From Bdellovibrio svalbardensis (GTDB lineage: Bacteria > Bdellovibrionota > Bdellovibrionia > Bdellovibrionales > Bdellovibrionaceae): a DNA stretch of 64,000 bases. Positions 1 through 64,000 of this stretch are shown here, in pieces. Positions within the stretch are counted from its first letter, which is position 1. The number at the start of each line of letters is the position of its first letter. Location: the NCBI RefSeq assembly GCF_029531655.1, contig NZ_JANRMI010000003.1, positions 62,001 through 126,000 of the forward strand. Reading direction: 5' to 3'. The notes under the pieces are model-generated. The model saw only the letters and a program-made list of their open reading frames with translations. It did no database searches and was not told the DNA's origin. Both the position numbers and the translations under genes were made by a program.

Positions 1-119
1 CTTCTTTTGTCGACCCCAGACGGAGCCACCACAGGCTTTCCGGTCAGCAGCACAAGAATAACAAATGCTCCCAAGTGCAATGCGAGGGATAATAAATATG
101 AAATCCATTGCCGCTTCAT
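1..119 (-). CDS. N-terminal fragment of a TonB/TolA-like membrane protein (cut by window edge)
   Basis: The ATG at 117-119 opens 39 codons that run off the window. The peptide starts MKRQWISYLLSLALHLGAFV and has one hydrophobic segment at about residues 5-26, followed by a proline/valine stretch. This is the usual start of a TonB/TolA-type energy transducer: a short basic N-terminus, a single inner-membrane anchor and then a periplasmic linker. A similar N-terminus occurs in the TonB-like gene at 40356. The ATG lies 6 nt beyond the kdsD stop (125-127), so the gene probably ends the engB-kdsB-pyrG-kdsD operon. The family call is inference, because only the anchor is visible. Confidence 0.45.
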   Translation of the reverse strand, partial: MKRQWISYLLSLALHLGAFVILVLLTGKPVVAPSGVDKR

Positions 120-124
120 TGATT

Positions 125-1105
125 TTATCTAAGTTTCGCTCTCAAAAGATCCTGAACATGCAAGATGCCAACTGGCTTGCGAGCATTTGCAGAATCCTTA
201 TCCAGAACAAAAAGCATATTGATTTGGAATTGCTCCATAACGAACAAAGCTTTTTCCGCCAATTCGTTCGCATCAATAGTGCGTGGATTGGTCGTCATCA
301 AATCTTTTGCAACGCCCGTCAGTGGATCCGTGCTCTTTTCCAAACGACGACGAATCTGACCGTCGGTAATAACCCCAACCAAATCGCCTTTTTCATCGAC
401 TACACCCGCCGCACCACGAACATCTTTGTGAGTCATGATTGAGAACACTTCGCGCACTGGCGCCTCAAGGCCCACTGTCGGCAAAGCATCCCCGGAATGC
501 ATCACATCTTTAACTCGAGTCAACAAGCGGTAGCCCAAACTTCCACCGGGATGGAATTCGGCAAAGTCTTCTGAGCTAAATCCTTTTTCTGCCATCACGG
601 CCATCGCCACGGCATCGCCAAAAGCCAGCGTCGCGGTACTACTTGCTGTGGGTGCTAGACCCAAAGGACATGCCTCTTCAGAAACATGCACATTCAATGT
701 CACTTGTGCCGCTTTGGCCAAAGAAGAATTCATATTCCCTGTAATCGCCACCAAAGGAATTCCTTTACGGGCCACAAAGCGCAAAATACCTGCGAACTCT
801 GGAGATTCTCCGCCATAAGAAAGAGCCATCACCACGTCGTCATTCTCAATAACACCAAGGTCCCCGTGCGAACTCTCCGCCGGATGCAAAAACACCGCAG
901 GAGTTCCCGTCGAAGAAAATGTGCTCGCCAGTTTGCGTGCAATTTGTCCTGATTTGCCCATTCCAGTCAAAATCAGTTTTCCCTTGCTGGTCGTGATGAT
1001 TTTCACAACTTGCTCAAATTCAGCGCCAAGGCGTTCTTTCAAGGCAAGGATTGCTTGCGCTTCCACATCGAGAACTCTAAGACCTTGTTGAATGACTTTA
1101 GACAT
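125..1105 (-). CDS. kdsD: arabinose-5-phosphate isomerase (KdsD/KpsF family)
   Basis: Interconverts ribulose-5-phosphate and arabinose-5-phosphate, the first step to Kdo for LPS. The 326 residues match the usual length (E. coli KdsD 328). The N-terminal SIS domain carries GMGKSGQ, HPAESSHGDLG and FHPGGSLG, and two CBS domains fill roughly residues 200-326. K51, E103, E144 and H185 sit at a constant offset of 8 from the catalytic set known for E. coli KdsD (K59, E111, E152, H193), which makes an active isomerase likely. It lies 11 nt downstream of pyrG on the same strand and shares the operon with kdsB, the later Kdo-activating enzyme. Confidence 0.95.
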   Translation of the reverse strand: MSKVIQQGLRVLDVEAQAILALKERLGAEFEQVVKIITTSKGKLILTGMGKSGQIARKLASTFSSTGTPAVFLHPAESSHGDLGVIENDDVVMALSYGGESPEFAGILRFVARKGIPLVAITGNMNSSLAKAAQVTLNVHVSEEACPLGLAPTASSTATLAFGDAVAMAVMAEKGFSSEDFAEFHPGGSLGYRLLTRVKDVMHSGDALPTVGLEAPVREVFSIMTHKDVRGAAGVVDEKGDLVGVITDGQIRRRLEKSTDPLTGVAKDLMTTNPRTIDANELAEKALFVMEQFQINMLFVLDKDSANARKPVGILHVQDLLRAKLR

Positions 1106-1116
1106 AACTCTTCTAC

Positions 1117-3547
<2,431 letters not shown>

Positions 3548-3551
<4 letters not shown>

Positions 3552-4150
3552 TCTTTAATCCAATTCTCAAAGATATAACGTTCGACTTCTGCCGCGCCTT
3601 CTTTCTTCGTTGCCGAAGTCGCAAACACCGCGCTCAGTCCCGTTACTTTTTTAATTTTTGCAATCGCTTGAAGTTTGGCACTGTGAGAAAGCTTGTCAGC
3701 TTTAGCCAAAACAACCACGATCGGAAACCCTTCACGCTCAGAAAAGCGTCGCATGATTTCTTCGTCTTCAGTCCATGAACGGCGAATATCCATAACCAGG
3801 ATCAAACCGCGCAAATTTTCCCGCGAGGTCAGATAAGTTTCGATCATTTGATGCCACTCACGCTGTTCATCACCACTGCGAGCCGCGAAACCATAACCCG
3901 GCATATCGGTCAGCACATAGGAGTCTTCCATATTAAAGAAATTCAGAAGACGGGTTTTACCCGGCGTCGAACTGACTTTAGCGATGATTCGTTTTGCGAG
4001 TCCGTTGATGAACGAACTTTTTCCGGCGTTGGATCGACCCGCGATCGCCACTTCGGCCATGTTATGAACAGGATAATCTTTGGCCAGGACGGCACTTTTA
4101 ATGAACTGAATCGTTTTTGGCATAACAGAGGATACCAAAGCCTGAGCCAA
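3548..4150 (-). CDS. engB: ribosome-biogenesis GTPase EngB/YsxC
   Basis: A small essential-type GTPase that assists 50S subunit assembly. G1 is GRSNAGKSSFING, G3 is DMPGYGFA and G4 is AKADKLS, spaced as in the family. The 200 residues fit EngB. The annotated start gives MAQALVSSVMPKTIQF; a start at the internal Met10 is possible and would be nearer the length of many homologues. It is the first gene of the operon running to kdsD. The 180 nt upstream separate it from a gene on the opposite strand. Confidence 0.93.
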
Positions 4151-4233
4151 TTCTCAATTCTCAGAAGAAAGTCCTTAGACTGATAATAGGGCGAGTCGAA
4201 AGTCCCCCAAGTCCGTTTAAATCCATCTGAGCG

Positions 4234-4249
4234 TGGCAGAGCCCTTGTA
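4234..4249 (+). promoter_or_regulatory. possible sigma-54 (-24/-12) promoter
   Basis: TGGCAGA-GCCC-TTGTA matches the TGGCACG-N4-TTGCA pattern with the correct GG to G spacing, but the -12 element has GT instead of GC. It lies about 80 nt upstream of a gene for a sigma-54-dependent activator, as would be expected for autoregulation. One mismatch is at a normally conserved base, so this is only a candidate. Confidence 0.3.
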
Positions 4250-4331
4250 ATAGCCATTCCCGAAAGCCAACCACTCCGGACTCACCGAAGTGCAGACAGG
4301 TTTGAACACTTTTTAAGCAGGAGATTTCCTC

Positions 4332-5570
4332 ATGACCCCAACGACACAAGCATTTCTTAAAACTTTTGGCGATAATGCGAAGACTCTTTCAGTCAGCGAC
4401 TTCGCCACCCTCGGCAAGGATGTAAACTGCCAAATTCAGCTCGATGGCGAAGATATTGCCGAACGCCATTGCCGTCTCGAACGCAAAGAAGCGGGCTTCC
4501 TGATCCGCGATATGCGCACTTCCTTTGGCACGTTCGTTAATGACGCCAAAATCGTGGAAGCTCTTCTTCAGGAAGGCGATATCATTCGCATCGGTTCCCA
4601 GGAGCTTCTTTTTACTCTGGAAAAAGAGCAGCAATCTTCATTTCCGTTGAGAAGCCGCAATGAAGTTTGGCACGAAGAATTGCAAGTACTAGGCAACGTT
4701 GCCAAAACGGACTTCCCCGTTTTAATTCTGGGTCCCTCAGGCACAGGCAAAGATGTCATTGCATCTGCACTTCATGAAAATAGCTTACGAAAAAATGGTC
4801 CTTTTATGAGCGTCAACTGCAGTGCTCTCAGCGAAACCTTGATTGAAAGCGAACTGTTCGGTCACATCAAAGGCAGCTTTACTGGCGCGATCAACGATCG
4901 CAAAGGCGCTTTCGAGTCTGCTCGCGGTGGAACCCTGTTCCTGGATGAAATCGGCGACCTTTCCTACAGTCTTCAAGCGAAGCTTTTGCGCGCTCTTGAG
5001 AACGGTGAAATTCGACCTGTAGGCGCGGATCGCAATGTAAAAACTGACGTGCGTATCATTGCGGCGACTCATCAAAACTTGAGTGAGAAAATTCGCGAAG
5101 GAGCCTTCCGATCCGATCTGTATTTCCGTTTGAATGTCGTCAACGTCACTCCTCCCGCCCTGGTTTTGCGCATGGAGGATTTCGATGAGCTTCTTTATAG
5201 TTTTGCCAAGAAAATGAAAGTGCGTTTCTCATTCAATGCGATCTCGCGAATGAAAAAACACCCTTGGCCGGGCAATATTCGTGAACTTAAAAATCTGGTG
5301 ACTCGTGCTGCGGCTCTTTATCCACGTATTCAGATTGAAGATTATCATATCGAAAAACTGCTGGATAAATCTTTACTCAGCCATGCCGAAAGCACACCGG
5401 CGAATAATATTCCTGTGATCAAAGAGATTGAGAAGCAGATGATTATCAAGCGCCTTGCCGTGAATAAGGGCAACCAGCGCCGCACGGCCTTGGATTTGGG
5501 TATGCCGAAAAGCACGCTCCACGATCGCTTGAAATACTACAATATCGACCTGGAAAACTTTAAGGCTTAA
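4332..5570 (+). CDS. FHA-domain sigma-54-dependent transcriptional activator
   Basis: A 412-residue enhancer-binding protein. Residues ~20-95 form a forkhead-associated domain in place of a receiver domain, so the input is probably a phosphothreonine protein rather than His-Asp phosphotransfer. The AAA+ domain has Walker A GPSGTGK (134-140), Walker B TLFLDE (201-206) and the sigma-54 contact loop GSFTGA (181-186), a variant of the usual GAFTGA. A Fis-type helix-turn-helix closes the protein (~370-410). The SD sequence AGGAG precedes the ATG. The 3' end overlaps the convergent FliL-like gene by 11 nt. FHA-type activators of this kind are known from myxobacteria and Bdellovibrio. Target genes cannot be told from the sequence. 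Confidence 0.9.
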   Translation: MTPTTQAFLKTFGDNAKTLSVSDFATLGKDVNCQIQLDGEDIAERHCRLERKEAGFLIRDMRTSFGTFVNDAKIVEALLQEGDIIRIGSQELLFTLEKEQQSSFPLRSRNEVWHEELQVLGNVAKTDFPVLILGPSGTGKDVIASALHENSLRKNGPFMSVNCSALSETLIESELFGHIKGSFTGAINDRKGAFESARGGTLFLDEIGDLSYSLQAKLLRALENGEIRPVGADRNVKTDVRIIAATHQNLSEKIREGAFRSDLYFRLNVVNVTPPALVLRMEDFDELLYSFAKKMKVRFSFNAISRMKKHPWPGNIRELKNLVTRAAALYPRIQIEDYHIEKLLDKSLLSHAESTPANNIPVIKEIEKQMIIKRLAVNKGNQRRTALDLGMPKSTLHDRLKYYNIDLENFKA

Positions 5571-6534
5571 CGATTGCCGTCTTAAAGAAGATGCGTCTGA
5601 CTTTGCCCTTAGTGAGGACTTTATTGAGTTCCTTACGAAGACGATCACAAAGCAGACGCTTTCCCTCCGCTGAGGCCATCTGATCGTAGGTCATATCTTC
5701 GATCGTCCTTAGAAATAAATCCCTGATTTCAGATTCACGGTCTTTGATTTCCACAACCGCCTCAGAGACCGTTCCTTCTACATAAAACTCGAAGGCCCCC
5801 ATAGGATTAGGGCCCGAAGTGCCGGAACGACGCAAATTCACCACAAACTTTTTGAGTTCAAGAACACTTTGAGAAGTTCTGGTTGAGTCGTAAAATGACT
5901 CCATCTGATCTTCAGAAGAATACTGATACTTAGCCTGAGCCCAATCTTCCAAAGACGAAATAAAAAGCTCGCTGTCTGGTGGAAGCAATTTATGAGTGGC
6001 CAATTTATAGATCACGTAACCTGATGCTCCCGTCGCTCCGAGCAATCCAACGAAGGCAAGTTTCTTCACCAAACTGAAAGTACTAAATGCCGCCAAGCCC
6101 TCACCCACCGAGGACTTCATGGACTGAATGCGATTCTTCAACCAGCCAAGAAGTAAAGGACCCGCGTTGCGAATATTATAGATGCTCTGCTCTTTAAATT
6201 TCGTCCAACTGAGGCGCAGACTTGTGCGCTTCATTTTTACCTTGTACGAGATCTTTGGCAGGAAGGGGAAAAATTTAGCCAACTTAGGGCGCTTATCCGC
6301 CCACAATTTCACTTCGTCTTCGAGAGTGTACTCAAGGCCCAAGCTTTCGTTGGAAAGATCCACATCGATCTCTTCATCGGGACCGATCTCACTCAAGGCT
6401 TTTGCGAATTCGGGATCTTCTTCGGCCAAGATAGAATCGAGATTATCCAACGACAGAAGATCTTCCGAATTTTCCTCCGGAGCTCCATCTTTGTTTTCTT
6501 CCTCTACTTTGGTCGTGGTTTCATTGTCCGTCAA
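5560..6534 (-). CDS. FliL-like single-pass membrane protein with acidic cytoplasmic tail
   Basis: The chosen TTG start at 6534 follows GGGAG at a 6-nt spacing; the longer frame to 6570 has no SD. The product has 324 residues. Residues 1-75 are strongly acidic, about 85-140 are basic, a hydrophobic anchor spans ~158-178, and the C-terminal ~140 residues are periplasmic. The end of the protein (EFYVEGTVSEAVVEIKDRES, then LRTIEDMTYD, SAEGKRLLCDRLRKELN, VRRIFFKTAIV) follows the FliL C-terminal pattern of flagellar stator-associated proteins. The large N-terminal part is not typical of FliL (~150-170 residues). No other flagellar gene lies nearby, so a role in flagellar or another rotary machine is inference. 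Confidence 0.65.
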   Translation of the reverse strand: MTDNETTTKVEEENKDGAPEENSEDLLSLDNLDSILAEEDPEFAKALSEIGPDEEIDVDLSNESLGLEYTLEDEVKLWADKRPKLAKFFPFLPKISYKVKMKRTSLRLSWTKFKEQSIYNIRNAGPLLLGWLKNRIQSMKSSVGEGLAAFSTFSLVKKLAFVGLLGATGASGYVIYKLATHKLLPPDSELFISSLEDWAQAKYQYSSEDQMESFYDSTRTSQSVLELKKFVVNLRRSGTSGPNPMGAFEFYVEGTVSEAVVEIKDRESEIRDLFLRTIEDMTYDQMASAEGKRLLCDRLRKELNKVLTKGKVRRIFFKTAIVKP

Positions 6535-6635
6535 AAGTTTCTCCCAAGACGATTGTAAGAAAAGAACCAAATAACCAGCAAGAACAATTTATAAACAGAA
6601 GTCCATCGGCTAGAATTAATTTTAGGAGTCTATAG

Positions 6636-7271
6636 ATGAAAGTGATGAAATTCCTCGTTCTTGTGCCTTTCTTAACCGCCGGCTGTGCAAATCTTCAAAG
6701 ATCTTCAAGTAGTGGCTATGGTTCTTCAGGGGTCAGCTATAACGACCGCAGCGACCGAGATGCCGCTCGCGACAAAAGCGTTCGCCAAACGGCTTATGAA
6801 TTGGGAAAAGATCCTAATTCATTGTCGGAAGGAGATCTGCAAGAGATTCGCGATCGCCAGAAGGTTCGCGAGCTAGAGCGAACTTTGAGCTCCAAGAAAG
6901 AAAAGGAACAGTACTCCAAGGTTTTGCCTTGGATGAAAAATGACGAGGAAAAGGCCTCCTTCTTGGCGATTCCATCATTGGAAGGCCGCCAGGCTTGGAT
7001 CAACAAACACCAAATTTGGGATCGCTCGCAAGCTCCACATGCTGAAATGAAGGACCTCATCGAAACTCAAGATATCGCCGTGGGAATGCCGCAAGACTAC
7101 GTCAAGAAATCCTGGGGAGATCCATTGAGTGTCGAAGTTTCAGGAAATCCAATTTATAAAAATGAACGCTGGAAATATCAGTGCTTCTCTTCATCACCTG
7201 AAGGCTATCGTAAAGAAACGCGCTATGTGTATTTTGAAGGTGGCCGAGTTGTTGGTTGGGAAACTGAATAG
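6636..7271 (+). CDS. lipoprotein with BamE/SmpA-like C-terminal region
   Basis: The signal peptide ends in the lipobox LTAGC (Cys17), so the 211-residue product is probably membrane-anchored. A Ser/Gly-rich stretch and a charged, probably helical region (~45-100) follow. The C-terminal ~70 residues (IAVGMPQDYVKKSWGDP ... YVYFEGGRVVGWE) resemble the small alpha/beta fold of SmpA/OmlA/BamE-type domains: a helix after GM, a GDP turn and strands ending in a FEGGRV motif. The SD AGGAG lies 8 nt before the ATG. The gene stands alone, divergent from the FliL-like gene. Function is unassigned. Confidence 0.75.
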   Translation: MKVMKFLVLVPFLTAGCANLQRSSSSGYGSSGVSYNDRSDRDAARDKSVRQTAYELGKDPNSLSEGDLQEIRDRQKVRELERTLSSKKEKEQYSKVLPWMKNDEEKASFLAIPSLEGRQAWINKHQIWDRSQAPHAEMKDLIETQDIAVGMPQDYVKKSWGDPLSVEVSGNPIYKNERWKYQCFSSSPEGYRKETRYVYFEGGRVVGWETE

Positions 7272-7425
7272 CTCACCCTGCTAGTCCACAGAGACGACAC
7301 ACCACTTGGAAGCAAAGAAGCTTTGTTAATCCCATTTACTGAAGTACATAACTCTGTCTACTTCTTTATTATCTTCCGCCCCATTGTGATTCAATATTTC
7401 TAATTCTTTATTAAAATTGAAGGAG

Positions 7426-7444
7426 TCGCCTAAAAGTTAGGCGA
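7426..7444. promoter_or_regulatory. 8-bp stem hairpin between two lipoprotein genes
   Basis: TCGCCTAA, loop AAG, TTAGGCGA forms a perfect hairpin followed by only TTT. It could end the transcript of the gene at 6636-7271 or be a leader element of the gene at 7548. The weak T-run leaves this open. Confidence 0.4.
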
Positions 7445-7547
7445 TTTCCCGCAATTGTTATCAAGCTTACCCTCTATTAATCCGAATAATACTCAGTGCG
7501 ATACCGCACCACTAAGCATCACCAAGGTGATGATGGAGACTTTGCAC

Positions 7548-8003
7548 ATGAAAAACCTATCGACTGGTACGTTAGCTCAGGTTTTACTGATTTCAATATT
7601 CACACTAGGTCTCACAACAGGTTGCCTTGAAAAAGCAGCAGAGGAACCCAGCACTGACAGCGGTACGACAAATAAGGCAACACTCTCCTCGTGGGCCACT
7701 GCCAATGCCGCTTGGGCGATTCGCCTGGATTTAGCAGGCGCAAATATCACGGGAACTCCATTTACTTTGACGATTAAATTTTCAGACAATTCTGAAACTC
7801 ATTGCTCTGCCACGATCAATGGCACCGAAGCATCAGGAAGTTACAATGTCAGTGGCTGCGCTAGCACAACGCCAGGATCTGGGAGTATGAGCGATTCCAC
7901 TGGTGGCGCCGCCTTTAATACAGGAGGGGCCGGCACCTATGTTAATAATGGGGCAAGCTTCTACTGGTGTAGAGCCAATTCAAGTTGCTTCACTTATTAC
8001 TAA
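7548..8003 (+). CDS. small secreted lipoprotein
   Basis: The ATG at 7548 was chosen because GGAG lies 9 nt upstream and a signal peptide with lipobox LTTGC starts directly; the longer frame from 7455 has no SD. The product has 151 residues, with a Ser/Thr/Gly-rich mature part and four later cysteines (HCSATI, GCAST, WCRANSSC) that could form disulfides. The pattern suggests a small all-beta exported domain. No family is recognised. It is convergent with polA, whose terminator lies in between. Confidence 0.7.
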   Translation: MKNLSTGTLAQVLLISIFTLGLTTGCLEKAAEEPSTDSGTTNKATLSSWATANAAWAIRLDLAGANITGTPFTLTIKFSDNSETHCSATINGTEASGSYNVSGCASTTPGSGSMSDSTGGAAFNTGGAGTYVNNGASFYWCRANSSCFTYY

Positions 8004-8021
8004 GCGAACTGATACATTCCT

Positions 8022-8054
8022 GAAATAAAAAGAGGCAAGACCACGTCTTGCCTC
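8022..8054 (-). terminator. rho-independent terminator of polA
   Basis: On the minus strand a perfect 10-bp stem (GAGGCAAGAC, loop GTG, GTCTTGCCTC) is followed by TTTTTATTTC. It is 23 nt beyond the polA stop. Confidence 0.9.
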
Positions 8055-8076
8055 AGAGGACGCTCGTACTAGGACT

Positions 8077-10710
8077 CTAGTGCGCTTCGTCCCAATTGTT
8101 CCCAACAGCGTAATTCACTTTTAGCGGAACCTTCAAAGTCGCAACGGACTCCATGATCCTGACTAATTCGGGAATGTGCTTATTCAAGTTGTCTTCGGTG
8201 TCTTCAAAGATCAATTCATCATGCACTTGTAAAAGCATGCGAACTGGAACCTTTTCAAAAACTTCGATCATCGCTTTCTTTACCAAATCACTCGCTGTTC
8301 CTTGGATCGGAGCATTGATCGCGGCACGTTCGCCGAATTTTTTAAGCATCACATTCTTCGACTGAAGTTCATCGATATAGCGGCGACGTCCAAACAAGGT
8401 TTCAACATAGCCCTGTTCATGCGCCAGCTTGATCGTGTTGTCGATATAATCACGAACGTTTTTAAATCTGGTGAAATAACGATCGATGATATCTTTGGCT
8501 TCGCCCCTTGGGATCCCCAAGTTTTCTGCCAAACCGAAGGCACCCTGCCCGTAAGCAATACCGAAGTTCACCGCCTTTGCGGCACGACGGTGCTCTGACG
8601 TAACGTCTTTCAAAGACAAACCAAATATCTCTGCCGCAGTCGCCGCATGGATGTCGAGATCCTCAGCGAAGGCCTTACACAAATTAGGATCTTCCGAAAT
8701 ATGCGCCAAAATTCTTAGCTCAATTTGCGAGTAGTCGACGGAAAGCAGCTTCATGCGCGGATGTGCGATGAAAGCCTTTCGGACTCTTTGCCCACGCTCC
8801 GTGCGGACTGGAATATTCTGCAAGTTCGGATTGGTGCTGGAAAGACGACCCGTCGTTGTCATGGCCTGGTTAAAGCTCGTGTGTAAGCGATCATCCTTCG
8901 GGCTGATCAAAGCCGGAAGAGCGTCCACATAAGTCGACTTCAACTTCGAAAGCTCGCGCCATTTTAAAACCAGCTTTGCGATCGGATGGTCCAAGCTTTC
9001 TAAAACGTCCGTATCAGTGGAATAACCTGTTTTGGTTTTTTTACCGGTAGGCAGGCCCAACTTTTCAAATAGAATCACACCGAGCTGCTTCGGACTTCCA
9101 ACGTTGAAAGTCTCACCCGCTTCTGCGTGAACTTTCTTCTCGAGCTCTTGAATTTCCAAGCCCAGATCTTCGCTTTCTTTTTTCAACAACTCCGTATCAA
9201 TGCGAATCCCGTAGTTTTCCATCGTCAAAAGAACACGCGCCAGAGGCAATTCAAGTTCATGATAAACCTTATCGCCGTGGATCTCTTTAAGTTGCTTGTC
9301 GATGGTTTTTGCGAAGTGCAGGTGTGCATTGTATAGCTGAGAGGGAGTTGCCATGTCCGGCAAGGCTTCACCCATAAACTTTTGATACATTTTTGCAAAA
9401 TCCGTCGAATCCCCCGCCTTCAAGACATAGGCGCCAAGCATCGAATCCCAAGAGGCAATGGGAGTTTTCGCGCCGATCTTGTGCCAGAACTCTTTCAAAT
9501 CAAAACCATTCCATCGGATCTTGAAGGTGTCCGTCAGGATCCCTAAATTTTCATGATCCGAAATGGCGATCACTTCTTTTTCTGTTCCCACAAAAAACCC
9601 GCGCGAATCAGAGAAGCCCCACAAAGATTGATTCTCTGCCAGAACCTCCGTCAGCTCACGAGTCGACATTTTTTGCTCTGGATATTCCTGATTTGAATAT
9701 TGAGCGATCTCTGCCAAGGGGGCTGTCAGCGGGGTGCTGCTTGATTCAGCTTCTTTTACCTTGCCCGCATTTGATTTAGCCGGAGCCGCCGTGGAGGTCG
9801 AGGCATACCAATTTGCACCGGCGGCCGCTGGTGTCACTTCACCATCTGCTCCCAAAAGATTTTTCTCGAAGGTTTTAAAGTTCATTTCACGAAGGAACGC
9901 GCGCAATTCATCTTTTTTCCAGTCGCGAAGTTTATAGACTTCCATGTTGTGATCGACAGGGATATCCGTCGTGATGGTCACCAACTTTTTGGAAATCAGA
10001 CAATTCTCTTTTGAGGCGATTAGTTTTTCACGGATGCCCTTGGGCTCCACTTGATCGATTTTTTCGTAAATCTCTTCGATGTGCTGATACTGCTCAAGAA
10101 GCTTGATCGCGCCTTTTTCACCGATGCCTCGGACTCCCGGAATATTATCCGAGGTGTCGCCGATGATTGATAAGAAATCGATAAACTGGTCGGGACGCAC
10201 TCCCCATTTTTCAAAAGCCAGCTTGGCGTCATAGCGAACGTCTTTCATGGTGTCGTAGATCACCACATGATCTTCGATAAGCTGTGCAAAGTCTTTATCA
10301 CCGCTGACAATGACGACTTCCATACCCTGGCGACGGCCATACTTGGTCAAAGTTCCGATAATATCATCGGCTTCATAGTTTGGAACTTCCAGAGCGGGAA
10401 TGCCCAAAATGTCCGCGAGCTGTTTGATGTAAGGAATTTGCTTCCCCAGATCTTCCGGCATTTCCGTGCGATGGGCCTTATAATCCTGGTACATTTCTTT
10501 TCTGAATGAAGGCTCTTTACGGTCGTAGCAAAACACCATGTATTCAGGCTTTTCTTCCTTCATCAGCTTGGTGATCATGCTAAGAAAACCATAGATCGCA
10601 TTCACGGGAAGACCCGATGGAGATGTCAGAGGGCGAACGGCGTAAAACGCACGAAAGAACATCGAGCTGACGTCGATGAGATATAGCTTTTTCATTGTAG
10701 AATTGGTCAC
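8077..10710 (-). CDS. polA: DNA polymerase I
   Basis: An 877-residue family A polymerase for Okazaki-fragment processing and repair. An N-terminal 5'-3' exonuclease domain (LYLIDVSSMFFRAFYAV ... YEADDIIGTL ... GDTSDNIPG) is followed by a Pro/Ala/Ser linker (~290-330). The middle exonuclease-like domain looks degenerate (FSDSRGFF ... SWDSMLGAYVL). The polymerase domain has DYSQIELRILAH (motif A), RRAAKAVNFGIAYG (motif B) and QVHDEL (motif C). The GTG start at 10710 has GGGAG 5 nt upstream; the ATG five codons later is less well placed. The SD lies in a hairpin, described separately. Confidence 0.97.
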   Translation of the reverse strand: MTNSTMKKLYLIDVSSMFFRAFYAVRPLTSPSGLPVNAIYGFLSMITKLMKEEKPEYMVFCYDRKEPSFRKEMYQDYKAHRTEMPEDLGKQIPYIKQLADILGIPALEVPNYEADDIIGTLTKYGRRQGMEVVIVSGDKDFAQLIEDHVVIYDTMKDVRYDAKLAFEKWGVRPDQFIDFLSIIGDTSDNIPGVRGIGEKGAIKLLEQYQHIEEIYEKIDQVEPKGIREKLIASKENCLISKKLVTITTDIPVDHNMEVYKLRDWKKDELRAFLREMNFKTFEKNLLGADGEVTPAAAGANWYASTSTAAPAKSNAGKVKEAESSSTPLTAPLAEIAQYSNQEYPEQKMSTRELTEVLAENQSLWGFSDSRGFFVGTEKEVIAISDHENLGILTDTFKIRWNGFDLKEFWHKIGAKTPIASWDSMLGAYVLKAGDSTDFAKMYQKFMGEALPDMATPSQLYNAHLHFAKTIDKQLKEIHGDKVYHELELPLARVLLTMENYGIRIDTELLKKESEDLGLEIQELEKKVHAEAGETFNVGSPKQLGVILFEKLGLPTGKKTKTGYSTDTDVLESLDHPIAKLVLKWRELSKLKSTYVDALPALISPKDDRLHTSFNQAMTTTGRLSSTNPNLQNIPVRTERGQRVRKAFIAHPRMKLLSVDYSQIELRILAHISEDPNLCKAFAEDLDIHAATAAEIFGLSLKDVTSEHRRAAKAVNFGIAYGQGAFGLAENLGIPRGEAKDIIDRYFTRFKNVRDYIDNTIKLAHEQGYVETLFGRRRYIDELQSKNVMLKKFGERAAINAPIQGTASDLVKKAMIEVFEKVPVRMLLQVHDELIFEDTEDNLNKHIPELVRIMESVATLKVPLKVNYAVGNNWDEAH

Positions 10711-10715
10711 AGAGT

Positions 10716-10749
10716 CTCCCGGTTGCAGAAAATATCTCTACAACGGGAG
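10716..10749 (-). promoter_or_regulatory. leader hairpin sequestering the polA Shine-Dalgarno
   Basis: On the transcript strand CTCCCG-TTG pairs with CAA-C-CGGGAG: nine pairs with one bulged C and a 15-nt loop. The 3' arm contains the GGGAG that serves as polA SD, 5 nt before the GTG. Closing the stem would hide the ribosome-binding site. Confidence 0.55.
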
Positions 10750-10771
10750 CACATTAATGTCGATTATTCGA

Positions 10772-11107
10772 TTATTCTAGATCCGCTTTGACGCGTGAAA
10801 ATTCAATTTGCTCAAGGGCGTTTTTGTCCAGGGCAAGTTCTGAGGCCGGAGTGTATTTTACCTCGTCCGAGCACTCTTGGCATTGGCGGTACATGATTTC
10901 CAATTCACCCTTGATTTGAGCTTGCATAGAACCTTGCCCCTCTTCGAAAGCTTCGACATCTGTCAAAGAGCATTTCAACCGGCGGGCCATATCGGATTTA
11001 CTCCAGCCCAAACGAAGGCGGAGGGCACGAACGCTTTCTTTGTTCCACTCAAGAGAGTAGATCTCTGTGCTGCTTTCGTGTGTGTTCCCGGACATGTTCT
11101 CAGTCAT
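10772..11107 (-). CDS. small XRE-type helix-turn-helix protein
   Basis: The ATG at 11107 follows AGAGG by 5 nt and gives 111 residues (MTENMSGNTHE...). Residues ~22-60 (ESVRALRLRLGWSKSDMARR ... LTDVEAFEEG) fit a Cro/C1-type helix-turn-helix. Two cysteines in CQECSD and an acidic C-terminus follow. The gene ends 61 nt before the polA GTG on the same strand and may be co-transcribed with it. Its DNA target is unknown. Confidence 0.7.
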   Translation of the reverse strand: MTENMSGNTHESSTEIYSLEWNKESVRALRLRLGWSKSDMARRLKCSLTDVEAFEEGQGSMQAQIKGELEIMYRQCQECSDEVKYTPASELALDKNALEQIEFSRVKADLE

Positions 11108-11204
11108 ATAAACCTCTAGATTCACTAAACTAATGTGATCTGTTTAGAGTATGAATACTAGAAAGATTGTACCCGAAAATCACGCAATAATGCGCTGCTG
11201 TAGT

Positions 11205-11510
11205 CTATTGTTCTGGAAAAACAAAAACTAGGTCGTGCTCGCCGGCCAGATCTAATTTATCGCGAGCTTGGCGCTCAATAAAGGCTGGATCTTTGGCTTG
11301 TTTAAGTTGCCCTTGAAGGTCGCCAATGCCAGCGCGGGTCTGATTGATTTCATCTTGAATGTGAGCATAATCCCGATGAAGACCCCAAAGTCTCCAGAGA
11401 TTGCCATTAAGGACGATTGAAACACCGAATACCATAAGGCAGAGAACGGCAACTTTTCCTGGATGATTAAGAAATCTGCGAAGGCCTAAGGCAAACTGAG
11501 TGTATGACAT
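11205..11510 (-). CDS. ftsB: FtsB/DivIC-family cell-division protein
   Basis: 101 residues with a cytoplasmic N-terminus of ~18 residues, one membrane segment (~19-38) and a periplasmic coiled coil (~45-75). The family ending (DPAFIERQARDKLDLAGEHD) is followed by VFVFPEQ. FtsB/DivIC links FtsL and FtsQ in the divisome. The gene is directly downstream of eno, the same neighbour ftsB has in E. coli, which supports the call. A 9-bp hairpin lies in the 84-nt gap between them. Confidence 0.88.
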   Translation of the reverse strand: MSYTQFALGLRRFLNHPGKVAVLCLMVFGVSIVLNGNLWRLWGLHRDYAHIQDEINQTRAGIGDLQGQLKQAKDPAFIERQARDKLDLAGEHDLVFVFPEQ

Positions 11511-11521
11511 GGATTAAGTTT

Positions 11522-11545
11522 AGCCACCTCATCGTAGAGGTGGCT
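11522..11545 (-). promoter_or_regulatory. hairpin between eno and ftsB
   Basis: AGCCACCTC, a 6-nt loop and GAGGTGGCT form a perfect 9-bp stem ending 11 nt upstream of the ftsB ATG. There is no T-run in the direction of transcription, so processing, attenuation or translation control is as likely as termination. Confidence 0.5.
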
Positions 11546-11594
11546 AGTCCAGTTCCGCACTTACAAAAACCAGTGCGCTTTTTCAAGCGTGGGC

Positions 11595-12863
11595 TTATCT
11601 AAAAGCTGCTTTATCCCAGTAAACGCCCATACCGCCTAGATCTTCTTCGATGCGAAGAAGTTGGTTGTACTTCGCGGTTCTTTCACCACGGCACAGACTT
11701 CCCGTTTTGATTTGATGACAGTTCAAAGCAACTGACAAATCTGCGATCGTTACGTCTTCAGTTTCGCCAGAGCGATGAGACATCACAGTTTTGTATTTGT
11801 ATCTTTGTGCCAAATTCACCGCTTCGAACGTTTCTGTCAAAGTACCGATTTGGTTTACTTTCACTAACAAGGCATTGGCTGCTTTTTTCTCAAGACCTTG
11901 GCGGATGCGTTTTGGATTTGTCACGAACAAATCATCGCCCACCAATTGCATTGTTGAACCCATTTGCGCCGTTGCTGCCACCCATGAATCCCAGTCATCT
12001 TCAGAGAAACCATCTTCGATAGAAATAAGTGGATATCTTTCCGCCCAGTTTTTGTAGATGCCAAGAAGTTCAGAAGGAGCGATTTTGCTGTTTTCCCAAG
12101 TGTATTTGCCATCTTTGAAAAGCTCGGTAGAAGCAACGTCCAAAGCCAAGAAGACATTTTGACCTGGATCGTATCCAGCATCAACGATCGCATTCATGAC
12201 CAAATCAAGTGCTTCTTGATTTGAACCCAATTTCGGAGCGAAACCACCTTCGTCACCTACTGCCGTCGAGAAACCTTTTTTGCCCAAGATTTTTTTAAGA
12301 GTGTGGAAGATCTCGGCACCCGCACGAAGTGATTCCGCGTAAGAGTTGTTCACCGTTGGTACGATCATGAACTCTTGAACGTCCAAACCATTGTTGGCGT
12401 GTGCGCCACCGTTAAGCACGTTCATCAATGGAACTGGCAAGCGGCAAGCTTGAGAGCCACCTACGTAACGATACAACGGCAAATTGCTGTCAGCGGCTGC
12501 GGCTTTCGCAACTGCCAAAGAAACACCCAAGATCGCATTGGCGCCCAAGTTGGCTTTGTTTTCTGAGCCATCCAGTTCGCGAAGAATTTTATCGATGTAA
12601 ACTTGTTCTGTGACTTGCAAACCCAAAAGTTCAGGCGCAATTTTTTCACGAACGTTATCAACAGCTTTGTAAACACCTTTACCCAAGAATCGTTTTGCGT
12701 CGCCATCACGAAGCTCATAGGCTTCATGGGCACCTGTAGAGGCACCAGATGGAACTGCGGCGCGACCGATATTTCCCTCAGCAGTTGTCACTTCAACTTC
12801 CACTGTTGGATTTCCACGGCTGTCCAAGATTTCACGGGATACGAGGCTGATAATTTCAGACAT
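11595..12863 (-). CDS. eno: enolase
   Basis: Converts 2-phosphoglycerate to phosphoenolpyruvate, and is also a degradosome partner in some bacteria. The 422 residues match the family. Visible signatures are [66 protein letters not shown] and SHRSGETED. The start overlaps the end of the upstream coiled-coil gene by 8 nt, with GAAGGA as SD, so the two are probably translated in a coupled way. ftsB follows downstream. Confidence 0.98.
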
Positions 12864-13890
12864 GATGATTTCCTTCTTTCTCGGCGTTTTTATGATTCAT
12901 TTTTTTAACCAATTCCATGCTTTCGAAAACAGTGCGCGGGTACTGCGTTTTCACGAACTCCCAATCAACACGTCTCATCGCCTCTTTCACAGCCGGAGTC
13001 ATTTTCCCCTGAGCCGCAAGCATGGTGATGAGTTGCTGTGCGCGAACCATGTAATCGTGCATGCGTGCCAGGTTTTGATTCAAAACATAACCTGGAGACT
13101 CGCTATCAAAATTCAGATGCGACAAAGTTCCTTCGTGCGGAATGAGCGAATTTTTTGCAGTAGGAATATCGGCAGCTTCAAGTCCGCCGGCAAGCTGAAC
13201 TTTTTGCTTTTCATTGTCGCGGATCTTCTCTTCCAGATCGCCGACGTACTTTTGCAAATCTTCACGCTCACGCTGAGTCTTTTGCAAATCGTCGATCAAA
13301 CTTTGGAACAACTCTGGGCTGACTTGATGGCCAACGCGTTCGCCGCTTTCACTGAAAATAGATTTCTGCTCAGTCGACCAATTCAATTTTAAATTGATCC
13401 CCGTCCATTCACAGCGCGCAGGTGGCTGACCGACGTAGACTGGCAAAGATTCAAAAGCCGCTTTAAGGTAAGTCGTTACCAGAGGATATTGTTCTGCCGG
13501 CAAGGGCAGATCGAACGAGATACTCACTTCATCGCGACGGAGGTTTTCAATCGGTGGTTTTGGCGAAATAAAATATGAAAGAAACTGCTCGGGCTGATTA
13601 AAGATTTCCTGCGGGCGAGGCATCATGCGCAGAACGCTGTCCAACACTCCCCAAGCACGAAGCTCCGGTCCGTTGTGACCGGCCCTTTGCAAAACATCAC
13701 CATCTTTTTTCAGTGGCAGGCGCAAAGCCATTTCCAGGAATTGCTCCATATCAGGAGCCGAGATCCAGTAAGAAGAATCGCGCAACAGTTCGACAGACAA
13801 ATGTGTCTGCTCATAGAGAGGTGTAAGGTCTTCACCTTGCTCCTCAAGAACGGTCAAAACTGCGTTTGTAATCTTACAACTAAAATGCAC
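12856..13890 (-). CDS. coiled-coil protein with an AraC-arabinose-domain-like N-terminus, unknown function
   Basis: 344 residues from a GTG start with a weak SD. Residues 1-180 ([20 protein letters not shown] ... [20 protein letters not shown]) resemble the ligand-sensing N-terminal domain found in some AraC regulators and sensor kinases. A helical coiled coil runs at about 200-240 ([19 protein letters not shown]). The C-terminal helical part contains [13 protein letters not shown]. No DNA-binding or kinase domain is visible, so it may be a stand-alone sensor or scaffold. It overlaps eno by 8 nt. The domain comparison is tentative. Confidence 0.6.
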
Positions 13891-13955
13891 GTTTTCGTCT
13901 TAGCGTACTTCGCATGCCATTGATATAACTATATTATGCAAAAACTCAGAAATCA

Positions 13956-13968
13956 GGTACGCCGTACC
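13956..13968. repeat. GGTACG-C-CGTACC palindrome
   Basis: A perfect 6+6 palindrome with one central base, followed by TTTTT, in the gap between two minus-strand genes. The same core with a central G recurs at 18629-18641. Confidence 0.7.
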
Positions 13969-14046
13969 TTTTTGAGGCTCAGTGCATCATTCGCCCGAGA
14001 AAGTCCTCGGATTTAGGAGTGAACACTTGGAAAATGACGCAGCGTA

Positions 14047-14078
14047 GACCCAAAAAGATGACAGGCACCTTTTTGGTC
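14047..14078 (-). repeat. hairpin containing a degenerate GGTGCC-type palindrome, downstream of cpaF
   Basis: GACC-C-AAAAAG pairs with CTTTTT-GGTC (one bulge) around GATGACAGGCACC, a degraded form of the GGTGCCAGGCACC palindrome at 18588. It lies 32 nt beyond the ATPase stop and may end its transcript, although there is no T-run outside the stem. Confidence 0.45.
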
Positions 14079-14109
14079 CTTGGAGCGCAGCTTACCTGCG
14101 CGACCAATA

Positions 14110-15222
14110 TTAAGCGGCTTGGGGTTTACTGAATTTAGATTTTGGGAATGGGAGCTTGTTGTCGATGATTTCTTCCATGAAGGTTGGAATGTTGCCTGTG
14201 GCTTCCAACTTTCCTTCGAGGGTTCCATCGGGACGGCGCACCAAACGACTGAGCTCGAATATTGGAACGACATCGTAACTGCCATCTGGCAAGAAACCAC
14301 GGACTTCACTGATGGCGCCAATGCGGCGCGAACCGTCACCGTAGCGGGAAATTTGCACAATGATATCGATTGCGGATGAGACCTGCTGGCGCAAAGCTTT
14401 TTCACTGACTTTGCCATCGCCGCCTTGAGCTAATGCTTCCAAACGAACGATCGCGTCTTCGGGAGTGTTCGCATGCACTGTACCCATACAGCCTTTATGA
14501 CCAGTATTCATCGCGTTGAGAAGTTCGAGGGCCTCGCCAGAGCGAACCTCCCCGACGATGATGCGATCCGGGCGCAGACGAAGTGCACTCTTAACAAGAT
14601 CCTTAATCGTGACTTCACCTTTTCCCATCGCATCGGCCATGCGAGTTTCAAACATCACCAAGTGATCATAATCAATTTGCAACTCTGAAGAGTCTTCGAT
14701 CACAAGAACGCGTTGGCCTTTGGGAATTCTTGAACAGAGCAATGACAACAAAGTGGTTTTACCAGAACCGGTACCACCACTCACGATCACGTTCTTACCC
14801 AAGAACATACAGATGTCCATGAAGCGGGCTCCGTCTTCAGAGATCGTTCCAAATTTAATATAATCAGTGAAACTGATTTTTGTATTAGTGAATTTACGAA
14901 TGCTCAGAGTCGTTCCCTTGCGTGAGCAAGGAGGAATGACCGCTGCGATACGGGAGCCATCCGGCAAACGCGCATCCAAACGGGGATTTTCATCGTCGAT
15001 ACGACGACCCACACTTTGGGCAATGGAATTGACCGCGGCACGCAAGTCGTCTTCTCCTGGAAAAGTTTCAGCGACTCTTTCGAGCTTACCTTTTCTTTCA
15101 ACGAAAACTTCTTTGGGACCGTTGATGAGAATTTCAGAAACGCCCGGGTCCTCGAGATATTTCGCCACAGGACCCAAATTTTGCATAATGGTCTGTTTAA
15201 AAACGTTCGATTGATCCGACAT
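14110..15222 (-). CDS. cpaF: CpaF/TadA-type secretion ATPase
   Basis: 370-residue hexameric ATPase of the type II/IV secretion superfamily that powers Tad/Flp pilus assembly. The N-terminal domain shows GVSEILINGPKEVFVER (~27-43). Walker A is GGTGSGKT (149-156), followed by an Asp box (VLVIEDSSELQ), Walker B (DRIIVGEVRSGEALELL) and a His box (GTVHANTPEDA). No other Tad gene is seen downstream, so the partner genes are elsewhere or absent. It follows a cupredoxin-like gene and a 92-residue orphan gene on the same strand, with a hairpin repeat 19 nt before its ATG. Confidence 0.9.
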   Translation of the reverse strand: MSDQSNVFKQTIMQNLGPVAKYLEDPGVSEILINGPKEVFVERKGKLERVAETFPGEDDLRAAVNSIAQSVGRRIDDENPRLDARLPDGSRIAAVIPPCSRKGTTLSIRKFTNTKISFTDYIKFGTISEDGARFMDICMFLGKNVIVSGGTGSGKTTLLSLLCSRIPKGQRVLVIEDSSELQIDYDHLVMFETRMADAMGKGEVTIKDLVKSALRLRPDRIIVGEVRSGEALELLNAMNTGHKGCMGTVHANTPEDAIVRLEALAQGGDGKVSEKALRQQVSSAIDIIVQISRYGDGSRRIGAISEVRGFLPDGSYDVVPIFELSRLVRRPDGTLEGKLEATGNIPTFMEEIIDNKLPFPKSKFSKPQAA

Positions 15223-15240
15223 AAATTCCCTCTAAAACAA

Positions 15241-15263
15241 ACACTCCGACCAAGTCGGAGTGT
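15241..15263 (-). repeat. CTACTCC-family hairpin upstream of cpaF
   Basis: ACACTCCGAC, loop of 3, GTCGGAGTGT: a perfect 10-bp stem placed 19 nt upstream of the cpaF start, between two co-directional genes. Member of a family also found at 16052, 18055, 43920, 50586 and 55095. Confidence 0.85.
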
Positions 15264-15275
15264 AGACAAAACAAA

Positions 15276-15794
15276 CTAATTTGAAGCTGGTTTTCTTCCT
15301 GAGGCCGCATTGGCATCAGAGTAGATAATGAACTTTCCCTGCACTGCCGTTTCCGGGCATTGATACGAGAAAATACCATCCGTTTTTGGAGTTACGTTGA
15401 AAACTTTTTGTTCTCCGAAAACAGTGTTGTGATGTTCCGAAAAGGCATCCAGCACGAAGCTGACATTCTTCTCTTTGCCATTCACATTCACGATGTGCAC
15501 ACGATAGTTGTTCCCCTTTTTCAGGCGAACGGTATCAGGAACAAAACCCTTGTCGGTGTTCATGATCACGATATCTTGAGTCGGCTCTACAGAGTCGAAA
15601 ACTTTAGTGAGAATCGAAGCTGATTGATCTTCACGGATGCTTGCTGGGAGACGATCTTCATTGCTGACTTTATCAAATTCAACCTGGCGGCGAGAGAAGT
15701 CCACTTCAAACGCTTGAGCCGTCGCTGCTGATGTCAGAATTACTAAAGCAATCTTAGTGCAAATCTTTACGATCTTGGAATTCACAGAACTCAC
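15276..15794 (-). CDS. exported cupredoxin-like protein
   Basis: The GTG at 15794 follows GGAGG by 6 nt and gives 172 residues; the longer TTG start leaves no room for an SD. A signal peptide (about 28 residues, ending TAQA) precedes a short linker and a C-terminal beta-sandwich of cupredoxin type (VRLKKGNNYRVHIVNVNGKE ... FVLDAF ... GIFSYQCPE ... GKFIIYSD). Candidate copper ligands are two histidines (EHH) and the cysteine in SYQCPE; the usual Met ligand after the Cys is not evident, so metal binding is uncertain. The start overlaps the 92-residue gene by 41 nt. It probably acts in the periplasm alongside the Tad ATPase operon. Confidence 0.7.
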   Translation of the reverse strand: MSSVNSKIVKICTKIALVILTSAATAQAFEVDFSRRQVEFDKVSNEDRLPASIREDQSASILTKVFDSVEPTQDIVIMNTDKGFVPDTVRLKKGNNYRVHIVNVNGKEKNVSFVLDAFSEHHNTVFGEQKVFNVTPKTDGIFSYQCPETAVQGKFIIYSDANAASGRKPASN

Positions 15795-16032
15795 GAGCAA
15801 CCTCCATCGCGATATAATTCACGGATCTTTGATCCATCATGTGAAGTTTCTGAACAAGAAGATCTTTGTCGTTACGGCAACCGTTGATGGTTTGGAAAGC
15901 GTCACTCAAGATTTGTGGGTTCGCCATCATCTCTTTCGTTACTTCGCTCCAGTCAAGTTTCAGAACTGGGTCAATTGCCCCAACAGTGAAAAGCGCATCG
16001 AACATGATTTGTAGGTCGCCTTGTAGAAACAT
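15754..16032 (-). CDS. 92-residue orphan protein upstream of the cupredoxin gene
   Basis: ATG at 16032 with AGGAGG 5-9 nt upstream. The product is helical and acidic, with two cysteines (INGCRND, REFCEFQ), no signal peptide and no membrane segment. Its last 41 nt overlap the next gene in another frame, pointing to coupled translation. A CTACTCC-family hairpin stands 20 nt before the start. No family is recognised. The arrangement small orphan gene, exported protein, CpaF is discussed in the findings. Confidence 0.65.
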   Translation of the reverse strand: MFLQGDLQIMFDALFTVGAIDPVLKLDWSEVTKEMMANPQILSDAFQTINGCRNDKDLLVQKLHMMDQRSVNYIAMEVAREFCEFQDRKDLH

Positions 16033-16051
16033 TGAATCCTCCTAATTGCCT

Positions 16052-16070
16052 ACTCCGACTCTGTCGGAGT
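16052..16070 (-). repeat. CTACTCC-family hairpin upstream of the 92-residue gene
   Basis: ACTCCGAC, TCT, GTCGGAGT: a perfect 8-bp stem 20 nt upstream of the ATG at 16032, flanked by TAC and GTA as in the other members. Confidence 0.85.
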
Positions 16071-16241
16071 GTAAGCAGGCATCCTGCCCGCTTCTTCCAT
16101 GATGTTTATATCGGAAGGAGTTCGTTAGAACTTGAGTCAATTTGAGGCGATTTTCGATGACTTGAGGAGATCTATCGTTTGACGCTAGCCCGTGGTCTGC
16201 GTCGACCAGGGGCCAGGAAAGTGAGGGCGAGTCGAGGGAAA

Positions 16242-16865
16242 TTATTGCTGTTGAGTGGAATTTTCTGCCGATGTTTCTGTCGTTTTTGCCTGCGGCTCTA
16301 CAGGCTGTGACAGAATTTGATTCGCGATTTCAGAAGGAGACACCAAAGATTTCATCATGCGAAGACTTCTTTCATCTTGTGCGCCCTTCGAAATCTCAAG
16401 CTTTGCGTCTCTGATTCTTTCAGCAATCTTCCTCTCAAAACCGTTATCTTTCACCAGCGGTTTGATCTCTGCCAAAAGATTTTCCAGGAAGATGGCATAG
16501 GTCACTTGGACCACCGGTTTAAACGTATTTGGATGCTTCAAGGCTCCAATTGCTTCGTCAGTTAATTGACTGATCGTTTTTTCCCAGGCGTCCAATTCAT
16601 CTAAATTTGAGCGCAGTGGCGCAACAACTTTATCAATCATGTCATCTTCATTGGGCCTTGAGTAAACCGCCTGAAGTGCTTCGCGCAAAGGAATGACCTT
16701 TCCGCTTGATGATTTCTTAGATTCCTTAACTTTGTCGTTCACCAATTTATTGATCTGATCGAGATCCTTAATTGCCAATTGTGAATAGTTAAAAAGCAAA
16801 CCCGCGTTCGCTTGCAGACAAAATACAGTCACCAAACTTGCTAAAATAAAATTTGAATTTTTCAT
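16242..16865 (-). CDS. secreted helical protein, unknown function
   Basis: 207 residues with a clear signal peptide (MKNSNFILASLVTVFCLQANA, cleavage after ANA). The mature protein is predicted helical, with many Lys/Glu, and ends in a Thr/Ser/Gln tail. No motif or cysteine pattern suggests an enzyme. It is on the same strand as the cpaF group but separated from it by 209 nt, so an operon is uncertain. No family is recognised. Confidence 0.65.
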   Translation of the reverse strand: MKNSNFILASLVTVFCLQANAGLLFNYSQLAIKDLDQINKLVNDKVKESKKSSSGKVIPLREALQAVYSRPNEDDMIDKVVAPLRSNLDELDAWEKTISQLTDEAIGALKHPNTFKPVVQVTYAIFLENLLAEIKPLVKDNGFERKIAERIRDAKLEISKGAQDERSLRMMKSLVSPSEIANQILSQPVEPQAKTTETSAENSTQQQ

Positions 16866-16905
16866 ACCAATCAGTCTAAAGGGTACGGTGGGCCGAGCAA
16901 GTCCA

Positions 16906-17024
16906 GAGTGACACGAAGAGGGGCTTCTCCGCTCAGACAGTCCTCGCTCGTGTCTTCACTGGATCTTTTTGAGATTCTTTGGCTCGCTGCGGAACTCGCT
17001 CCGAAGCCCCTCTTCGCGTCACTC
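16906..17024. repeat. 22-bp inverted repeat with 75-nt spacer
   Basis: Left arm 16906-16927 and right arm 17003-17024 are complementary at 21 of 22 positions (GAGTGACRCGAAGAGGG at the outer part, then GCTTC). The element fills much of the 326-nt gap between divergent genes (minus start at 16865, plus start at 17192). Two short ORFs over it look fortuitous. It could fold as a long stem or mark the ends of a small element. Confidence 0.75.
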
Positions 17025-17191
17025 TTGATTGGGTCCTAGTACCTGGCGTGTTTGAGGCGAATTGGGAGGGGGAAATCACGTTAACTGGACTTTGGTTGGG
17101 GTTGTTTTTTTGTTTTCTCGGGGTTCTTTTTGGTGTCAAATGTAGTGGCTTTTGTTTTTGTACAATTTAAATTTCCATCTTGGAGGAAAAT

Positions 17192-17983
17192 TTGAAAGCA
17201 TTTAAGTTTTTGGGTCTCTCTGTGTTGGCACTTTCGCTTGCGAACTGTGCTCCTTCTGCAAAACAACTAAAAGAAGCTGTTGAAAAAGATCCTAGCATCG
17301 TTTTCGCTGCGATCGAAAAAGCTCCTGAGCAATTCATTGAAGTAGTTAACAAAGCTGCTCAAAACGCTCAAAAGCAAGCTCAAGAAAAAGCTGTTGCTGA
17401 AGAATCTAAGAAGCGTGACGAGGAGTTCAAAAATCCTTTGAAACCGGTTATTGAAGAAGACCGCGTTATCATGGGCGTGAAAGACGCAAAAATCACAATC
17501 GTTGAGTACTCTGACTTTGAGTGCCCATACTGCTCTAAAGGTTATGCAACTGTTGAAGAAGTTTTGAAAGCTTACCCTAAAGACGTACGCGTAGTTTATA
17601 AGCACTTGCCTTTGGATTTCCATCCTATGGCGATGCCTGCGGCTCGTTACTTCGAAGCACTTGCAATGCAAGACCACGCAAAAGCTGAGAAGTTCTATCA
17701 CCAAATCTTCGAGAACCAAGGCGAACTTCGTTCTAAAAAAGAAGGTTTGTTGAAAGATACTGCTAAAAAAGTTGGCGCGGACATGAAACGTCTTGAAAAA
17801 GATTTGAAAGACGAAAAAATCACAAAGCGTATCGAAGCTGACATGGAAGAAGCTCGTAAATTCAACTTCTCTGGTACTCCAGGGTTCTTGATCAACGGTG
17901 TTTCTCTTCGTGGTGCTTACCCATTCTCTGAGTTCAAAGACATCATCGACCGTCAATTGGGCGTTGAAAAACCTAAAAATTAG
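17192..17983 (+). CDS. DsbA-like thioredoxin-fold lipoprotein
   Basis: The TTG at 17192 is 5 nt after GGAGG; the upstream TTG at 17180 would put the SD inside the gene. The 263 residues start with a signal peptide and lipobox SLANC (Cys19). A helical, charged linker runs to ~90. A thioredoxin domain with inserted helices has the active site FECPYC (Cys111, Cys114) and the cis-proline loop SGTPGFLIN. It is likely a periplasmic, membrane-anchored disulfide oxidoreductase or isomerase. The codons are dominated by A/T-ending forms (GCT, GAA, AAA), unlike its neighbours, which suggests strong expression. A strong terminator follows. Confidence 0.88.
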   Translation: MKAFKFLGLSVLALSLANCAPSAKQLKEAVEKDPSIVFAAIEKAPEQFIEVVNKAAQNAQKQAQEKAVAEESKKRDEEFKNPLKPVIEEDRVIMGVKDAKITIVEYSDFECPYCSKGYATVEEVLKAYPKDVRVVYKHLPLDFHPMAMPAARYFEALAMQDHAKAEKFYHQIFENQGELRSKKEGLLKDTAKKVGADMKRLEKDLKDEKITKRIEADMEEARKFNFSGTPGFLINGVSLRGAYPFSEFKDIIDRQLGVEKPKN

Positions 17984-18015
17984 TAGTGAGTTTTTAGAAA
18001 AATTCGGGAATAATG

Positions 18016-18049
18016 AACCCACAATTCGCAAGGATTGTGGGTTTTTTTT
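18016..18049 (+). terminator. rho-independent terminator of the DsbA-like gene
   Basis: AACCCACAAT, an 8-nt loop and ATTGTGGGTT run into eight T residues. Confidence 0.95.
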
Positions 18050-18054
18050 ACCCT

Positions 18055-18073
18055 ACTCCAGGAATACCGGAGT
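18055..18073 (+). repeat. CTACTCC-family hairpin upstream of the HEPN-like gene
   Basis: CTACTCC and GGAGTGTAG flank a short imperfect inner stem (GG-AATA-CC with one bulge). It lies 23 nt upstream of the GTG at 18097, directly after the terminator of the previous gene. This is the most degenerate member of the family. Confidence 0.65.
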
Positions 18074-18096
18074 GTAGATCTTAAAAGGAGTTCATC

Positions 18097-18483
18097 GTGA
18101 GCGTTTCCCAAGCTAAATCTCTAATCCTTAAGGCTCAGGACAATATCGAAACTGCTAAAAACAATCTTGGCGATGACAAACAACACGATATTGCTGGCTA
18201 CAACCTGGCTCAAGCCTGTGAACTTTTCTTGAAGTCCTTGTTGGAAATGCGCGAACTTGAATATCCGCACGATGAAGACGGACATGATCTTGACACCTTG
18301 ATGTCAATTCTTGAAGAAGAAGGCATGGCTGAAATCTCCTCTCATGCAGATATTATTGAGCTGACTCCTTACAATAATGCGAGCGCACACATCAGACCGG
18401 ATGAGCGCTTGAATTTGAAAGAGTATCTTTCACAAACCGAAGACCTTAAAAAATTGGTCGGCGATCAACTTAAACTTTTCTAA
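18097..18483 (+). CDS. HEPN-like domain protein
   Basis: 128 residues from a GTG with AAAGGAG 6 nt upstream. The helical pattern SQAKSLILKAQDNIETAKNN ... DIAGYNLAQACELFLKSLLE ... HDLDTLMSILEEEG is that of HEPN domains. The RxxxxH catalytic motif typical of HEPN ribonucleases is not seen; the C-terminal half has SAHIRPDERLN instead. No MNT nucleotidyltransferase partner is adjacent, so a classical MNT-HEPN toxin pair is unlikely. It is a single-gene unit between two terminators. Confidence 0.65.
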   Translation: MSVSQAKSLILKAQDNIETAKNNLGDDKQHDIAGYNLAQACELFLKSLLEMRELEYPHDEDGHDLDTLMSILEEEGMAEISSHADIIELTPYNNASAHIRPDERLNLKEYLSQTEDLKKLVGDQLKLF

Positions 18484-18509
18484 TTTCATTTTCTCGAAAA
18501 TTAAAAATA

Positions 18510-18541
18510 AAAAAGCTGACTCCACAAAGTCAGCTTTTTTT
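18510..18541 (+). terminator. rho-independent terminator of the HEPN-like gene
   Basis: AAAAGCTGACT, loop CCACAA, AGTCAGCTTTT continues into a T-run; the A-run on the other side makes it potentially bidirectional. Confidence 0.93.
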
Positions 18542-18577
18542 ATTTCAAGCCCTCACTCTCCGTCCTGACGCTCTCTG

Positions 18578-18610
18578 TGAAGCAAAAGGTGCCAGGCACC
18601 ATTTGCTTCA
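18578..18610. repeat. 33-bp near-perfect palindrome around GGTGCC-A-GGCACC
   Basis: The core GGTGCCAGGCACC (18588-18600) is extended outward by TGAAGCAAAA on the left and ATTTGCTTCA on the right; 15 of 16 positions of the two arms pair. It lies in the gap between convergent genes. Confidence 0.8.
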
Positions 18611-18628
18611 CGCGCGGCATCGCAAAAA

Positions 18629-18641
18629 GGTACGGCGTACC
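18629..18641. repeat. GGTACG-G-CGTACC palindrome at the end of the L,D-transpeptidase-like gene
   Basis: With flanks it reads AAAGGTACGGCGTACCTTT, a perfect 19-bp palindrome around one base. It abuts the stop codon (18643-18645). Related to the copy at 13956. Confidence 0.8.
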
Positions 18642-18642
18642 T

Positions 18643-19461
18643 TTAGTTTTCGGTGGCGGAGGCGTAGATGAGGCTGCCGCCTTTGATCATGTTGATGAGC
18701 TTGGTGCGGTTTTCCATGGCTACGGCGGGGCAGCCCCAACTGCGGCCTTGGATGACAGAGGCTTCAGACACGTAGTCGGCTCCGTGGACTACGACGGAGC
18801 GGCTGCGGGCGTTGGAGTTGGTTGAGGAGAGGCCATCGAGTTTCAATGAATAACCGTGGCTGCCGTCATAGGTTTCTGCCGCCAGGTAGTAACCCAAGGA
18901 GCTGGCGTTTGAACCCGAGGCATTGCTGAAGCTGTTTGCGTAGCCGTCGTGATCAGGGTCCGAGCCTTTGCCATGAGCTACGCGGATGGCCCACACTTCA
19001 CCGGTTTTCATATTGATGATGAAAAATCTTTTCTTTCCAGAGAACTGTCTAAAGTCGATCACTGAAAGATAGTCTTTATTTTTGATCTTCGCCGCATTGG
19101 CATCGTAATAAGCCAGGGCACTTTTCAATTGCCCCGCTGGGACGATTTTTGTTGGATCCACATAGCTGTACTTGGCAGCCAAAGATGTGGAGCCAGAAGT
19201 CGAACCAGAGCCTGAGGTCGATGGTAAATCTGTTGTGCCCGAATTGCCTGATGCTGGTGGCGTCACTGGTGGAGTTACAACCGCCTGCCCAGTATTGCTG
19301 CTGGAACCGTCCCCTGTACTGACAGGTTCGTTTTGTGGGTCATCGGCCAGTTTGGTTGCCGAGGTTTCCATGCCGCCGGGCGCACAGGCAGCCAGAGCCA
19401 GTGTAAACAAAGAGACGCAGAATATATTCTTGAATGTTTGGTTTAGTTTTTGAGGCTTCAT
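18643..19461 (-). CDS. murein L,D-transpeptidase-like lipoprotein (YkuD_2 type)
   Basis: 272 residues. Signal peptide with lipobox LAAC (Cys25), then a long Ser/Thr/Gly/Pro-rich linker (to ~95). The catalytic-type domain (DFRQFSGKKRFFIINMKTGE ... SVVVHGADYVS ... GRSWGCPAV) has the His-Gly and Ser-x-Gly-Cys signature, with the Cys in SWGCPA as nucleophile. This form corresponds to the extracytoplasmic YkuD_2 family; a cell-wall modifying role is expected but not shown. Predatory bacteria carry many such enzymes to remodel prey and self wall. Confidence 0.85.
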   Translation of the reverse strand: MKPQKLNQTFKNIFCVSLFTLALAACAPGGMETSATKLADDPQNEPVSTGDGSSSNTGQAVVTPPVTPPASGNSGTTDLPSTSGSGSTSGSTSLAAKYSYVDPTKIVPAGQLKSALAYYDANAAKIKNKDYLSVIDFRQFSGKKRFFIINMKTGEVWAIRVAHGKGSDPDHDGYANSFSNASGSNASSLGYYLAAETYDGSHGYSLKLDGLSSTNSNARSRSVVVHGADYVSEASVIQGRSWGCPAVAMENRTKLINMIKGGSLIYASATEN

Positions 19462-19593
19462 GCCGGGACCTCCGTGGTAGTCACAGAGGTCTTCGGTGGG
19501 CTCATTTTTTTACTTTAAATATTTTTTTAGTGTCGGAAATGTCGACAGCGAAGTTCTGAAAAGCGTCGAGCGAGCTGACATTCTTATTTACAT

Positions 19594-21111
19594 CTATTTA
19601 CATTCACTTCCGTTGTTCTCGCTGCTGGCTTTGCATCCGAGAGCTTTTTGAATTTCAGGTTTTGCAAACATCACGCGATCCACACGCAGATCGGTTGAAG
19701 GATGGGTCCCACTGCCCTCGGCACTTGCTTCCGCCATGAGCGACTCGACTTCATCCAAAAATGGACATTTCCCCATCGTCACCGCTTTAATTTTACTCAC
19801 TACAGATTGTTTAACATTCTCACAACCAATGCTCAGAAAAACAGACTCTGAAGCAAATGCATATTGCCGAGCCTTTTTGGAGTCAGGAATATCCTTGATC
19901 TTTCCCGCCAAAGTCTCTGCGGCTAACCAATCTGACCAGGCTTCTTGAAGATGTCCACTGCCAGTAAATTCAGAACAGCCCTTAAAAGCGTCGTAATGGG
20001 TGTTTATTATTTTTCTTTGATCTTCAAAGCCAGCAATTGTGGCATCTCCCAGCTCTCCTTTAGGAATGCCACTTTGTTCACCGCCTTCGCCGCCTTCTTC
20101 GCTATTCGCAGCCGCCTCTTCGCGAAGAGCATCTTCTTCTTCATTGATCTTATTGATCAAACCACTTTTTGATGGAACTTGCACACCAATCGAAGAAGGT
20201 TTCTGCAAACATGAAATCACACTCGCCAGTGGATTCTTATTCGTTGGAATCGCGGAAATTTTGATCTTTCCTTTTTCTCCAGATCCGCCCATGAATGTGG
20301 GATAGTTCAGCTCAAGATCTTTCTTTCCTTGCGAGTACGAAAATGCCACTGAACACGGGTCAATAGCGTGACCCAACTCATGGGATAAAGTTGTGAATAG
20401 GGCTGCATCGGGAAGATTCAAAAATTGCGGGCAGACTGTAACACTGTGTTTGCTTGGCTCATAAAATGCATTTGGAGATTCGCAACCTTCAGCACTGAGC
20501 GAATAGATACCATCACCCAATTTCGGTGACACAAACTTCGCTGTCTTAATTCGGGTAATCATATTGTTAATTTCCGCAGCATTGCCTTTCGTGCGGCGCG
20601 ACTCCAGAACTTTGACCATGCGTTTTTGCGCATCTGCAAAGATACTGCGAGCCCTTCCGAGCTCCTTATTGAATCTCGCGAGATTCTTCTTTTGTTGCTC
20701 AGCCCCGCCGGCCTTTTCAGCACTCACCAAGAGCTCGGGATAAACAAAGGGATCTGATACCAAGGCTTGAGGGAAAGGTTGGCGCGTACAGGCCTCCCCG
20801 ACACGCATATAACTCAGCATTTGAAAGTTTGGAATCTGATGTCCATCTTCATCTTGATATAAGTAAAAGCTTTGCGCTTTATCGGCGAACTCGCCGCAAT
20901 AACCGCCAAAGGAGCAATTCCGCGAAGTGGGAGTTTCACAAGCCTGGGAGGATGCTGCAGAGATTTTCAAGGCCTCACGCACTTGCCCAATTTTCTGAAT
21001 CATTTCCTGAACCGCCTGAGAGTTCTCAACGTCATTGGAACTGGCGTCCGGTACAGGCTGTGCCTGCAATAGCGAAAAAACCCCTGAAAGAATCAAAAGC
21101 AATTTTATCAT
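19594..21111 (-). CDS. secreted putative zinc metallopeptidase (HELGH)
   Basis: 505 residues with a short signal peptide (ending LLQAQ). The zinc-binding motif HELGH is at 244-248 in the context FTTLSHELGHAIDPC. About a dozen cysteines suggest disulfides in the periplasm or outside. A Glu/Gly-rich low-complexity segment lies at ~335-350 (EEAAANSEEGGEGGEQSG). The C-terminal half contains HLQEAWSDWLAAE, where the Glu or Asp may provide the third zinc ligand. No exact peptidase family is recognised. It is 6 nt downstream of the small gene at 21118-21483 and probably shares its transcript. Confidence 0.7.
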   Translation of the reverse strand: MIKLLLILSGVFSLLQAQPVPDASSNDVENSQAVQEMIQKIGQVREALKISAASSQACETPTSRNCSFGGYCGEFADKAQSFYLYQDEDGHQIPNFQMLSYMRVGEACTRQPFPQALVSDPFVYPELLVSAEKAGGAEQQKKNLARFNKELGRARSIFADAQKRMVKVLESRRTKGNAAEINNMITRIKTAKFVSPKLGDGIYSLSAEGCESPNAFYEPSKHSVTVCPQFLNLPDAALFTTLSHELGHAIDPCSVAFSYSQGKKDLELNYPTFMGGSGEKGKIKISAIPTNKNPLASVISCLQKPSSIGVQVPSKSGLINKINEEEDALREEAAANSEEGGEGGEQSGIPKGELGDATIAGFEDQRKIINTHYDAFKGCSEFTGSGHLQEAWSDWLAAETLAGKIKDIPDSKKARQYAFASESVFLSIGCENVKQSVVSKIKAVTMGKCPFLDEVESLMAEASAEGSGTHPSTDLRVDRVMFAKPEIQKALGCKASSENNGSECK

Positions 21112-21117
21112 AACGTT

Positions 21118-21483
21118 CTAAATCCCGTTGGCGTAGGTGCGAATTTCTTCAAGGTTTTTGATCATCCTGCCGTAGGAGTCACCCTCAGTGCAGCCTTCTC
21201 GTTTGAATGATTTGATTTTATCTTTCTTTTCAAAAGTGTAGGTGCCCGAAGCGCATCTGGCAGATTTGGCAGAGATCGTCGGGCCTTTTTCAAAGGTTCT
21301 CCACGAATTCAAGGTTGAAGTTGGCAAGGTTTTGCCAATATCTTTTCCATCGAAAATGTAGACGCCATTTTCGTGCTTCAGAATATCAATTTTGCGGATG
21401 CCAGCATGATTGGTGCGATCAAAGGTGATTTCCCAGGCAAAGGCTTGTACTGAAAACAGGAAAATAAGAATGAAATATCTCAT
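21118..21483 (-). CDS. small secreted protein, unknown function
   Basis: 121 residues with a signal peptide (MRYFILIFLFSVQAFA). The mature part is basic, with two cysteines (SARCASGTY, KREGCTEG) likely forming one disulfide. It is translated just upstream of the HELGH peptidase gene and may act with it (an inhibitor or chaperone is conceivable), but nothing in the sequence proves this. Confidence 0.6.
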   Translation of the reverse strand: MRYFILIFLFSVQAFAWEITFDRTNHAGIRKIDILKHENGVYIFDGKDIGKTLPTSTLNSWRTFEKGPTISAKSARCASGTYTFEKKDKIKSFKREGCTEGDSYGRMIKNLEEIRTYANGI

Positions 21484-21591
21484 TGTTTCAGTTTAAAGGT
21501 TCAGCCTTTGCTTTGTCTCAAAGAAAGTACCCAGGCCCGTCGACCTAGACTTTGGCCGACTGACTTTGGGTCAGCCAGGCCTTTTGTGAAA

Positions 21592-22323
21592 CTAAAACTT
21601 CAGAGGAAGTTTTTGCTCTGACAGACTCGCTTCCATTGGGCTAAGCTCCACCACAATCGGAGACACCGTCAGACCTTTGTGGAAAGCCTCGCGCAAAAGC
21701 TTCCCGTACTCAGGGTCGATATCATCCGCCGGAGAGAAAGTTCCGCAGTCATTGCGCTGAATAGTGAAAACGATTTCTGCCGTGTGCCCCTGTTCCATCA
21801 AGGCCATCAACTCGCGCAGATGTTTTTGCCCACGTTCAGTCACGGCGTCAGGGAACTTAGCGACACCGTTTTCGCCCAAAGTGACGTTCTTCACCTCGAT
21901 GAAATGCATTTTTTCGGAAGACTTTTTCTTAATCATAAAGTCCAATCGAGTCTCTGCGGAAATCTTATATTCAGGCTTCACTTCGTCGAACTGCGCCCAG
22001 TCTGCAAAAGTTCCGACAACTTCTTTGCCTTTACCGACGACATGCTGAAGAGTTTCGCGCACCACTGTATTCGGAGTTGAGGTATTGACCCCCACCCAGG
22101 CGCCTTCAGGTGACTTGATCATCTCCAAAGTCCATTTCAATTTTCTTTCCGGATTGTCACTCGCCGAAAACAAACACGGCTGACCGGGGTTGTTAGCACT
22201 TTTCAAGCTGCCCGTGTTGGGAAGATGAGCTGTCAAAGTTTGCCCCTGAAACTCGATATCCGCAAAGAAGCGCTTGTATCGTTTCAAGAAAATGCCCTCT
22301 TGCAGCTTATTAGAAAACTTCAT
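21592..22323 (-). CDS. sfsA: SfsA-family DNA-binding/nuclease-like protein
   Basis: The ATG at 22323 follows a GGGGGG SD and gives 243 residues (MKFSNKLQEGIFLKRYKRFF), close to the family length of about 234. Signatures are HLPNTGSLKS, GAWVGVNTSTPN, RLDFMIKKK and HFIEVKNVTL, the last resembling a nuclease-fold core (D-ExK), and DDIDPEYGKLLREAFHKGL near the end. SfsA was named for sugar fermentation stimulation in E. coli; its biochemical role is unsettled. It is a single gene with no operon partner. Confidence 0.92.
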   Translation of the reverse strand: MKFSNKLQEGIFLKRYKRFFADIEFQGQTLTAHLPNTGSLKSANNPGQPCLFSASDNPERKLKWTLEMIKSPEGAWVGVNTSTPNTVVRETLQHVVGKGKEVVGTFADWAQFDEVKPEYKISAETRLDFMIKKKSSEKMHFIEVKNVTLGENGVAKFPDAVTERGQKHLRELMALMEQGHTAEIVFTIQRNDCGTFSPADDIDPEYGKLLREAFHKGLTVSPIVVELSPMEASLSEQKLPLKF

Positions 22324-22623
22324 GATTCCCCCCAATAACTTCCCGGTTGCGTTACTGTATTTGACAGTGCTTCGGAGGCTAACTTAGAGGGGCTTTCGTG
22401 TAAATTCAACTCTCGTCCCCGGATGACCGATAAATAGCGGCCTTAAGAGGCAAAATAATGCGCAAAGAACCCCCTTTTGCGGTGCGTTGCTGAGTGCAAA
22501 TGCTCTACGGCGGGACTAGAAAGAACTGTTTATAAAAGACAGTAAAAGCCCCCGTTTGGTGCCCCCTCTAAAATGGGTCCACCCGATTGGTTGGTTTTAA
22601 AATTTGAAAGGAACATTCTCAAC
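22324..22623. other. 300-nt gap between sfsA and the E2 gene
   Basis: Divergent promoters for sfsA (minus) and the E2-E3 operon (plus) must lie here. A TTGACA hexamer at about 22373 on the plus strand could be a -35 element, but no convincing -10 follows at 17 nt. No ORF, terminator or strong repeat was seen. Confidence 0.3.
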
Positions 22624-24234
22624 ATGGCAACTGACGTAAAACTGCCCGAACTTGGTGAAGGTGTCGCTGAAGGCGAATTAGTAAAATGGTTGGTAAAACC
22701 AGGTGACTCGGTCAAGGCGGATCAACCTATCGCTGAAGTTCTTACTGATAAAGCAACTGTAGAGGTTCCATCTCCTGTTGCCGGTACTGTCGGTGAATTG
22801 AAATTCAAACCAGGCCAAGTTGTAAAAGTTGGTTCTACTATGATCACTCTTGCCAACTCTCATGAAGGTGGTGCCGCTAAACCAGCAGCCGCTCCGGCTC
22901 CTGCGGCTGCGGCCTCGAAACCTGCAGCTCCAGCGGCCTCAGCTCCAGCAGCTGGCGGTGGCAAAGTTCAAGACGTTAAACTTCCTGAATTGGGAGAAGG
23001 CGTTGCTGAAGGCGAACTTGTTAAATGGTTGGTAAAACCAGGTGACTCTGTGAAAGCAGATCAACCTATCGCTGAAGTTTTGACTGACAAGGCCACTGTT
23101 GAAGTTCCGACTCCAGTAGCTGGTGTCGTTAAAGAGGTAAAATTCAAAGCAGGCGATGTGGTTAAAGTGGGTTCAACTATGATCACTCTTGAAGGATCGG
23201 GTTCTGCTCCTCAGGCAGCAGCTCCGGCTCCTGCAGCACAAGCTTCTGCACCAGTTGCAGCGGCGGCAAAAGCGGCTCCAGCGGCAGTTGCCAACGGCAT
23301 CTTCCCTCCAGTTGCTGATTCAAAAGTTTTGGCGACACCTGCAACACGCAGACTTGCTCGCGAGACTGGTATCGATATCAATTCACTTTCTGGTTCTGGT
23401 CTTGCGGGTCGTGTGACTCGTGAAGACGTATTGAGTGCCGGTGGTGGAGCAGCTCCAGCGGTTTCTGCAAAAGCACCAGCAGCTGGCGGCATCTCTATTC
23501 CTAAACCTGCTTACCAAGGCCCTGCAGGTGCGATTGAAGAGCGCGTACCACTTATGGGTATCCGCAAACGTATTGCTGAAAACATGCAACGTGCAAAACA
23601 CATTATTCCTCACTTCACCATCATGGATGAGGCAAAGGTTGATGCAATGGTCGCAATGCGTGAATCATTGAAAGAACATGCAGAGAAAAACGGCACGAAG
23701 ATCACTTACCTTCCAATTGTTATGAAGGCTTTGGTTTCTACAATCCGCGAATTCCCTCAGTTCAATGCTTCTATCGACGACGCTGCTGGTGAAATCGTTT
23801 ACAAAAAATACTTCAACCTCGGCTTTGCGGCTGACACGCCAACAGGACTTGTGGTTCCAGTTATTAAAAACGTGGATCAAAAAACCATCCTTGAAATCTC
23901 TAAAGAAATCTTGGATCTTTCTAAACGCGCTCGTGATGGCAAATTGAAGCCAGACGAAATGAAAGGTGCAACTATCACTGTGACGAACATTGGTTCTATC
24001 GGTGGTACTTATGCGACCCCTGTGATCAACCATCCTGAAGTGGCGATCTTGGGTATGTACAAAATTGACGAAAAACCTGTGATCAAAAACGGTCAATTGT
24101 CTTCAATCAAAGTTATGAACTACACAATGACTGCCGATCACCGTTTGATCGACGGCGCTGCGGCTGCAAGATTCCTTGCTGCTTTCATCTCTCGTATTGA
24201 AAACCCAGGTAAACTTTTGGTGGAGATGCTCTAG
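22624..24234 (+). CDS. pdhC: dihydrolipoamide acyltransferase (E2) with two lipoyl domains
   Basis: Start at ATG 22624 (AAAGGAA SD, then MATDVKLPELGEGVAEGE); the upstream in-frame ATG lacks an SD. 536 residues: two nearly identical lipoyl domains, each with the DKATVEV lysine; Ala/Pro-rich linkers; a peripheral E3-binding domain (ATPATRRLARETGIDINSLS); and a catalytic domain ending in the active-site TADHRLIDGAAAARF. E2 transfers the acyl group to CoA in the cytoplasmic complex. E3 follows 24 nt downstream, while no E1 gene is present, so pyruvate versus branched-chain specificity is not fixed by context. Confidence 0.93.
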   Translation: MATDVKLPELGEGVAEGELVKWLVKPGDSVKADQPIAEVLTDKATVEVPSPVAGTVGELKFKPGQVVKVGSTMITLANSHEGGAAKPAAAPAPAAAASKPAAPAASAPAAGGGKVQDVKLPELGEGVAEGELVKWLVKPGDSVKADQPIAEVLTDKATVEVPTPVAGVVKEVKFKAGDVVKVGSTMITLEGSGSAPQAAAPAPAAQASAPVAAAAKAAPAAVANGIFPPVADSKVLATPATRRLARETGIDINSLSGSGLAGRVTREDVLSAGGGAAPAVSAKAPAAGGISIPKPAYQGPAGAIEERVPLMGIRKRIAENMQRAKHIIPHFTIMDEAKVDAMVAMRESLKEHAEKNGTKITYLPIVMKALVSTIREFPQFNASIDDAAGEIVYKKYFNLGFAADTPTGLVVPVIKNVDQKTILEISKEILDLSKRARDGKLKPDEMKGATITVTNIGSIGGTYATPVINHPEVAILGMYKIDEKPVIKNGQLSSIKVMNYTMTADHRLIDGAAAARFLAAFISRIENPGKLLVEML

Positions 24235-24258
24235 CCAAAGGCTAGCAAGGAGATAAGT

Positions 24259-25683
24259 ATGGCTCAAACTTTTGATGTGGTAGTAATTGGTGCGGGTCCC
24301 GGCGGTTATGTCGCTGCGATTCGCGCATCTCAACTTGGTTTTAAAACGGCTGTGGTTGAACGTGAGTTCTTGGGTGGTGTGTGCTTGAACGTGGGATGTA
24401 TTCCATCTAAAGCCATGATCACAGCGACTCACCTTCTTCACAAAGCTCAACACAACTTCAAAGATATGGGCCTTGTGATCAAGGGCGGTATCGATGTTGA
24501 TATGAAACAGCTTGTGAAATGGAAACAATCTGTTTCAGACAAAATGTCGAGCGGCGTGGGCCAGCTTCTTAAAGGCTATGGCGTCACTGTTTTGAAAGGT
24601 GAAGCTGAATTTAAGAACTCAAAAGAGATCTCTTTGAAATCAGCAGCTGGCACTGAATCTGTTCAAGCGAAATTCTTCGTTGTGGCGACAGGCTCACGTC
24701 CGATCGAAATCCCTGGCTTCAAATTTGACGAAAAAGATATCTGCTCGTCTACGGGTGCACTTGCTTTCGATGCTATTCCTAAGCGCGTGGCCGTTATCGG
24801 TGGCGGATACATCGGCCTTGAAATCTCTTCTTACCTTCGCAAACTTGGCACTGAAGTGACTGTGATCGAAGCTCAGTCTTCATTGCTTGCTGGTGTGGTT
24901 GATCCAGATTGTGCAAATGTGGTGGTTCGCAAGCTTGATAAAGCCGGCGTCAAAATCATGTACGGCGCAAAAGCTAAAGGACAGAAGAAAGTTAAAGACG
25001 GTTACGAAGTGACTGTCGAAATCAATGGCAAAGATGAAGTTGTTAAATGCGACAAAATCCTTGTTACTGTAGGACGTCGTCCTAACGGAGACCAAGCCAA
25101 CTTGAAAGCGGCGGGTATCGCCGTTGACGAACGTGGTTTTGTTAAAGTGGATGCTCAACGCAGAACTAATGTTTCTAATATCTTTGCTATCGGCGACATC
25201 TGTGGCCAACCAATGCTTGCGCATAAAGCGTCTCACGAAGGCGTTCTTGTGGCGGAAGTGATGGCCGGTCAAAACCGTGTTTACGACGCGAAAACAGTTC
25301 CAGCGGTTGTCTTTACCGACCCGGAAATCGCGTCTGCGGGCATGACCGAAGCTGAGGCGAAAGCCAAAGGTTTCAATGACCTGATCATCGGCAAGTTCCC
25401 ATTCGCAGCAAATGGTCGCGCCGTGAGCATGATGGAAACAGATGGTTTCGTAAAAATGATCGCTGACAAAAAGACACATGTTCTTTTGGGCGTTCATATC
25501 GTGGGACCAGAGGCTTCCAACCTGATCTCTGAAGCTGTCCTTGCGATCGAAATGGGTGCACGCATTGAAGACTTGGCATTGTCTATCCATCCTCATCCGA
25601 CTTTGGGTGAAACAATGATGGAATGTGCTGAGGCGACTTTGGGACATGCGATCCATATCATCCAAAAGCCATTGCACAAGTAG
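24259..25683 (+). CDS. lpdA: dihydrolipoamide dehydrogenase (E3)
   Basis: 474-residue FAD enzyme that reoxidises lipoamide with NAD+. It has an N-terminal FAD dinucleotide fold (VVVIGAGPGGYVAAIRA) and redox disulfide GGVCLNVGCIPSK. An NAD fold follows (RVAVIGGGYIGLEISSYL), then the second FAD motif NIFAIGDI and the C-terminal dimer interface with the catalytic HPHPTLGE. It follows the E2 gene with an AAGGAG SD and ends in a strong terminator. All key residues are present. Confidence 0.97.
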   Translation: MAQTFDVVVIGAGPGGYVAAIRASQLGFKTAVVEREFLGGVCLNVGCIPSKAMITATHLLHKAQHNFKDMGLVIKGGIDVDMKQLVKWKQSVSDKMSSGVGQLLKGYGVTVLKGEAEFKNSKEISLKSAAGTESVQAKFFVVATGSRPIEIPGFKFDEKDICSSTGALAFDAIPKRVAVIGGGYIGLEISSYLRKLGTEVTVIEAQSSLLAGVVDPDCANVVVRKLDKAGVKIMYGAKAKGQKKVKDGYEVTVEINGKDEVVKCDKILVTVGRRPNGDQANLKAAGIAVDERGFVKVDAQRRTNVSNIFAIGDICGQPMLAHKASHEGVLVAEVMAGQNRVYDAKTVPAVVFTDPEIASAGMTEAEAKAKGFNDLIIGKFPFAANGRAVSMMETDGFVKMIADKKTHVLLGVHIVGPEASNLISEAVLAIEMGARIEDLALSIHPHPTLGETMMECAEATLGHAIHIIQKPLHK

Positions 25684-25707
25684 ATCTTACTTAAAAAGTA
25701 AAATCCC

Positions 25708-25738
25708 AAAGGGAGTTCATTGCGAACTCCCTTTTTTT
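25708..25738 (+). terminator. terminator of the E2-E3 operon
   Basis: AAAGGGAGTTC, loop ATTGC, GAACTCCCTTT followed by T residues: an 11-bp perfect stem. Confidence 0.95.
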
Positions 25739-25805
25739 ATTCTGAAAATACACTGGACACAGGGCCTCCCTGGTAATGGAATAGATGGCAGTATAAGGAA
25801 GTTAT

Positions 25806-26282
25806 ATGCTCAATCTATCCATCCCTTGGTGGGAATTCGTTGTTCGTGCTTTGGTCGTCTTTGGATTTTTACTTTTTGCCCTTCGCGTGTTGGGAAAAAA
25901 GCAAATCGGCCAGCTGGCTCCCTTTGACCTGGTTCTTCTGCTGATTCTCAGCAATGCCGTTCAAAACTCCATGAATGCCGGCGATAATTCTTTATTAGGT
26001 GGATTGATCTCTGCCGCAACTTTGCTGCTGCTGGATTATTTTTTTGGCTGGGTGACCTTCAAAAACAAGCGCGCCTCGAAGTTGATCGAAGGCCGCCCCG
26101 AAGTCTTGATTCATGACGGAAAAATCTTTGAGAAAACTCTGATAAAGGAACGCATCAATCACAACACTCTCGAGGAGGCTCTTCGTAAAGAAGGCGTTTT
26201 CTCAATCCAAGACGTGCACTATGCCATCCTCGAAAATAGCGGCGCTATTTCAGTCATCAGAAAAAAAGACAAAACCACTTAA
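25806..26282 (+). CDS. DUF421/YetF-family membrane protein
   Basis: 158 residues. Three hydrophobic segments lie between residues 5 and 85 (WWEFVVRALVVFGFLLFALR; FDLVLLLILSNAVQNSM; LLGGLISAATLLLLDYFFGW). A cytoplasmic YetF-type C-terminal domain follows (LIEGRPEVLIHDGKIFEK ... LEEALRKEGVFSIQDVHYAI). LGKKQIGQLAPFDLV is the family signature. Function is unknown in most bacteria. It is a single-gene transcript with its own terminator. Confidence 0.9.
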   Translation: MLNLSIPWWEFVVRALVVFGFLLFALRVLGKKQIGQLAPFDLVLLLILSNAVQNSMNAGDNSLLGGLISAATLLLLDYFFGWVTFKNKRASKLIEGRPEVLIHDGKIFEKTLIKERINHNTLEEALRKEGVFSIQDVHYAILENSGAISVIRKKDKTT

Positions 26283-26356
26283 AAAAAGATCCCCGGGTGA
26301 GACATTTGAAGATTTCGCCTACGGGATTGACACAAATATTCAGAATCTAAAAAAAT

Positions 26357-26381
26357 GAGAGTGGGAGCACTCTCTTTTTTT
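26357..26381 (+). terminator. terminator downstream of the YetF-like gene
   Basis: GAGAGTG, loop GGAG, CACTCTC followed by seven T residues and preceded by an A-run. Confidence 0.85.
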
Positions 26382-26446
26382 ATATCTCTTCTAAAAACAC
26401 CGCAAAGTTCCTTTAGCGCGGCTGAACCTGATCCGATAAATACATT

Positions 26447-26860
26447 ATGCAGGTCGGACAAATCATCAAAGCCAAAAATGATTTCGAACTCTATGGATTG
26501 GTAAAATCCTCGATCTCTATCTCTGATTTCCATCCCGAGCATTATCAGATTTTTCATTTCACAAAAATATCTGCCACGGAATATCTCGTCGATGCCTTCT
26601 TTGAAGGGGAAGACTACAGCGAAAACAAAGCGTTCCTAAGTCAGTTTTCGGAAGAAGATACTTTTTGCGCACTGGATTCCACAGACAATCGCGACCATTT
26701 TTCGTTTGGTTCAAAAGCCCTGTTTGCATCTGTGATTTTCACGGACCTTTTCTCTTGGACTGAAAACTATCAGGATCATCTTGGAAATCCTGAGTTCAAT
26801 GCCTATATGGATAAAGAAGCTCGCGAAGGTTTCGCTCCACCAAAGAAACTGGCCAGCTAG
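26447..26860 (+). CDS. hypothetical protein, unknown function
   Basis: 137 residues starting MQVGQIIKAKNDFELYGLV. It is acidic and rich in aromatic residues, with no signal peptide or membrane segment and no recognised motif. The SD is weak, but the reading frame is long, its codons resemble its neighbours, and it ends 4 nt into the convergent gene at 26857. A cytoplasmic location is expected. Confidence 0.6.
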   Translation: MQVGQIIKAKNDFELYGLVKSSISISDFHPEHYQIFHFTKISATEYLVDAFFEGEDYSENKAFLSQFSEEDTFCALDSTDNRDHFSFGSKALFASVIFTDLFSWTENYQDHLGNPEFNAYMDKEAREGFAPPKKLAS

Positions 26861-27969
26861 TCTTTCTTTTTACCGAAGACAATTTCCAAATTCACATAAA
26901 GAGTCCACGTCGCCGTGAAATGCTCAATACGGGGCCACGACAGCTCTGGAGTGATCTGCAAGAACATCCAATCCAACGGATGCAAAGCCGTGCGGTAGGT
27001 GATACCCGCTGTATAATTGTCAGTATAAAATTTATTGTCCTGCGTGCCCGTAATCAATCGCAAATCGAATGATGCCAAGCTGATTTTATCAATCGTATAA
27101 ACGAATGAGGGTCCGTGGTAAGAGTTGAACGTATAATTACTAATGCCCCAATCCGCTTCGTTAATAAAACGGAACAGATTCTTTTTGTCTAAAGCATAGT
27201 CCGAGGTCACAGAGGTGATTTCTTCCCAAAGACGCGCAGAATCCCAACTGACCTCTTGGAAGAAGTGATTGACCACAGGGCCTGTTAAGAAATTCTTACT
27301 CAAACGCCCCGCGATTTGATAATCGACCGGGCGACTGAATCGCAAATTTACACCCTGATTGAACTCCCACGGATTGAGTTCCTTAAATTCGGTCTTAGTG
27401 ACGCGAGCCTCTTCAACTTCCGTCTCACCTGACCACCAACGTTGAATCACCTTTTCGGTATTTCTCCAATTCGGAAGACTTAGATTTAAATTTGTTTGAA
27501 TGTCATAAGAACCCGAGCCCTTGGTATTTACATAGGATTTTTGATAAATCCGGAAACTGCTTTCGTAGTATTCATTCAAGGCACGAGTGTTACCAAAGAG
27601 TTTATCCACCTGATTGGCAAGGATGATCACTTGATCTGAGATACCCTCTTGAGACCCTTGCAGATAGCCAGCCGCCTGTTTAATTAAAGGCTCTGGAGGT
27701 GCCTGAGGCGCGGGGGCAATTTCACCTGTTTTTTTGCCCTTCTTGGATTTTTTGGACTTCTTGTTTTTATTCTTATTTGATTTGTCGGTCCCGGCTTTGC
27801 TATCGACCTGGTTTGCATCAGAGGCCGGGGCTCCGCCAGCTCCCCCTCTCACTTCCTGTATGACTTCTTCCATAACCTCGTCAGGCACTTCCTCTGACGA
27901 TTCTTCGGACGTCTGAGCAAAGGCCACTTGCGAGGCTATTAAGATACAAATAAGGATTCTGAGAAGCAC
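26857..27969 (-). CDS. probable outer-membrane beta-barrel protein with charged N-terminal linker
   Basis: 370 residues. A signal peptide ending AFAQT is followed by an acidic stretch, a Lys/Asn/Ser-rich low-complexity segment (~60-82) and a Pro/Ala linker. The C-terminal ~250 residues alternate polar and aromatic residues in short beta-strand-like runs (FRIYQKSYVNTKGSGSYDIQ ... TWTLYVNLEIVFGKKKD), as in 10- to 12-strand barrels. Most barrels end in Phe; this one ends KKKD after a strand. No family is recognised. It is monocistronic. Confidence 0.6.
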   Translation of the reverse strand: MLLRILICILIASQVAFAQTSEESSEEVPDEVMEEVIQEVRGGAGGAPASDANQVDSKAGTDKSNKNKNKKSKKSKKGKKTGEIAPAPQAPPEPLIKQAAGYLQGSQEGISDQVIILANQVDKLFGNTRALNEYYESSFRIYQKSYVNTKGSGSYDIQTNLNLSLPNWRNTEKVIQRWWSGETEVEEARVTKTEFKELNPWEFNQGVNLRFSRPVDYQIAGRLSKNFLTGPVVNHFFQEVSWDSARLWEEITSVTSDYALDKKNLFRFINEADWGISNYTFNSYHGPSFVYTIDKISLASFDLRLITGTQDNKFYTDNYTAGITYRTALHPLDWMFLQITPELSWPRIEHFTATWTLYVNLEIVFGKKKD

Positions 27970-28034
27970 GACACCTCTTTCTGAAGATCATCTTAATAGA
28001 CTTCAGAAAGAAATGTCATCGTTGTTTATATCAT

Positions 28035-29315
28035 TTATCTTTCGACGATGGCGGTAACGCCCATTCCACCTGCGGTGCAAATTGAAATCAGCCCACGGCC
28101 GGAACCTTTTTGCGATAGCATCTTTGCAAGGCTGATTAAAATACGTCCGCCCGTCGCTGCAAAGGGGTGCCCTAGGGCCAAGCTTCCACCGTTCACATTC
28201 ATTTTGGCGCGATCAATAGAACCAAGTGCTTTCGGCTCACCCAATTTATTTTTGCAGTAGTCCTCGGACTCCAAGGCTTTCAATGTGCAAAGAACTTGTC
28301 CTGCAAAAGCTTCATGGATTTCGTAAAAATCAAAATCCTGCAGAGTCAGATTATTTCTACGCAGCATTCGCGCAATCGCGTAAGTCGGAGCCATGAGAAG
28401 TCCTTCCCCCGCGACATAGTCAACAGCAGCCACTTCCGCATCAACCAAATAGGCCAAGACTGGAAGGTTCTGTTGTTTTGCAAACTCTTCGCTCCCCAAC
28501 AAAACGGCAGAGGCTCCATCCGTTAAGGCCGTGCTATTCCCGGCAGTTAAAGTTCCTTGTCCGGTGAAATCAAAAGCTGGTTTCAGCTTCGTCAACTTTT
28601 CAAGACTGGTATCGCCGCGCACAAGACTGTCTTTCTTCAAGCCATTGAATTCAAAAACCAAGTCATTGAAAAAACCATCCTTCCAAGCTCGATCGGCATT
28701 GAGATGACTTTGCAAAGCCAACTTATCCTGCTCCAGCTGTGTGATCCCCCACTCTTTCACCATTTTTTCTGTATGCTGGCCCATGGATAAACCTGTGCGA
28801 GGTTCCATCACCGCTGGGAATTGCGGCATCAAATATTTCGGTTTAATTTCTGCAAATTTTTTGATTCGCCCAAGCAGAGTCTTTTCTTTTTGTGCGTCCA
28901 TCATGATCCAGGAAAACTCATGAGGCAGAACACCGGCGATATCGCTGTTGGTGTCTGTACCACCCGCGATGCCGCTCTCGATAGCGCCTGAGGCAATCTT
29001 CAAACCAATCTGCCAAGCTGTCTCAAGACCGGTACCACAAGCTCTTTGCACATCATAACCAGGAGTGTGAGGATTCAAACCCGCCCCCAAAACAGACTCC
29101 CGGGTCATGTTCCAGTCAGAGGCATTCTTCATAACCGCACCCGTGGAAACATCTCCCAGACGCTTCCCCACCAAATTAGTTTTCCAAACCAGATCGCGAA
29201 TCGTTGCGGTCATCATAGTTTGATTTGAAATACGGTTGTAGTTCGTAAAGGACTTTGTAAATGGAGTTCTGGAACCTGCAAGAATAGCTACGGGACGCAT
29301 CTGCTTTGTTTTCAT
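28035..29315 (-). CDS. thiolase (acetyl-CoA acyltransferase, FadA/FadI-like)
   Basis: 426-residue thiolase for beta-oxidation or acetoacetyl-CoA formation. The nucleophile Cys is in VQRACGTGLE (~residue 94), the catalytic His in NVNGGSLALGHPFAATGGR, and the second Cys near the end in SICTAGGMG. Length and the LAGSRTPFTKSF start fit long-chain FadI-type enzymes better than short acetoacetyl-CoA thiolases. No partner multifunctional FadB/FadJ gene is adjacent. Confidence 0.88.
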   Translation of the reverse strand: MKTKQMRPVAILAGSRTPFTKSFTNYNRISNQTMMTATIRDLVWKTNLVGKRLGDVSTGAVMKNASDWNMTRESVLGAGLNPHTPGYDVQRACGTGLETAWQIGLKIASGAIESGIAGGTDTNSDIAGVLPHEFSWIMMDAQKEKTLLGRIKKFAEIKPKYLMPQFPAVMEPRTGLSMGQHTEKMVKEWGITQLEQDKLALQSHLNADRAWKDGFFNDLVFEFNGLKKDSLVRGDTSLEKLTKLKPAFDFTGQGTLTAGNSTALTDGASAVLLGSEEFAKQQNLPVLAYLVDAEVAAVDYVAGEGLLMAPTYAIARMLRRNNLTLQDFDFYEIHEAFAGQVLCTLKALESEDYCKNKLGEPKALGSIDRAKMNVNGGSLALGHPFAATGGRILISLAKMLSQKGSGRGLISICTAGGMGVTAIVER

Positions 29316-29511
29316 AAATCGATCCTATCGCAAGAGAAACTCTTGATGAGTTTGCTTCTATAACTTCAGCACCCTCACCGCCCGAATGCAAAAAGTTCTG
29401 AGCGTTTGGCGCAAGACTATCGCACGACGATCATCCAGCTCATGGCAACAAACTAGAGTATGTATTCATTTCTAGCCCCAGCAAAGGTCTTATCAAATGT
29501 GAATTCTAGTC
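29316..29511. other. gap upstream of the first clostripain-family gene
   Basis: Sits between the divergent thiolase and protease genes. Promoters for both should be here; no clear -35/-10 pair, ORF or repeat was seen before the duplicated leader begins at 29512. Confidence 0.3.
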
Positions 29512-29565
29512 CTAGTCCAGTTCCAAAATGGAGCTAAGCTAGCGTCTGACACAATTATTCTGTGT
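29512..29565 (+). repeat. duplicated leader element, copy 1
   Basis: About 80% identical to 30942-30995, each upstream of a clostripain-family gene. Contains TCCA-AAA-TGGA inside CTAG...CTAG and a terminal GACACA ... TGTGT stem, both kept in the second copy. Confidence 0.75.
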
Positions 29566-29567
29566 AA

Positions 29568-29610
29568 CTTCGACGACTCTGAAATCAGAGTGCATGGATG
29601 CAAGTCGAAG
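29568..29610 (+). promoter_or_regulatory. nested hairpin in the leader of the first clostripain-family gene
   Basis: Outer stem CTTCGAC/GTCGAAG encloses an inner stem ACTCTGA-AA-TCAGAGT. It ends 24 nt before the ATG and is missing from the leader of the downstream paralogue. Confidence 0.55.
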
Positions 29611-29633
29611 CGTGGACCTTCATGGAGGAAAAA

Positions 29634-30824
29634 ATGAACCACCACTTGTCGCGCGTTTTAGTATGTCTTCTTTTGTTGATCGGCACGTCGTATTCGCACG
29701 CTGCTGAAGAAATGAAAGAATGGAACTTTCTAGTTTACATTAATGGCGTTAATAACCTGGATAGCTTCGGTGCTCAGAATATCAATCAAATGGAAGAAGT
29801 CGGTTCTTCTGACAAAATGAATATCCTGGTGCAATGGGGTTCCGCTAAAAATCCCAACGTCACAAGACTTCTGGTCAAAAAAGACAGCGACAAGAAAAAT
29901 GTAACCTCACCCGTTGTGCAAAACCTTGGCGGTGCGGACATGGGCGACTGGAAAGAACTTGTTCGCTTCGTTGAATGGTCAAATCAAAACTACCCGGCAA
30001 AGCACTACTTCATCGTAGTTTGGGATCACGGCAGCGGTTGGCATATCGCGAAAGCTAACAACACCGGCACGCACATCCAGGATATCTCTTGGGATGATCG
30101 CACTGGCAACTATATGACGACAGAACAACTTGCTCAGGCTATGAGTGAATCTGCAAAGATCATCGGTCATAAAGTTGATATCTATGCATCGGACGCTTGC
30201 TTGATGGGAATGGTCGAAGTTGCCTCTGAAATGCAAACTGCAGTTCAGTACTATGTGGGTTCTCAGGATGTTGAGCCCGGTGCAGGCTGGCCGTACAATA
30301 CTTTCCTGAGCAAATGGTCTTCACAAATTGATTCACTCAGTGCGAAACAAGTCGCAACTTTACTTTCTAAAGACTACGCGGCTGCCTATAACGGTGGAAT
30401 CTATGGTAAAAGACCTGTCACTATGTCGGCCTACGATATGTCTTATATCTCAGCTTACGAACAAGCCTTCAAGAAAGTGGGCCAAGAGCTTAGCAACTTG
30501 AACGCGGCTGATATTGCAAAGGCCAACAGAGCGGCTTCGGCAACGAAGTACTTTACGAACTGGGACTACAGAGACTCTCTTGATTTCCTCACTCAACTTG
30601 AAAAAAATGGGGTGACGGCGGGTTCATTTGCAGATCTTCGCGCAGCTCAGAACAACTTCGTTATGTCGAACGATCAAACTCAAGACCAAAAAACTTGGGG
30701 TGTATCCGTTTGGCTTCCAACCAGCAGCAGTGACTACGACACTTACGCTCAACGCTATGAAGGTTTGAAGTTCCATCAAAATTCTGGATGGGGTTCATTC
30801 CTGAAAAGACTGATCAAGAAATAG
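29634..30824 (+). CDS. secreted clostripain-family (C11) cysteine peptidase
   Basis: Start at ATG 29634 with GGAGG 6 nt upstream. 396 residues with a signal peptide (~23 residues, ending SHAAE). The caspase-like fold shows a catalytic His in VVWDHGSGWH and a nucleophile Cys in ASDACLMGMVE, the family arrangement; clostripain cleaves after Arg. It is probably exported and may degrade prey protein. It is followed by a terminator and then by a paralogue (about 75-80% identical by eye), a recent tandem duplication. Confidence 0.92.
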   Translation: MNHHLSRVLVCLLLLIGTSYSHAAEEMKEWNFLVYINGVNNLDSFGAQNINQMEEVGSSDKMNILVQWGSAKNPNVTRLLVKKDSDKKNVTSPVVQNLGGADMGDWKELVRFVEWSNQNYPAKHYFIVVWDHGSGWHIAKANNTGTHIQDISWDDRTGNYMTTEQLAQAMSESAKIIGHKVDIYASDACLMGMVEVASEMQTAVQYYVGSQDVEPGAGWPYNTFLSKWSSQIDSLSAKQVATLLSKDYAAAYNGGIYGKRPVTMSAYDMSYISAYEQAFKKVGQELSNLNAADIAKANRAASATKYFTNWDYRDSLDFLTQLEKNGVTAGSFADLRAAQNNFVMSNDQTQDQKTWGVSVWLPTSSSDYDTYAQRYEGLKFHQNSGWGSFLKRLIKK

Positions 30825-30864
30825 AGTTTTTTGAACTTTGATTTCTTCAAATGTTTTCTGAATC

Positions 30865-30898
30865 AAAAAGCCTGGGAATAAAACCCCGGGCTTTTTTT
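30865..30898 (+). terminator. terminator of the first clostripain-family gene
   Basis: AAAGCCTGGG, a short loop and CCCGGGCTTT run into a T-tract (one G-T pair). A near-identical terminator follows the second copy. Confidence 0.9.
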
Positions 30899-30941
30899 AT
30901 GATGTCCTTGCACGACCATAGTCTAGTTATGAGCTCCCTCC

Positions 30942-30995
30942 CTAGTCTAGCTCCAGAATGGAGATAACCTAGCATCTGACACAAAATTCCGTGTC
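30942..30995 (+). repeat. duplicated leader element, copy 2
   Basis: Counterpart of 29512-29565. The end stem is GACAC-AAAATTCC-GTGTC. It ends 11 nt before the ATG at 31007. Confidence 0.75.
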
Positions 30996-31006
30996 ATGGA
31001 GTAAAA

Positions 31007-32197
31007 ATGAATCAGCTGTTGTCGCACGTTTTTGTATGTCTTCTTTTGCTTCTCAGCACGTCCTACTCGCATGCCGCTGAACCTGTGAAGGAATGGAACT
31101 TCCTGGTCTTCATCAATGGCGTTAACAATCTGGATAGTTACGGCCCTCTGAATATCAATCAAATGGAAGAAGTTGGGTCTTCAGAAAAAATGAATATTCT
31201 GGTGCAGTGGGGTTCTTATACAAATCCCAACGTCACAAGACTTCTGGTTAAAAAAGACAACGATAAAGCCAATGTCACCTCGCCTATCGTGCAAAACCTG
31301 GGCGGCGCCGACATGGGCGACTGGAAAGAACTCGTTCGTTTTGTAGAGTGGTCACAACAAAATTATCCAGCAAAACATTACTTCATTGTGGTTTGGGATC
31401 ATGGCAGCGGCTGGCATATTGTAAAGGCCAACAACAAGGGTGCACATATCCAGGATATCTCGCAGGATGACCGCACTGGAAATTTCATTACCACCGAACA
31501 ACTGGCACTAGCCATGAATGAGTCTGCCAAAATCATCGGCCACAAAGTGGATATCTATGCGTCCGATGCCTGCTCGATGGGGATGGTGGAAATTGCTTCT
31601 GAAATGCAAGAGGATGTTCAGTATTACATCGGCTCTCAAGATATTGAGCCCGGCGAAGGATGGCCGTACAGCACGTTCTTAACCAAATGGTCTTCGCAAG
31701 TGGAATCCCTCAGCGCAAAGCAAGTCGCAGTTCTTCTTTCGAAAGAATTCATGGCCGCCTACGATGGTGGAATTTATGGCAAAAAACCTGTGACGATGTC
31801 TGTTTATGACCTGTCACAAATTTCCAACTACGAGCAAGCTTTCAAACAAGTGGGCCAAGATTTAAGCCGTTTGAGCCCTGCTGATCTTGTAAAAGCAAAC
31901 AAAGCGGCTTCAGACACCAAGTACTTTTCAGTCTGGGACTACCGGGATTCTTTGGATTTCCTATTTCAATTGGAAAAAAATGGCATCACGGCTGCTTCCT
32001 TCGCGAAGCTTCGTGCTGCTCAAAACAACTTCGTTATCACCAATGACCAAACTCAAGATAACAACACCTGGGGTGTTTCAGTTTGGCTGCCCGTCGATAA
32101 TGACGACTACAGTGAACACGCTCAACGCTACGAAGGTCTGAAGTTTCAAAAAAATTCAGGCTGGGGCGTTTTCTTAAAACGTATGATTCTGAAGTAG
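31007..32197 (+). CDS. secreted clostripain-family (C11) cysteine peptidase, tandem paralogue
   Basis: 396 residues, colinear with the preceding gene without gaps. Signal peptide MNQLLSHVFVCLLLLLSTSY...; catalytic His in VVWDHGSGWH, Cys in ASDACSMGMVE (Leu to Ser after the Cys). Both catalytic residues are intact, so both copies are probably active. Differences concentrate in surface positions of the C-terminal half. SD TGGAG lies 6 nt before the ATG. Its own promoter seems likely, because a full terminator separates the two genes. Confidence 0.92.
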   Translation: MNQLLSHVFVCLLLLLSTSYSHAAEPVKEWNFLVFINGVNNLDSYGPLNINQMEEVGSSEKMNILVQWGSYTNPNVTRLLVKKDNDKANVTSPIVQNLGGADMGDWKELVRFVEWSQQNYPAKHYFIVVWDHGSGWHIVKANNKGAHIQDISQDDRTGNFITTEQLALAMNESAKIIGHKVDIYASDACSMGMVEIASEMQEDVQYYIGSQDIEPGEGWPYSTFLTKWSSQVESLSAKQVAVLLSKEFMAAYDGGIYGKKPVTMSVYDLSQISNYEQAFKQVGQDLSRLSPADLVKANKAASDTKYFSVWDYRDSLDFLFQLEKNGITAASFAKLRAAQNNFVITNDQTQDNNTWGVSVWLPVDNDDYSEHAQRYEGLKFQKNSGWGVFLKRMILK

Positions 32198-32237
32198 GGC
32201 TGTCTTCACATCGACTTACTTCGCGAGCTATCGAAAG

Positions 32238-32267
32238 AAAAGCCTGGGAAAATCCCGGGCTTTTTTT
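32238..32267 (+). terminator. terminator of the second clostripain-family gene
   Basis: AAAGCCTGGG, loop, CCCGGGCTTT followed by seven T residues; homologous to the one at 30865. Confidence 0.92.
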
Positions 32268-32399
32268 ATGTCTCTGCATCCCTACTTCATTGGCAAAAAA
32301 TTCTATTGAAGGAAATAAACTTTCCAAAAAAGTTAAATTAAAAATTAACTTTAATGAAATTTCATTTGACGTGGTTTTTCAATTTATAGGATTCGTTCC

Positions 32400-32468
32400 A
32401 TGCATCGCAAAGAATCACAGCTGGACCGGCTATTCTTAATCATCAGCTTCATTCCAATGGCCTGTTAG
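32400..32468 (+). CDS. possible 22-residue peptide ending in a lipobox-like Cys
   Basis: ATG with AGGA 8 nt upstream opens a short basic N-terminus (MHRKESQLDR), a hydrophobic run (LFLIISFIPMAC) and then a stop right after the Cys. It could be a truncated signal peptide of a lost lipoprotein, a leader peptide, or chance. Confidence 0.2.
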   Translation: MHRKESQLDRLFLIISFIPMAC

Positions 32469-32575
32469 TGACCTCCTATTAGCTATTCTGCTTCTCCAAA
32501 TCAATGGCAGATCTCCTCGAGATTTGTCCTAAAATCCATATTTAAAACCCATGCTATACCCTTAAAAAGAAACGG

Positions 32576-32589
32576 CACACCCGTAGCGG
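32576..32589. repeat. left arm of 14-bp inverted repeat around the HNH gene
   Basis: CACACCCGTAGCGG is the exact reverse complement of 33502-33515. The last bases run into the SD (GGAGG) of the HNH gene. Confidence 0.8.
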
Positions 32590-32598
32590 AGGTAGATC

Positions 32599-33516
32599 AT
32601 GGATATCAAATTGTTTTCAAACTCAGAACTCATGACTCGATTTGGAAAACTTGTCCAAACCGAAAGAAAGATCACTCATTTGGTTCTTGAGTGCATTGCC
32701 GAAATTGATACGCGGAAAATATATCTGGAAAGAGCCTACCCCAGCCTTTATGAATTCTTGGTAAACGAATTTGGTTATAGCCCCTCATCGGCTGTTCGCA
32801 GAATTGAATCCGCTCGACTTCTTCGAGATGTTCCAGAAATGTCCCAGAAAATAGAAGCCGGAGCCTTGAACCTTTCGCAGCTTTCAAAAGTTCAACAAGC
32901 GATTCGTACTGTTCAAAAGACCGAGGATCGCAAGATGGATGCTGCAGAAAAACGAGATCTTCTAAAAAAGATTGAATATACCACGCAAAACCAAACGGAA
33001 CTGATTCTGGCACAAGAGCTGTCGCTGCCTATATTTTCAGAGGAGCGCGAAAAAATTCATCGTAATGAATCCGTGACTTTGACCATCACATTTACAAAGG
33101 AACAAATGGCCTTGTTAGAGCAAGTCCAAGATATGATCGCGCATAGTGTTCCAGATAAGAAGTGGTCTGCGGTATTGAGTTATCTTGCTCAGAAAGAAGT
33201 TGAACGACGAACCCAAACTAAACGTAAAGAGGTGCAAAAATCTTTCTGCAGTCCCCCTAAAGAGGATCGCTCTTACATTAGAAAAACCATCCGCCCCAAT
33301 CTTCGAAAATCCATTTTGGGACAGGGAAAATGCTGTGAGTATCAAGATCCCCTGACAAAGAAAATCTGCGGCAGCACTCGCTTCTTGCAGATTGATCACA
33401 TCCAACCTGTCTGGGCTGGCGGCGACAACAGTCCTCAAAATTTAAAGGTGCTTTGCCAACAGCACAATAGTTTCAAATATGCGAAGGAGTCAGGACTACA
33501 CCCGCTACGGGTGTGA
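32599..33516 (+). CDS. HNH endonuclease
   Basis: 305 residues with GGAGG 7 nt before the ATG. The N-terminal ~150 residues are helical (LFSNSELMTRFGKLVQTERK ... YPSLYEFLVNEFGYSPSSAV RRIESARLL), of the type seen in DUF222-like HNH proteins. A Lys/Arg-rich linker (~210-235) precedes the C-terminal HNH domain, which has CCEYQD, a metal/catalytic LQIDHI, GGDNSPQNLKVLC and QQHN. The histidine and asparagine positions needed for a beta-beta-alpha-metal nuclease are present. The last ~35 codons and the 3' flank are repeated twice downstream as remnants. Confidence 0.85.
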   Translation: MDIKLFSNSELMTRFGKLVQTERKITHLVLECIAEIDTRKIYLERAYPSLYEFLVNEFGYSPSSAVRRIESARLLRDVPEMSQKIEAGALNLSQLSKVQQAIRTVQKTEDRKMDAAEKRDLLKKIEYTTQNQTELILAQELSLPIFSEEREKIHRNESVTLTITFTKEQMALLEQVQDMIAHSVPDKKWSAVLSYLAQKEVERRTQTKRKEVQKSFCSPPKEDRSYIRKTIRPNLRKSILGQGKCCEYQDPLTKKICGSTRFLQIDHIQPVWAGGDNSPQNLKVLCQQHNSFKYAKESGLHPLRV

Positions 33517-33595
33517 AGGTTCAGAATCAGAAAGTAGAAAACCCGCTGATTGGTAAGTCCGCGGGTTTCGTTAGTTTCTATAGTCAATTTTCTAG
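33412..33595 (+). repeat. HNH-tail repeat, parent copy
   Basis: 184 nt covering the last ~35 codons of the HNH gene and 79 nt of 3' flank, including an ACACCCG-CTA-CGGGTGT hairpin over the stop region and a second hairpin (ACCCGC ... GCGGGT). Repeated at 34607-34790 and 36540-36705. Confidence 0.9.
33502..33515. repeat. right arm of 14-bp inverted repeat around the HNH gene
   Basis: CCGCTACGGGTGTG covers the final codons and first bases of the stop and pairs perfectly with 32576-32589. Confidence 0.8.
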
Positions 33596-33607
33596 TTCTA
33601 TAAATCT

Positions 33608-33742
33608 CTAAATATTCGCTAAATAATCGCAAATGGCTTGTCCTAATTTTTGATCCACTCCATTAGACATATAAGTTGCCTTCGAAAGATCGAGTTTTAG
33701 CACATCTCTCGTCAAGCCTGGCTCCAGGTCAGGATTACGCAT
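33608..33742 (-). pseudogene. 44-codon gene remnant
   Basis: A frame opening MRNPDLEPGLTRDVLKLDLS and ending AICDYLANI-stop has coding-like composition and stays open a further ~11 codons upstream, but has no SD and is cut by a stop. It looks like the C-terminal end of a lost gene. The origin is not recognised. Confidence 0.35.
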
Positions 33743-33776
33743 AAAAATAGCCAGAGCTTTTCGGCCACTGGCTATT
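33741..33776 (-). terminator. terminator of the minus-strand gene at 33848
   Basis: On the minus strand AATAGCCAG, a 13-nt loop and CTGGCTATT are followed by TTTAT. It begins 72 nt after the stop of the gene at 33848-34348. Confidence 0.75.
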
Positions 33777-33847
33777 CAGTAAATTCTTAAAGACCACTCA
33801 GCTATGAATAAAGATTTTAAGCCGATATTTATTACGAAAATCAGGAG

Positions 33848-34348
33848 TTACATTGGATTAGGAAAGCTATCGAATTGACCAGATTTATACCATACTTTGA
33901 GGTAACAATTTTCCCCGTTAAACACATCAGCACAAATCTTTTTCATCTCAGAAAAATCACTTTGCTTAAGCGAGCCCAAGCTCTCGTGAACATTTCCCTC
34001 TGCTCCAATAGACCAAGCGTATGTTAAAGGAAAATTATTAAACATCAATGATCCATTTTTGAACTCTAGCTTACCAGAAGACATGCAAAGCTTACTGTCA
34101 TTAAATTCAGTCTTCATGACAGTTGCGTATATACACTTCACACTTCCTGCCCCCTGACCAAACGAAGTAAGAACGACTGGTTGCACTTCGCCCTTGTTAA
34201 CTTCGAAGTAAAGGCTTCCATCGCTTTCATAATTTAACTTGGAACTGGGTTTTCTCGCTTGCCCTTTATCCTTTGAGGATAACGAAATCCCCGCAAACGA
34301 ACTGAGAGATATAAAAAATATGACTGCTGCACTCGTGAAAAATTTCAT
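33848..34348 (-). CDS. small secreted protein of the accessory region
   Basis: 166 residues with a signal peptide (MKFFTSAAVIFFISLSSFA). The mature part is beta-rich, with four cysteines (KCIYA, KLCMSS, KICAD, ENCYLK), likely two disulfides. The DNA is A/T-richer than the core genes. It lies between the intact HNH gene and the first HNH remnant, on the opposite strand. No family recognised. Confidence 0.65.
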   Translation of the reverse strand: MKFFTSAAVIFFISLSSFAGISLSSKDKGQARKPSSKLNYESDGSLYFEVNKGEVQPVVLTSFGQGAGSVKCIYATVMKTEFNDSKLCMSSGKLEFKNGSLMFNNFPLTYAWSIGAEGNVHESLGSLKQSDFSEMKKICADVFNGENCYLKVWYKSGQFDSFPNPM

Positions 34349-34501
34349 AACATCCCCTTAAGATATAATGTTAAGAACTATCATAATGGACATACCTCAC
34401 CACTAGGTAGTCTAGAATTTTTTGAACCTATTGGACTCTTCAGTTGTTCATCAGAAAAAATATTTTTAATCCACGTCGTAATCAAAATACAGAAAACTCT
34501 C

Positions 34502-34601
34502 TACCATCACAGCATCGAGGCTCAGACATTTAGACACAGTGTGATTGTGACAAACACCGATCAGGCACAGATTAGAAAGCTGTGTGAGATAATCAAGATA
34601 G
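34502..34601 (+). repeat. 100-nt repeat of the accessory region, copy A
   Basis: Same length and about 80% identical to 37289-37388; a shortened version is at 36490-36540. In one frame it reads YHHSIEAQTFRHSVIVTNTD and continues without stop into the HNH tail. The function of the encoded segment is unknown. Confidence 0.75.
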
Positions 34602-34606
34602 CTGTT

Positions 34607-34790
34607 TGGGCTGGCGGCGACAACAGTCCTCAAAATTTAAAGGTGCTTTGCCAACAGCACAATAATTTCAAATACGCGAAGGAGTCAGGACTACACCCGC
34701 TACGGGTGTGAAGGTTCAGAATTCGAAAGCAGAAACCCCGCTGATTGGTAAGTCAGCGGGGTTCGTTAGTTTCTATAGTCAATTTTCTAG
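34607..34790 (+). pseudogene. HNH 3'-end remnant, copy 1
   Basis: 184 nt nearly identical to 33412-33595, still ending LHPLRV-stop, with the ACACCCG-CTA-CGGGTGT hairpin intact. The second hairpin is strengthened to CCCCGCTGA/TCAGCGGGG. The upstream HNH body is missing; the 100-nt repeat is joined in frame instead. It ends 3 nt from the stop of the convergent gene at 34794. Confidence 0.88.
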
Positions 34791-34793
34791 GGG

Positions 34794-35978
34794 TTACTGA
34801 ACGCCCTTGGAGGTCTCGCTTTTTCCTTTAGGGGCAGCCCCACAATTATCTAAATTAGAAAATTCAAGCTGCGCCGAGGTTATATAGAATTGCTCATTGT
34901 CTTTGTTCTTCGACACGTATGCGATTTCATCATCTGAAAGAAAAACTGGGTAGTACAAGTCAGTTCTCTTTTGCGATTTTAGAGGGATAAGTTTTTTGTT
35001 TTTCCGGTCGTACAAAAACAAACTCAAATTTGTCCCATCGTCTTTAGGAAGTCTAAACTGGTTAGTACCAATTTTATTGCCCCCATCGACATGAAATGCA
35101 AGAAAGCGCCCATTAGGACTGAAATCAATTTTTCCCACTAATGATGGGATCTCGGCTACGACCGCGCAAGTCGCAATAGAGTATACTTTGGTGCTTTGGC
35201 TTTGAGGATCATAAGTCGAAAATTCCGTTCCATCTTTGCTGAGCATTGGAAGTGCACTATTGATTCCCGTATTAGTGTTACACATTGGTTTGGCATCACC
35301 TAATGGAGTAAGCTTCTGATTTGATGGATTCCAAGTGTACTCTTTAAGCATGATGCTCTTTGAACCTTCATAGAGCATTCTATAGCGGGTTTCTTTGACG
35401 TTTTTAACAACACCAAGGGACTGATAATTTTCACTTACGGTGGCGTCGAAAGCCGTCAAATTATAGGCCTTTGGGTTACTCTTATCTTTGGTATAAAAGC
35501 TCATTCCACTCGCCAGATATGTTGCTTTCTGCGCTTTAAGTGCAGAAAGCGTCAATGTCGTTGGCTGCCAATTAAGTGTGTTTGGACGTCTTTTTTCGAC
35601 GATTTGAGTTGAGCCAGTATACCTGTACTCAATTTTTTCCAGCTGCTCTTCACTTATTGATTCTGGGGACTTTGGCGTTGCGTCTGCTCCCAAATAGACA
35701 ACATCCCCCGGGACGGCAAGTAATACTCCATCAGGCGAAGGGACCGGGTCAATTATACCGGCGACATTTGTTGATTGGCCCGTTTGAACATTCATAATCA
35801 TATTTTTGCCGGAGAGAGTAGCAAAACCGACTTCTTTTGTTTTTCCTGATGGTCTTAGAAAATAGCTGACGCCATCTGGAGCTAAGATCTTCTTTTCATG
35901 ACTGAAAGATGCTTCTGTAGAGCAATATTTTGTTTGTGCGAACGAACTAAAACTAAGAAAAATAACTGTTAATATCAT
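34794..35978 (-). CDS. exported beta-propeller-like protein
   Basis: 394 residues with a signal peptide (MILTVIFLSFSSFAQ). Repeats of the TolB/WD40-like type are visible: DPVPSPDGVLLAVPGD, LPMLSKDGTEFSTYD, KIDFSPNGRFLAFHVD, YPVFLSDDEIAYVSKN. It is probably a periplasmic propeller. Two or three cysteine pairs are possible. Its start overlaps the end of the gene at 35975 by 4 nt, so the two form an operon. Confidence 0.7.
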   Translation of the reverse strand: MILTVIFLSFSSFAQTKYCSTEASFSHEKKILAPDGVSYFLRPSGKTKEVGFATLSGKNMIMNVQTGQSTNVAGIIDPVPSPDGVLLAVPGDVVYLGADATPKSPESISEEQLEKIEYRYTGSTQIVEKRRPNTLNWQPTTLTLSALKAQKATYLASGMSFYTKDKSNPKAYNLTAFDATVSENYQSLGVVKNVKETRYRMLYEGSKSIMLKEYTWNPSNQKLTPLGDAKPMCNTNTGINSALPMLSKDGTEFSTYDPQSQSTKVYSIATCAVVAEIPSLVGKIDFSPNGRFLAFHVDGGNKIGTNQFRLPKDDGTNLSLFLYDRKNKKLIPLKSQKRTDLYYPVFLSDDEIAYVSKNKDNEQFYITSAQLEFSNLDNCGAAPKGKSETSKGVQ

Positions 35979-36415
35979 TTCAGATACATTCCTATCATTC
36001 GATCAAGTTCCTCTTTAGATTTATATCCTGGAGTTGTTGGACCGCTAAAACTTCCGTGCTTAATCAAAAGGTAGCTGGGATAATGTACACGTAAGCCTCG
36101 TTCAATGAGCTTGCTTGATTGAATCGTTTTTAAATATGTATCTGGCCACTGATGCTTAAATGCTACCTTTTGAGCTAAGCTGAAATCACAATTTGGATCG
36201 AGAACTACGATGAGCTTGATCTTATTGGATTTTGTAAACTGAATAGCTTCGTCGAGTCCTTTTATAGATAAAGGCATGTGTGGAGACCAGGTGAAGATCA
36301 TGACATTATCGACTTCACCAGATCTTAATGTAGACTCTAGATCGGCATTAGAAAAATATGAGCTGCCACTTGCCCAGCTCAAATGAAATGATAGAAGAAT
36401 CACTAAATATGACAT
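35975..36415 (-). CDS. exported thioredoxin-fold-like protein without CxxC
   Basis: 146 residues with a signal peptide (MSYLVILLSFHLSWASG). The order of elements (VDNVMIFTWSPHMPLS, IKLIVVLDPNCDF, HYPSYLLIKHGSFSG, SKEELDRMIGMYL) follows a thioredoxin fold, with YPSYLLI at the cis-Pro position. The usual CxxC site is replaced by SPHM, and only one Cys remains in the mature protein (DPNCDF). It is therefore not a normal disulfide oxidoreductase. Translationally coupled to the propeller gene. Confidence 0.6.
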   Translation of the reverse strand: MSYLVILLSFHLSWASGSSYFSNADLESTLRSGEVDNVMIFTWSPHMPLSIKGLDEAIQFTKSNKIKLIVVLDPNCDFSLAQKVAFKHQWPDTYLKTIQSSKLIERGLRVHYPSYLLIKHGSFSGPTTPGYKSKEELDRMIGMYLK

Positions 36416-36489
36416 CCTCTCATTCTATCAGTCTCTCTCTTTAGTTTCATAGCAGAATTGATTCTTCGATAGCTTCTGGACCTGACGGT

Positions 36490-36540
36490 GACAATTGAGG
36501 CTCAACCCCTGAGACGCGGTGTGGTTGTGACAAACACCGA
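36490..36540 (+). repeat. 100-nt repeat of the accessory region, truncated copy B
   Basis: Matches the middle part of copies A and C (GAGGCTCAACCCC ... TTGTGACAAACACCG) and then joins directly to the HNH tail at 36540, so it has lost about 50 nt at the junction side. Confidence 0.65.
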
Positions 36541-36705
36541 CAGTCCTCAAAACTTAAGGGTGCTTTGCTAACAGCACAATAATTTCAAATACGCGAAGGA
36601 GTCAGGACTACACCCGCTACGAGTGTGAAGGTTTAGAATCCGAAAGTAGAAACCCCGCTGATTGGTAAGTCAGCGGGGTTCGTTAGTTTCTGTAGTCGTT
36701 TTTTA
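36540..36705 (+). pseudogene. HNH 3'-end remnant, copy 2
   Basis: 166 nt related to 33430-33595, with more substitutions and frame damage (TGCTAACAG) and a broken first hairpin (CTACGAGTGT). The second hairpin, CCCCGCTGA/TCAGCGGGG, is intact. It lies 37 nt from the stop of the minus-strand gene at 36743. Confidence 0.85.
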
Positions 36706-36742
36706 GTGTTTTGATTGAAGCTGATTCTTAAAAAAGAAATGG

Positions 36743-37177
36743 CTATTGAATGCCCTTTTCATCCTTTGGGGTTTTGGATTTTTTGGGGCTCGGTATTTTC
36801 CCTGAATTATTTAAACCCACGGAAGTGGCACTATCGCTTTTGCAAACATAGAATGCGCCTATTTTTTCGCCTTTTCCTTCAGGGCATTTGCTGGCGGAAT
36901 CATGCAGCAGACAATCTGTCATAAGCATTCCCAAACCACCCATGCGGTCGCTGATTCGGGCATCACATCCATATTTTGTCTTCAAATCTCTGATCATTTG
37001 AATACACTCATTGTCTGATAAGTTCTCCAACATAACAGTAGTGACCTCTGAAACAACGTTGGGATCTAACTCTTTGCAAGCTTCTGCTTTGCAATCACAT
37101 CCATCAAGGGTGCATTTCAAATCTGCAAATGAGAATTGAATAAAAACAGTGATCAACAAGAAAATGACGACTCTCAT
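36743..37177 (-). CDS. small cysteine-rich secreted protein
   Basis: 144 residues with a signal peptide (MRVVIFLLITVFIQFSFA). The mature part has eight or more cysteines (LKCTLDGCDCKAEACKE, NECIQM, YGCDAR, DCLLH, SKCPEG, YVCKS), suggesting a disulfide-stabilised extracellular domain, and a Lys/Ser/Pro-rich tail. A/T-rich like the other genes of this region. No family is recognised. Confidence 0.65.
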   Translation of the reverse strand: MRVVIFLLITVFIQFSFADLKCTLDGCDCKAEACKELDPNVVSEVTTVMLENLSDNECIQMIRDLKTKYGCDARISDRMGGLGMLMTDCLLHDSASKCPEGKGEKIGAFYVCKSDSATSVGLNNSGKIPSPKKSKTPKDEKGIQ

Positions 37178-37288
37178 ACACCTTCCTTTTTTATAAATGT
37201 TACATCATACCGTAAACAGGCTCAAATTTTTCATCAAATCAAGACCTAGGCTCGAATCAATTAGAACACGATAGAAACAATGCCTCAT

Positions 37289-37388
37289 TACCATCACAGC
37301 ATTGAGGCTCAATCCTCGAGACACGGTGTGATTGTGACAAGTACCGTGCAGGCACAGATTAGAAAGCTGTGTGATGTAACCAAGATAG
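37289..37388 (+). repeat. 100-nt repeat of the accessory region, copy C
   Basis: Full-length copy not followed by an HNH tail. It contains the palindrome ATTGAG-G-CTCAAT and outer ATCACA/TGTGAT. An ATG at 37280 would give MPHYHHSIEAQSSRHGVIV in the same frame as copy A. Confidence 0.75.
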
Positions 37389-37417
37389 ATGGAGCCAACA
37401 CTTCACTTGTGGTTTTC

Positions 37418-37849
37418 TTATTTAAATTCAGGAGCGGAGGCGCGGAACTTGCGGACCATTGTTTGGATAACGACTTTGTCGCTCATGCCGGATTTTAGGC
37501 ACAGTTCAAAAAGCTCTATGAGATCCACTGTTGAATTTGCCTGGATATCGCCATCCAGAAAGGCCATGGACCAATCCGCGAACAATCGCACGGGACTGTC
37601 AGCTTCAAGCAACACACGCAATTTGAAATTGCGATCGTCATCTTTAATTTTTGCGACTAATTTTAAAACTGACTCTTTGTTTCCTTCTAGGACCTGAAGG
37701 AAGTAGCCTTCGCGATAGATCAAAACACCAGTGATATCTTCTTTGGCGTTATGCGCGCGAGAGACGTCGAGGATATCGCGAATATCAGTATAGCTAATAT
37801 CCTCAACGGCATGACTTAAATAAACGAGCTGAAAGATAGGTTTAGGCAT
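37418..37849 (-). CDS. BLUF-domain blue-light (FAD) photoreceptor
   Basis: 143 residues, essentially one BLUF domain plus a C-terminal helical cap. Y10, N34, Q52, W93 and M95 line up with AppA Y21, N45, Q63, W104 and M106 at a constant offset of 11. All residues of the flavin photocycle are therefore present and the domain should be photoactive. No output domain is attached, as in PixD/Slr1694-type short BLUF proteins that act by protein contact. The ATG overlaps the end of the MaoC-like gene by 8 nt, so the two are translationally coupled. Confidence 0.93.
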   Translation of the reverse strand: MPKPIFQLVYLSHAVEDISYTDIRDILDVSRAHNAKEDITGVLIYREGYFLQVLEGNKESVLKLVAKIKDDDRNFKLRVLLEADSPVRLFADWSMAFLDGDIQANSTVDLIELFELCLKSGMSDKVVIQTMVRKFRASAPEFK

Positions 37850-38261
37850 GTTCCATGTCGGCGCCGACCATGATCACAGCTTCGCCTTTTACAACCATGT
37901 CACCATTTTCTTTGGTCACATTCGTTTCAACAGTTGCGATACCTTTTTCTTTGCGAACCGCAGTGATCTTGATCGTCACAGTGATCGTGTCGTCAATGAA
38001 CACTGGGTTCACGAATTTCAAAGATTGACCCAAATAAACGCCGGCGCCACCAATACATTCGACAAGTGCGCGAGAAATCAACGCACCCGAAATCATACCG
38101 TGAGCAATACGGCGTCCAAAGCGAGTCTTGGCAGCAAATTCTTCGTTCATATGAATTGGATTATAATCGCCAGATAACTCTGCAAACTGCTGAACCATTT
38201 TGTCAGTCACTTTTACAGTAATCGAGTTCGTAAATCCAACGTCAACGTTTCTTCCTGCCAT
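37842..38261 (-). CDS. MaoC-like (R)-specific enoyl-CoA hydratase
   Basis: Start at ATG 38261 with GGAG 8 nt upstream; the longer frame runs back into phoH. 139 residues in a hot-dog fold. The hydratase-2 motif SGDYNPIHMNEEFA gives catalytic D32 and H37, and RIAHGMISGALIS forms the dimer helix. The family hydrates (R)-enoyl-CoA in fatty-acid or PHA metabolism, but the substrate is not fixed by context. It sits 11 nt downstream of the PIN-PhoH gene and overlaps the BLUF gene. Confidence 0.9.
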   Translation of the reverse strand: MAGRNVDVGFTNSITVKVTDKMVQQFAELSGDYNPIHMNEEFAAKTRFGRRIAHGMISGALISRALVECIGGAGVYLGQSLKFVNPVFIDDTITVTIKITAVRKEKGIATVETNVTKENGDMVVKGEAVIMVGADMEHA

Positions 38262-38271
38262 CTTAAAACTC

Positions 38272-39588
38272 CTAAAGAATATTTGCAGCCAGCTCAGCCA
38301 GCTCTGATCTTTCACCTTTTGTGAGAGTTACATGGGCCGCAATTGGATGCCCTTTGAATCTCTCCACTGCGTAAGTCAAACCACTGTTCGCAGAGTCCAC
38401 ATAAGGATTATCGATCTGATAAACGTCACCGGTGAGGACTACTTTGGTCCCTTTTCCGGCACGGGTAACAATTGTCTTGATCTCGTGCGGAGTCAAGTTT
38501 TGTGCTTCGTCCACAATCAGGTACTGCTTCGGAATGCTGCGACCGCGAATGTAAGTCAAAGGCTCAATATTGAGCATCCCTTGATTGATTAATTCTTGCG
38601 CACGACCCGCCGCTTTCTTGTCTGAACCCATCAAGAACTCAACGTTATCGAAGATAGGCTGCATCCACGGGTTCAATTTCTGTTCAATATCCCCTGGCAA
38701 GTAACCGATGTCGCGGCCCATTGGGAAAATTGGACGCGAAACGAGCAATCTTTGGAATTGGCCTTGATCCAAAGTCTTATGAAGACCCGCAGCAATTGCC
38801 ATCAAAGTTTTACCGGTACCCGCTTTACCCACCAAAGAAACAAACATGATTTCGTCATTCAAAAGACAATCCAAAGCAAAAGCCTGCTCGACGTTGCGAG
38901 CATGAATTCCCCAGATTGAATCCGCGGCTTGATTCAAAGGCACAATGGCTTTTTCCGCCAAGCTGTAACGACCAATCGCCGAGTGATTTGGATTTGCTTG
39001 ATCTTTCATGATCACATACTGATTGCCGTAAAGTTTCACTTCGGTTGCAAAACGCTTCTCTTTGTAGAACTGATCGATTTGCTCAGAGGAAACCATGATC
39101 TCTTGATAACCTTCGTAAAGATCATCACGATTAATATCATTGGTTTCGTAGTCTTTTGCGATCACACCGTAAACGTCCGCTTTAATACGTAGATTGATGT
39201 CTTTAGAAATCAATTCCACTTTGTAGCGGGGATGTTGTTTTTGCAAAGCCAGCGCCGTATTCAAAATACGGTTGTCTGCTTTTTGGTGATCCAACTCTGA
39301 AGGCATTCCGGCAAGCATCAAATCTGTGTTGATGTAAACCATTGTTTCAGAGTTTTCGATTTGCACACCACTTGCCAAAGGACCCTTCGCGCGAAGGACG
39401 TCGATGAAGCGGCTGAACTGACGCGCATTGCGTCCGTTTTCACCTTGGTCTCTTTTGAATTTATCAATTTCTTCGATAACGGAGATAGGGATGTGAACAT
39501 CAGCTTCTCCGAAACGCAAGATGGCCTGAGAGTCGAAAAGGATCACATTGGTATCAATTACAATTTTTCTGCGCTTTGCTTTACTCAA
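38272..39588 (-). CDS. PIN-PhoH (PhoH2-type) RNase/ATPase
   Basis: The TTG start at 39588 is 6 nt after GGAGG; upstream codons precede the SD. 438 residues. An N-terminal PIN ribonuclease domain (KIVIDTNVILFD ... SVIEEIDKFKRD, with further acids in ELDHQKADNRILNTAL) is joined to a PhoH ATPase with Walker A GKAGTGKT (~255) and Walker B YLIVDEAQNL. Such fusions unwind and cleave RNA. First gene of a likely operon with the MaoC-like and BLUF genes. Confidence 0.92.
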   Translation of the reverse strand: MSKAKRRKIVIDTNVILFDSQAILRFGEADVHIPISVIEEIDKFKRDQGENGRNARQFSRFIDVLRAKGPLASGVQIENSETMVYINTDLMLAGMPSELDHQKADNRILNTALALQKQHPRYKVELISKDINLRIKADVYGVIAKDYETNDINRDDLYEGYQEIMVSSEQIDQFYKEKRFATEVKLYGNQYVIMKDQANPNHSAIGRYSLAEKAIVPLNQAADSIWGIHARNVEQAFALDCLLNDEIMFVSLVGKAGTGKTLMAIAAGLHKTLDQGQFQRLLVSRPIFPMGRDIGYLPGDIEQKLNPWMQPIFDNVEFLMGSDKKAAGRAQELINQGMLNIEPLTYIRGRSIPKQYLIVDEAQNLTPHEIKTIVTRAGKGTKVVLTGDVYQIDNPYVDSANSGLTYAVERFKGHPIAAHVTLTKGERSELAELAANIL

Positions 39589-39729
39589 GGACACCCTCCG
39601 TGCTGATTGGCTGTTCTCTGGCAAAGCCAAAGAAGTGGGATTTGCAACATCCGGTTGCAGTAATATACCACAACTAAATTGCAACAAATCCCAAGACCAA
39701 AGTCTACGGAAAAGGCTTATGAAATGAAA

Positions 39730-40233
39730 TTAAGAGATATGAGAAACTACGACATCGCCTGAATCTGTTTTCAGACTAGCGCTGACAGTCTCAATGAACT
39801 TCACAAAATGATGGAGCGCAACATCATTCATCGTGCCTTTTACAAAATTAGCACCATGACGAACAACGCCTTCTTCTTCAATCACACGACCATTGGAAAC
39901 ACGAATCGTGAATGGGAAATAAGTGGTGTGATTTAAGTACACACGCATTGCTACTTCTTCACCTTGCTGGAAAGAGCCTTCAAGCATATCCAATTCAAAA
40001 GCCAAACCATTTTCAGAGATGTCATACAAGGCAACCTTCATCAGGCCTTTTTCAGGAAGGATCACAAAAGCACCCACGAACTCTGTCAAAATAGTTCGTT
40101 TCACTTCACGGCGGTCTCTGCTCAGGATTTCTTGACGTGCCTCAGTAATATCATAGACCTCTGCTACTTTAGTGTTTTTTTCCAAAGAGTTTTCAGATCT
40201 TAGGCGCGTGTTAAACTCGAGAACTTTCCCCAT
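39730..40233 (-). CDS. PilZ-domain c-di-GMP receptor
   Basis: Start at ATG 40233 after a GGGGG SD. 167 residues with a single PilZ domain: RxxxR as R42-EVK-R46 and DISENG (71-76) for the D/NxSxxG motif. Both c-di-GMP-binding signatures are intact, so ligand binding is expected. There is no attached output domain. Downstream targets are unknown; with DgcB in the same window it is one plausible receiver of the signal. Confidence 0.88.
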   Translation of the reverse strand: MGKVLEFNTRLRSENSLEKNTKVAEVYDITEARQEILSRDRREVKRTILTEFVGAFVILPEKGLMKVALYDISENGLAFELDMLEGSFQQGEEVAMRVYLNHTTYFPFTIRVSNGRVIEEEGVVRHGANFVKGTMNDVALHHFVKFIETVSASLKTDSGDVVVSHIS

Positions 40234-40355
40234 TTTTCCCCCATTAATGTCTCTTCTTATCGGCACGATCCTGTCCCAACTTTAGCCACTTTCAGCGAGG
40301 TCGAATCAACCACACCCGACTTGCACTAAGGTCTAGTTTGTCTCATAATGGGATT

Positions 40356-41249
40356 ATGAAACGTGTTTTAGAGGCCATATTTGCCAGTTTTATATTCCAC
40401 TTCCTGCTTCTGCTGGGTGTGGTTCTCTTGGCACCGCGTTTTGAAAACAAGCCTCCGGAAGTCATTGAAATCTCTTTGGCTCCTCCACCAAAAACTGAAC
40501 AGAGGAACGCCACGAAAAAAGAACAACAGGTGGTTCGCCAAGCGCTGGTTCCGGATCGCATGAAAGCCCCCGAAGATGAAACCTTGGCGCGCTTTCTTTC
40601 AGAACAAAAACAAAGAGTGAAGCAGGAAACTCAAGCTGCAGATAACGGTATGACTGAAAATCGCAGCAACCAGTCTTCGCAAAAATCACCACAGAAACAA
40701 GAACAGAAGCCTCAACAAAAACAGCAGGCGCAAAAAGAACAAACTCAAGAAAAAGATAAAGACGGCTACAGAACTGTCGACATCTCAAAAGAACTCAACG
40801 AAATGAATCGCCTGAACGAGGGCCGCTCCATGGTTGGTGAATCTTTGCCCACTGACGTGAAAGTCGGTTCTTTCACCGCGCTCAATACGGATAGATATTT
40901 ATTTTATACATTCTATGCGCGCATTGAAGAACTCGTAAGATTTCGCTGGGAATCTCGAGTGCAACAGGCTATCGACAGCTTTGACAGAATGACGGCGGTC
41001 AACGCCGGCGGCAAAAACTGGAACACTCAGGTTGAGTTTTTGCTGGATAGGAAAGGCTTTCTTCAAAAAGCCATCATCATGAAAGAATCAGGGATTAAGT
41101 CTTTCGATGCGGCCGCGGTCAACGCTTTCAAAGAAGCACGAATTTTTCCGAATCCACCGCAAGAAATGGTTCAAGACGATGGTTACATCCATCTGAAATT
41201 TACCTTCACGGTGAATTATCGTCCGCCCGTCCTCGTAGATCGCAATTAA
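40356..41249 (+). CDS. TonB-family energy transducer
   Basis: 297 residues from ATG 40356 (a TTG at 40338 with AAGG 6 nt upstream is an alternative). A single N-terminal membrane anchor (~8-27) is followed by an acidic and Pro-rich start and a Gln/Lys/Ser-rich linker (~95-140: KSPQKQEQKPQQKQQAQKE). The C-terminal TonB-like domain ends with SFDAAAVNAFKEARIFPNPP ... IHLKFTFTVNY, the usual TonB C-terminal pattern. It should couple inner-membrane proton-motive force to outer-membrane receptors. ExbB/ExbD are not adjacent. Confidence 0.85.
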   Translation: MKRVLEAIFASFIFHFLLLLGVVLLAPRFENKPPEVIEISLAPPPKTEQRNATKKEQQVVRQALVPDRMKAPEDETLARFLSEQKQRVKQETQAADNGMTENRSNQSSQKSPQKQEQKPQQKQQAQKEQTQEKDKDGYRTVDISKELNEMNRLNEGRSMVGESLPTDVKVGSFTALNTDRYLFYTFYARIEELVRFRWESRVQQAIDSFDRMTAVNAGGKNWNTQVEFLLDRKGFLQKAIIMKESGIKSFDAAAVNAFKEARIFPNPPQEMVQDDGYIHLKFTFTVNYRPPVLVDRN

Positions 41250-41286
41250 TTAACGCGACTGCGACACCAAAAGTGTGTCCGTACCC

Positions 41287-41706
41287 CTACTCTTTTTTCT
41301 TCGGTACGAATTTTAGTGATGCGGAGTTTATGCAGTAACGAAGACCTGTTGGTCCTGGTCCATCATCAAAGATATGACCTAAATGGGAATTGGAACTTTT
41401 AGCTCGGACTTCTATGCGAGTCATACCGTGAGAATAGTCAGGCAGTTCGACAACCGCTTCTGGTGTGATCGGGCGAGTAAAGCTGGGCCATCCTGTACCG
41501 GAATCAAACTTGTCTTCACTCGAAAACAAAGGCTCTCCAGAAATGGCATCTAAATAGATTCCAGCTTCGTGGTTGTCCCAATAAGCATTTCTAAATGGGG
41601 CCTCGGTGCCGTTCTCGACCATGATCTTATACTGCTCAGGCGTGAGAAGTTTTCGTAATTCAGCTTCATCTTTGGGAAGTCCACACTTCAAGGGTTTTTC
41701 ACTCAT
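41287..41706 (-). CDS. msrB: peptide methionine-R-sulfoxide reductase
   Basis: 139 residues, a normal MsrB length. GTGWPSF and [21 protein letters not shown] give the catalytic Cys in RYCINS. The structural zinc cysteines of many MsrB proteins are absent ([13 protein letters not shown] in place of a CxxC), so this belongs to the zinc-free form. It repairs oxidised methionine in the cytoplasm. Convergent with the TonB-like gene. Confidence 0.95.
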
Positions 41707-41795
41707 ACTTTGGTTGTAATCGGTCTTGGCTCTTTAGTCCAGAGGTCAGCAGATTTCGTGTTACTCACCACACTCCCTTGGTAGGATAAACAGAT

Positions 41796-42365
41796 ATGAA
41801 AAGATTATCTCTGTTCTTGGTCGCAGCACTTAGTTTGGCTTCACTTTCAGCAAATGCAATGTACACCGAGCTTGGTGCCTCTTACGGTTACAAAACTCAA
41901 ACTTATGATGCCAACAATAACAATAGAACTGAATCCTTAACCGGCTCTATCTCTTTATACTTCTGGGAGCGCATTGCTCTGGAACTGAGCTACACGGACG
42001 CAACAGCGATAGTGGAATCCAAAGCCTACACGGCGGATCCTAAACGTACCACAAAACAGCAATCGCAAATTATGGGTGCCGACTTGATTTTCATCTTGGC
42101 AGACAAGAAGGCACTTTTCCAACCGTATATCAAAGGTGGAATGGCGCAAATCAAACGTACGCAGACTATCAAAATCGAAGGTCAAGACACTTACTCGAAC
42201 GATCCTGAGAACGCCGTGGCACCCAGCTATGGTGTGGGTTTAAAGGTCTCTTTAACAGACAGCTTCGGACTGAAATTCAGCTATGATGCCTGGAAGACTC
42301 CGGTAGGTAACGACACACAAACTGACGACTCCGCATTCCGCGCCGGTATCACTTGGGTTCTGTAA
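41796..42365 (+). CDS. small outer-membrane beta-barrel protein
   Basis: 189 residues with a signal peptide (MKRLSLFLVAALSLASLSANA). The mature protein is a series of amphipathic strands (MYTELGASYGYKTQTY; GSISLYFWERIALELSYT; YIKGGMAQIKRTQTI; GVGLKVSLTDSFGLKFSYDA; FRAGITWVL), typical of an 8-stranded OmpW/OmpA-like barrel. The aminopeptidase-like lipoprotein gene begins within its last codons (13-nt overlap), so the two are co-translated. Confidence 0.8.
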   Translation: MKRLSLFLVAALSLASLSANAMYTELGASYGYKTQTYDANNNNRTESLTGSISLYFWERIALELSYTDATAIVESKAYTADPKRTTKQQSQIMGADLIFILADKKALFQPYIKGGMAQIKRTQTIKIEGQDTYSNDPENAVAPSYGVGLKVSLTDSFGLKFSYDAWKTPVGNDTQTDDSAFRAGITWVL

Positions 42366-43396
42366 AATTTCTGATTTTATTATTTCCCCTGCTCGCCGGC
42401 TGCCAAGTCAGCTATTTGTTCTCGTCAGCTTACAATCAGATGAAACTTCTGAACAGTCGCATACCGATTGATGAAGCACTTAAAGATCCAAATATTTCAC
42501 CGGAAGAAAAAAAGAAACTGGAACTCGCGCAAAAAGCGCGTGCTTTTGCTGAAAACGATCTTCATCTGAAAGCCACCAAGAACTATACCTCTTATGTCAA
42601 ATTAGATCGTCCCTACGTCACCTATGTCGTAAGTGCAGCTTACAAATGGGAGCTTAAGCACTACCAGTGGTCTTATCCTTTTGTCGGCAAGATGCCCTAC
42701 AAAGGATATTTCAATGAGGACGATGCCAAAAATGAAGAAGTGGAATTAAAAAAGGAAGATTTGGATACTTATATGCGTGGGGTTGCCGCTTACAGCACAC
42801 TGGGATGGTTTAAAGATCCACTCCTAAGCTCGATGCTACGCTATACTGATTATGATCTGGTCAACACAATCATCCATGAAACTGTGCACGCAACTTTGTA
42901 CATTAAGCACGAAGCGGACTTCAACGAACGCCTGGCCAACTTCCTGGGCAACAAGGGTGCAGAGATGTACTACTTGAAAACTGAAGGCCCCGACTCCAAA
43001 ACACTCCAAGAAGTTAAAAAAGACAACGCTGACGACAAGTTGTTTTCAGAATTCATCTCCAAAGAACTTAAAGACCTGGGCGAGTGGTATAAAAACCTGC
43101 CTGCAAACGATCACGCCGAGGAAAAGCGCACCGAGCGCCTGGCTGACATTCAAAAAAGATTTAAAGAACAGGTCCTGCCTAAAATGCAAACCAAGGGCTA
43201 TGAAAAGTTCAGCAGTGCCAAGCTGAACAATGCGCGCCTGCTTGTATTTAAAACTTATATGCAAGACTTGAGTGATTTCGAAAAACTTTATGAGCTTTCA
43301 GGTCGCGACTTCAGCAAGTTCATCGAAAAGTGCAAAGAACTTGAAGGAGCCAAAGATCCCTCAAGTAAACTCAAAGAGATTATCGCACATATTTAA
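42353..43396 (+). CDS. putative aminopeptidase lipoprotein (PF10023 type)
   Basis: 347 residues from a TTG start overlapping the preceding gene. The signal peptide ends in lipobox LLAGC (Cys16). The zinc-peptidase-like core TIIHETVHATLYIKHEADFNERLANFLG has HExxH followed by a downstream Glu, the pattern of the putative aminopeptidase family PF10023. Conserved aromatic blocks (GKMPYKGYFNEDDAKNE, RGVAAYSTLGWFKDPLLSSM) also fit that family. It should be anchored to a membrane facing the periplasm; the substrate is unknown. Confidence 0.87.
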   Translation: MGSVKFLILLFPLLAGCQVSYLFSSAYNQMKLLNSRIPIDEALKDPNISPEEKKKLELAQKARAFAENDLHLKATKNYTSYVKLDRPYVTYVVSAAYKWELKHYQWSYPFVGKMPYKGYFNEDDAKNEEVELKKEDLDTYMRGVAAYSTLGWFKDPLLSSMLRYTDYDLVNTIIHETVHATLYIKHEADFNERLANFLGNKGAEMYYLKTEGPDSKTLQEVKKDNADDKLFSEFISKELKDLGEWYKNLPANDHAEEKRTERLADIQKRFKEQVLPKMQTKGYEKFSSAKLNNARLLVFKTYMQDLSDFEKLYELSGRDFSKFIEKCKELEGAKDPSSKLKEIIAHI

Positions 43397-43398
43397 GA

Positions 43399-43902
43399 TT
43401 ATTTTTCTTCAATCACTTTCGGTGTCGGAAGAGTTTTCTTGTCTGACTTAACCGGAGGTGCATCCGGATTGGCCAACATAGATTTGATTCGATTCGTAAG
43501 ATCCTGCTTGATCTGGACATACTGAACAAATCGATCTGCCCCCAGCAAAGGTTTGAGCTTGTCGAACTCTTCCTCACTCACATGATTATAAGATTGCAGC
43601 GTCTTACGATAGTGCGTGAGTTCTTCCTCGCGCTTTTTGGTATTCGCCGCCTTGCTCATTTTCTCGACCGACTCCAGCAACGAATGATTGAGATCGGCTT
43701 TTCTCTTGTTGAGGCCTTTCACAATCTCTGTGAACTTTTTTTCCTCAACAGGAGAAAGCTTTAGCTCGTCACTCATTTTCCAAATGAAGAGCTCTTCCAA
43801 TTGATTTCGTTTTTCAGATGTTTGAGCAAAGACAGTTTGAGGCAGAATGCCAACTGTAAGAACCGTGGTAAGCAAAACTATTTTAAGAACTATCCAGCGC
43901 AC
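43399..43902 (-). CDS. periplasmic Spy/CpxP-like protein
   Basis: GTG start at 43902 (AGGCAGG about 8 nt upstream) giving 167 residues; the longer frame would run through a hairpin repeat. Signal peptide ends TVFAQ. The mature protein is all helical (LEELFIWKMSDELKLSPVEE KKFTEIVKGLNKRKADLNHS), with the spacing of Spy/CpxP/zinc-resistance type proteins, and has a Pro/Lys tail. As the third gene after an ECF sigma factor and its membrane anti-sigma partner, it is likely a periplasmic sensor or chaperone in envelope stress. The family match is by pattern only. Confidence 0.68.
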   Translation of the reverse strand: MRWIVLKIVLLTTVLTVGILPQTVFAQTSEKRNQLEELFIWKMSDELKLSPVEEKKFTEIVKGLNKRKADLNHSLLESVEKMSKAANTKKREEELTHYRKTLQSYNHVSEEEFDKLKPLLGADRFVQYVQIKQDLTNRIKSMLANPDAPPVKSDKKTLPTPKVIEEK

Positions 43903-43919
43903 GTCATCATCCTGCCTGC

Positions 43920-43938
43920 ACTCCAACCTCGTTGGAGT
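43920..43938 (-). repeat. CTACTCC-family hairpin upstream of the Spy-like gene
   Basis: ACTCCAAC, CTC, GTTGGAGT: a perfect 8-bp stem 18 nt upstream of the GTG at 43902 and between two genes of the sigma operon. The inner bases differ from the CGAC form but remain paired. Confidence 0.85.
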
Positions 43939-43952
43939 AGACTATGGGGTGA

Positions 43953-44435
43953 TTAGCGCACGCTTTCCCCCATAATTTTGTTGAACTTAGCTACTGATAA
44001 ATTTTCAAATGATTCGCTAGCTACGTCTACAAAAAAGTCCGATTCAGTCTGAGTGCTGATTAAAGTCTGGGAAAGATCTTCGGGGGCTAACAAGGCCTCC
44101 GCAACGATGCGTTCATGACCGTCACTCAAAAGACCTACACGTTGCATGGATTGGTTTACTTTTGACACCTGAGTCAAAAGTAAAGATGACAGCACAAACA
44201 CTGACATCAAACCGCCAACGGGATAAAGCCATCCGCGCCAGTGAGAGCGCAGCAGATTTCGCGGCGTCATCAATACTGGAGCTGGTGCCATTTCAGCCTC
44301 TTCGACTTTGGCCATGATTTTGTCGTGAAGCTGATCGAAAAAATCATCGCTCATCGACATCTCAAAATTATCGACCGCTTTTACTTTTTTGCGAACCTTA
44401 TCCAAGCGCACGTTTTGATCATCCATACGGTCCAT
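43953..44435 (-). CDS. membrane anti-sigma-like protein
   Basis: ATG at 44435 with AAGGA 8 nt upstream, 4 nt after the sigma-factor stop. 160 residues: a charged cytoplasmic N-terminus (~1-65), one membrane segment (~68-88) and a periplasmic C-terminus (~70 residues). No zinc-binding HxxxCxxC is present. The position directly behind an ECF sigma gene and the topology fit an anti-sigma factor controlled by proteolysis or a periplasmic signal. The role is inferred from context. Confidence 0.7.
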   Translation of the reverse strand: MDRMDDQNVRLDKVRKKVKAVDNFEMSMSDDFFDQLHDKIMAKVEEAEMAPAPVLMTPRNLLRSHWRGWLYPVGGLMSVFVLSSLLLTQVSKVNQSMQRVGLLSDGHERIVAEALLAPEDLSQTLISTQTESDFFVDVASESFENLSVAKFNKIMGESVR

Positions 44436-44439
44436 GCAA

Positions 44440-45063
44440 CTATCCTTCTGCTTCCGCAAATTTATGATTCATCTCAGTAAAGAAACCACCAACTTCCTCA
44501 GTCCAGTTTTTGAGCTCTTCTTGCTGCTCAAAAGTGGTGCGAAGTTTCATCAAAGCGTGGCGGTAGTTCGCTTTGGCTGTGTCATACGGGCATTCCATAA
44601 TCTCAGCGATCTCGTTGAAGCTCATATCCTCGTACACACGAAGTACCAAAGCTGTCTTTTGTTTCATTGGCAACTTATCTACTTCTTTTTGAAGTATGTC
44701 AGCCACCGCCGTGTGGACCAGAGTGTGTTCAGCCTCCGCAGCTACTGCCAAGTGCACGTCTTCCACGTCGACCGTGTCACGCTTAAACTCACGCAGTTTA
44801 TTGCGTGCCGTGTTCACGCCAATTTGGAACAACCAGCTTTTGAAGGATGCTCTTCCTTCAAAGGAGTTCAGTTTCTCGTAAGCTTTAATGAAAGCTTCCT
44901 GAGTTACATCCTCCGCTACATCCATGTCTTTCACGAACCTCAAACTCAAGCGCAGCAAACTTCTCTGATGTCGTTTCACGAGTTCGGAAAAAGAGCGTCT
45001 ATCCCCAGACTTCACTTTTTCGACCAGTTCAAGATCTGTTAGCACTATTAGATCTCTCTCCAT
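44440..45063 (-). CDS. ECF-family RNA polymerase sigma factor
   Basis: 207 residues. Region 2 is visible in LVKRHQRSLLRLSLRFVKDM ... VAEDVTQEAFIKAYEKLNSF, and RASFKSWLFQIGVNTARNKL continues it. Region 4 is LPMKQKTALVLRVYEDMSFN EIAEIMECPYDTAKANYRHA. Group 4 (ECF, RpoE-like) by length and absence of regions 1 and 3. It heads a three-gene operon with an anti-sigma-like and a Spy/CpxP-like protein. Autoregulation is expected, but no -35/-10 pair could be assigned. Confidence 0.93.
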   Translation of the reverse strand: MERDLIVLTDLELVEKVKSGDRRSFSELVKRHQRSLLRLSLRFVKDMDVAEDVTQEAFIKAYEKLNSFEGRASFKSWLFQIGVNTARNKLREFKRDTVDVEDVHLAVAAEAEHTLVHTAVADILQKEVDKLPMKQKTALVLRVYEDMSFNEIAEIMECPYDTAKANYRHALMKLRTTFEQQEELKNWTEEVGGFFTEMNHKFAEAEG

Positions 45064-45179
45064 ACTTTGACTCGTTTCTGTCTATTTTCGGTTAACGTTC
45101 TGAATTTTTTTCCAGAAGAGCCATTCTGCCCCCCTTCAGCCCCCGGTAAATTCGCCCCCAAACCCGCGGTGCCTACACT

Positions 45180-45243
45180 GTTTCATATAAGCAACGTTGA
45201 TGCCAAAATGTGCAGAGTCAAAGTGACTCTAAATATATGAAAC
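45180..45243. promoter_or_regulatory. nested inverted repeats between the sigma operon and a small secreted gene
   Basis: Outer arms GTTTCATATA (45180-45189) and TATATGAAAC (45234-45243) pair perfectly over 10 bp and enclose AGAGTCA-AAG-TGACTCT (45214-45230). The element lies in the 299-nt divergent gap. It may be an operator or a structured transcript. Confidence 0.6.
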
Positions 45244-45362
45244 TATTTAGGAATTACGCATTTTGTTATGACGCACATAAGAAAAACTTATGGGCCCTTT
45301 TCTAACAGCCTAGGTTGACTTGAGGACCCCCAAAATCAATCCTAAAGGGGTCGGAGGTTTAA

Positions 45363-45617
45363 ATGAAACTGATCGGAATTTTAGCGTTTCTTTTACCTGT
45401 CTATATATATGCGGAGACGACTGCCAACAATGCCCCCGTTGAAAACACCGAGGCCCAGGCGCTTCCTCCAGAACCGACACCGCCACAGCCTGATCGTCCT
45501 GACACCACACTGGTGGGAACCAAAAAGCAGCACAAAGAGGGCAAGAAGAAGGCCGATCAAAAGATGAAGGAGGCTGGAAAGAAATCTCCAGAGCCTCCTT
45601 CGAATGTTTCACCTTAA
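45363..45617 (+). CDS. small secreted Pro/Lys-rich protein
   Basis: 84 residues with GGAGG 5 nt before the ATG. A signal peptide (MKLIGILAFLLPVYIYA) is followed by a disordered mature part: a Pro/Glu-rich half (LPPEPTPPQPDRPDT) and a Lys-rich half (KKQHKEGKKKADQKMKEAGK). No cysteine or domain is present. The basic tail could bind peptidoglycan, LPS or DNA; this is speculation. Confidence 0.6.
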   Translation: MKLIGILAFLLPVYIYAETTANNAPVENTEAQALPPEPTPPQPDRPDTTLVGTKKQHKEGKKKADQKMKEAGKKSPEPPSNVSP

Positions 45618-45640
45618 ACTTTTTATGGACTCCGCTCCGT

Positions 45641-46486
45641 CTAGCGTTGAGCTAGTTGAGAGCGCATATCTGTAGACTTAAGACCCAAGCGGCAGTAGTT
45701 GCTCTTCGCATAGGCATAGGCCTGATAAGGCGATGAGTTGCGGCTGGTGTAAGGGACTGAGTTGTATTCATTCAAATGAGTCATGCCCTTTTGATAATGA
45801 ATCGTCCTGATATCGCGATAGTTACTGTCAATCACCTCAAGGTCATATCCCATGAGGGTCTTATTCATATCAACGACCAACCAAGCATGAGCCATGATTC
45901 CCGGGATCTGTAGCTTCTGATAAGTTACATGCCCGCGTTTCACTTCCTGATAAAGTTCATCCATCATGACTTTCAAAGTTCCCGGCTCAACTCGCGTTCG
46001 GCCCGTAATTCCACGCAACCAACCAAATGCAATGCCCTCGCCAATTTGCCAGCGATTCAAAGCACTTTGAATTTCGCGGTGATAGTCCGTCGAGAACTCA
46101 TAAAGATTGTGATAGCCGGGAACTTCCACAACAGCCCTGCCATCGACAATATCGGCGATAATTTCCACAGCTTTCTGGCGATCCGCGCGACGAAGATCAG
46201 GTCGATACACCGCCACATAGGTCGCATTTCTGGTAAACATGGAATGCCACCAACACACACCACCATTACCAATGCCGCCACTATTCAAAAAAGAAAGGCG
46301 ATTTTCATAGCTGTAAACCAAACTTTTAAAATAGTTCACATCGGAAGCGCCGGTGCAATATTCTTTTCGACTGGTGGGGGCTTTCACACTTCCCGATTTA
46401 TTAATCTCTGCCGCGTGCAAGAGTGACGAAAACAAAGTCGTCACAACAAGAGTCATTCCATAAAAAAACGTGCGCGATTGAATCAT
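45641..46486 (-). CDS. secreted protein with papain-like Cys-His-Asp/Asn pattern
   Basis: ATG at 46486 with AGAGG upstream; 281 residues with a signal peptide (ending LLHAAE). Three conserved-looking sites are ordered as in papain-like enzymes: GNGGVCWWHSMF (Cys78), IPGIMAHAWLVVDM (His200) and YDLEVIDSNY (Asp220 or Asn222), each in a hydrophobic strand or helix-start context. The intervening ~120 residues are helical. No exact family is recognised. It could be an exported cysteine peptidase, amidase or transglutaminase-like enzyme. Confidence 0.62.
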   Translation of the reverse strand: MIQSRTFFYGMTLVVTTLFSSLLHAAEINKSGSVKAPTSRKEYCTGASDVNYFKSLVYSYENRLSFLNSGGIGNGGVCWWHSMFTRNATYVAVYRPDLRRADRQKAVEIIADIVDGRAVVEVPGYHNLYEFSTDYHREIQSALNRWQIGEGIAFGWLRGITGRTRVEPGTLKVMMDELYQEVKRGHVTYQKLQIPGIMAHAWLVVDMNKTLMGYDLEVIDSNYRDIRTIHYQKGMTHLNEYNSVPYTSRNSSPYQAYAYAKSNYCRLGLKSTDMRSQLAQR

Positions 46487-46593
46487 AAGGACCTCTATCA
46501 ATATTTGAGTGAAGGCCTTCATAGCAAGTGTTATTTATTTTGGCTCGTTAGGAAATGGCAACAACGAGGACAAGCATCCACCGGAATATGTCG

Positions 46594-46622
46594 CAAAAAA
46601 AAGGCGCCTCAATGGGCACCTT
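46594..46622 (-). terminator. terminator of dgcB
   Basis: On the minus strand AAGGTGCC, loop CATTGA, GGCGCCTT continues into a T-run. It starts 26 nt beyond the dgcB stop. Confidence 0.88.
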
Positions 46623-46647
46623 TTTCTTTAATATGTCTTAATGAAAT

Positions 46648-47580
46648 CTAAGGAGCAATTGTGGTGCGGTTTCGCCCGCCTTGCTTTGATTGATACAAAG
46701 CTTTGTCAGCGCGGTCGTAAATCTGACTCCACTCGGTCTCATGAGGTTGCTTCGTCGCGACCCCCACTGAAATCGTAAGAGGGATCTTCTTGTTCTCAAA
46801 AACAAACTCGCTGGTTTCGATGGTATGACGAATACGCTCACCCACTTCTCCAGCCACTTTTGCGTTTGAGCCCGAAAGAATCAAAACGAACTCTTCACCA
46901 CCGTATCGGGCAAAGAAGTCATTCGCACGAATCAACTTCGTGATCACGATGCGGCACAATTCTTTAAGAACGTAGTCACCACCTGGATGTCCGAAGGTGT
47001 CATTGATTTTTTTGAAATGATCGATATCGAAAGTCACGATACTGAGTGGCTCGTTCAACACTTCGGAACGTTTCACAGCCTCAGGGCCTTTTTCAATCAA
47101 GGCACCTTTTGAATGTGCGCCCGTCAAAGCATCCTTCTGAGACTTTTCGTACATCGCTTGGTTCGTGATCGCTTCCAAACTTCCTTTCTCAAGGAATTTG
47201 AAAATCACATTACCTGTTTTAATTTGATCATTATTTTTCAACAAACAAGATGCCAACGGTGGCAAAGCCTGACTGTTTACGATGGTCTTATTGGTGGAGC
47301 CCAAATCAATGATGGAAACTTCACCGTTGTTGACAGCAAACTTTGCATGCGAGCGACTCAAGCTTTTGTCATCAATATAAACTTGGCTCTCAACCGAGCG
47401 TCCGATAACGATATCATTCGCAGTGATAGGATATTGTTTTCCAACGTATCCTGGAGGACCAATCAACACCAGAATCGCCGGTGGAACTTCATCAGCTTCG
47501 CGCAAGCGTCCCTTGAAAGTATCACTTGCGACGATACTGGTTTTTTCTAAATTATCGGAGCTGTCATCGTTGTGAGCCAT
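46648..47580 (-). CDS. dgcB: FHA-GGDEF diguanylate cyclase (DgcB-like)
   Basis: The ATG at 47580 gives 310 residues. The order is: disordered N-terminal tail with Thr14 (NLEKTSI); FHA domain (~35-130) with R61, S75, R76, H78 and N97 of the phosphothreonine pocket; a short helix; then GGDEF with RYGGEEF (225-231) and the metal/substrate motif FDIDHFKKINDTFGH. The active site is intact; the RxxD inhibitory site is not obvious. In B. bacteriovorus, DgcB (Bd0742) has this FHA-GGDEF layout, is needed for prey entry and is regulated by phosphorylation of the tail threonine. Orthology is inferred from layout and tail. Confidence 0.85.
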   Translation of the reverse strand: MAHNDDSSDNLEKTSIVASDTFKGRLREADEVPPAILVLIGPPGYVGKQYPITANDIVIGRSVESQVYIDDKSLSRSHAKFAVNNGEVSIIDLGSTNKTIVNSQALPPLASCLLKNNDQIKTGNVIFKFLEKGSLEAITNQAMYEKSQKDALTGAHSKGALIEKGPEAVKRSEVLNEPLSIVTFDIDHFKKINDTFGHPGGDYVLKELCRIVITKLIRANDFFARYGGEEFVLILSGSNAKVAGEVGERIRHTIETSEFVFENKKIPLTISVGVATKQPHETEWSQIYDRADKALYQSKQGGRNRTTIAP

Positions 47581-47718
47581 AAAGAAAATTATAGAGCCCA
47601 CAAGCGACGAATGACAATCAAGCATTGTTCAATTTTCTGTTCGCTGGTCACTGGCCTAGCACAATTGTCGCTACGACCTTTGTCTTGATGTCAAAATGAG
47701 ACGACCAACTACCAGCCG

Positions 47719-48627
47719 CTATTTCTGCACAGGCTCAGCGATGATCAAACCATAATTGCTATTTGCTTCCAGCTTCTGTGTCTCTGTTGAGATCCAGGAT
47801 AAGTATGGCTGAACTTTTGTATAAATCGTTTTACCAACACAAACCGCCTGAGGATCTGACTTAATATCCGCGCGGCTGGTCACACCCGCCAGATAGTTCT
47901 GCCCTTTCGAACTGACATACGCCGGCCCCCCGGAATCGCCATGACAAGCTCCCTCACCATTGGTGTTATCAATCTGCATTTCCGTCTGTGTAAAGTTGGG
48001 ATCCGCGATCTGCACAGTGACCTTCAACAGCTCCGTGGCATAAGTTTGCTTCACGCCATCGGTTTCGCCAAAGCCTGCCAGAGTGACTGGCATCTTCGCA
48101 GCAAGAACAGCATTGGCAGGAAGTAATGTCGCAGGCACATACCCCTCAGGCAGTCCCCCTGTAAATCGAAGCAATGAAAGATCGCCCCAGTTTTCATCAC
48201 TATTGCCAGAGAGATGCTGCCAGTTTGGTGCTGTCACACCGGCAACAACTCGACGAACCAGCTTATTTTGAGAGATCGTTTGAAAGAAGGCTTTAAAATC
48301 TGGAACCTGATTTGAGAAGAGCAAAATCAATTCTCGCGGATTCTTAGAAGAGCAATGACCCGCTGTCAGAATGATATCTTGAGAAAGGATTGTGCCCGTG
48401 CACGTTTCCAAGCCCTTAATGATGGTATGACCCTGTTGATCTTTTGCGAGATCCACATGAAGCAGCTGCACGGTGGAAATATTGATCGGATCCTGCTCCC
48501 CAACAGCAGTGCCACCGATGATCGCGGAAGAGTTTCCAGTTCCAATCATTTGATGGCTTTGTGGCGCACATCCAGTGCCTAAAACCACCCCCAAAAACAC
48601 TCCGAGAACTCGTTGTGAAACCCCCAT
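47719..48627 (-). CDS. trypsin-like serine protease lipoprotein
   Basis: ATG at 48627 after AGGAGG; 302 residues. Signal peptide with lipobox LGTGC (Cys20). The chymotrypsin fold has an IIGGT start of the mature domain and the catalytic triad His in LTAGHCSS, Asp in NWGDLSLLRF and Ser in GACHGDSGGPAY. The triad is complete. It is probably exposed on the cell surface or in the periplasm and may digest prey protein. The divergent gene at 48866 shares the upstream region, which holds two identical TTAAC-N4-GTTAA sites. Confidence 0.93.
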   Translation of the reverse strand: MGVSQRVLGVFLGVVLGTGCAPQSHQMIGTGNSSAIIGGTAVGEQDPINISTVQLLHVDLAKDQQGHTIIKGLETCTGTILSQDIILTAGHCSSKNPRELILLFSNQVPDFKAFFQTISQNKLVRRVVAGVTAPNWQHLSGNSDENWGDLSLLRFTGGLPEGYVPATLLPANAVLAAKMPVTLAGFGETDGVKQTYATELLKVTVQIADPNFTQTEMQIDNTNGEGACHGDSGGPAYVSSKGQNYLAGVTSRADIKSDPQAVCVGKTIYTKVQPYLSWISTETQKLEANSNYGLIIAEPVQK

Positions 48628-48689
48628 AAGACCCCTCCTATTTGGGAGCGTGTTAGAATCCAATTTGCTGTTTCATGCAAGCTCTTTAT

Positions 48690-48703
48690 TTAACTTTTGT
48701 TAA
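48690..48703. promoter_or_regulatory. TTAACTTTTGTTAA site 1
   Basis: Inverted repeat TTAAC-TTTT-GTTAA, identical to the site at 48830-48843, 140 bp apart in the divergent region between the protease and DUF3465 genes. Confidence 0.5.
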
Positions 48704-48829
48704 TTTTCCCGATAAAAACCCAATAAAACAGCCCCTTAGGTGTCCTTAAGATTGTCAGCTACGGTTGTTTTTTCAAAGCCTCTCCATCGCAGAAAATTCC
48801 TCTATCTCTTTTCTGCTCTTTTTAATAAG

Positions 48830-48843
48830 TTAACTTTTGTTAA
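48830..48843. promoter_or_regulatory. TTAACTTTTGTTAA site 2
   Basis: Second identical copy, 22 nt upstream of the ATG at 48866. Two exact 14-bp copies suggest a binding site for a dimeric regulator. Confidence 0.5.
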
Positions 48844-48865
48844 ACCCAAACGAAGTGAGGATTTC

Positions 48866-49276
48866 ATGCCCAAGTCGCTCTTTACTGTATTGGTTTTGCT
48901 CTCAAGTTTGATTTCTGCCCGAGCCCTTGCGCTTGCAAAGGATGACTCGGCCCTGATCCGCGCGATCCATGACGACCGCGGTGTTAACTATATAGAAGCC
49001 GGACAAATGGTCGTTGAGGAAATTCTGCCTGATGATAATCAAGGCCTTCCTCATCAAAAATGGCTGGTCCGTTTAAGTGATAACAGCTCGGTGGAGTTAG
49101 TCTATAACTCTGACATGGGGGACAGAGTCCCGCTTCAGGTTGGAGAAGTTATGTCGGCAGGAGGGCAACTGATTATGGCGCAGCAGGGACCTCTGTTGCA
49201 TTGGTTGCATTCAGATCCGAAGCAACATCGCCCTGATGGCTATGTTTACGTCAATGGCACGTATTACGGGAAGTAA
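48866..49276 (+). CDS. secreted DUF3465-family protein
   Basis: ATG at 48866 with GAGG 5 nt upstream. 136 residues: signal peptide (ending RALA), then a beta-rich domain with ILPDDNQGLPHQKWLVRL, DRVPLQVGEVMSAGGQL and LHWLHSDPKQHRPDGYVYVN, the motifs of DUF3465 (an OB-like small exported domain). Function is unknown. The longer frame from 48740 has no SD and crosses the regulatory site. Confidence 0.85.
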   Translation: MPKSLFTVLVLLSSLISARALALAKDDSALIRAIHDDRGVNYIEAGQMVVEEILPDDNQGLPHQKWLVRLSDNSSVELVYNSDMGDRVPLQVGEVMSAGGQLIMAQQGPLLHWLHSDPKQHRPDGYVYVNGTYYGK

Positions 49277-49281
49277 GAACC

Positions 49282-49308
49282 AGAAGCTCCGGCAGGCCCG
49301 GAGCTTCT
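49282..49308. terminator. hairpin between convergent genes
   Basis: AGAAGCTCCGG, loop CAGGC, CCGGAGCTTCT: an 11-bp perfect stem between the DUF3465 and pgi stops. T-runs on both sides are poor, but position and strength suggest a shared bidirectional terminator. Confidence 0.75.
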
Positions 49309-49316
49309 CTTAAGCT

Positions 49317-50534
49317 TTAAACTTTTTTAAGCTTTGCCTTGGCCAAAACTTTTCCAAGTTCGACCCCTGGTTGGTCGAAGGCGTTAATTTTCAGATATTC
49401 ACCAAGGCCTGCGACAACCAACTGCCAAAACATGAACATATAGCCCAATGTTTCTTCATCCAATGCCTTGGCTTTCAAGGTCATCGTTGCGACTCCATTT
49501 TGATTTAAAGCCTCTTGTGTCGCCAGGGCCTCGGCACGAAGAAGTTCACCCATGGTGCGACCGTGAAGATCCGCTGTTTCTCTAAAATGTGTTTTATGAA
49601 TTTTCTGCGATCCACCCTCTGATTCTTCGACACGCATAAAGATCACGAATTTGTCTTTCGTGCCTTCCATCACTTGCTGAAGAATGGAATGTTGATCAGA
49701 AGCCCCAATGGCCCACATCGGGGTGCTCACTCGCGGAGCGGTACCACCCGCACGGTTTTGTTTCTTCCCCAAAGACTCTGCCCACAACTGCTGGAACCAG
49801 CTGCCAAAATTTTTCAAGCGTGAGTTGTACGGCCACAACAAAGTGATCCACTCTTCGCGCTGATAACTTTGCAGCACTTGCGCCATCGTTTGAGTCACCA
49901 GAGCTGTGTCTAGCAAGGCTCTCTTGGCACCCACGCGCATTTTCTCAAGATCCAAACCCAAGTATGCTGCCGGGAACATTCCCACTGGCGACAGAACCGA
50001 AAATCTTCCGCCGACGTCCAAAGGAATTTCACACTCTGGAACATTGTGCTTACGCGCCCATTGAGTCAGGGAACTGTCTTTCGTTTCAGAGATCACGATG
50101 CTGTGCTCTGGCAAGCTGAGTTTTTCATCATGATAAATTTGTTCAAGCAGTTCTAAGGCGCACAAAGACTCGATTGTCGTTCCGCTTTTGGAAATGAATG
50201 CCCAGGCCACGTCTTTAAGACTACCCAACTCTTCAATCAGAGTTTCAAACTCTAGCGCATCGACATTGTCGACGAAGAACAGTGATTGCGAGCGAAAAAC
50301 TTCTGCGATCACACGCGTGCCCAATGAGCTTCCGCCCAAACCTACAATCACCAGTTTTTTGAACTTCGCCGCGAAGTCGGCTCCGTGTTTATGAGACTGC
50401 TGCCACAGTTGAATTCGCTCCACCAATTGCGGGAAACCAATTTCTTTTCTTTCCATGAAAAGCTTCAAAGAAGCTTGGCATTCTTGAAGAAGAGTATTTT
50501 GAATGGGCTGACTTGAGTGTGAAATTTCCAACAT
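49317..50534 (-). CDS. pgi: glucose-6-phosphate isomerase
   Basis: ATG at 50534 with GGAG 4 nt upstream; 405 residues, the short form of PGI (E. coli 549). Sugar-phosphate SIS signatures are VGLGGSSLGTRVI and WAFISKSGTTIESL; GRFSVLSPVGMFPAAYLG follows, as in the PGI family. The catalytic Glu is likely in the segment near MEGTKDKF. Cytoplasmic, glycolysis/gluconeogenesis. Two tandem CTACTCC-type hairpins form its leader. Confidence 0.94.
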   Translation of the reverse strand: MLEISHSSQPIQNTLLQECQASLKLFMERKEIGFPQLVERIQLWQQSHKHGADFAAKFKKLVIVGLGGSSLGTRVIAEVFRSQSLFFVDNVDALEFETLIEELGSLKDVAWAFISKSGTTIESLCALELLEQIYHDEKLSLPEHSIVISETKDSSLTQWARKHNVPECEIPLDVGGRFSVLSPVGMFPAAYLGLDLEKMRVGAKRALLDTALVTQTMAQVLQSYQREEWITLLWPYNSRLKNFGSWFQQLWAESLGKKQNRAGGTAPRVSTPMWAIGASDQHSILQQVMEGTKDKFVIFMRVEESEGGSQKIHKTHFRETADLHGRTMGELLRAEALATQEALNQNGVATMTLKAKALDEETLGYMFMFWQLVVAGLGEYLKINAFDQPGVELGKVLAKAKLKKV

Positions 50535-50544
50535 ATATTTCTCC

Positions 50545-50604
50545 GCCGGACTGGTTTGCACTCCGGCTTCGCCGGACTGGTTTGCACTCCAGCTTCGCTG
50601 GAGT
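50545..50604 (-). repeat. tandem CTACTCC-family hairpins upstream of pgi
   Basis: A 26-nt unit (50545-50570) is repeated at 50571-50596 with one change. It forms ACTCCGGC-TTC-GCCGGACT (one mismatch) and, with the following bases, a perfect ACTCCAGC-TTC-GCTGGAGT (50586-50604). The last base is 11 nt upstream of the pgi ATG. This is the only locus of the family with two units. Confidence 0.85.
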
Positions 50605-50615
50605 AGGCGGAAAAA

Positions 50616-51758
50616 CTACGAGATCGCGACGTCTTCCTCGATGCGATGATAACCCTTCCACTCTTTCAGACGACCGCGAGGGCGTCCTCCATCTTCAGGG
50701 TATTCGATGAGCACGTACGTAAGCTTCGTGATTTTTCCTAAGGACACAATATCCAAAGAAGTGAGCTCCGTCCATGTTCCTGTATTAAAATATTCTTTGT
50801 TCTCGCTCCATTGACGATATTGATAAACGTGCGTGTGTCCAAAGACCACTGTATGCACACGGTCATCATTCAAAATCTTACGCGCTGATTCACTAAGATC
50901 AGGGAAGATCGCGCTTTCCAGAATAACCTGGATGATTCTTCTAATCGGCCAATGACGGCGAGGATCTGCAATGAAGGCACTTTTGACGAAATAGACTAGA
51001 GCCATAAAGAAGGCTTTCACCATCGTCATAGTCTCATTGACCATCCCCCAGCGAACCATTTTACCGAAAGGGCGAATTTTATCGACATGGGGATAGGTCT
51101 GTTTGATCTTTAATACCACTTCCAAAAAGAAGTGCGATCCAAATGGCAAGTTCAGAATGGGTTCAACCAGATTCTTCTTTAGGAAGAATTTTTTAGGATC
51201 CATACGGTTGGCGGCTTCATGCATATGACCATGCTCAATATGCACACCATCGAAGAAATAAACGATGTTTTTAAAACGAACTGGCGCACCCACGACTTGA
51301 TTTAAGAACGCACGACATGCGGGCCATAGCATTCCTTGATCGTGATTTCCCACGATATAAGTAATATTATTGCCGGGCTTCGCCGCAAACTCTGCCATCG
51401 CCTGAAAAACAGAGGCATGTCCCTTAACAATATCTTTCAGAATCTCAAGTGTTACAGCTTCAGTGATCACCGAAAGGAAATGACCTTTGTAGTCACACTG
51501 CAGGAAATTGAAGAAGTCGCCATTGATTATCAATTCAACTTCGTAGTCGCGATAGATCCCCGTGGAATAGTAGTGAATGAACTCGACAAGCTTTTCACCA
51601 TAGTAAAACTCTTCCAAAGAGTTCAACCCACCTTGTGGCAGCAGACGTCCTTTGCCCAAATGCAAATCACTCACGACAACTTTGATTTTTTTGATAGGCG
51701 CGGGCTTGGCGACGACTGCTGTGCCGTCGCTGGACTCTACTGTCGAGGTGGACTCCAT
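50616..51758 (-). CDS. metallophosphoesterase, UDP-2,3-diacylglucosamine hydrolase-like
   Basis: 380-residue calcineurin-type phosphoesterase: VVSDLHLGKG (DxH), LIINGDFFNFL (GD), IVGNHDQG (GNHD), EHGHMHEA and VFGHTHVYQYRQW (GHxH). The dimetal site is complete. Size and the HEAANRMDP region resemble LpxH/LpxG-type proteins of lipid A synthesis, but the protein is longer than LpxH (~240) because of a helical insert (~220-290), partly hydrophobic (MVKAFFMALVYFVKSAF), perhaps a membrane hairpin. It lies 2 nt downstream of the coiled-coil gene. Confidence 0.8.
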   Translation of the reverse strand: MESTSTVESSDGTAVVAKPAPIKKIKVVVSDLHLGKGRLLPQGGLNSLEEFYYGEKLVEFIHYYSTGIYRDYEVELIINGDFFNFLQCDYKGHFLSVITEAVTLEILKDIVKGHASVFQAMAEFAAKPGNNITYIVGNHDQGMLWPACRAFLNQVVGAPVRFKNIVYFFDGVHIEHGHMHEAANRMDPKKFFLKKNLVEPILNLPFGSHFFLEVVLKIKQTYPHVDKIRPFGKMVRWGMVNETMTMVKAFFMALVYFVKSAFIADPRRHWPIRRIIQVILESAIFPDLSESARKILNDDRVHTVVFGHTHVYQYRQWSENKEYFNTGTWTELTSLDIVSLGKITKLTYVLIEYPEDGGRPRGRLKEWKGYHRIEEDVAIS

Positions 51759-51760
51759 AC

Positions 51761-53131
51761 TTACTCTGCTTTCTTAAATGGCGTGAGGTTCTCCTCTTTG
51801 ACCTCTAAGTTCGTCAGAGCTAAACGCAGGGCGCGTTCGGTACGTTTGAACTGGTCTTGGTTCGCCTCGAGGGTCTTGTTAAGTTCAAGACACTTCTTGC
51901 GATAATTATCCAGTTCCTGAGAAAGCTGATCAATCTTTCTTTTCTGGTCCAGAATATACTCATCTTTAGACCGAACTAGAGCGGCCTTTTCAGCGCGCAA
52001 CAGTTCCAATCTGTTTTCGAGTTCTCTTTCACGGACACGGATCTTTTTAAAATCGGATTTAAGTCGAGTTTCCAGCTCATCAACTTTGATACGAGCCTTC
52101 GCAACTTCGTTTTCCTTGTATTGAAGATTGCCCTTCAAAATAAGGATTTCACTGTGTGCGGATTCACGAACTTCCTCTTTTTCTTTTTCCAAAGAAGAAA
52201 TACGCACCGACAATTCATCTGTGCGCGAACGAATGATCTCACCAGCCGAAGCCAGTTCTTCATTTTCTGCGCGAAGATGCTCAGTTTCTTTTTCAAGTTC
52301 AAGAATACGCTGTTGGGCAAGTTTTAAGTTTTCCGCCTGTGCCAAGCTGGCATCGACGGACGTTAAAACATTGGCTGCTCCCGTGCGACTGCTGCCGCGG
52401 AAGTTCCCGACACTAACTTTGACATCAACATCAACATTTTTGCGTGCACCCAAACGAGCATTCGCAAAACCATCTACTGCCAAAGTTTTATCTTCAGCAC
52501 CAGTAGCCAACGACGACGTCAAATTTAAATCTTGTTGAATAGAGATCGTTTTGTCTTCACCGCCCGCAGAACCGGCACCAGGGCTGCCAACAGGGCGTGT
52601 CGCCTCGTCATCAGAAGCGCTTTCGTATGTGTATGCTGGTGGCGGAGAGAATAAATCATCAGCGGATTGATAACCTGGATCCGATGAAGGACCACTGTAC
52701 TTTTCCTCCTCTGCAGAAGGAAGAGACATGAATCTTTCAGAAGCTGGCAAATCACCAAAGCCTTCGGGAGCAGACAAATCCAAAGCACCTGAATCACTGC
52801 TTTCGTAGCCATCGTTGTCGGCAGCATCGTATTCTGATTCTGCACCACCCGTGAACTCTGAAGCATCTATTTCTTTCTCAATCTTCACGCCAATGTCTTT
52901 TTCAAGACTGTCCCAAAGGTTATTGGAACCTGAATTCGTGCCATCAACGCGATGATCATCCGCCTCCAGAGGCATACCCGAGAAGTCATTTTCGTCTTCT
53001 CCTGAGCTCATAAGAATATTGCCGTTGCCGCCGTCATTGTATGACGACTCGGATTGAATCTCCTTGAGATCATCCATCAATGACTCAATAAGGTTTTCGG
53101 CTGCTGAAGAGTTCTTATTCTTTTTGCTCAT
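51761..53131 (-). CDS. long coiled-coil protein with acidic disordered N-terminus
   Basis: 456 residues. Residues ~1-260 are low-complexity, rich in Ser, Asp, Glu, Gly and Pro, with no fold visible. Residues ~262-445 form an almost continuous coiled coil (LAQAENLKLAQQRILELEKE ... LENRLELLRAEKAALVRSKD). There is no signal peptide or membrane segment. The SAAENLIESLMDDLKEIQ segment near the N-terminus could be a docking helix. A cytoskeletal or polar scaffold role is guesswork. It is the first gene of a pair with the phosphoesterase. Confidence 0.7.
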   Translation of the reverse strand: MSKKNKNSSAAENLIESLMDDLKEIQSESSYNDGGNGNILMSSGEDENDFSGMPLEADDHRVDGTNSGSNNLWDSLEKDIGVKIEKEIDASEFTGGAESEYDAADNDGYESSDSGALDLSAPEGFGDLPASERFMSLPSAEEEKYSGPSSDPGYQSADDLFSPPPAYTYESASDDEATRPVGSPGAGSAGGEDKTISIQQDLNLTSSLATGAEDKTLAVDGFANARLGARKNVDVDVKVSVGNFRGSSRTGAANVLTSVDASLAQAENLKLAQQRILELEKETEHLRAENEELASAGEIIRSRTDELSVRISSLEKEKEEVRESAHSEILILKGNLQYKENEVAKARIKVDELETRLKSDFKKIRVRERELENRLELLRAEKAALVRSKDEYILDQKRKIDQLSQELDNYRKKCLELNKTLEANQDQFKRTERALRLALTNLEVKEENLTPFKKAE

Positions 53132-53198
53132 AGGCTATTGGAAATATCGGCATTTTCTGGATCTGCCTTGAGGACAAAACAAAATAGGGTCGAGATCA

Positions 53199-53231
53199 GG
53201 ATCTTAGTCTGGATCTTGGTCTGGACAGTCT
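53199..53231. repeat. 12-nt tandem repeat
   Basis: GGATCTTAGTCT is followed by GGATCTTGGTCT and a partial third unit GGACAGTCT in the 163-nt gap between two minus-strand genes. Confidence 0.55.
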
Positions 53232-53294
53232 CGAATTGGCACATTCGCGATGCCCTAAGCCCTCGAAAATTCATGGCTTTTCAATTGGACTTGG

Positions 53295-54026
53295 CTAATA
53301 CAGCTGCGGCGAATCGGATCCGGTATATCGCTTATAGATTTCCTTGAACTCTTTGCCCTTACGGAACTGGCGAAGATTCTTATTCAGTCGATCCACCAGC
53401 AGCGGTGAAGTCTTCAAATTGAAAGCCACAAAATAATCTATCTTGTAAAGTCTTGTGATTCTTTTGAATTTCAATTGATACAGTTTTTCATACGCCGCCT
53501 GACTGACTTCGGTCATGATATCTAAATCCAGCTTTCCTGAACGCATCAGCTTGTAGCGTTCAACGTCGTCATCAATATGCTGAACCTTGAATCCCAAGTG
53601 CTCTAAAAACTCCACAGGATGATCCCCTTTGATCCCAGAGACCTTGTACTTTCGAAGATCCAAGGGATTGCTGGTGGGACGAATTTTGGAGTTCTCCAGA
53701 GCGACTAAGTAAAACGTGTCTTTCAAAATGGGCCCCACCCACTTGAATAGCTTTTCGCGCTCAGGCTTCCTGGAGATCGTAAAGATAAAAGAATGATCCT
53801 CTTCTTGAGCGCGGCGAAAGCCTTCCGCCCAAGGCAAGAGTACAATCTGCGCAGAGATTTTTTCAGTTGCGAAAAGACTGCGGATGATTTCGGTCGACAC
53901 CCCTGCAATTTCAGAATCTTTTTTGAAGTTAAAGGGAGGAAACTCTTCGGTATAGCCCTTCCAAACCGACTCTGCCGGCGCTTGGGAAGATATTATTAGC
54001 GACAGAATAACGAGCCATAACCGCAT
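53295..54026 (-). CDS. periplasmic solute-binding protein (family 3-like)
   Basis: 243 residues from ATG 54026 (a TTG ten codons upstream is possible; SD weak in both). Signal peptide ends QAPAES. The mature protein follows the SBP_bac_3 pattern: WKGYTEEFPPFNFKKDSEIA at the start, GVSTEIIRSLF, then ILKDTFYLVA and KYKVSGIKGDHPVEFLEHLG. No ABC permease or ATPase gene is adjacent, so it may feed a distant transporter or act in sensing. Two distant relatives lie at 60540 and 62449. Confidence 0.75.
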   Translation of the reverse strand: MRLWLVILSLIISSQAPAESVWKGYTEEFPPFNFKKDSEIAGVSTEIIRSLFATEKISAQIVLLPWAEGFRRAQEEDHSFIFTISRKPEREKLFKWVGPILKDTFYLVALENSKIRPTSNPLDLRKYKVSGIKGDHPVEFLEHLGFKVQHIDDDVERYKLMRSGKLDLDIMTEVSQAAYEKLYQLKFKRITRLYKIDYFVAFNLKTSPLLVDRLNKNLRQFRKGKEFKEIYKRYTGSDSPQLY

Positions 54027-54094
54027 AAACAAAAGTAAACATGCTTTAGTCGTCAAAGCAATCGGAAAGGCCCATGCTCTCGAGGGTTAGAAAT

Positions 54095-54123
54095 AAAAAA
54101 GGCACTGATTCAACATCAGTGCC
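54095..54123 (-). terminator. terminator of the PfkB-family gene
   Basis: On the minus strand GGCACTGAT, loop GTTGA, ATCAGTGCC is followed by TTTTTTATTT. Confidence 0.93.
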
Positions 54124-54156
54124 TTTTATTCAATTAAAATTCAAACAATGACAAAA

Positions 54157-55065
54157 CTAGATCGTGATCACTTTTTTGTAAGCTGTCAGACGTTTTTCCA
54201 AATCACCCAAAGTGACTTTTTCCAAAGCCTTCACAGAGAAATCCTGGATCGTATGGCTCGCCATCATAGAACCCATGATACAAGCTTGTTTCAAGTTTTC
54301 TACCGTCGGAACATTCTTTTGCGCAGCCAAGTAACCGAAGAAGCCACCTGCGAAAGTGTCACCGGCGCCAGTTGGATCGATCACTGTTGGAATCGGCATT
54401 GCTGGCAAGATGAAGTAACCTTCTTCTTTGGTGTACATAGCAAATCCATACTCACCACGTTTAATAACAACAGCAGAAGGACCCATCGCGGTGATCATCG
54501 GAGCCGCTGAAATTGCGTTCGCAGCGCCCGTCAGCATTTTTGCTTCACCTTCATTGATCAATACCAAGTTCACTTTTTTAACAACTTCAAGAAGGGCTTC
54601 CTTCTTGATAGAGATCCAGAAGTTCATCGTGTCCATGCCTACGAATTTAGGTTGTTTCACCTGCTCTAGAACTTGCAGTTGCAATTCAGGGGCGATATTT
54701 GCCAAGAACACGAAAGATGAATCTTTGAAATGCTCTGGCAATTGCGGATTGAAATCTGCAAACACGTTCAAATCCGTTTGCAAAGTCTTCGCCTCATTCA
54801 TATCGCCTTCATAAGAACCAGCCCAGTGGAAAGTCTTTCCTGGAACCTTAGACAGACCCGCTAGATCAACACCGCGGTTGTTCAACATGTCGTAGTCTTT
54901 TTGCTCGTAGTCTTCACCAACTACACCAACCACGCGAACTTTAGAAAACAAAGAAGCCGCCAAAGAGAAGTAATTTGCAGAGCCGCCCAAGGCGCGATCT
55001 GCTTTTCCTGAAGGAGTTTGAATTGAATCGTAAGCAAGGCTTCCAACAACTAGAATTTCTGACAT
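54157..55065 (-). CDS. PfkB-family (ribokinase/adenosine-kinase-like) sugar kinase
   Basis: Start at ATG 55065 with GGAG 9 nt upstream; the longer frame runs back through the hairpin repeat into rlmN. 302 residues. ALGGSANYFSLAASLF is the PfkB signature 1 region, and DPTGAGDTFAGGFFGYLA is signature 2 with the catalytic Asp and anion hole. There is no lid domain with clear specificity. The substrate (ribose, adenosine or another sugar) is not decided by context. It ends in a strong terminator. Confidence 0.88.
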   Translation of the reverse strand: MSEILVVGSLAYDSIQTPSGKADRALGGSANYFSLAASLFSKVRVVGVVGEDYEQKDYDMLNNRGVDLAGLSKVPGKTFHWAGSYEGDMNEAKTLQTDLNVFADFNPQLPEHFKDSSFVFLANIAPELQLQVLEQVKQPKFVGMDTMNFWISIKKEALLEVVKKVNLVLINEGEAKMLTGAANAISAAPMITAMGPSAVVIKRGEYGFAMYTKEEGYFILPAMPIPTVIDPTGAGDTFAGGFFGYLAAQKNVPTVENLKQACIMGSMMASHTIQDFSVKALEKVTLGDLEKRLTAYKKVITI

Positions 55066-55094
55066 TTTAATAATCTCCGATTTTTTCTGCCTAC

Positions 55095-55113
55095 ACTCCG
55101 ACTTCATCGGAGT
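55095..55113 (-). repeat. CTACTCC-family hairpin upstream of the PfkB-family gene
   Basis: ACTCCGA, CTTCA, TCGGAGT with flanking CTAC/GTAG. It lies 30 nt upstream of the ATG at 55065, between two co-directional genes. Confidence 0.8.
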
Positions 55114-55126
55114 AGGCTCTGTATAG

Positions 55127-56401
55127 TTATTGTTTAAGTTCGCTGTTTTCGCCAGCGTCTTCTGCTTCATAGCTTGCTGCATTGAGTGCCGCATTTTTCG
55201 CAGCGAATTCAAGCGCGTTTGCTGCCAACACTTCACGTTTGGACTTCGGCAAGCCCGCAAGCTTTGAATTCGAGATATCCATCGTCGCCGTGTTTTCTTT
55301 GTGCGTGCTGTTCAATTGACCACATGCTGCAAAAATATCGCGTCCCATTGAGCGTCTCAACAAGACATGCACACCCAAACGACTGAGCTCCGCATGGAAG
55401 GCTTCAATAGTCTCATCGGCTGGACGCTCGTAAGGCGAAGCCGGATGTTCATTGAAGGGAATGATATTGATCTTACAAGGAATATGACGAGTCAGTTTCG
55501 CCACTTGGCGTGCATGCTCCAACTGGTCTGTAACACCTTTAAGCAAAACGTACTCGAAAGTGATCTTCTCGCCGGTCTTGTCGGTATAGTCCTTACAAGC
55601 ATCCAGCAAAGCTTTGGTGTTCCACTTTTTATTGATCGGCATCACTTGGGAGCGAATCTCATCATTTGGCGCATTCAAGCTGACGGCCAAGCGAACTTTG
55701 GCATCCGCAATACGCCACATCTCTGGAACGATCCCTGAAGTTGAAACTGTGATCTTCTTACGAGATAAATTAATACCCCAAGGAGAGTGAAGAACTTCAA
55801 TCGTTTTAAACACCGCTTCTGGATTGTCGAGTGGCTCGCCCATCCCCATGAATACGATATTCGTGATGCGTTGACCTTCCTCAAGGCGGTCATGAACCTG
55901 CATGAATTGACCAACGATATCTTCTGTTCTTAATCTGCGCTTAAGTTTTTGTTTTCCAGTGAAACAGAATTTACAACCAATGTTGCAACCCACCTCAGAT
56001 GAAATACACAATGTCAGACGGCCCTCGGAAGGAATCACCACGGACTCAACTGTGAGATTGTCACCCACATCAAACAGGAATTTTTGCGTTCCATCCACGG
56101 ACTTCAAATGAGTGACGACTTTAGGAAGGTCAAATGAAAGAAGCTTCGGCAACTCAGCACGGAAATCTTTAGAAAGATTTGTCATCTGTTCAACGTCAGT
56201 CACACGTTGCTCAAAAACCCATTTGAAAATCTGTTGAGCGCGGAATTGCTCTTTGCCTTTACCTTTGAGGTAAGCTTTCAAATCTTCAAGTGTCAGAGAA
56301 TAGAAATTAGTGGGTTTGTTTTCGAGAGGCTTTGCGACGTTGTCGTCAGCATAGTTCACTGGGGCAGTAGAAATGAGGTCGATACCGTCATTCAATTCCA
56401 T
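55127..56401 (-). CDS. rlmN: 23S rRNA (adenine2503-C2)-methyltransferase
   Basis: 424-residue radical SAM enzyme that methylates 23S A2503 (and tRNA A37 in E. coli). The cluster cysteines C139, C143 and C146 are in GCNIGCKFC. Other signatures are MGMGEPLDN, VSTSGIVP, AVSLNAPNDE and FEYVLLKGVTD; the methyl-carrying Cys is in FAACGQLN. The normal family length is ~350-384; the C-terminal ~45 residues (DISNSKLAGLPKSKREVLAA ...) are an Ala/Glu-rich extension of unknown use. Upstream lies a gap with short repeats. Confidence 0.96.
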   Translation of the reverse strand: MELNDGIDLISTAPVNYADDNVAKPLENKPTNFYSLTLEDLKAYLKGKGKEQFRAQQIFKWVFEQRVTDVEQMTNLSKDFRAELPKLLSFDLPKVVTHLKSVDGTQKFLFDVGDNLTVESVVIPSEGRLTLCISSEVGCNIGCKFCFTGKQKLKRRLRTEDIVGQFMQVHDRLEEGQRITNIVFMGMGEPLDNPEAVFKTIEVLHSPWGINLSRKKITVSTSGIVPEMWRIADAKVRLAVSLNAPNDEIRSQVMPINKKWNTKALLDACKDYTDKTGEKITFEYVLLKGVTDQLEHARQVAKLTRHIPCKINIIPFNEHPASPYERPADETIEAFHAELSRLGVHVLLRRSMGRDIFAACGQLNSTHKENTATMDISNSKLAGLPKSKREVLAANALEFAAKNAALNAASYEAEDAGENSELKQ

Positions 56402-56454
56402 TAAGGGCTCCTTGGCTTATTACAGCCGTGCTTGTTACAGCTGGGTTCTTAGCG

Positions 56455-56503
56455 CCCGATCTGGCCAACTGATTTGGCCGGCTGATCTGGCAGCTTGATC
56501 CCG
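56455..56503. repeat. degenerate ~13-nt tandem repeat
   Basis: Successive units CGATCTGGCCAA, CTGATTTGGCCGG, CTGATCTGGCAG and CTTGATCCCG in the gap upstream of rlmN. Low conservation, no ORF. Confidence 0.4.
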
Positions 56504-56587
56504 TTTGGTTAAGGATTATGTGTGGCGAGTTTGTAGCATAGGAGAGCCGGATAGCCTAGCAATTCCATTGATTTAGGGTCTTTAAAA

Positions 56588-56622
56588 GGAAAAACCCCAC
56601 CAAACTGAATTGGCAGGGTTTA
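56588..56622 (-). terminator. probable terminator of the gene at 56662
   Basis: On the minus strand AAACCCTGCCAA pairs with TTGGTGGGGTTT (10 of 12) and is followed by TTCC. It starts 40 nt beyond the stop. Confidence 0.65.
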
Positions 56623-56661
56623 AAATCGTGGAAAAAATGCCTGACTGTCTACTGCTTGGCT

Positions 56662-57741
56662 CTAGAGAAGAGCTTTTTGGCAGGTCACTAAAGACCCTCT
56701 ATTGAAGGCAATGTTTCTTAAAGCGGAAACAATATTGTCCTTCACCATACGCAGTGCCGGGAAAGACGCCTTCAGACCTTCCGTGCGGAAAAGGTAATAG
56801 CGAGTGGCTTCATCCTGATAAACCAAAAGAATCCCGATTCCTGGAGGGAACGACAATCCTGTTGAAGCCGCCCAACCGAACTGATGCGAACCTTGACGGA
56901 AAACTCCCGTCGCGCCGCCATACATGGTGGTGTTCTTCTGAGACATAAAGGCGCCCTCGCGCTTTTCAAATACCAAACCGTAAGTTCCCGCGGCAGAAAC
57001 CTCCACGATACCAGTGAGAGTTTTCTTTAGTTTCTCTACATCGACAAAAACTTCGAAGACAAATTTTGATTTATTATTCGCATCGACTTTACGGGCGAAG
57101 CCCGCACCAAGACCCAACATATAATAAAAACCACCGGATTTAGGAATGAAAGAACCGATGCTTCGTTTATGCAAGGCTTCCATCACTTTCTGCGGCAACG
57201 CCAAGCCACCAGAAATAGAGAACATCATCGAACCGCCCTTCACGTTACTGCGCGAAACTACGTGGGAACTCTCATAGAAGCGGCCATTGAGCTCATTCAA
57301 AGCTTTGTTGATTTTTGCGGGACCAACTCGGAAGAAAGCTAAGACTTTTGCGAACTTCCCAAGAAAGGCTTTTTTCTTGGCCAAAAAGGATGCGACTTCG
57401 CTATCCGAAAGCTGCAAAAGCTTCTCAAGTTCCGCCTCTGTTCTGGGACCTTCAAATTCATACAGTACATCTTTTGGAATTTCAGTATTCATCTCAGCGC
57501 GGGCTTTTTTAACAAAGCGTTCGCGGTTGAATTCTTTATCAACTTCAGTGACTTCAGAAGGATCAAATTTTACCTGAATCTCATCCGCCATCTCTGTCAT
57601 CAGAGGGGGCGCCTGCTGACTTTGTACCGTCTCCTTGTTTTCGAAAATCAATAGATTGGCATCGTCTTCTGCAAAAGCCGAAAAACCAGTAAAGATCACG
57701 GAAGTCACAAGACTCAAACGAAGTAGATTGGAAAATTTCAT
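56662..57741 (-). CDS. secreted protein, unknown function
   Basis: ATG at 57741 with AAGGAG 6 nt upstream; 359 residues. Signal peptide MKFSNLLRLSLVTSVIFTGFSAFA. A helical, charged region (~55-145) precedes a C-terminal part rich in glycine and beta-type segments (GGSMMFSISGGLALPQKVME, GGFYYMLGLGAGFARKVD, GTYGLVFEKREGAF, GWAASTGLSFPPGIGILLVY). The pattern suggests outer-membrane association or a lipid-interacting domain. No family is recognised. Confidence 0.62.
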   Translation of the reverse strand: MKFSNLLRLSLVTSVIFTGFSAFAEDDANLLIFENKETVQSQQAPPLMTEMADEIQVKFDPSEVTEVDKEFNRERFVKKARAEMNTEIPKDVLYEFEGPRTEAELEKLLQLSDSEVASFLAKKKAFLGKFAKVLAFFRVGPAKINKALNELNGRFYESSHVVSRSNVKGGSMMFSISGGLALPQKVMEALHKRSIGSFIPKSGGFYYMLGLGAGFARKVDANNKSKFVFEVFVDVEKLKKTLTGIVEVSAAGTYGLVFEKREGAFMSQKNTTMYGGATGVFRQGSHQFGWAASTGLSFPPGIGILLVYQDEATRYYLFRTEGLKASFPALRMVKDNIVSALRNIAFNRGSLVTCQKALL

Positions 57742-57923
57742 GGGGTACTCCTTCACTGGCATAAATAGCAACGAATGCACCAGTCCCAGAGTGAGACACT
57801 TGCAGTAAATTTGAATTGAAAGAGAATTCAATGAAGATAAGGATCTTTTAACTTTCGCGAAGACTCACGAAGTTAACACTTAACAATTTTGGGCAGTCAC
57901 CCCAGCAGGAGATCAGAGTATTT

Positions 57924-58304
57924 CTAAAAGACAGAATACTTCAATTCGACCTGAGGCCCCAACCATAATGCCGCCTGGGTGTGATCATAGAGATCATCAC
58001 CTGTCAGCTCATGAACCAGCACAGACAAACTTCCACGTTCCCGCATCAGCCACAGAACCACGTCCGTAAACACCTCTTTGGGAAAATTCATTTCAAACAT
58101 CGGAATAGGATGAGGGCCGATACCTGTGGGGATCATATCTCCCGTGAACACACGCCGACCTGCAAACGCAGCAATTGCTTTTTCGCGAAGGTTCTCCGCA
58201 AAAGCACGAGAGCTTTCATCAAAATAAATATGCGCATCGAACTCACGAGGAAAACCCTCGGGAAGAAGCTGTGAATTTACTTTGAAATTTCTCTCTTGAG
58301 TCAT
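57924..58304 (-). CDS. DOPA 4,5-dioxygenase-like protein
   Basis: ATG at 58304 with AGGA 8 nt upstream; 126 residues, family-typical. Motifs: FDAHIYFDESSR, AENLREKAIAAF, GPHPIPMFEMNF, WLMRERGSLSVLVHELTGDD and YDHTQAALWLGPQ. Three histidines (FDAHIYF, GPHP, SVLVHE) and one in YDHT could provide the metal site of the family. Fungal and plant members cleave DOPA; bacterial members are mostly uncharacterised, so a DOPA substrate should not be assumed. Confidence 0.88.
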   Translation of the reverse strand: MTQERNFKVNSQLLPEGFPREFDAHIYFDESSRAFAENLREKAIAAFAGRRVFTGDMIPTGIGPHPIPMFEMNFPKEVFTDVVLWLMRERGSLSVLVHELTGDDLYDHTQAALWLGPQVELKYSVF

Positions 58305-58319
58305 GTCCGATCCTTTCAA

Positions 58320-58346
58320 GAAACAAAGGCCTCATTGCTGAGGCCT
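58320..58346 (-). terminator. probable terminator of the heptose kinase gene
   Basis: AGGCCTCA, loop, TGAGGCCT on the minus strand, followed by TTTGTTT. It lies between the kinase stop (58381) and the next start (58304). Confidence 0.7.
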
Positions 58347-58380
58347 AACACTTCATACTAATAAAAATTTCGGTGTACCT

Positions 58381-59409
58381 TTAGTGGACGGTGTTGATGT
58401 ATTCGATGAGTTCCGGGATTTCGCATGGAACGCAGCCGACTTTGCCGACGACGACGCCTGCGGCGTTGTTAGCGAGCATGCAGCTTTGTACCAGAGAAAG
58501 ACCAGAGACCAAACCAAGTGCCAAGGCTGCGATAACGGTGTCGCCAGCACCTGTGACGTCGAATACTTTTTGAGCGTAGGTTGGAACTTCCGTGATCTGA
58601 TCACCAGAGAAAATAGTCATACCGTCTTTTCCACGGGTCAGAACCACTTCCTTGGCGCCTGTGATTTTTTGTAAAGCACGCCCCACTTCAACAACTTTAT
58701 TGGGATTGCCTTTTAGATCGTCAAAATCCATTCCTGTAAGCACAACGGCTTCATCGTAATTTGGCTTGATCAAATCAACGCCTTGATAGAAGGCCCCTTG
58801 ATTATTACGGTGTGGATCGACCATCAGTTTTTTATTGGCTTTTTTGCAGATCGCAGAAACTTTCTCGACCACATTTCGGGAAATCACACCTTTGGCGTAG
58901 TCCTCGATAATTACGCAATCAGCTTGCGCGACGTTTTTTTCCACAGTCGCAATCAAACGTGCTTCGGCTTCCTCAGAAAGATATTTTCTGAGTTCATAGT
59001 CCACGCGAACCAAGTGATGGTGTTTGGCCATCACACGGGTCTTGCGCGTAGTGGGACGAGCTTTATCGACAATCATGTAGTCCCAGCTGACGCCATTTTT
59101 AATGCAGAGTTCTTTAAGAAGATTTGCTCCAGTGTCATCACCAACAACTGAAACCATCATCGGGTAGCCACCAAGACTGGCCACGTTTTGCGCCACATTG
59201 GCCGCCAGGCCTAAACGCATGTCTTCTTCTTCAACTTCCAAAACTGGAACGGGAGCTTCCGGGCTGATGCGACGAACCTGCCCCATCACGTATTCATCCA
59301 AACCGACGTCACCGATAATGAGGATCTTTTTACCTTTAAGTGCGGGGATTTGGTTGATCAAAAGCTGTTTTTCTTGAGGACCTAGATGGGCCTGTACGGG
59401 TGTTGTCAT
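58381..59409 (-). CDS. rfaE1: D-glycero-beta-D-manno-heptose-7-phosphate kinase (HldE kinase domain / RfaE1)
   Basis: ATG at 59409 with GGAGG upstream; 342 residues, i.e. only the kinase half of bifunctional HldE. ILIIGDVGLDEYVMGQVRRI SPEAPVPVLEV at the start and DVTGAGDTVIAALALGLVSG near the end are the RfaE1 signatures. It phosphorylates heptose-7-phosphate at C1 for LPS inner-core heptose. The separate adenylyltransferase (RfaE2) is not in the window. Together with kdsB/kdsD it shows a full Kdo-heptose type core pathway. Confidence 0.93.
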   Translation of the reverse strand: MTTPVQAHLGPQEKQLLINQIPALKGKKILIIGDVGLDEYVMGQVRRISPEAPVPVLEVEEEDMRLGLAANVAQNVASLGGYPMMVSVVGDDTGANLLKELCIKNGVSWDYMIVDKARPTTRKTRVMAKHHHLVRVDYELRKYLSEEAEARLIATVEKNVAQADCVIIEDYAKGVISRNVVEKVSAICKKANKKLMVDPHRNNQGAFYQGVDLIKPNYDEAVVLTGMDFDDLKGNPNKVVEVGRALQKITGAKEVVLTRGKDGMTIFSGDQITEVPTYAQKVFDVTGAGDTVIAALALGLVSGLSLVQSCMLANNAAGVVVGKVGCVPCEIPELIEYINTVH

Positions 59410-59513
59410 TTTTTCATCCTCCCTAGGCTCATTTCTAGCCGAAGCCGCCCCCGCTGTCATCCCCTAACATCGCGGACTTGGCCTTAGCTGGGGCCTATGA
59501 TAGAACCGCTCTC

Positions 59514-60443
59514 ATGTTTAAATCCAAAGCAAAATTCTCAGGCAACAAACCGGCCGCCCCTAAGAGCGGTCCAAAAAATCGCCCCGTCAATGGCGGGCGT
59601 CCCCTTTCCAGCCGAGCCCAAGAAGATAAATCCGCTCCGAACGCTTTGATTTACAAACCCAACTACATTTCGGCCCGCGAAAAAGAAGAGATTTTCAACT
59701 ACCTCAATACGCTTTATCCAATTTGGGAAATGCGCTATTCGAAAAACAATCCGCCGCCAGAGAATCAAAAACAACGTCCTCTTTTGCGCCCGGTTTACTG
59801 GCTGGGAAATTGGCAATTTGCTTGTTTGAACTACTATCATCCTCCAAAAGGCATCTTTAATCGCTGTGTCGCGGCTGAAGGCTTTCCACCTATTTTGGAA
59901 TACCTGATTCAAAAATTTGAAGAAATGGTGCATGCGCACTATGAGCCTCGCGATATTCCTCGCGGCTGGCATCTGAATACTTGCCTGATCAATTACTACG
60001 GTGACCAGATCCAAGACGATGGAAAAAAATTGGATTGCGCTCGCGTTGGCGAGCACAAAGATTTCGAACCCGGACCGGTGGCCTCAATTTCTTTCGGTGA
60101 ACGCGCCTTGTTCCAATTTGTCTCCAGCCAGGGAACTGAAAGCAAATCCAATGTCGTTGTTCAACAATGGCTGGAAGACAGTTCACTGCAGATCTTCGCT
60201 GGTGATAAATTCAAAAAACATTTATTCCACCGTGTCCAACGAGTGGACAGAAAAGAAGACTCTCATTTTAAGCTCAACGAGATTTCAAATTTTGAAACTC
60301 GCAGAATTAATTTTACCTTCCGATACGTTCCCGACGAGCACATTGTTCCCTTTGCGCGATTACCCGAAGAAGCGAAGGAAGACGTGCGTGGTTACATGGA
60401 AAAGCTTGCAGAGCATTCTGAGTATTTCAAAACGCAGATCTAG
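59514..60443 (+). CDS. AlkB-like 2-oxoglutarate/Fe(II) dioxygenase
   Basis: ATG at 59514; 309 residues. The first ~40 are basic and low-complexity (a possible nucleic-acid-binding tail). The jelly-roll core has the HxD motif GEHKDFEP (H181, D183), the distal His in LFHRVQRV (H239) and the 2-oxoglutarate Arg in RRINFTFR (R264/R270). The substrate-side HLNTCLINYYGD segment is like that of AlkB proteins. It may repair alkylated DNA/RNA or modify tRNA/protein. Longer than E. coli AlkB (216). Confidence 0.85.
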   Translation: MFKSKAKFSGNKPAAPKSGPKNRPVNGGRPLSSRAQEDKSAPNALIYKPNYISAREKEEIFNYLNTLYPIWEMRYSKNNPPPENQKQRPLLRPVYWLGNWQFACLNYYHPPKGIFNRCVAAEGFPPILEYLIQKFEEMVHAHYEPRDIPRGWHLNTCLINYYGDQIQDDGKKLDCARVGEHKDFEPGPVASISFGERALFQFVSSQGTESKSNVVVQQWLEDSSLQIFAGDKFKKHLFHRVQRVDRKEDSHFKLNEISNFETRRINFTFRYVPDEHIVPFARLPEEAKEDVRGYMEKLAEHSEYFKTQI

Positions 60444-60539
60444 GTCCAAAATGTGAAATACAATATGACCTTTGCTGTTCAGCACCACTAAGTCACAATT
60501 CCACTTGCTCTTTAGTGTGAGCACCTTCGTAATAAAAGA

Positions 60540-61271
60540 ATGAGCCTTCACCGTTTTTTAACTAGTTTCGTAGTCACCATTTTGCTTTTTGGCAGCAACT
60601 CTCGCGCTGAAGCCTTGACTCTAAAAATCGCCATGCAAGAAGGATTCGATAAGATTTCCGCGATCAAAGAAGTACAAAACTTTGTAACTCTCGCCCTGGA
60701 GTCGGAAGGCATCCACGTTACATTCCGATCCCTCCCCTTAGCTCGATCTGTAGCCTTGGTAAATAAAGGCGAACTGGACGGCGAGCTGATTCGCGCTGCC
60801 AACATTGTCGAGCAAAGTCCCAACTTGATTTTAACTTCAAAACCCTTGGGCTACGCCGACTATCATATCCTTTACTCAGAGAAGAACACCAATTTCAACC
60901 AGCATCAGCTCAAGTCCTACAAGGGGTTGGTCCTCCTTAACAGTACGACTGTAAAAGATGAGCTTCGCAAACGAGATCTTAAAGTCGACGAAGCTCCCAG
61001 TCTTGAACAGGGCATACAGATGGTGAATTCAGGCCGCGCTGATTATATTATTCTCGCCGCCCCGATCATTGCCGCCATCAGGGACACCCAGCCACAGCTC
61101 TTCGTGAATCTAAAGACATCAACCGAAATGTTTCAACGCATTCCTTTGTATTTTTGCCTGAACAAGAAGTACAAAAACCTCATGCCCAAAATTGAAAAGT
61201 CTTTTTCTCGCCAAGCGAAAAAGAAGAACAACTACAAGTACATCAATACCTTCATAAATCCCAACCTCTAA
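60540..61271 (+). CDS. periplasmic solute-binding-like protein, paralogue 1
   Basis: 243 residues with a signal peptide (ending SRAEA). The mature part starts LTLKIAMQEGFDKISAIKEV and has LPLARSVALVNKGELDGELI and TSKPLGYADYHILYSEKN, the order of a family 3-type solute-binding fold. About half of its residues match the gene at 62449 in a colinear way. No transporter genes are adjacent. The RxxxLxxxGxxDGE motif suggests detection of a small ligand; the ligand is unknown. Confidence 0.72.
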   Translation: MSLHRFLTSFVVTILLFGSNSRAEALTLKIAMQEGFDKISAIKEVQNFVTLALESEGIHVTFRSLPLARSVALVNKGELDGELIRAANIVEQSPNLILTSKPLGYADYHILYSEKNTNFNQHQLKSYKGLVLLNSTTVKDELRKRDLKVDEAPSLEQGIQMVNSGRADYIILAAPIIAAIRDTQPQLFVNLKTSTEMFQRIPLYFCLNKKYKNLMPKIEKSFSRQAKKKNNYKYINTFINPNL

Positions 61272-61424
61272 ACACTAAATAGTTCTGTCCCTTTACGGCA
61301 CCTGTAAAGATCTTAGGCACAGCCAGGACTTTCAAATCAAAGCAAAGCTTTCAGGAAATGGCACAGGCCTCGCATAATGAAATGACCCCAAAAGTTTCGT
61401 TGCGACTGAAAGAGGAAAATGATT

Positions 61425-62378
61425 ATGAAAATCAGGCTAGTCATTACATCACTTATTTTATGCGTGAGTTACACGGGCCCTGCCCATGCAGCCTCCCCAG
61501 CTCCGCTTCCGGACTCTTCTATTTATCGCGTCTTCCCATCCATTCGCTTTATTGAAGGTGCCGATCTGGATCTATTTAGGGAAACCTATGCGCGCTCTAT
61601 AGGCCAACAACGAGCTGAGTACGTCAACCAAGCCACCAGCTTGATGATGGTAGGGGCTGGCGGCACTGAGGCCGCAAAAATGTTGATCGCCTTTGATCAA
61701 CACATCTTGAACCTGCGCAAACAGGGCCGCGCCCAATTGGGTACCACTTTGGAAGCCGTCTTTAAGGCACGTCTGGATGAATTCTATCGCTATTTCCAGC
61801 CTCAGATTCAAAAGTTGCAATTTGCCAATATGGGTTCCGCCCAATCAAATTATGACATGGCTATTTACGGTGTTTATTCAGTTAACTCCAACCGCAAACC
61901 CGGCTTACAAATTACTGTCACGGTACTGAATCTACGTACGGGGCTTGAACAAAATTTCGTCGCCAGCGGCGAAGGTGTGACGGCAACGCAAGACCTGGCT
62001 GGCCAAGTTTTCCACGAATATCAAAGCACAAAATTCCCCTCTTCATTAAAACTAATGGGCAAATCCATTGAGCTTGTCACCAAAGGCATGATCAACCGTC
62101 CATCCACGGCGAAGATGAAAGATCTCAATCAGGAAGCTTCTTGGGTCTGCGACAGCTACAATGCTCATCTTCCAAGTGAAGATGACTTGCGCGCCCTTGG
62201 CGGCTTGGGCGACTACCGCGGCGGCATCACAATTGGCAAATCCGGTGAGGAAAATGCTCATTGGGCTCTTGCCGGAGGAAGAGTGTATGTTTCTTCTGGT
62301 GGCTGGACCGCTCCAGATACCAACGTCAACCCGGCTGCTTTTTTAAACTACATTTGTGTTCGCGGCGGCAGCCGCTAG
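61425..62378 (+). CDS. secreted protein between two solute-binding paralogues, unknown function
   Basis: ATG at 61425 with AGAGG 8-9 nt upstream; 317 residues with a signal peptide (ending AHAAS). The middle part is helical (RAEYVNQATSLMMVGAGGTE ... LDEFYRYFQPQIQKLQ), followed by a beta-rich section. The last ~70 residues (LPSEDDLRALGGLGDYRGGI ... NAHWALAGGRVYVSSGGWTA ... YICVRG) resemble the C-terminal domain of Lcl/DUF1566-type surface proteins; this is tentative. It may be transcribed with the neighbouring solute-binding genes. Confidence 0.6.
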   Translation: MKIRLVITSLILCVSYTGPAHAASPAPLPDSSIYRVFPSIRFIEGADLDLFRETYARSIGQQRAEYVNQATSLMMVGAGGTEAAKMLIAFDQHILNLRKQGRAQLGTTLEAVFKARLDEFYRYFQPQIQKLQFANMGSAQSNYDMAIYGVYSVNSNRKPGLQITVTVLNLRTGLEQNFVASGEGVTATQDLAGQVFHEYQSTKFPSSLKLMGKSIELVTKGMINRPSTAKMKDLNQEASWVCDSYNAHLPSEDDLRALGGLGDYRGGITIGKSGEENAHWALAGGRVYVSSGGWTAPDTNVNPAAFLNYICVRGGSR

Positions 62379-62448
62379 CACTAGCAGACATGTGTGATTA
62401 CAGAGCCTTTTATCTTGCCCTTTAAATTTCTTGAGAGGCTAATAAGCC

Positions 62449-63171
62449 ATGACTTGTCGGCTTCTCATCTGGGTTATTTTGCTTCTCAGCAGTCCTAGCT
62501 GGGCTGACGGCATTCATTTGAAAATTGCTGTCCAGGAGGGTTACGACAAACTCTTAGTAATCCAAGAGCTCGAGGACTTCTTTGTCCAGTCCCTAAAGCG
62601 CGAAGGGATCACCGTCTCTTTTACGCCGCTTCCTTTAGGAAGATCCTCTTCACTTGTCAGCAAAGGGACACTCGATGGTGAACTTATCCGAAGCGAGCTC
62701 GTCGCTCAAAACTATCCGAACATTATTATTTCCTCTAAACCCTTAGGCTTTATCGAGTATCACATTCTCTACAAAATTAAGAACACAACAATCAACGAAG
62801 ACCAGCTGAATAAATCCAGAGGACTGGTTATCTTAAACACTTTGACAGTTAAAGAAGATCTCAAACGTCGTGACCTTGGCGCCGAAGAGATCTCGAGCAT
62901 TGAGCAAGGCCTTCAGATGTTAAAATCGGGAAGAGCTGACTATCTTATATTACCCGATCCAATCATTGCCTCACTGAAAATTTCCTCGCCCAAAACCTTT
63001 GTGGATGTTCGCATCGGGAAACAATATTTTCAAAAAGTTCCGCTTTATTTTTGTTTGAACAAAAAGCATCTGGAGCTCTTACCCAAAATAGAAAAGGCTC
63101 TTTCAAAGAGCCTTCAGGAAAAGTCCAAAGAGTACAAACTCCTCTATGATTTTTTCAACCCAAATTTTTAA
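62449..63171 (+). CDS. periplasmic solute-binding-like protein, paralogue 2
   Basis: 240 residues with a signal peptide (ending PSWAD). Colinear with the protein at 60540: IHLKIAVQEGYDKLLVIQEL, LPLGRSSSLVSKGTLDGELI, SSKPLGFIEYHILYKIKN, GRADYLILPDPIIASL and VPLYFCLNKKHLELLPKIEK. Positions differing from paralogue 1 are scattered, so the duplication is old. SD GAGAGG is 11 nt from the ATG. Overlaps the convergent hydrolase gene by 4 nt. Confidence 0.72.
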   Translation: MTCRLLIWVILLLSSPSWADGIHLKIAVQEGYDKLLVIQELEDFFVQSLKREGITVSFTPLPLGRSSSLVSKGTLDGELIRSELVAQNYPNIIISSKPLGFIEYHILYKIKNTTINEDQLNKSRGLVILNTLTVKEDLKRRDLGAEEISSIEQGLQMLKSGRADYLILPDPIIASLKISSPKTFVDVRIGKQYFQKVPLYFCLNKKHLELLPKIEKALSKSLQEKSKEYKLLYDFFNPNF

Positions 63172-64000
63172 AGGGCCACCGGCCAGGTGACTTTCAAACT
63201 GGCCTTGGCGGAATTTTGCATCAAACTCACACGCAAGTTTTGATTTAGCCAGCGCACAATCATTTCTTTCTCGGAAAGTGTCAGATCTTTATTGAGGAAA
63301 CGGAAATCGAACTCAGACAAAGGCAGACTGAGATTCATACTGCGATCGTCTTTCTTCCCATTCGTCATTTTAATTTCCAAACGAACGAACTTCTGATCCT
63401 TAGCAGGCTCTCTCACCTCAAAGTTCGTCACAACCGGACCTTCGAAGAATCCTTTCCACTCATCATCACTCAAATCCACAGTTAAGTTCCGCTCTTTCAA
63501 ATGAAACCCCGGCGAGTGGGAAAGAACATAAGATTGAAACACCGTCGTCAGAGCTTTCCAGTCGTAAGGAACCGGCAAAGTACAATGGTAACCTTGCGGA
63601 AGCTCCACCACTTTGACATTCTTGCTGCCGATTTTAAGTTTTTTATTGGCGATATTTTGAGAGTTCATCTCAAAGGGAACCAAAGGGTCTTGTGAGGTCG
63701 CCAGGATCATGACAGGTTCTTGCACATCATTGTAGGACTTCCAGAAGTCATTCAGGGCCCAGAACTCAGCTCCGTCTTTCATACCCGGTGGCAACTTCAC
63801 ATTGGAAATATAAGACAGACCGCCGTGATAATTTCTGACTACTTCCGAAATTGCCTTGGTCAGGAAACTGAAACTTTCGTATTGCACCAAGGATGGCAAC
63901 TTCTGATCCAGTCCACTCAAGCGACGACGGCTCCACAAATCAACAAAGGCCGACTTCACCCCACTTTGCGTGAGATTTTGCATGGTCTCCTGCAAATGGA
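63168..64000 (-). CDS. C-terminal part of an alpha/beta-hydrolase-like protein (cut by window edge)
   Basis: The frame stays open to the window end, so the N-terminal half with the expected nucleophile elbow is missing. The visible ~277 residues contain VMILATSQDPLVPFEMNSQN, the typical site of the acid residue (Asp in QDPLVP), and VVELPQGYHCTLPVPYDW with the catalytic-type His, as in alpha/beta hydrolases. A C-terminal domain of ~110 residues (from about LTVDLSDDEW) has no recognised match. The enzyme class cannot be fixed from this part. Confidence 0.65.
   Translation of the reverse strand, partial: HLQETMQNLTQSGVKSAFVDLWSRRRLSGLDQKLPSLVQYESFSFLTKAISEVVRNYHGGLSYISNVKLPPGMKDGAEFWALNDFWKSYNDVQEPVMILATSQDPLVPFEMNSQNIANKKLKIGSKNVKVVELPQGYHCTLPVPYDWKALTTVFQSYVLSHSPGFHLKERNLTVDLSDDEWKGFFEGPVVTNFEVREPAKDQKFVRLEIKMTNGKKDDRSMNLSLPLSEFDFRFLNKDLTLSEKEMIVRWLNQNLRVSLMQNSAKASLKVTWPVAL

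Follow-up and report, generated by a model that had tools for sequence, protein, structure and literature searches.

Organization of the island

The window analysed was a 64,000-nucleotide stretch of contig C3 from the 3.9-Mb genome of Bdellovibrio svalbardensis (i.e. G000). Between the BLUF gene and the clostripain gene lies a block of ~5 kb containing HNH and cargo sequences. A DUF222-HNH gene at the head is followed by three tandem units, each comprising an HNH 3' end with palindrome and terminator, one or more secreted-protein genes on the other strand and a ~100-nt repeat (i.e. R100) without relation to the HNH gene. The HNH 3' ends (tails) are on the plus strand and the secreted-protein genes (cargo) on the minus strand. 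The features are, in window coordinates:

32340-33596, plus strand: DUF222-HNH unit, in which a leader that includes the conserved upstream motif precedes the ORF, with palindrome and terminator at the 3' side
32366-32379, plus strand: leader motif TTGACGTGGTTTTT, found with about a third of HNH genes across the genus, its distance being fixed within a clade
32576-32595, plus strand: palindrome copy CACACCCGTAGCGGAGGTAG, at the ribosome-binding site
32599-33516, plus strand: intact HNH endonuclease gene, 305 aa
33407-33596, plus strand: tail 1, belonging to the intact gene itself as its 3' part; palindrome at 33496-33516, followed by the terminator hairpin
33848-34348, minus strand: S1, 166 aa, signal-peptide-like N-terminus, no family match
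34502-34604: R100 copy 1, joined directly to tail 2
34602-34790, plus strand: tail 2, the last ~35 HNH codons, with palindrome (34691-34711) and terminator hairpin (34734-34763)
34794-35978, minus strand: S2, 394 aa, weak PD40/beta-propeller-like match, signal-peptide-like N-terminus
35975-36415, minus strand: S3, 146 aa, overlapping S2
36494-36539: R100 copy 2, truncated to 46 nt
36540-36707, plus strand: tail 3, the last 29 HNH codons with an in-frame stop, palindrome (36608-36628) and terminator hairpin (36651-36680)
36743-37177, minus strand: S4, 144 aa, Cys-rich, signal-peptide-like N-terminus, no family match
37289-37391: R100 copy 3, where the insert ends on the right; the stop of the BLUF gene is 26 bp away

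Each interior joint consisted of R100 plus a tail; the left end had a tail without R100, because that tail is the intact gene itself, and the right end had R100 without a tail. Full blocks inside and half-blocks at both ends indicate tandem units of tail, cargo and R100, even though the cargo is non-homologous. An earlier note on this DNA had described an intact HNH gene followed by two copies of its own 3' end, with minus-strand secreted-protein genes between the tails. Both descriptions were borne out, and the N-termini of the cargo products were signal-peptide-like. The note had also seen the order of cargo then tail three times, which held for two occurrences, the third cargo being followed by R100 alone. 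A 100-nt repeat before each tail was found insofar as three R100 copies are present, although the middle copy is not full-length. Assembly error is unlikely, as the copies differ by 5–19%. The best reading of the locus is a species-specific accessory island.

The HNH gene, its tails and their terminator

The island HNH gene exceeded the Pfam gathering scores for an N-terminal DUF222 domain (24.9 bits against 24.4, a narrow pass) and a C-terminal HNH domain (25.3 bits against 21.4). The invariant HNH catalytic residues (i.e. D266, H267, N281 and H289) are kept. With both domains and multi-copy dispersal, the gene belongs to the DUF222-HNH (13E12) family. No relative of the HNH alignment was found among the viral contigs searched.

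Tail 2 was 95% identical to the intact gene over 189 nt, and tail 3 was 91% identical to the gene and 94% to tail 2; BLAST E-values of the tail matches within G000 (1e-61 to 1e-82) were far beyond chance. The tails comprise 29–35 codons, lack the catalytic DH motif and end at about one common base near TTTCTAG, beyond which the sequence differs. Their coding part was 93–98% identical to the island HNH gene, as compared to ~74% for HNH genes at other loci. The terminator hairpin (CCCGCTGA..TCAGCGGG) occurred at four places in the 3.9 Mb, all of them at the tails or at two further HNH loci (i.e. C1 and C5). Its stem is 13 bp in both tails and the change relative to the intact gene is paired. The hairpin may stop transcription in both directions, with a predicted role in ending the cargo transcripts. 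A common genome-wide 3'-UTR element, an identity for the tail raised in the earlier note, was rejected, as in G000 the tail block and the hairpin were present at HNH loci only.

Related HNH loci in the same genome

The HNH genes most similar to that of the island (74% DNA identity) are located at C1:932480 and C5:123681, and both of these sites are empty in the genome closest to G000 at the island locus among those compared (i.e. G005). At C1, a minus-strand lipoprotein gene encoding an HExxH motif has, next to its 3' end, a remnant of ten HNH codons with palindrome and terminator (C1:931137-931216), and an intact HNH gene follows. At C5, copies of the terminator hairpin flank a minus-strand putative metallopeptidase gene and the HNH gene, with no HNH coding remnant. 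The copies at both loci are short, that at C5 being the terminator alone. In five of five cases (i.e. S1, S2/S3, S4, C1 and C5) the cargo 3' end faces an HNH 3' end or terminator; S1 faces the intact HNH gene itself at a distance of 250 bp. The expectation that other cargo would lie behind HNH tails, or that cargo would vary whilst tails are kept, was matched by non-homologous cargo within the array and at C1, and at C5 for the terminator only.

The R100 repeat and its joints

The two full-length copies of R100 (34502-34604 and 37289-37391) were 85% identical. Divergence was unequal, with identities of 81–85% for R100 as compared to 91–95% for the tails. The joint between R100 and tail 2 lies at about AAGATAG^CTGTTTGG (34604/34605, with up to three bases ambiguous). 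This base is also where the outer R100 stops, and the BLUF flank follows it. At tail 3, R100 is cut after ...ACACCG and the tail begins with ACAGTCC. Tail 3 appears to derive from a tail-2-type joint through a deletion at short homology, with 1–4 nt of common sequence. Derivation of both interior joints from one R100-tail junction, with tandem units, would fit the joints better than separate decay.

Candidate identities for R100 were tried and rejected. An HNH leader remnant was not supported, as neither strand had similarity to the leaders of G000 and the leader motif was absent by inspection. A known RNA was likewise negative, with one sub-threshold match elsewhere, and no unusual folding was found on either strand (z-scores of -0.7 to 1.1). 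The frame is open, yet by eye the changes are mostly non-synonymous, which speaks against a protein-coding repeat.

The earlier note had proposed repeated insertion or recombination at an HNH-bearing element that brings cargo. In its insertion form, complete HNH units would have arrived in series, each oriented divergently to a cargo gene, with all but the first losing leader and body by deletion. Divergent cargo and HNH neighbours at C1 and C5 make such an ancestral unit plausible, and tail 3 is evidence of deletions at the locus. Coincident deletions would be needed, however, for two R100 copies to end at the same base, one next to an HNH tail and the other next to the chromosome. R100 is also unlike any HNH leader of G000, and the coding part of the tails is closer to the island gene than the HNH genes at separate loci are. 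This explanation is unlikely, and the tails are probably not HNH insertions that decayed separately, judging from the tail identities, the common R100 joint and the end of the outer R100.

Absence of the island from relatives and nature of the cargo

The comparison set contained one genome per species. In G005 the island is absent, and 67 bp containing a shared terminator lie between the stops of BLUF and clostripain. This empty site supports a lineage-specific insert, in agreement with the accessory island of the earlier note. Conservation of the array in all relatives, the contrary outcome considered in the note, was not observed: among 141 genomes of the order searched, none but G000 had the R100-tail block, one weak match in G010 being to the end of an HNH gene itself. 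Other relatives have a VWA-like lipoprotein gene, or other genes, between BLUF and clostripain. As G005 is without this lipoprotein gene, the site has its own turnover, and G005 represents absence of the island rather than a pristine ancestral site.

Signal-peptide calls were made by a crude rule and inspection. The five island genes yielded only DUF222/HNH and unknowns in Pfam, NCBIfam and PHROGs. S1 and S4 had nothing above cut-off in these collections and no match in 148 relatives; a single very weak PADLOC match for S4 is probably due to chance. The neighbouring pair S3-S2 recurs in several distant relatives with no HNH gene nearby and is therefore a normal accessory operon. No homology was detectable among the three cargo regions.

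A neutral local rearrangement would give the HNH gene no role: replication slippage or illegitimate joining would have copied a short segment of its 3' end and R100 in between genes already resident, and the cargo would not be HNH-borne. The clostripain gene is tandemly doubled only at the G000 locus, and so the neighbourhood is duplication-prone; the occurrence of S2-S3 elsewhere without HNH, and the lack of relatives of S1 and S4 that would show transfer, also agree with rearrangement of this kind. Such an origin is nonetheless distinctly unlikely, given that the entire 5-kb block of HNH and cargo is absent in G005 and that copies of the HNH 3' end or terminator lie beside cargo at C1 and C5 also.

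The HNH family across the genus

DUF222-HNH genes were detected in 19 of 24 genomes of the genus with up to 21 matches per genome, counts that are inflated by split matches. G005, G006 and G023 are without HNH loci. Approximately 66 HNH loci, an incomplete sample obtained from best hits, were examined. At the protein level none of the others had a tail array, the DNA-level remnants at C1 and C5 being set apart. Both G020 and G007 contain pairs of HNH genes that lie at unrelated sites and have the leader and most of the ORF in common (85–93% identity). The common part starts 15–17 bp before the motif TTGACGNGNTTTTC and ends near the stop. With at most one mismatch allowed, 24 of 66 loci had this motif upstream of the gene, at a distance of 197–275 bp, and no downstream control had it. 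In other genomes the motif falls at the left boundary of HNH units that were copied recently. Judging from these shared units, the HNH genes are a dispersing multi-copy family, units of which have been copied to new sites in G020 and G007. In sister species, the sites of the G020 and G007 genes are occupied by strongly diverged HNH genes, which would fit either turnover of the site or fast divergence in place.

Two further genus-wide properties were rejected. Cargo orientation is not constant: in a mechanical gene call, the upstream neighbour was on the same strand at 36 loci and on the opposite strand at 29. Nor was there support for an RNA conserved in the HNH leader, as the distal motif and a promoter-like proximal part are conserved but the stretch between them is not.

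At 16 of 64 loci the leader contained a short stretch of the gene in inverted orientation, as compared to 0.64 expected from mismatched pairs, a control that pools several species and involves no formal test. The palindrome of G000 has the sequence CACCCG(CTA/TAG)CGG and occurs only at the close HNH loci of that genome. Tail 2, tail 3 and the C1 remnant retain it, those in tail 3 and at C1 differing by one change each, and the C5 remnant is without it.

A further candidate is nuclease-driven capture, whereby the HNH protein would cut at the palindrome with which its gene ends and repair from other DNA with HNH ends would insert cargo cassettes there. Intact catalytic residues, restriction of the palindrome to close HNH loci with its retention in the tails and at C1, and the excess of leader-gene inverted repeats are all consistent with this route. 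It is considered very unlikely, as the cutting site is putative only, the R100-tail joint is not at the palindrome, C5 has a remnant without it and the palindromes could instead serve autoregulation. Its extension to Bdellovibrio DUF222-HNH genes in general as drivers of integrase-free cassette capture, with the nuclease recognising the palindrome of its own leader and 3' end and its cuts stacking secreted-protein cassettes behind the gene, would be a long shot.

Proposed stacking of cassettes at the HNH 3' end

There is about an even chance that recombination at the HNH 3' end led to the stacked cassettes and that the tails were kept as terminators. Stacking is favoured by the empty site in G005, the pattern of joints, the closeness of the tails to the island HNH gene, the copies at C1 and C5, the restricted hairpin and the copying of HNH genes in G020 and G007. 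An R100-tail joint would first have formed at the 3' end of the island HNH gene. Further units with other cargo would then have been stacked through homology of the shared ends, and tails may have been kept since the hairpin, acting in both directions, would terminate cargo transcripts. As the cargo regions are without homology, simple tandem duplication is insufficient and an exchange or circle-integration step must be assumed to account for the differing cargo. What we infer here is the sequence in which the events took place, stacking by homologous recombination and a function of the tails as terminators. Against stacking, one duplication history without selection or conversion does not predict the unequal divergence of tails and R100, and the island array is unique among the ~66 HNH loci examined, with only short copies at C1 and C5.

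The island ties one DUF222-HNH gene to the build-up of secreted-protein cassettes in a predatory bacterium. The genus-wide leader motif and palindromes provide precise predictions that can be tested at the bench. No paper on DUF222-HNH genes in Bdellovibrio was found in the literature searched and, to our knowledge, the means of spread of the widespread DUF222-HNH repeats is undescribed.

Comparison with known systems

Integron cassette arrays resemble the island in having non-homologous genes separated by one short DNA block, with half-blocks at the ends. In contrast to integrons, an HNH gene and not an integrase heads the island: no IntI-type tyrosine integrase was found among the five island genes (Pfam, NCBIfam and PHROGs). 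R100 is not unusually structured and, from its z-scores, does not form a folded attC-like site. Unlike a composite transposon with two complete flanking elements, the island has one complete HNH gene and 5'-truncated tails.

Orphan CdiA-CT and Rhs tip arrays (e.g. PMC3150448) also have an intact gene followed by tandem 5'-truncated C-terminal copies with other genes between. The island differs from these arrays in having no large surface protein or toxin tip, its tails being without the DH motif and tail 3 having a stop. Its cargo is secreted, on the opposite strand, without family match and not recognisable as immunity genes, and so the toxin tails with adjacent immunity genes of an orphan CDI/Rhs module were not found in the island.

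Free-standing HNH homing endonucleases have in common with the island family an intergenic HNH gene at a site that is empty in a relative (G005, three loci) and different HNH genes at one site in sister species. The island gene differs in its DUF222 N-domain and attached cargo, and any homing by it is putative.

REP13E12/HNH/DUF222 is listed among the repeats of Mycobacterium (PMC10589994). Like the family described here, the REP13E12 or 13E12 repeats contain a DUF222-HNH gene that is dispersed over the genome in several copies. Palindromes and leader motif were observed in Bdellovibrio, the genus in which they were looked for. The island differs from REP13E12 in that the head gene of the island is followed by 5'-truncated copies with cargo between them.

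Leader motif and inverted repeats of HNH loci

A conserved motif, TTGACGNGNTTTTC, was present upstream of the HNH start in 24 of 66 HNH leaders (i.e. the regions upstream of the HNH genes), with clade-fixed distances to the start, in most cases about 200 or 232 bp. Two duplications within a genome had the left edge of the copied HNH unit 15–17 bp before this motif. A short sequence, often palindromic, was also frequent in DUF222-HNH genes, with one copy in the leader and one inverted copy in the linker or 3' end. This pairing of leader and gene scored above the 99th percentile of mismatched controls at 16 of 64 HNH loci of the genus; loci L241, L251, L253, L266 and L270 are examples of the arrangement. 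The corresponding features of the window are as follows.

32366-32379: leader motif
32576-32595: leader copy of the short inverted repeat
33496-33516: inverted gene copy of the short repeat

Much longer inverted repeats were observed on both sides of HNH genes at three loci of related genomes, and contained terminator-like hairpins.

Long inverted repeats flanking HNH genes
L136 (genome G010): 205 bp, 94%
L135 (genome G010): 101 bp, 83%
L256 (genome G020): 69 bp, 87%

Occupancy and surroundings of HNH genes

Every orthologous site in two multi-species sets of loci (i.e. L237/L245/L263/L272 and L242/L252/L257/L270/L275) held an HNH gene. Some of the genes at these sites had no DNA similarity to one another, a pattern that would reflect either turnover of the genes at a fixed site or their rapid divergence there. 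At L134 (genome G008, 8734-11235), an HNH gene sits as an insertion between two genes resembling gspF and gspG of a type II secretion operon. In another species (L111 of G020, 3691-4615), an independent HNH C-terminal fragment was observed downstream of the BLUF gene, adjoining a 214-aa gene whose product resembles, by eye, an FMN-binding regulator.

Two further observations concern the island and its flank.

29598-32197: tandem duplication of the clostripain (C11) gene, adjoining the island
33608-33742, minus strand: 44-codon ORF between the 3' end of the intact HNH gene (tail 1) and the cargo gene S1

The clostripain gene was single-copy in six relatives and absent from the others. The 44-codon ORF looks like a 3' fragment of another gene.
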